Made by a program: the position numbers and the translations under genes. From IMG/VR virus record IMGVR_UViG_3300020190_000440, positions 1 through 20,306 of that record: 20,306 nucleotides of DNA; one strand, written 5' to 3'. Every line of letters starts with the position of its first letter. Positions within the stretch are counted from its first letter, which is position 1. The stretch is from a virus. The notes under the pieces were generated by a model. It saw nothing but the letters and a program-made list of their open reading frames with translations, ran no database searches and had not been told where the DNA came from. This document shows, one piece after another, positions 1 to 20,306 of the stretch.

Positions 1-275
1 ATGTTGAACCCCATATGAAATATTCGGTTAATGGTGAGAATAGACGGGTCTATGGGGGTAGTGTCAATCCACTTACGGGAGATGTCTGTAGAAGTGAGTT
101 GGTATGTGTAATACATCTTCTGCCCACCGTCGTGATGCCACTTGGCAAAGTACTGGAGTGCTTCGTCAATACGGTCTTCCACCTGTGAGTCTTCCACATT
201 GACTTCAATCACAGGCTGACCCAGTGCCCGTAGGCAGTAGTCTTTGAGTTGTTGACGGGTTGTGGGGGTTGCCAT
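1..275 (-). CDS. gp13: Neck protein gp13 homologue (N-terminal part, 3' end outside window)
   Basis: The visible 91 codons start at ATG 275-273 and stay open to the window edge, so the C-terminus is missing. A clear Shine-Dalgarno AAGGAG lies just upstream (AAGGAGACTGAATG). The N-terminus reads MATPTTRQQLKDYCLRALGQ, followed by PVIEVNV, DRIDEALQYF and HHDGG. I recognise this as the opening of T4 gp13, which has the same arrangement (LKD..LRRLGAPIINVEL, then A.ELYGEYHFDG). From T4, gp13 is a neck protein that completes the DNA-filled head and helps form the tail-joining platform with gp14. T4 gene 13 follows the baseplate and fibre genes 8-12 and wac, and the position here fits that order. The identification rests on remembered sequence. 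The family is likely, but I cannot verify the remaining two-thirds of the protein. Confidence 0.82.
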   Translation of the reverse strand, partial: MATPTTRQQLKDYCLRALGQPVIEVNVEDSQVEDRIDEALQYFAKWHHDGGQKMYYTYQLTSTDISRKWIDTTPIDPSILTINRIFHMGFN

Positions 276-292
276 TCAGTCTCCTTTTCAAG

Positions 293-300
293 TATTTAGG
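293..300 (-). promoter_or_regulatory. Weak T4-late-like promoter motif before gp13
   Basis: The minus strand reads CCTAAATA, 6 of 8 matches to the T4 late promoter element TATAAATA. It lies 18 bp before the gp13 start and 7 bp before its Shine-Dalgarno, in one of only three gaps longer than 35 bp. Position is reasonable for a short-leader late transcript, but the match is weak and could be chance. Confidence 0.25.
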
Positions 301-315
301 AGCGTGGGCTTTTGC

Positions 316-591
316 CTATTCCCCGTTTTCGTCTTTTAGACGCTGCACCAATATTGCTAGTTCAGGCTCTCGTGCACACCAGCGGTCACACCCCGCATCG
401 TCTTTTTTTAGATATAGGGTATTGTCTCCATCGGTTATGTAGTGACGCACTCCCTTTTCGTAAACCCGTGTGTGGAACCCCCAAGGCACGGCGTAGTCTC
501 CACATACTTTTAAAAAATCATCCCAAGAGTACTCTCGCCCGTTGAGCGTTACTTTGCCACCTGTTCCATAATGAATGAGTGATATAGACAT
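316..591 (-). CDS. Small protein of unknown function between LamG protein and gp13
   Basis: A 91-residue protein that I do not recognise. It contains a GREYSWDDFLKVCGDYAVPW segment near residues 18-37 and a KKDDAGCDRWCAREPELA segment with two cysteines, and ends in charged residues (RLKDENGE). There is no signal peptide or membrane segment. The start at 591 is the first ATG after the upstream stop, and it lies in the same reading frame as the 621-residue gene: TAA, TAC, CCC, ATG. No Shine-Dalgarno is visible before it, so translation probably depends on re-initiation or coupling. It precedes gp13, where T4 has wac (fibritin), but it has none of the fibritin coiled coil. It could be a minor structural protein, an assembly factor or a host-takeover protein. 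The ORF is open in a tightly packed region and the protein has varied, non-repetitive composition, so I consider it real. Confidence 0.65.
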   Translation of the reverse strand: MSISLIHYGTGGKVTLNGREYSWDDFLKVCGDYAVPWGFHTRVYEKGVRHYITDGDNTLYLKKDDAGCDRWCAREPELAILVQRLKDENGE

Positions 592-597
592 GGGGTA

Positions 598-2463
598 TTA
601 CGGAACAACTTCTACTGGTTCTCTTTCAACAGCAACATTCCAATAGTTTTCGGGTGAACGAGAAGTCTTGGTTACTGTGGATAGAGGACTAATAAACAGG
701 GACTCGTTTCCAGACGCAGCAAGTTTGCTAACCAAAGCAGGTGCAGTTGTTCCTAATAGTCTTTTAAGGTTTGTAAATGTGCTTTGGCTGTCTATGGTAT
801 TGGAAACAGAAGTAAACCGCGAATTGGCTGTGTTGTAGTACACCAACACATCTTGATACAGATTTACTGCTGCTGCGGTGGCAAATGTGTAGTATATGCC
901 GTAAGAATCAGCAATAGAAACAGAGAGAGTGCTGCCTGCAACAACAATTGAATCGTAAACAGTTTTCAGATACGAAATATTGCTTTCTATTGGGGTGTAA
1001 GTAAATGATGTGGGAAAAGTGGAACCGCTATACAGGTTCTTGAAATCTCCACTGGCTCCACTTGCACCACTCATGGTTAATCCCAAATAGTAACGGAAAG
1101 TGTAGTCGTTCAGGTCTTTTCGGTACTGTTTGGCTGCTGTGAGTCCGCTAGACAGTTCCGTTACTGCGGTGGGAATCCAACACGCACCACTATCGTAACC
1201 AAAAATGTATCCTGCGGAAGCATCTGTTACCGCATGACCTCCACAAACACCACTTACAGGGGATGTCCACATTCGTGAAGCGGTAACACCCACGCAACCG
1301 TAAACATACAGGCTGCTGCCTTGGAATGCCACATTGCTAGCCACCTTGTTGGTGGTATCGCACGGGAAATACGATGTTCCAAGAGGGCCGTCCATGCTTA
1401 AGTAGTAAACGGTGTAATAGCCTGCGTCTTGGTGGGCTGTGGGAACAGGTGCGGTACTACCGTGTTGGAACCCACGAAGAGCGTCAGATGTTGTGCCTGC
1501 ACTAATTACAAGGTCGTCTAGCCAACCCTTGAATGGCTTATTTCCGCTGCCACCGCAACCCACATAAACAGATGATTTGGTTCCACGAATAGTGCCTGTT
1601 GCGCCTGTATATTTTTGAACCTGATTGCCGTTCCAATACGAACTAACTGCCGCACTGCTGCCTGCATTGGTATACGCCACGGCAAAATGATTCCACTCGT
1701 TCAGGGTGACTCCGCTAGGAGACACATTCATAATGTGGTCAAATCCTGTGGATACTGTGTTTGCTGTGGTGGAAAAATGGAACTGGAAACGAGACGACGA
1801 GTAGTCGTATTCCAAACGGAACGAGTCACTGGTTGTGCCTGTTACACCGTCTGGGCTTCGGGTAATAACTATAGGGTCATAAGCAGAGGTTGGGGCGGTG
1901 TCCATGTACACCCAACCAGAAATCAAGAAATACGAAGCCGATGTGAAACCTGGAAGTGAAATGCCTGCGGCAGCGGTGTCTGTGTCCAAATACGAGCCTT
2001 TGAACTGTGCTGCACGAGAACCCACAAACGCCCCAGTTGCACCAACGGTTCCTATGGTGGGATTGTACTCGGTGGCAGTGGCTCCACTCAAGGTCAAGTA
2101 GTTTATGACCTCTGGAGTTATGTTAGACTGGAAAACTAATTCGGTTGGTGTGAATGTGCCGTATCCTGTGCCGTCTATCTTTTGTTCGGCTAGAGGAAAA
2201 ACAGTTGTTGTGCTTGGAGCAACAGAGATGTTTCCAATATCTGTGAAAATAGTGGATGTTATGGTGTCTGGCTGTTCAGAAATAGCAACTGTGGTGTTTG
2301 ACCCACTAATAGGAGTCAATCCTCTAGAAACAACAAAAACATTTGGTTGGTCGCTGTAGGTAGAGGTCAAAAACCCTTTGTCGTCAAACACTTCAACCAG
2401 AACTTCTGATGTTCCTGTTAAGGGATTTATTCGTATTAGTGATTTATCTGATGGAGACGGCAT
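598..2463 (-). CDS. LamG / concanavalin A-like virion adhesin
   Basis: A 621-residue protein starting at ATG 2463, preceded by a purine run GGGGGA 6 bp upstream and only 3 bp after the beta-helix gene. The N-terminus (residues 1-140) is Thr/Ser-rich beta structure. Residues 150-325 look like a LamG jelly-roll: AAQFKGSYLDT, then FLISGWVYM (179-187), FRLEYDYSSSRFQFHF (215-230), LNEWNHFAVAYT (254-265), YWNGNQV and the closing FKGWLDDLVIS (311-321). These strands follow the usual LamG order. A segment YTVYYLSMDGPLGTSYFP follows at 350-367, then about 250 residues I cannot assign. LamG folds in phage tails are generally taken to bind carbohydrate, so a role as tail or neck adhesin is inferred. It occupies the place of T4 wac, next to the neck gene, but shows no sequence likeness to fibritin. 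Its stop codon is in frame with the downstream 91-residue gene. Confidence 0.7.
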   Translation of the reverse strand: MPSPSDKSLIRINPLTGTSEVLVEVFDDKGFLTSTYSDQPNVFVVSRGLTPISGSNTTVAISEQPDTITSTIFTDIGNISVAPSTTTVFPLAEQKIDGTGYGTFTPTELVFQSNITPEVINYLTLSGATATEYNPTIGTVGATGAFVGSRAAQFKGSYLDTDTAAAGISLPGFTSASYFLISGWVYMDTAPTSAYDPIVITRSPDGVTGTTSDSFRLEYDYSSSRFQFHFSTTANTVSTGFDHIMNVSPSGVTLNEWNHFAVAYTNAGSSAAVSSYWNGNQVQKYTGATGTIRGTKSSVYVGCGGSGNKPFKGWLDDLVISAGTTSDALRGFQHGSTAPVPTAHQDAGYYTVYYLSMDGPLGTSYFPCDTTNKVASNVAFQGSSLYVYGCVGVTASRMWTSPVSGVCGGHAVTDASAGYIFGYDSGACWIPTAVTELSSGLTAAKQYRKDLNDYTFRYYLGLTMSGASGASGDFKNLYSGSTFPTSFTYTPIESNISYLKTVYDSIVVAGSTLSVSIADSYGIYYTFATAAAVNLYQDVLVYYNTANSRFTSVSNTIDSQSTFTNLKRLLGTTAPALVSKLAASGNESLFISPLSTVTKTSRSPENYWNVAVEREPVEVVP

Positions 2464-2466
2464 TTG

Positions 2467-5400
2467 TTATCCCCCACGAGGAACAATAAAGGTGTTTACG
2501 CAAGTTGTACCTGAGTTTGGCCCAATCATTGGCGACGGAACAGTAATCGCAGTTCCGCCTGCTGTTGCGTTTTGAGTTCCAACAGCAGTACCAGCCAAAA
2601 CATCGGCTTCAGTGTTTGCGTATCTGTTTGCAAACGATGATTGTTGTGCCAACATTATAGGTATGCGAAGATAGTAAGACCCACCAATAGCAGAGCCAGA
2701 TGGTATTGCTCTTCCCAATCGTCCCACTCGGGAAACATACGGCTTCCACCACTCGTAATGCGGAGTATCGTTCGAAGGCACATTATACAGAGGAGTTCTG
2801 TTGTCTGACCATGTTGTTGCAGAGGGCCATGATTTTCTTGTAAGAATCACATTATGGCGTGTTGGCGATGTCGAAGTTCCTGCGGGAGTATTTGGAGCAG
2901 GGTATAAAATACAACTGGTGTAGTTGTCGTTACCAGCATCATACGCCCAATTAGTATCGGTTGTTCCTGCGTGTGGAACATTGGCATCTGCCCAAGCAGG
3001 TTGACCAACACCAAGTATTCCGTAAATATAACCACCACTATTCATGGTGATATGCGGCTGGTTGGGCGTTGCTACTATTCCTTGGTATATGCCACCGCCT
3101 GTTCCACCGTCAGCCACCTGATTAAAACTATCGTAAAGTCCTGTACAAATAAGTTTGGCTCTGTTATGCACACAAATCATTGGGGAGTATTGAGATAAAG
3201 AATACGCACCGTTTATGGCGTAGGTAGTGTTTCCTGTATATCTCCATCCGTAATAGCCTGCATCATTACCTGTAAAACAAGCAGCGTGTGCGTTTGCTCC
3301 ACTTGCCGCAGGAGCACCAACCTGAACCGCTGTTACTGATTGACCAATACGAATCGTGCCTTCTTCTCTGGCGTACAATCCACAAGCAAACCCGTTACCG
3401 TAAGCATAACTACTAGCAACCCCTGCAAACGGATACATGACTGCTGGATTCTTAAAAGCAATCACAGTACCTGAGTCTATGTGTACTCGTCCGTGGTGTT
3501 CTGCATGAATACCACCGTGGTTCCATCCTTTTACCCAGTAACTAGAGTTTTGTGAAAAATTTATTTCACCATTTAGATGAGCATACAAACCAATATACTG
3601 AGATTCACCAATCACATTTGTAAGATTAGTGGTTGCGGATTCAACAGAACTAATCAAACAGTCAGCGTACTTTTGGTGTGCGTAGAATCCACCAGAATAT
3701 TCAGAACCAGCACTAATACCCAACGACAAACCGTTGTTTGCAAAGGTTGACAGCAGAGTTCCTGCTGCAACTGTTGCTCCGTTTTGTGCGTGTAGATAGA
3801 TGTTTGTTTTTGTTAGTGTTAATCCACTAACGAATCCGCTTTCATTAGAGTTGGAATACGCTCGTATAACAATTCCGCTATTACCAATACCACCAAGTGA
3901 ATCGTTCAAAATGCAGTTTCGATTGGCTATAGTGTAGTTCTGTAGTTTATATCCGTAAAAATCCACACGCTGTGTGTACGCAGGTGTGCCCCCACCAGTC
4001 AAAGCACCCGACCAACTTCCACTACCAGCCGCCCAGTACGAAAAGGTTGCACCGTAAGCAGCGTGAACTATGCGACCTATAGTGGCTCCATTACCAAATA
4101 CTGTACAATTCTTGAATGTGTTGGTGCTCCATGAGTTATAAAAACCTGCGGTGCTTCCAAGTGTATTTCCAGGAAACACTGGAATATTCATGGTGATACG
4201 CATGACAGGTATAGCACCAATTGCGTTGCTTGCGTACACATCTTCTAATGTTGCATCTGAACCAGCATTCGTTAACTGTGCGTATTCTCCCTGTAGGTAC
4301 ACATGAGTGTTATACCCAATATCTGCCACACTATTGTATGCTCCAAATTTTAATGTGCTTTTGTCTCGTACAATAATTCCTTTATCGTTATGGCTACTCA
4401 TAAACACAGGAGTTCTCTTGGAATAATAAAAATCGCTGCCAACTGCTGTGCCCGAACCTGTATATTTTGGACTGTAATCGTATACTTTAGCACCACCAGA
4501 AACTATCAATCCATACCGATATCCAAGAGTGGCTACATTTCGAATACCAACAGAAATGTTGTCTCCTTCAAAATAGAGAGCATAATTTGGTGCACTGTAC
4601 AGAGCACTCTTGCCTGTTCTGTTGAGTCGTGCAAGACCGTTAGCCAAAGGTTGTGCACCGTATGATGCTCCGTCAAACTCTGCATTCACAAGCAGTAGGT
4701 TTCGTATTCCCTTTATGGTGGTGGGGTTGCCGTTTCCTTCAATATAGAATGGCACTTTTGAATTGGTTGTGCCTGATGAGCGAATAACAACAGGAAAATT
4801 GGTTACAGTTATTACATCGTCTGAAATATAAGTCAGACCAGCAGGCTGTGATGGGAATGCGGTTGCTCCTGCTCCCCAAGTTGAGTTTCCGTAATACCCA
4901 ACGGGTTCTGAGTATTGTGCTTCAGGATAATTGTTGTTATAACCACACCACGCTGGTGTGTTTCGCAGACCACCACCTATTCTTCCGTTTGAGTTTTCTG
5001 CGTCTCCACCAATAAAAGACACCAAACGGGTGTCCATGTTGATGTTTCTGAAAGCCAAACCGAGAGTCTGTCCTGCGGATGAAGCCCCAACAATTTTTGC
5101 TAATCCCAAAATTCCGTCACCTTCTTCATACGGATACCCGTGATTAAAACAGTGACGCAGAGAATAGTTTCCATCCCACTTGGTGTCGCTTACACCGCTT
5201 CCAAAATTAAGAACTTTATTGTTGTTTCGTGAAAGTGTTTGGTTCACTATGGCAACATATCCGCCTTCGTCTTCTGCGGTGAATCCGTGGGTCACTCCGT
5301 TTTCTACGCTCCACAGGTTTACTTCTCCAGTGTGTCCGTAAAAAGACATGGGAGCCAAATCCCAGTTATACGAACCAACCTTCCACAAGTACCGTTCTTT

Positions 5401-5784
5401 TATGGCAACAGGGTCGCCTTGAATAACAACACTATTTCCAAAAGGATGATACAGATTATCAGGAAAAAAGTTGTCGTGAGTGGTTCCACCGTTCAGGTCG
5501 TAGATGCCTTTTTGGAACTGAATGGTCAGGGTGGCATTATTGGTAATTACATATTTTTGTGCTTCTGTCCATGCCTTACTCAGAGTGGCAAACGGCTTGG
5601 CTGCTGTGCCGTCGCCTGTGGTGTCGTTTCCGAGGGTTTGACCTGTCCACGAACCTGCCGAGCCTGTCTTGCCTGCTCCCGTTACCCATCCTGGGGCAAT
5701 GTAGATGGTGGTGTCCGCTGCAATAACCTTGAGGTTTTGCAGGGGGTTGTTGGACGGCGACGGTATGGGGGAAAAGTCTGGCAT
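2467..5784 (-). CDS. Beta-helical tailspike-like protein (possible depolymerase)
   Basis: A 1105-residue protein. Residues 52-72 contain GNDTTGDGTAAKPFATLSKA, the G.D..GDGT...PFAT opening typical of phage tailspikes and other right-handed beta-helix proteins. The body is rich in short Gly/Asn/Ser/Thr turns and alternating hydrophobic strands. Regular rungs are visible at 731-743 (IGLYAHLNGEINF), 757-769 (GGIHAEHHGRVHI) and 801-813 (CGLYAREEGTIRI), and a looser one near 470-480 (IIVRDKSTLKF). Proteins of this fold form trimers and often cleave or bind host polysaccharide. I see no recognisable catalytic signature, so enzyme activity is unproven. The short C-terminal part (about 1020-1105) looks like a separate, non-helical cap. 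The ATG at 5784 has no Shine-Dalgarno but follows an AT-rich gap with promoter-like elements. Alternative starts nearby are not evident. Function as a receptor-binding protein is inferred from fold and neighbours. Confidence 0.72.
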   Translation of the reverse strand: MPDFSPIPSPSNNPLQNLKVIAADTTIYIAPGWVTGAGKTGSAGSWTGQTLGNDTTGDGTAAKPFATLSKAWTEAQKYVITNNATLTIQFQKGIYDLNGGTTHDNFFPDNLYHPFGNSVVIQGDPVAIKERYLWKVGSYNWDLAPMSFYGHTGEVNLWSVENGVTHGFTAEDEGGYVAIVNQTLSRNNNKVLNFGSGVSDTKWDGNYSLRHCFNHGYPYEEGDGILGLAKIVGASSAGQTLGLAFRNINMDTRLVSFIGGDAENSNGRIGGGLRNTPAWCGYNNNYPEAQYSEPVGYYGNSTWGAGATAFPSQPAGLTYISDDVITVTNFPVVIRSSGTTNSKVPFYIEGNGNPTTIKGIRNLLLVNAEFDGASYGAQPLANGLARLNRTGKSALYSAPNYALYFEGDNISVGIRNVATLGYRYGLIVSGGAKVYDYSPKYTGSGTAVGSDFYYSKRTPVFMSSHNDKGIIVRDKSTLKFGAYNSVADIGYNTHVYLQGEYAQLTNAGSDATLEDVYASNAIGAIPVMRITMNIPVFPGNTLGSTAGFYNSWSTNTFKNCTVFGNGATIGRIVHAAYGATFSYWAAGSGSWSGALTGGGTPAYTQRVDFYGYKLQNYTIANRNCILNDSLGGIGNSGIVIRAYSNSNESGFVSGLTLTKTNIYLHAQNGATVAAGTLLSTFANNGLSLGISAGSEYSGGFYAHQKYADCLISSVESATTNLTNVIGESQYIGLYAHLNGEINFSQNSSYWVKGWNHGGIHAEHHGRVHIDSGTVIAFKNPAVMYPFAGVASSYAYGNGFACGLYAREEGTIRIGQSVTAVQVGAPAASGANAHAACFTGNDAGYYGWRYTGNTTYAINGAYSLSQYSPMICVHNRAKLICTGLYDSFNQVADGGTGGGIYQGIVATPNQPHITMNSGGYIYGILGVGQPAWADANVPHAGTTDTNWAYDAGNDNYTSCILYPAPNTPAGTSTSPTRHNVILTRKSWPSATTWSDNRTPLYNVPSNDTPHYEWWKPYVSRVGRLGRAIPSGSAIGGSYYLRIPIMLAQQSSFANRYANTEADVLAGTAVGTQNATAGGTAITVPSPMIGPNSGTTCVNTFIVPRGG

Positions 5785-5796
5785 ATGTGTTTATTT

Positions 5797-5826
5797 ATTA
5801 CAGTATTGAATCGTTTTGTTTGTCAA
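5797..5826 (-). promoter_or_regulatory. Candidate sigma70-type promoter before beta-helix gene
   Basis: In the 44-bp gap the minus strand holds TTGACA (5826-5821), an 18-bp spacer and TGTAAT (5802-5797): a perfect -35 and 5 of 6 matches at -10. The predicted start would be near 5790, only a few bases from the ATG at 5784, giving an almost leaderless message. An AATAAATA (5799-5792), 7 of 8 to the T4 late element, overlaps the -10. An AT-rich gap can give such matches by chance. Confidence 0.35.
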
Positions 5827-5828
5827 AA

Positions 5829-7967
5829 TCAAGCAAAAACAACCATTGTGATATAATTGTTATTTTGTAAAGTATTAGAAACATCAACCACGGTTACATC
5901 TATTCGGTTTGTTTCTTGAACCTTTGCATTTGCCATTTGATTTCCTCCTGCTAAATCATTTGCAGACCATGCACTAGCAAATGCAGCACCAGTGTTGTTT
6001 GGAAGTACTTGCCCAGTCTTCAAATACACAGAATACACACCATTTGCGGGTCTTCCAACATAATCTATGTTACTGCTTGCCCCCCAAATCTTGACCGATC
6101 CTCCTGGGCCACTTAAATCTGTTCCATCAAAAGAAACCCAAGCCCTAGCACCAAATATTGGAGCACTTCCGCTAGGAACACTAAAGTTTGCAGACCCCAT
6201 TATGATTTTGTCGTTGGTTTTAATGCTACCGTTCACATCCAACGCAACTGCCGGATTGGATGTTCCAATACCAAGTCTTCCGTCTCCGCTAATTCGGATT
6301 CTTTCACCTTCTGTTCCGCTTTGGAGTGTGGAAAATATAAATCCTCCACCACTACTGTTATACATTGTAAGATTTGAATTTCCAGAAGTGTGTTTGAATT
6401 GTAAATTGCTTCCAGGACCATTCAAAATTGCAGAAACACTACCAGACAAAAGGTCTACTCGGAGTGCTCCATCGTATACATGGAGTTTTTGGCTGGGTGC
6501 ATTTGTTCCAATACCAACTTCTCCACCAACTTCAATTCGCATCCGCTCCGTGCCCAAGCCGCTGTCGCCTGCGGTGTTGGTGTAGAACACCAAATCGCTG
6601 TTAGACCCACCAATGGCTCGTGTGCGGAGGTCACGAACCAGTGTGGACGACCACGGCAGGTCTAGGCTGTCAATAATGGCAGCACGGGTGTACGGCTTGG
6701 CTTTAATAATGTACCGCACCGCAAGGTACGGGGGCATGTTGTTGTGGGGTTGGTCGCCGCCAGTTGCACCAGTCAGTCTAATGTAACCACCATCGACTGG
6801 ATTGTTTACATTTGCAACCTCGTTAGAAGCGGAACTTGGGAGTGGATTTGCAGTATTATCTTGACCATAAATTATATGTTGGTGAGACGGCATTTCTCCA
6901 GCGGTGAGGATGTGTCGCTCTTCGCCACCTTCTGAACCAAGCGGATAGATTCCGCTGATTGCAGATTGGTTGGTAGCATCGCCTTCAAGATCAGCAAGAG
7001 TTGTTTGATTCACGCCCAACGCAAATCGACCACGCAGGTCTGGGGTATTAAAGTGTGTAAGTGCCACCGTTGTAATGCTAGCGGTGCTGCTTCTTACGGT
7101 TCCTACACTACTTACAATTCTATATTGTAAACCAGAAACGCTTCCAGCCTTGAACAACAGGTTCGGGAATTCTAGTGTTTTATTTGTGCTATTGTAAACA
7201 GAAAGTGTTTGAATAACTGCACTAGTTGCAGAAACAGAAAGAACCACACCAATAAGTTCTGCGTTGGAATTGTAAACGCTACCTGTCCAAGCGTTGGTGT
7301 TGTTTTTGAATTGAAGTATGTCACCAACCACAACACTACCGGTGTTTAGTTCTGTTCCTGTAAGAGTCACCACACAACCGTAAATAGGAGCACGGTCGCC
7401 ACTAGTGTTTTGTAGTTTGCTGTACAGTTCAGGGTAATCAGCAACGGTATAGGTTGTGCCGTTGCACTCCAACCATGTGTCGGGAATGGTTGTGCCTGCA
7501 AAGGGCATGATGCTGCCCACAGGCTGCACCTCGTCAATACCCACCGTAGACGAACCACCAATCTGTGTGCCCAAGTAGTTGTTCATCACATACCCGTTCA
7601 GGGTGGGGTGGCGAGTCACCACAGGCTTGATTACAGTTCCCACAGCACTAGGTGGGTTGTGGGTCAGTCCACCCGAAACAGTAGAGTCAAGAAAAAGCAC
7701 AGGGTACGACAGCCCTGCGTATTTGGGCATGTCAATATAGCCACCGTAGGTGAGTTCAAAGGTGTTTGGGTCTGTGATGGCATTCACAATACCCAGCACT
7801 TCTGCGTTTTCTGCGGAGTCTGCTTGTGCTTTAAAGTATTTTTTAGCGTCTGCGGCGTTGAAACGCACCACATCACCCACAGTAAAGCCGTGAGACGACA
7901 GAGAGATGCTCTCTTTCAGAGTCTTGGCTGTTGCTGCTCCACCTGTTAGTACGAGTGATGAACCCAT
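5829..7967 (-). CDS. Tail fibre with collar domain, possible gp12 counterpart
   Basis: A 712-residue fibre. The start ATG 7967 has AGGA about 9 bases upstream. Domains in order: residues 22-138, a module also found in the upstream fibre (HGFTVGDVVRF, SAENAEV, FELTYGG); residues 148-184 and 305-318, the two halves of a Phage_Collar domain (VGSIMPFAGTTIPDTWLECN, then FNTPDLRGRFALG); residues 347-364, GGEERHILTAGEMPSHQH, with a His-x-His motif; residues 407-424, PHNNMPPYLAVRYIIKAK; then residues 480-580 with two GIGT..P..LHV-type repeats (484-499, 563-580), common in trimeric fibres; and a tip at 590-712 shared with the 1033-residue fibre. The collar halves are separated by about 115 residues that look like a further copy of the shared module. 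T4 gp12, the short tail fibre, also carries a collar domain and lies in the same interval, so this is its best counterpart. Equivalence is inferred from domain and position only. Confidence 0.82.
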   Translation of the reverse strand: MGSSLVLTGGAATAKTLKESISLSSHGFTVGDVVRFNAADAKKYFKAQADSAENAEVLGIVNAITDPNTFELTYGGYIDMPKYAGLSYPVLFLDSTVSGGLTHNPPSAVGTVIKPVVTRHPTLNGYVMNNYLGTQIGGSSTVGIDEVQPVGSIMPFAGTTIPDTWLECNGTTYTVADYPELYSKLQNTSGDRAPIYGCVVTLTGTELNTGSVVVGDILQFKNNTNAWTGSVYNSNAELIGVVLSVSATSAVIQTLSVYNSTNKTLEFPNLLFKAGSVSGLQYRIVSSVGTVRSSTASITTVALTHFNTPDLRGRFALGVNQTTLADLEGDATNQSAISGIYPLGSEGGEERHILTAGEMPSHQHIIYGQDNTANPLPSSASNEVANVNNPVDGGYIRLTGATGGDQPHNNMPPYLAVRYIIKAKPYTRAAIIDSLDLPWSSTLVRDLRTRAIGGSNSDLVFYTNTAGDSGLGTERMRIEVGGEVGIGTNAPSQKLHVYDGALRVDLLSGSVSAILNGPGSNLQFKHTSGNSNLTMYNSSGGGFIFSTLQSGTEGERIRISGDGRLGIGTSNPAVALDVNGSIKTNDKIIMGSANFSVPSGSAPIFGARAWVSFDGTDLSGPGGSVKIWGASSNIDYVGRPANGVYSVYLKTGQVLPNNTGAAFASAWSANDLAGGNQMANAKVQETNRIDVTVVDVSNTLQNNNYITMVVFA
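5832..6200 (-). repeat. Shared C-terminal tip domain, fibre 2 copy
   Basis: Residues 590-712 of the 712-residue fibre. The domain opens with PSGSAPIFGARAWVSF and closes with a hydrophobic end (ITMVVFA). The upstream fibre has PSGSAPLFGARAWVVF in the same place. DNA at 6137-6170 matches 8389-8422 at 30 of 34 positions by eye. Downstream the two tips diverge. Confidence 0.8.
7068..7346 (-). repeat. Shared fibre module, copy D (diverged, inside collar domain)
   Basis: Residues about 208-300 of the 712-residue fibre: GSVVVGDILQFKNNTNAW, then NAELIGVVLSVSA, then SVSGLQYRI. The spacing of GD..(R/Q)F, AE..G.V and G..Y matches the other three copies, but similarity is weak. It sits between the two halves of the collar domain. 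Confidence 0.5.
7554..7904 (-). repeat. Shared fibre module, copy C
   Basis: Residues 22-138 of the 712-residue fibre. Key landmarks are HGFTVGDVVRF (26-36), KAQADSAENAEVLGIV (46-61), FELTYGGYI (70-78) and GTVIKP (110-115). It aligns well with copy A of the 1033-residue fibre. The DNA is also similar around the SAENAEV codons (near 7799-7820 and 10228-10250). Confidence 0.78.
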
Positions 7968-8005
7968 GTGTGTGTTCCTATTCCTTATTATTCTGCTAGT
8001 CTACA

Positions 8006-11000
8006 TCAACCAAATACAATTACTGAAATTGGAGTTGTACTGGAGTCGTATCTGTTTCCATTGTTAGAACTTGCAGTGTGAATATGAAAACTGGTTGTAG
8101 TTTTTAAGTACGGTTGAAGTGGAGTTGTTGTGCTTGTATAACCAGAACTAGTGTTGAGGTCACCCGCTGAAGGTGCTGCAATATTGGTTATATTATTTAG
8201 ATTTCCTGGAGACTGACACATTACAATGTAATCTGTATCGGGCATTGCAGTTGTTAGGGTGACTTTATACACACCAGTAGTAACTCTTTCAACCGATGAA
8301 ACATTTCCACTTTTCTTTATAAATCTGTTGGTTGAAGTAATTGGATTTTCTGCTGTGCCACTAGAGGTCTTGTTTGGTTCAAACACAACCCAAGCCCTTG
8401 CTCCAAATAGCGGAGCACTTCCCGAAGGAGTGCTCATCACAGCATCACCTATACGCAGGTTTCCGTTTATGTGAAGTGCTTCTGATGGTGCGTATGTGTT
8501 TACACCAACATTCACCGATGTCCCGTTGTAAGACATTAGTAAACCAACTTGCTGCGCCCCAACAGCCCACGGAGCAATTCCAAATGTGTGTCCCACGCCA
8601 CCGCCACCCTGTTTTCCAAACACCAAATAACTGCCACCGTTGTATGCGTTTATGCCGTTATAGTTTCCAGCAGCACCACTGGAGTTCATCAGCAAGAAAT
8701 TGCCGTCTGTGGTGGTCATGTACACCTGTGGACTAGCGGTTGTGTTGCTGTGACCTTGAATAAACAGGCGTGACTTATGAGTTTGCAATGACGCACGGTC
8801 TTGTGTGGTTCCAATGTTTACCGCTCCAGTAAACATAGCCGTAGCACCCACAATACTGAATCGGTCTGTCAGAGTCACGGCTCCACCCAAAGCAGGAGCA
8901 GGGGAAGTAGCATCAGCCGTCTTCCACACTAGGGCAGGATCAGAACCACTGGCTCCTGCCACCAACACCGAGCGGGGAGCCGACAGACTGCTAGGCAGAC
9001 TGCTAATCCACGAATCACTGGCTCGACCTGGACGCACACCGTAACCCAAGGCTAGACTGGACTTGCCGTATTGGGTTCCAATCACATTGAATGTGGCAGC
9101 AGTTGTTCCGTTTCCACCAATGGTTGTGTTATCGGTATCGTGACGAGAAATAATAAGGTCGCGTCCTTGTGGTGTGCTTACAGACGCAAGAGTAAGCCCC
9201 ACACGCAGGTCGCCACGCACATCTAATTGCGACAGAATGCGGTTTCCGTTTCCTGCGTTTACGGTTTGCCACCCACCACCCACACCCACATATCCCGTGA
9301 CACCCATAGTATTGGTGAACTTGCTCTGACCCGCAGCAATTCTAACCGCTTCAAGCCCGTTGGTGGAAGCGTTGTACACACCAATCTTCAGGTCGCCGCT
9401 AATACCGTCACTAATATCAGAAACCAAGAAGTTGGCAAGGTTAGCGTAACTAATACCTGTTGCAGCACCACGCACATCACCACGATACGAGAACAGGTAT
9501 CCACTCAACGCACTGGTTGCCATCAGCAGCGGCTTTCGAACTGTGCCTTCTGCTGATGGTGGAGTCTGAGTAAGTGATGCCACACCGCTTTCAAACGAAC
9601 CAGTTGTGCCTGCACAACCCGTATTCAAGAAATACACGGTTCCAGGAGTTAACGCTGAATACGGGCTTGACCACGCACCCATATTAAAGAATCCGTCCAT
9701 GAGCACATCGAAACTACTGTTTACATCTCCGCTTGCACCAACCGCAATAACCATGCCTGCGATTTCTGCTTCTTCAGGGGTATCTGCTTCTGCTTTCACA
9801 TAGATTCCGTCTGCATTGTGCTGCTGGGCAGTTCCACCAACAGCCAGAGTGTACTCTAGTGTAACTCCTGTGGGGTAAGCCTTGAATCGAACAACATCTC
9901 CCAACACAAACTTGTTGATTTGGTTGATGCGAGTAGCAACAGAAGACGAGTTAGCAATCTGAATAGGGCTTGAAAGCACACCACCTGTGAACGGAAGCAC
10001 CACCGCAGAATTTGTGCCTGTGGCAATAAGAACAGCCTTGTGTACACTTCCAGGAGAGGTGGGCTGAACAGGGGTGATAAATCCTGCAATTGATGGTGTC
10101 AGGTAGTAGGTAGTGCCTGCTACTAGTCCTACTCCAGTAGCGTTAATAGGGGAGAAATCACCAAAAATTTCACCCAAGAATGTGAGTTCAAAATTGTTCG
10201 CATCTATAATCTTGGACACTACACCAATAACTTCAGCGTTTTCAGCAGAAGATGCCTGTGCTAGTTGGTAAGCAGAGCCGTCAAATCGCAAAACACTTCC
10301 AAACACAAAACCGTGACCAACAGAATTTATGGTTTTGCGATTAGCACCGTCGCTGATGTTTACAAACGGACGACCACCGTATGTGGTTCCGCTCAACACT
10401 TCCATGAATACCGTAGCACCTGCGGGCGAGTACCGCTCAAACTGGATGGAACGGTTGCTTGTGGTTCCTGCCACGCCTGTAGAGGTCAGTTCTACTAGCA
10501 ACCCGTGGTCACTAGTGCTGCCACCGTCTAGACGAATGCCGCTGCCGTGAACAGGCAGAACTCCTCCACCATTAGGATACAGTCCAAATGTGGCTCCGCT
10601 TATTCCAATATTAGCATTGGCTTGCCAAACACCTGTAACGCCGTGAACATAGTCCGCTTTCCACAGCCACTCTGCGGTGTTTCCGCTACCGCCACGGTCA
10701 ATAAACAAACCACCACCGCCTGCTGCGTTAATCTTGGTGTCGCTAGAACCCGCAGCAGTATTTCCTAAAACCAAGTGGTAGTCGTCAATAGTAACCACAT
10801 TCGCATTTACTGTGAATGTAGACGCATTAAATGTCACATCACCATTAAATGTGACTCCGCTTTGGAAAGTCACAGGCTGCAAGAAAGTGACACCCTTATT
10901 CACATTGTCTGCAATTTCAGCAGAAAGGGTTCCACCACCAGCCACAGAAACAGAGATGGACGAGGACGAAACCCCGTCATACACCTTTACTTTGTTGAGT

Positions 11001-11107
11001 TTATAAACACCTGTATTGGTGATATCCCTCCAAGTGTTGAAGGTATCAGCCAACTGCACTTCAGGAATAGCGTATGTGTTTATGTCTGGGCCTGTGTTTG
11101 CTGCCAT
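8006..11107 (-). CDS. Tail fibre protein with repeated modules
   Basis: A 1033-residue fibre. ATG 11107 has AGGA 6-9 bp upstream (AGGACACACATG); the first 28 bases overlap the coiled-coil gene. Residues 12-31 contain the ADTFNTWRDITN motif, which resembles the N-termini of T4-like fibre and baseplate proteins. Residues 70-115 carry short V.F repeats (VTFLQPVTF, VTFNGDVTF) and VVTIDDYHLVLGN, another common fibre motif. Residues 262-375 and 396-543 are two copies of a module shared with the next gene. Residues 600-880 are repetitive Gly/Asn/Ser-rich fibre, including VNTYAPSEALHINGNLRIG. The tip (889-1033) starts with STPSGSAPLFGARAWVVF and is homologous to the tip of the 712-residue fibre. It probably forms a trimeric fibre attached to the baseplate, in the position of T4 genes 10-11. 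A shared tip and tandem placement suggest it arose by duplication with its downstream neighbour. Confidence 0.8.
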   Translation of the reverse strand: MAANTGPDINTYAIPEVQLADTFNTWRDITNTGVYKLNKVKVYDGVSSSSISVSVAGGGTLSAEIADNVNKGVTFLQPVTFQSGVTFNGDVTFNASTFTVNANVVTIDDYHLVLGNTAAGSSDTKINAAGGGGLFIDRGGSGNTAEWLWKADYVHGVTGVWQANANIGISGATFGLYPNGGGVLPVHGSGIRLDGGSTSDHGLLVELTSTGVAGTTSNRSIQFERYSPAGATVFMEVLSGTTYGGRPFVNISDGANRKTINSVGHGFVFGSVLRFDGSAYQLAQASSAENAEVIGVVSKIIDANNFELTFLGEIFGDFSPINATGVGLVAGTTYYLTPSIAGFITPVQPTSPGSVHKAVLIATGTNSAVVLPFTGGVLSSPIQIANSSSVATRINQINKFVLGDVVRFKAYPTGVTLEYTLAVGGTAQQHNADGIYVKAEADTPEEAEIAGMVIAVGASGDVNSSFDVLMDGFFNMGAWSSPYSALTPGTVYFLNTGCAGTTGSFESGVASLTQTPPSAEGTVRKPLLMATSALSGYLFSYRGDVRGAATGISYANLANFLVSDISDGISGDLKIGVYNASTNGLEAVRIAAGQSKFTNTMGVTGYVGVGGGWQTVNAGNGNRILSQLDVRGDLRVGLTLASVSTPQGRDLIISRHDTDNTTIGGNGTTAATFNVIGTQYGKSSLALGYGVRPGRASDSWISSLPSSLSAPRSVLVAGASGSDPALVWKTADATSPAPALGGAVTLTDRFSIVGATAMFTGAVNIGTTQDRASLQTHKSRLFIQGHSNTTASPQVYMTTTDGNFLLMNSSGAAGNYNGINAYNGGSYLVFGKQGGGGVGHTFGIAPWAVGAQQVGLLMSYNGTSVNVGVNTYAPSEALHINGNLRIGDAVMSTPSGSAPLFGARAWVVFEPNKTSSGTAENPITSTNRFIKKSGNVSSVERVTTGVYKVTLTTAMPDTDYIVMCQSPGNLNNITNIAAPSAGDLNTSSGYTSTTTPLQPYLKTTTSFHIHTASSNNGNRYDSSTTPISVIVFG
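8009..8443 (-). repeat. Shared C-terminal tip domain, fibre 1 copy
   Basis: Residues 889-1033 of the 1033-residue fibre, opening with STPSGSAPLFGARAWVVF and continuing through TTGVYKVTLTTAMPDTDYIV. It pairs with the tip of the 712-residue fibre. It is longer, with an added Ser/Thr/Asn-rich stretch and a FHIH motif near residue 1007 before the ISVIVFG end. Confidence 0.8.
9479..9922 (-). repeat. Shared fibre module, copy B
   Basis: Residues 396-543 of the 1033-residue fibre. Landmarks are NKFVLGDVVRF (398-408), KAEADTPEEAEIAGMV (438-453), LTPGTVYFL (486-494) and EGTVRKPLLMAT (520-531). It is longer than copy A because of extra residues after GDVVRF. Confidence 0.75.
9983..10324 (-). repeat. 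Shared fibre module, copy A
   Basis: Residues 262-375 of the 1033-residue fibre. Landmarks are HGFVFGSVLRFDG (265-277), AQASSAENAEVIGVV (283-297), NNFELTFLGEI (304-314), LVAGTTYYLTPSIAGFIT (328-345) and GSVHKAVLIAT (353-363). It is the copy closest to copy C in the neighbouring gene. Confidence 0.78.
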
Positions 11108-11286
11108 GTGTGTCCTGTGCTGATTCGGGCTTCTAGTTCACCTATCCGTGCTGTCAAGGTATTTATCTGTTCTTGTAGAGACTGTATGGTTATACTCACA
11201 CTTTCTTGGTGTGCTCGGTGGGCAAGGGCTTCCTTGTTTTTCAAATATAGAGCACCTGTATGGGGGTCACGAATATACTTGCTCAC
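11080..11286 (-). CDS. Small coiled-coil protein
   Basis: A 68-residue protein starting at GTG 11286. Strong GGAGG lies 4 bp upstream, inside the last codons of the DUF4815 gene, whose stop is one base before this start. It overlaps the following fibre gene by 28 bp. The N-terminus has MSKYIRDPHTGALYLKN. Residues 34-55 form a clean heptad pattern: I34, L37, I41, L44, I48, L51, I55 (spacing 3-4-3-4-3-4). The C-terminus is Gln/Thr-rich. A short trimeric or dimeric coiled coil is inferred. Tight coupling to two tail genes suggests a linker, fibre-attachment or assembly factor, but I do not recognise a named family. Confidence 0.75.
   Translation of the reverse strand: MSKYIRDPHTGALYLKNKEALAHRAHQESVSITIQSLQEQINTLTARIGELEARISTGHTWQQTQAQT
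11160..11167 (-). promoter_or_regulatory. T4-late-like promoter motif before the 1033-residue fibre
   Basis: The minus strand reads GATAAATA, 7 of 8 matches to the T4 late element TATAAATA. It lies inside the coiled-coil gene, 53 bp before the fibre start, leaving room for a normal leader with the AGGA ribosome site. It would allow the fibre to be expressed apart from the baseplate genes. Only sequence resemblance supports it. Confidence 0.4.
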
Positions 11287-11287
11287 C

Positions 11288-14200
11288 TTACCTCCATGTA
11301 ACTACGCGAATATTTTTAAGAGCAGGAATCTTGCTGTAGTCTGCTGTTGTGGGAGCCAAGAACTCTGCTTTGATTTGATACGCACTAATGCTGCCAGAAA
11401 GGCTGCTAGTGTTTGACACAGAGCCAGTAATTCCGTAAACGGCTTCTCGGAAATCGTTGTCCGCAGAACTCGTAAATGTGATACCCACAGAAGGCATTCG
11501 TCTCCACGGTGCTTGATACAGTCCACTTTCACCGTTGGTTGAATATTTGCAATACATGTTCACAGTGGCTCCAGCAGGAATCAAAGCGTTGGTGAACACA
11601 AACACGCCTTGAGAAGTGGAATCGGTTGGAAGAACTACTGCACGAGACACATACGAAGAGGTGGCATATGGAGTGGTAGTGGACGGAGTTTGTGTTACAA
11701 ACATGTCTACTGCCTTGCCACAGAAAGTTCCAACATCCAACACAGGAGAAACTGCGTTGTTGGTTCCACGCCTCAAAGCATACGCAACAGTTGAAGAAGT
11801 TTTGGGTGAAGTAAAGTAAGCGTTTTGATTATTGCTTACTGGTGTTCCACCAACACTACGGGTAAGAGAACATCCCACAGGAACAATTTCTGTATTACAC
11901 AGTTTGATTATTTCTGCACTTCCACTCCAATTTGCTCCAGTGTATTGAAGTGTTCCACTTGATGTGGTGAAACTGCAACGGTTCAGACGGAAAGCAATGT
12001 CTGTGCTGTTGTTTGCTGCCCATGTGCTGGTGTTTTGTGGCAGATAAAGGGTTCCAACAGCAGAGTTGTTGCCTGCTCGTCCACCAACCGTGGTATTCAG
12101 AGAACTGTTAGACGCATATAATTCGTATTTCCCGCTGTTTGTCACCACAGCAATAGCGTACTCACCTGGCTCAAGGTAAACAGGGCTTGTGAACGCAAAA
12201 TTAGTGGCAACAGGATTGCCGTTGTTTGCATTCACTGTCACATTGGATGCCTGCTTGCTTACTGTAGAGAACGGCAACACTACTGATGGTGACGGATACC
12301 CATTCACAGTGGGACGAATCTGAACTGTAACAGGTAGAAGAGGGTCAGACTTGGCAAAGAACAGGTCAAGACTGGTCAGGAACAACCCGTCAGGATACGC
12401 CTTCTTGTCCACAATAAAAGTCTGACACAGGGGGTCAGCCCACTGGTTGTTTTCAACAGTATCAGGAATGCTGTCGTAAGACACTTCACGATTGAATGGT
12501 GTCTTGATGATTCCGTTGCTGGACACACTTTGACGGCGAAGCACAGGAGGACGAGTAGAATATGACCCTGAATCCCGCTGTTCAAATGTTCCTGTTGAAT
12601 GGAAAACTGCGTCTGCTGCTGTTGATGCGTTCTGTGGGTCAAACGAATCGCTTACACGAATCAATTTTTCACCAACGGTGAATGTTCCTGCGGGAATAGT
12701 GAATGAAGTGGTCAGAGTGCCGTTTGAGTTGGCAGACAGACCTGTTACCAGAGCCACTCCGTCAAAGAACACAGACAATCCTGTTGCATTAGGCTTTAGC
12801 CCGTATGCAGTAACAGTAATAGATTGGGTTGGAATATACGGCAGAACGCTGTTGTCAACTGTTCTGTTTGCAGAAGTTTTCTTGATGCGGTTCTTTAGTC
12901 GCTTGGACTTTACATACGACATCATTTTTTCAGTTGTGGTGGCATCTATTCTGCGATTAACGCCGATAGACGGATTTCCAGAATCAACACCAGCAACCGC
13001 AGACGGAACACCTGTGCGGGGCAATTCAAGAATTGCTCTCTGAACAGAATCGCTGTCTTCTTCTCGGTTTTCAATTCCTGTCCACAAACTCTCCCAATCG
13101 TTCCATTGGGTTCCGAAACCACGCTTGTCTTTTGCGTCAGAAGAAATCCAGTTGTCGTTTTCTCCTAGACTGTTTGTCTTCACCAATGGACGATACGAAG
13201 TATCCCATGTGGTGTCAACAATTCTAGACAGTTCCAAGAATCCAAGCCAATTTGTGGTGTTGGTTGGGTTGGGCTTGACTGTGGTAGTGTATCCCAAGTT
13301 TTCCACATATGCAGTAGCACCGTAAGCAAGGGTGCAGATTCCATCAGATGAAACTGAAATGCTTGGGTCTGTGGTTGCAGTTCCTAGAGAAATATCAGAT
13401 GTTGTAAAGAACGGACGCAGTTCTCCGTATTCGTAATCCACGGAGCAAATGTGTTCATCAGAAACAACATCACCTGAATTGTGTCCAACAAATTCGTCCA
13501 CATACAGAGAGGTCTTTAGCGGCTCGGTTGTTTGGGAGTACCCAATTACACGAGCAAAACCAAGCAACTGCTTGCTTTCCAATTCAGTTTCAGATATAGA
13601 CAGAGATGCGTATGTTTCCACATCGTCCACACGGCGTTCAATCTTTCCAATATCAGACATGGTGTATCTGCGATTGTCGTGTGGGGTCACAACAATATCA
13701 GATGCCTTGTGGGTATACGCAGGAACCAAAACCGTGTATAGGGTTAGTGCGTCTTCGCTGTCTGGTGGAGCCACAGGAACAAGGTCAGGAATTCCTTGGT
13801 CTACAAAGAACAGAGGAGAGCCTGTATTGGGGTCTGCCTTTACCTTAACCTTATCAATTCGTGGCAGATAGTGTGAGTATGTTACTTTGGTGTTTGCAAA
13901 TGCAGCAGAGAATTCGTAAGCACCATACGGCTTGAGCACAGGTGCGTCAAGCGTTGGGCCAGAGTGACGAAAATCCAAGCAGTTTGCTAGGGATACGGTC
14001 TTGCCTGTTCGTGTATTGGTGTACAATGGAATGTGGCTATAGGTCACGCCAACATACGAATTTGCCCCCACAAACGGAGCCATCGTTAATCCACCGTGAA
14101 GGAAATAATTGTATCTTATCTGATAGGTTCCAGCACCAGCGGAACCAGCCTTTTCAGATTTCACATAAACTCGTGAGTATTCGTAGTTTGCTTCTCGCTG

Positions 14201-16363
14201 CCCGTCATCCAATTCAAACCACGATGTAGCAGTTTGTGCTGCTCCTACGCTTGGTGTGTATGTGATTCCAACAATAGAATACACATCCCAATGGGGAAGT
14301 TGGATGTATTTTCTTCCGTTTCTAGACGAATCTGTGGGAACAGAAGTTGTGCTGTGGGTAAACGCAGTCGCAGTCTTTGTGCGAATGTTTGAAGAATTCA
14401 AAGAGGTGAGTGCGGTGTTGTCCAGTTGATAAAAGATTGGAGCACTCATTCTAACAGAACCTTGAGTGTAACCAGCAGGATGTTTGTTTCCTGGAATCTG
14501 TAGTCGCAAATAGTTTCCGTCAGACGACAGGGTAAATCCTGTCAGGGTTGGTTCGTGACCTGGACTGTATGCTAGTGCTGTGGTTCCAGCCAAACCAGTA
14601 GAAATCAAAGCCACTTGCTGTATATCTGTTGCGTTGTTGGTTCCATTGATTCCGTATTGAGACGGAAACTTTAAAGCGGTATTGGAAGGCGCATTAAACA
14701 AGCCAACCAATTTAGTCTTGTCTATCGTGTAGGTTATAGGAGAAGCAGCAGCGTATGATGTTTCAGTTATATTGATTGTGTCACTTATAACTTTGGTGTA
14801 AAACTCTGCTGCACTGAATCCTGCAACTGCATATCCTGGACGCACATCGTAAACTAGTCCAAGGTCATTGCTTCCATTAAGAGTTGTGCCTGTGGGAGCA
14901 GTAATACCAAACACAGCAAGAGTTCTTCCGCTTGCTACACCAAATCCGTGAGGCATCACAACAGCACTTGCGGCTCCAGCAATTGTGGAGCCAGCGCAAA
15001 TACCGTAAAGATACATTTTATAAACACCGCGTGTCAGTCCTGATGCAGACGAAACAAAACCAAAAGGAACAAGCCCGTGAACCCTTGCTTGTCCAACCAC
15101 CGCGTTGGAAGAGTTTCGGAAATACACATCAGCAGAACCGTGATTAAGAGTTGTGCCAATAGCGGTGCTGAATGTGCTGCCCCATGTAGTGACTCCTTCG
15201 CTTCCAAATCCAGCACACACACCAATCCAATTACCAACGCTGTTTGGGAAAATCAGGTCAGTTTCGGTCACAGTTGTGCGAGCAGCAGGAACGGAAACGG
15301 TTTGTGGATACTGTGATTCCACTTCGTATCCCTGAATATACGCTTTTCCTGAACCAAATGTGTAGTTCAGAGTTTGCCCACTCAAATCAATTTTGATGTC
15401 AAACGGACGAACAATATACGAACCCGACTCGTCGTATGTTCTACGGGACAGGGTTTTTTCAATTTCACCGTAAGTGATTCGTTCAACTTTTCGGGTAATC
15501 TTTCCGCCTTCAAATCGCAACAACTCAACAAAGTCGTCTGTGTCTTCTCCTGCACGGCGTTGCTCCAACACCAAATCAATCTTGAAGCGGTCGGCTCCTG
15601 GAGCGTTGTAGTTGTATGACCCGATTGCAGGGTCGCGTAGGGTGGGGTCTTCACTTTCAGTAACAGAGTCACGAGTAATCGCCAAACCAATTTTAGTGGT
15701 CAGGTCTGTGAAAGCGGTTCCGTATTCAAAATCTCTACGGCTACCGCTTCCGTTTGCTAGTGTTTTTCCTGGAACAAAATATTGAGACGGATTACGGGCA
15801 AAGAACCCGTCAACATAAAAAATTCCATCGTCAACAGAAACCAGTTTACACCGACCATTTGCCCATGTGTCTGTGGCAGGTGTAACAGTGTAGTCTGTTG
15901 GCGTATCTGAAGATGTGGTGAGTGTCACAGGCGTGGCTGTGCTGAAACTAGCACCTGAAATAAAGTCAACAATCAGGACAAGGTTGCCGTCTGTTGCATC
16001 AGGCTCAATATAGTGAACCACTCTGCCTTCAGGTTGTGCACTAGCAGCACCGCTTCCAACCTTTACTGTGCTACCCAAAACAAAAGAGTAGTCTGTTACA
16101 TTTGTAAGACCAGCAGTGTTGGGTTGCACCATGAAGTAGTTGGTATTACGAACACTAATAGCACCACCAACAATACGCGAACCGTCTTTGAATAGATGGT
16201 CGCCAACCTTGGAAACTTGGTTTTGTAGAATTGACTGTATTTGGGTCAGTTCACGGGCTTGAACAGCGTATCCAGGCTTGAAAAGAACTCGGAGAAACGA
16301 TTTGGCGGGGTCAAAATCGTCGTAGTACGGATTGATGTTGAAGATACTAGGGTCGTAAGCCAT
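11288..16363 (-). CDS. Giant DUF4815-type tail protein
   Basis: A 1691-residue protein, start ATG 16363 with AGAGG 5 bp upstream, 10 bp after gp8. Residues 9-59 contain NPYYDDF, FLRVLFKPGYAVQARELTQ and QNQVSKVGDHLFKDG, the conserved N-terminus I know from DUF4815 phage tail proteins. Other family landmarks are GFGTQWNDWESLW (1082-1094), YGLKPN and FFDGV (1187-1202), and DPLCQTF followed by LFFAKSD and RPTVNGYPSPS (1310-1350), then SPVYLEPGEYAIAVV. The remainder is Ser/Thr-rich beta structure. The family is found in T4-like phages beside baseplate genes. Its location directly after gp8, in the slot of T4 genes 9 and 10, suggests a peripheral baseplate component or a fibre attached to it. The exact role is not established. 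It is the largest gene here and shows no frameshift. Confidence 0.82.
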   Translation of the reverse strand: MAYDPSIFNINPYYDDFDPAKSFLRVLFKPGYAVQARELTQIQSILQNQVSKVGDHLFKDGSRIVGGAISVRNTNYFMVQPNTAGLTNVTDYSFVLGSTVKVGSGAASAQPEGRVVHYIEPDATDGNLVLIVDFISGASFSTATPVTLTTSSDTPTDYTVTPATDTWANGRCKLVSVDDGIFYVDGFFARNPSQYFVPGKTLANGSGSRRDFEYGTAFTDLTTKIGLAITRDSVTESEDPTLRDPAIGSYNYNAPGADRFKIDLVLEQRRAGEDTDDFVELLRFEGGKITRKVERITYGEIEKTLSRRTYDESGSYIVRPFDIKIDLSGQTLNYTFGSGKAYIQGYEVESQYPQTVSVPAARTTVTETDLIFPNSVGNWIGVCAGFGSEGVTTWGSTFSTAIGTTLNHGSADVYFRNSSNAVVGQARVHGLVPFGFVSSASGLTRGVYKMYLYGICAGSTIAGAASAVVMPHGFGVASGRTLAVFGITAPTGTTLNGSNDLGLVYDVRPGYAVAGFSAAEFYTKVISDTINITETSYAAASPITYTIDKTKLVGLFNAPSNTALKFPSQYGINGTNNATDIQQVALISTGLAGTTALAYSPGHEPTLTGFTLSSDGNYLRLQIPGNKHPAGYTQGSVRMSAPIFYQLDNTALTSLNSSNIRTKTATAFTHSTTSVPTDSSRNGRKYIQLPHWDVYSIVGITYTPSVGAAQTATSWFELDDGQREANYEYSRVYVKSEKAGSAGAGTYQIRYNYFLHGGLTMAPFVGANSYVGVTYSHIPLYTNTRTGKTVSLANCLDFRHSGPTLDAPVLKPYGAYEFSAAFANTKVTYSHYLPRIDKVKVKADPNTGSPLFFVDQGIPDLVPVAPPDSEDALTLYTVLVPAYTHKASDIVVTPHDNRRYTMSDIGKIERRVDDVETYASLSISETELESKQLLGFARVIGYSQTTEPLKTSLYVDEFVGHNSGDVVSDEHICSVDYEYGELRPFFTTSDISLGTATTDPSISVSSDGICTLAYGATAYVENLGYTTTVKPNPTNTTNWLGFLELSRIVDTTWDTSYRPLVKTNSLGENDNWISSDAKDKRGFGTQWNDWESLWTGIENREEDSDSVQRAILELPRTGVPSAVAGVDSGNPSIGVNRRIDATTTEKMMSYVKSKRLKNRIKKTSANRTVDNSVLPYIPTQSITVTAYGLKPNATGLSVFFDGVALVTGLSANSNGTLTTSFTIPAGTFTVGEKLIRVSDSFDPQNASTAADAVFHSTGTFEQRDSGSYSTRPPVLRRQSVSSNGIIKTPFNREVSYDSIPDTVENNQWADPLCQTFIVDKKAYPDGLFLTSLDLFFAKSDPLLPVTVQIRPTVNGYPSPSVVLPFSTVSKQASNVTVNANNGNPVATNFAFTSPVYLEPGEYAIAVVTNSGKYELYASNSSLNTTVGGRAGNNSAVGTLYLPQNTSTWAANNSTDIAFRLNRCSFTTSSGTLQYTGANWSGSAEIIKLCNTEIVPVGCSLTRSVGGTPVSNNQNAYFTSPKTSSTVAYALRRGTNNAVSPVLDVGTFCGKAVDMFVTQTPSTTTPYATSSYVSRAVVLPTDSTSQGVFVFTNALIPAGATVNMYCKYSTNGESGLYQAPWRRMPSVGITFTSSADNDFREAVYGITGSVSNTSSLSGSISAYQIKAEFLAPTTADYSKIPALKNIRVVTWR

Positions 16364-16373
16364 TGTTTCCTCT

Positions 16374-18761
16374 TTAGAAGCCTAATCGCAGACGGAATTC
16401 TTCGGATTGCCCTTTTACTCGTGAAATTGGGCGTATATTGTTTATGTATATGATTTCTCCAGATGATGGGTCAATGTCTGGAGAGGTAACAGAGGTCACA
16501 ATATAGGAACCCAAAGTGCTGCCTGTTAGCCCATTGGACAAGACACTTCGGAAAGAGCCAAACACATCGGTCAGATACAGTTTTCCACTAGAAGAATTTA
16601 TAAATTCCCAATTATAAACTGTTCCACTAGCGTAGTCTCCAAAAGCGTCTCCGCTTGCACCCTGTTGCACGAAGTCTCCGTTAAAGAATGAATTAGGAGT
16701 AAGTTCCGAAGATGTAATATCAAATCCACCAGTTACTCCACTCACACTGGTTCCTAAATTCAGAACTGTTAGCCCTGTGTACGCGGGGGTTTCATTCAGG
16801 TCAAAATACGGAGAACCCACTTCAACTATTCTAAACAGGTCGTATACATTACTTTCATTGATAAAGGTTTTTCGTGCTGTGTCGTAAATCCACGCGTATT
16901 CACCGTAACGGGGGGCAATGGTTGCAGGTGCTCCAGTAGCACCACTCTGTGCACCAACAACGGCTTGTGTTCCTGCAACAAAAGCGTTTCTACGAGTTCT
17001 CAATACCAGATTAGAGGCATCTCGACTCATTACTATGCCGCTTGCTTGTATGGCGTATCCGTATGACAATCCAGCAGGGTTAACCGTTGTTCCTGCGGGG
17101 ATAGTTTGGGTTACTGTTTCTCCAATTATGAAAGAGTTTGCCACAGTAGCACTGCCTACACTAACAATATAATCGTTTGGTCGTGACTGATAGGTTGTAA
17201 AGTTGCCTCCAATATTTTTAACTTTTGCAACCAGTCGTCTCTCATTGTTCAGAGTTGATACCGATTTTAGTTGGGCTATTTTTGCACCAACAGACGACTC
17301 TGTGCCAACAATAAAATTTTTGGACGCACCATCAAATCCGTTTGCTCTCCACCCGTCCAAATCTCTTGAAGTTTCGTTTCCACCGTAAACCAGTGATATG
17401 TCACGATAATACGGAGAATCAGAACCAGCCACGGTGTCTGAGCCGTCATTCACCAGAGGATTTTTAACTATTCCAAACTGACGGTACGAGCCACCACCAA
17501 TAAACTTGTCTTCGTCTTCTTCAAGAACTTCAATAATAATGATAATGTCTTTCACATTCAGTTCTTTCAGAATGTTGCTGCCGTGTCCACCTTTTGGTGC
17601 TAGAACAGGTGTTATTGTGGGGTGTATTTTGGTTGGCTGTGTGGCAATAGAGGTTGTTACTGCCACATTTGCTTGTGTGTAGTCTTCTCCACCGTTGATT
17701 AGTTGAACCCCAGTAATTGTGTCGTTAGTCATAGTTGGGAAAGCGTATGCTCCACTACCGTCACCAGTGATTCGTATTCGGGGCAGAATTTGGAATCTAG
17801 TGAAGTCGGTTCCGTTTGGAGTTGGGTTGTCCACACTAAACGCAACCGCGTCGTCCTGAACTATAAAATATGGAACACCAGCCGTTGTTCCGCTTTCAAC
17901 AATAACTCCGTAGTTGTTGTTGGTTTGTGGATTTGTGGTTGAACTAGACACACGAAGAATGTATCCTGCTCTGGAATTTGCCATGTCAATATTTCCAGTG
18001 TCAGCCGACTGTATCTTTACCAACTTTATTCCACCAGTTGTGGTATAACTACCTAAACGGAGTGGCTGATTAGCCTCTGCCAACTCTGTGCCTGAATATT
18101 CAGCCGCAGAAGCACCACCGTTGGTAACAAACCTGAGTCGCGTAATCTCTCCATACACCGCAGTTTGCTGCACAGCGTACTGATTGGTTGATTCAGTATC
18201 GTCTCTACTGGTGATAAAATCAACAGGAATATAGTCTGTTAGTTCGTATGGAAGGTCAGAAGACCTGACTGTTGCTAGGTATTTCCAAGTGTAGCCGTCG
18301 CTGAGTGTCACAGGAGTAGTAAGAGTGCCTGTTGGCTTTATTGTGGAAGTCTTGCCCTGTCCGTTGTAGGTTCCGTCCACGGTGGGGCGGCTCAAGCACT
18401 TGTAAATATTGTTTTCGTCAGTAATCACATAAAAAATCTTGGGGTCGTCTGTGTCAAACAACCCTTCAGCATCATCGTATTGGTCGTAAACGGTTCCGCT
18501 AGTCCACTCGTAACGAGGCAGAGCAAACAAAATATTTTTGGGATTTAGTTTCTTATACCCAATCACATTACGCATAATTTCGCGTTCGTTCTCGTCGCTG
18601 TCAGGATACTCGGTGGTTCCAGGAGTTGGTGGACTGTTTTCGTCTGTCCACGCTGTGGGCTTGGCTACAAAGAAAAAATACTGATTATCGTTGCGTTCTA
18701 GTTCGTTCAAGAACCCTTCAGCATATGACCGCTTGATTGACGCTTTCAGATAGGCAGGCAT
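16374..18761 (-). CDS. gp8: Baseplate wedge subunit gp8, enlarged
   Basis: A 795-residue protein; ATG 18761 has GGAGA upstream. T4 gp8 is 334 residues. The N-terminal landmarks match T4 in order: FLNELERNDNQYFFFVAKP and an acidic/Pro loop (17-60), LPRYEWTSGTVYDQYDD (81-97; T4 has IPRRDWGD..), YKCLSRP (120-126; T4 YRCLDVP) and PTGTLTTP..LSDGYTWKYL (143-162; T4 EGTIEPGDGYVWEYL). The C-terminus, residues 766-795, reads SSGEIIYINNIRPI and QSEEFRLRLGF, matching T4 SGEMIYMENRPPI and QTEEINILF. Both ends are therefore kept, and the excess of about 460 residues lies between them. In T4, gp8 is a dimer in each baseplate wedge and contacts gp7 and gp10. The T4 alignment is from memory but covers five separate motifs, so the assignment is strong. 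Confidence 0.9.
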   Translation of the reverse strand: MPAYLKASIKRSYAEGFLNELERNDNQYFFFVAKPTAWTDENSPPTPGTTEYPDSDENEREIMRNVIGYKKLNPKNILFALPRYEWTSGTVYDQYDDAEGLFDTDDPKIFYVITDENNIYKCLSRPTVDGTYNGQGKTSTIKPTGTLTTPVTLSDGYTWKYLATVRSSDLPYELTDYIPVDFITSRDDTESTNQYAVQQTAVYGEITRLRFVTNGGASAAEYSGTELAEANQPLRLGSYTTTGGIKLVKIQSADTGNIDMANSRAGYILRVSSSTTNPQTNNNYGVIVESGTTAGVPYFIVQDDAVAFSVDNPTPNGTDFTRFQILPRIRITGDGSGAYAFPTMTNDTITGVQLINGGEDYTQANVAVTTSIATQPTKIHPTITPVLAPKGGHGSNILKELNVKDIIIIIEVLEEDEDKFIGGGSYRQFGIVKNPLVNDGSDTVAGSDSPYYRDISLVYGGNETSRDLDGWRANGFDGASKNFIVGTESSVGAKIAQLKSVSTLNNERRLVAKVKNIGGNFTTYQSRPNDYIVSVGSATVANSFIIGETVTQTIPAGTTVNPAGLSYGYAIQASGIVMSRDASNLVLRTRRNAFVAGTQAVVGAQSGATGAPATIAPRYGEYAWIYDTARKTFINESNVYDLFRIVEVGSPYFDLNETPAYTGLTVLNLGTSVSGVTGGFDITSSELTPNSFFNGDFVQQGASGDAFGDYASGTVYNWEFINSSSGKLYLTDVFGSFRSVLSNGLTGSTLGSYIVTSVTSPDIDPSSGEIIYINNIRPISRVKGQSEEFRLRLGF

Positions 18762-18773
18762 AGATTCTCCGTT

Positions 18774-19316
18774 TTAAGCACCCGTGACACCAAGGTATTC
18801 ATATGTATCGCCTGTAAGTACCGTTCCTATAGACAATACTGTTCCCTTGGACTTGTAGATGGTTTCAGGCATATTAAAGAAGTTGGTGACTGTTATTCCT
18901 GCAAAACTAATCCCTGCGGGAATGTTAGACAAGTTTTTGGCGTTTGGATGGTGGGCAATCTGCCAGTAGGTGGAACCTGATTGACTTGTGCTGGGGTGTG
19001 ACAGGTAGTACGAGTCTGGTAGTTTAGAGTCTAGATTGTACTTACGAGACAGGTATCCGTAAACCTGTTGGCGTTCTTCCTCTTGGAGTTTACGGTCAAA
19101 CACAATTATTTCACTAATCACACCACCAAACGAATACGACGGTGTGTTGGCTTGAAGCGAAGCAATCCACGCAGCCGAGCCTGTTACGCCTGTGCCTGTT
19201 GCACCTGAACTAACATTGGCTCCAATTCTGCCTAGAATTATGTCCGCAGGATTGAACTGTTCAGGACTGGCAGCAAAAGCGTCTTCTTGTTGTGGAAGGA
19301 ATGTTTGGTCAGCCAT
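18774..19316 (-). CDS. Small virion protein with the end of a LamG-like fold
   Basis: A 180-residue protein starting at ATG 19316, with AAGGA 7 bp upstream. It lies 10 bp after the LamG gene and 12 bp before gp8. Residues 61-95 read YSFGGVISEIIVFDRKL then EERQQVYGYLSRKYNL, the closing strand and helix typical of concanavalin A/LamG domains (G.I.EI..F.R.L...E...V..YL..KY.L). The preceding beta-sandwich is absent; residues 1-60 are low-complexity and Gly/Ala/Thr-rich. Residues 100-180 are unassigned beta-type sequence. It may be a truncated descendant of a LamG gene joined to another domain, or a domain using only this ending. Its place before gp8 suggests an accessory tail protein; function unknown. 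Confidence 0.68.
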   Translation of the reverse strand: MADQTFLPQQEDAFAASPEQFNPADIILGRIGANVSSGATGTGVTGSAAWIASLQANTPSYSFGGVISEIIVFDRKLQEEERQQVYGYLSRKYNLDSKLPDSYYLSHPSTSQSGSTYWQIAHHPNAKNLSNIPAGISFAGITVTNFFNMPETIYKSKGTVLSIGTVLTGDTYEYLGVTGA

Positions 19317-19326
19317 TGGTGCGTCC

Positions 19327-20306
19327 TTATACTCCGAACCTGTTTCTCAACGAGTTGAAGTTTTGTTTGATTTCTGACTCGGTAAGGGCACGAGAGTACA
19401 CCCTAGCGTTTGACACCGAGCCTCGGAAAGCGTAGTCTTCTCCTCTTTGTGCAAATCTCGCACCACTACTACGATTTCCTATAGAGAACACAACATTTCC
19501 GTTGTTTGATAGGAGTTCTTGTCCAACTAGTCCAATGGTTGAAGTGTCTGATGAGACTACTTGATTAGACACAGTGCCCGTCGTGATGATCTTTACTCCA
19601 TTTTTGTAAACTGTGTACCGAGTAGTTGTTCCATCGTATTCGGAAACACAGACCACATGGTGCCAAGCACCTGCTGTAAAAAATGCTGGTGCTGATTGAA
19701 TTAATGCCTGCACACCAGCATGATTTACGCTCCACAGCAAACGAGTATAGTAGTTAGCAAAATACGGAAGACCACCCGCACCCATGTACATATCGCTTTC
19801 ACCCCCTACGGACGGTTTCACCCACGCCTCCCATGTAATGTTTCGGTTGCTGCCAAACACCAGTGAAGTTTTTGTAGAGATTACACCTGGTCCGCCATTG
19901 AACACCATAGACCCACCACCATCAGACGAGTAGCCCACTTCATTCAGAACTTCAGAAATTGCACCAGTGGTGCTTAAATCGTACATCGTTTTAATGCTAC
20001 GACTTGTAAGGTCTTCAATGGAAATCTCGCTTCCATCAACCACTTCAATTCGTGGATTCAAAAACTGAACTTCGGAGTTTTGGGTGTTGCTTCCGTACAA
20101 GAACACACGCAAGCGGTCAGATATCGAAGTGGAAGTCCATATCTTGTCGCCATAAGAAGCGTTCAAACCAGCGTATGTGGTTCCGCTGTTTGGCAGATAG
20201 AATCCGCTTTGGGGATGATTAGAGCCTGTTCCGCTGCCAACGGGGTAAATATGACCCACCACCAAAACCCATTTGTTTTGTTTGCCGTCATACGGGCCCA
20301 CTCCCG
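19327..20306 (-). CDS. LamG-containing tail protein (5' end outside window)
   Basis: The frame is open to the right edge, and codons GGA GTG GGC CCG precede the visible protein, so the start probably lies outside. A GTG at 20301 exists but lacks a convincing ribosome site in the five bases seen. Counting from that GTG, residues 10-90 hold NKWVLVVGHIYPVGSGTG, FYLPNSG and FLYGSN...NPRIEVVDG, a beta-sandwich type segment I recall from tail-fibre proteins. Residues 130-318 form a LamG domain: SMVFNGG (131), WEAWVKP (157-163), WHHVVCVSEYDG (213-224), YKNGVKI (232-238), SIGNRSSG, and the closing FRGSVSNARVYSRALTESEI (292-311). In T4 the gene before 8 is 7, so this could be an adhesin inserted there or the end of an enlarged gp7-like protein. 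The window does not decide between these. Confidence 0.75.
   Translation of the reverse strand, partial: GVGPYDGKQNKWVLVVGHIYPVGSGTGSNHPQSGFYLPNSGTTYAGLNASYGDKIWTSTSISDRLRVFLYGSNTQNSEVQFLNPRIEVVDGSEISIEDLTSRSIKTMYDLSTTGAISEVLNEVGYSSDGGGSMVFNGGPGVISTKTSLVFGSNRNITWEAWVKPSVGGESDMYMGAGGLPYFANYYTRLLWSVNHAGVQALIQSAPAFFTAGAWHHVVCVSEYDGTTTRYTVYKNGVKIITTGTVSNQVVSSDTSTIGLVGQELLSNNGNVVFSIGNRSSGARFAQRGEDYAFRGSVSNARVYSRALTESEIKQNFNSLRNRFGV

Follow-up and report, generated by a model that had tools for sequence, protein, structure and literature searches.

Collar domains are usually seen as a rigid framework, and specificity is placed in the head. In phage T4, gp10, gp11 and gp12 have collar-like cores with inserted subdomains, some of them structural, according to PMC3004832. 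There the core of this flower motif consists of a helix and beta-sheets and bears large inserted loops or subdomains, such as the finger of gp11 and the loop between strands 2 and 3 of gp12. These loops are a precedent for insertion in general. A second system is the neck fibre of Anabaena phage A-1(L), in which gp81 and gp82C were modelled by the authors as trimeric beads along a chain (PMC10966104; PDB 8keg).

The window, a 20,306-nucleotide stretch of a virus record in IMG/VR (IMGVR_UViG_3300020190_000440), encodes a tail-fibre protein of 712 amino acids on the minus strand (5829-7967). A 1033-aa fibre, a 1691-aa protein and a 795-aa protein are encoded upstream. The best relatives of the 1691-aa protein were VrlC of Pelagibacter phages Mosig and HTVC008M and of Sinorhizobium phage phiM9, and the 795-aa protein is the counterpart, by position, of the baseplate gp8 gene in the same three phages. 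The window is therefore a piece of an uncultured T4-like phage genome.

The 712-aa fibre opens directly with a beta module (residues 1-132; 7572-7967, this and the following parts on the minus strand), which was modelled by AlphaFold2 with a pLDDT of about 75. The linker GTQIGGSST and the first part of a collar come next (residues 133-190; 7398-7571), with a helix at residues 179-187. The collar is interrupted twice. The first interruption is an inserted beta-barrel domain (residues 193-305; 7053-7391). The second collar part, FNTPDLRGRFALG (residues 306-318; 7014-7052), is followed by a gp12-like head region (residues 319-415; 6723-7013), in which the motif SHQH resembles the metal-site HxH of T4 gp12. 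The last collar strand, LAVRYIIKAK (residues 416-425; 6693-6722), matches the C-terminal strand of T4 gp12 in a VIA-align comparison with 1ocy. The remainder of the protein is a shaft-like C-terminal part (residues 431-712; 5832-6677) with matches to phrog_9942, phrog_18345 and phrog_27810.

The Pfam Collar profile (PF07484) scored 50 bits (E 2.9e-13) on the whole protein, above the curated cut-off of 24 bits. The match covers residues 151-188, equivalent to profile positions 1-38, then breaks off. An uninterrupted Collar domain of about 57 residues is thus not present, and PDLRGR comes 113 residues later. The original prediction had the collar halves about 115 residues apart, which agrees with an insert of 113 aa; it had drawn the insert at residues 208-300, and the actual span, 193-305, is slightly wider. 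It had further held that collars normally keep these halves close together. This was borne out by ordinary collars from viral contigs, in which the gap at the insert site was 12-15 residues (90/90), a sample collected by tblastn with an uninterrupted collar query that under-represents split collars and is no census. The gap in T4 gp12 is 22 residues, and 0 of the canonical collars sampled has a loop as long as the insert. In 60 phage records spread along the ranking of a collar search, the collar looked uninterrupted wherever both halves were covered.

The first part, the PDLRGR part and the final strand of the PF07484 or T4 gp12 collar are all recognisable in the 712-aa fibre. Using VIA-align, the collar remainder (model residues 149-425) was aligned with T4 gp12 (1ocy, chain residues 342-527; Z 4.8, 72 aligned). 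Because this alignment spans 149-425, the pieces on both sides of the insert, together with the last strand, are predicted to form one collar fold. Closure by a last YIIK strand after the head is a gp12-type trait and was found here; the Z score is weak, but the sequence supports this closure. A second gp12-type trait, a C-terminal collar and head, was not found: the collar occupies residues 150-425, in the middle of the protein, and about 290 residues come after it. The second collar part and the head were poorly modelled, with a pLDDT under 50 for residues 313-416. The fibre therefore differs from PF07484 and T4 gp12 in the position of its collar as well as in the barrel that interrupts it. 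Most likely the split collar with its nested barrel is a variant of the known gp12-like collar. It differs from the flower motif in the extra insert between the collar helix and PDLRGR, for which the text of PMC3004832 describes no equivalent.

Modelled by itself with AlphaFold2, the insert is a small beta-barrel (pLDDT 86, pTM 0.79). In the full-protein AlphaFold2 model (24 relatives) it reached a pLDDT of about 80, within the range of about 75-80 that holds for module and insert together, and the collar helix comes just before it. The claim that a module is nested within the collar thus stands to the extent that a self-folding domain is predicted there. The structural neighbours of the insert were six-stranded barrels, including the pyruvate kinase B domain, the F1-ATPase N domain and aIF2-gamma. 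Kinship with F1-ATPase or pyruvate kinase was rejected in favour of shared architecture only, as Z was 5-6 and F1 sequences gave no match. In a viral structure library the neighbours were many structural proteins of uncultured phages and cyanophages, at non-significant E values (best 0.02). A PDB sequence search with the insert profile gave no match, and weak Pfam matches of the insert (DUF2187 and others) were dropped as they were below cut-off and inconsistent among members.

Relatives of the 712-aa fibre were gathered by several scans. An insert of 90-150 aa was present at the same collar site in 40/40 distinct relatives measured, and none of those that could be measured was insert-free, so that no empty site is known. 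More distant, marine-type relatives in other contigs (L240-L247, L251, L252) had the same order of parts, with an insert of 109-141 aa. The insert is not peculiar to the window. No match was found in cultured phage records searched by tblastn with the insert, the N-terminal module and the distant relatives L240 and L247. Relatives were found neither in a viral-contig scan with only the window insert as query nor in a scan of genome contigs with the family alignment (A4). The fibre regions of HTVC008M, Mosig and phiM9 contained no clear relative of the module, the insert or the split collar. A match in Arthrobacter phage CapnMurica was rejected as a split-collar relative; its collar is ordinary and has no insert.

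The insert had been proposed to be a copy of the module repeated elsewhere in these fibres, on the basis of three landmarks. The first two are a real pair: GDILQF (residues 215-220) and AELIGVV (236-242) are 21 residues apart, and their counterparts in the module, GDVVRF at 31 and AEVLGIV at 55, are 24 apart. The third, GLQYRI (279-284), is displaced, 43 residues past AE as against about 30 in the module. Comparison of module and insert profiles aligned 42 columns with P 5e-6. The module profile was matched by seven window-like inserts (P 1.6e-7) and, in the same register, by 15 others that form a disjoint set (P 1e-5). The module-insert score was 38-41; none of 200 column shuffles exceeded 22. 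Control tiles gave maxima of 20 (other window proteins, outside the modules) and 24 (308 tiles from other T4-like and cyanophage proteins) against 40 for the window insert, and E. coli F1-ATPase barrels, which have a similar architecture, scored about 14 and did not match the module. Because the scores are far above all of the controls, we take this similarity in sequence to be real, though local.

How far the similarity extends is a separate matter. The residues matching the module profile are the first ~42-50 of the insert, and the alignment is poor in the other half. Taken singly, the inserts of many relatives scored no higher than controls. The most distant inserts occupy this collar site as well and did not match the module profiles (P 0.03-0.17 only). 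The fold neighbours also differ: those of the module were phage head-decoration proteins and those of the insert the six-stranded barrels, at VIA-align Z scores of 5-7, which are middling, and from lists in which a missing row proves nothing. The copy claim is therefore partly supported, by the first part of the insert. Given the poor second half, the unmatched distant inserts and the differing fold neighbours, homology and convergence are both possible, and descent of the barrel from the module of this fibre has roughly even odds.

A true nested copy, in which the module of this fibre was long ago duplicated or transferred into the collar loop and then diverged, would account for the agreement in register between disjoint insert sets, for the wide gap to the controls, for the silence of the F1-ATPase barrels and for the first strands, which agree in order and spacing in the AlphaFold2 models of module and insert. 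Against it, beyond the poor second half and the fold neighbours, the distant inserts that do not match are presumably orthologous. The two module copies in the 1033-aa fibre (residues 258-376, 9980-10336, minus strand; residues 393-543, 9479-9931, minus strand) were identified as such by hhalign (P 1e-18 and 4e-15) and barely matched the inserts (P 0.001 and 0.009). We consider this origin quite possible, at slightly below an even chance. Otherwise the insert may be an unrelated barrel that converged on a common local motif, in which a GD turn joins two strands and xxGVV follows the second. Such an origin fits the confinement of the significant similarity to one part of the insert, the general six-stranded barrels among its structural neighbours, and the short (L089, L090) and distant (A8) inserts, in which the motif is the generic VGDxVxQ...GIVxxV. 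It does not explain why hundreds of control tiles and shuffles scored well below the insert, or why F1 barrel sequences do not score. This second origin is possible, and we hold it tentatively, clearly short of an even chance.

The N-terminal module of the 712-aa fibre and the A-1(L) neck-fibre beads gp81 and gp82C fall in one sequence family (E 2e-4 for gp82). In A-1(L) the beads form an end-to-end string and are not nested in a collar, and the insert itself matched gp81 very weakly (P 0.12). Judged by sequence, neck-fibre beads and tail-fibre modules look related (window 7572-7967, minus strand; contig L179, 8960-10204). The top VIA-align neighbours of the N-terminal module were the head-decoration proteins 7kmx_a, 8pkh_FP and 6bl5 (Z 5.1-6.8). 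These are capsid proteins, unlike the fibre, and they were absent from the listed neighbours of the insert, which leaves that fold possible for it. On these models a link between capsid decoration and fibre beads is possible.

Among the relatives measured, no part of the fibre varies more than the insert, for which the median pairwise identity was 29%. The corresponding values were 47% for the head, 53% for the module and 69% for the linker plus first collar half. In several relatives the insert is replaced while the flanks are still 95-100% identical in DNA. The module and head of L082 resemble those of L009 (97-98% aa), and its insert resembles that of L079 (91% aa, versus 36% to L009). In DNA, L082 follows L009 at 95-100% as far as about residue 160. 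Over the insert its closest match is L079, mostly at 83-95%, and from about residue 340 to 420 it is again like L009. This puts crossovers near residues 160 and 335, flanking the insert. Both insert and head differ between L092 and L096 (module 98%, insert 27%) and between L007 and L187 (module 97%, insert 19%). These replacement patterns were observed in metagenomic contigs compared as found, in which any one mosaic, L082 for example, could reflect misassembly; the several independent mosaic pairs make this less likely. Some relatives thus appear to swap the insert between phages in the manner of a cassette. The genes of L082/L009/L079, L092/L096 and L007/L187 are mosaic fibre genes in which near-identical N-terminal modules come with differing inserts or heads. 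Heads vary as well: in 24/37 relatives (L005, L006, L004, L008 and others) the head is shortened after PDLRGR and has no gp12-like HxH.

We propose that the barrel occupies the loop that leads from the helix (YPELYSKL) to the next strand (FNTPDLRGR) in a trimeric collar of the gp12 type. Collar parts 1 and 2 and the last strand would still assemble as in T4 gp12. The usual head region (319-415) would hang from this collar as one excursion, and the new barrel (193-305) as another. Each of the three chains would contribute one barrel, and the barrels would project from a node in mid-fibre and contact the host surface as exchangeable specificity lobes. We give this proposal as a whole, a self-contained barrel in a gp12-like collar loop acting as an exposed, exchangeable host-contact lobe, a probability of about 0.6. 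Host contact is probably the most economical reading of the insert, because the insert is the part that changes most and passes between phages, on a collar framework that is retained. In 24/37 relatives with complete heads the gp12-type HxH motif was missing and the insert was kept, which suggests that the insert may be important independently of a gp12-type head.

Rapid change and exchange are also compatible with escape from other pressures, or with a structural spacer under loose constraint. The insert could be such a spacer, or a clasp, placing the fibre in position or gripping another protein of the virion, as the structural subdomains in the T4 collar-like folds (PMC3004832) and the mid-fibre collar might suggest. 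This is unlikely, since replacement between near-identical flanks fits selection for change better than drift. With the collar in mid-fibre, the original placement of an extra lobe on a receptor-binding head is not supported, and the main binding role may belong to another, C-terminal part. It is doubtful that a T4-like lineage set a diverged copy of its own bead module in the collar loop and that this nested domain outranks the classical gp12 head as the exchangeable host-specificity cassette.

In this fibre a second insertion point of the collar bears the sequence that is most variable and apparently exchanged, and the fibre of this phage group had no match among the cultured phage records searched. 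If the insert binds the host, it would be a cassette, recognisable in sequence, with which to predict and test the hosts of uncultured T4-like phages; it would also illustrate a naturally permissive site in a collar.

Two further features of the window concern its other fibre proteins. The 712-aa fibre (5832-6677, minus strand) and the 1033-aa fibre (8009-11107, minus strand) have like C-terminal ends, with phrog_27810 in both and the motif SGSAPxFGARAWVxF. A 621-aa protein (601-2463, minus strand) contains a Laminin_G_3 (concanavalin-like) domain (E 1.9e-13), a domain type typical of sugar-binding fibre parts.
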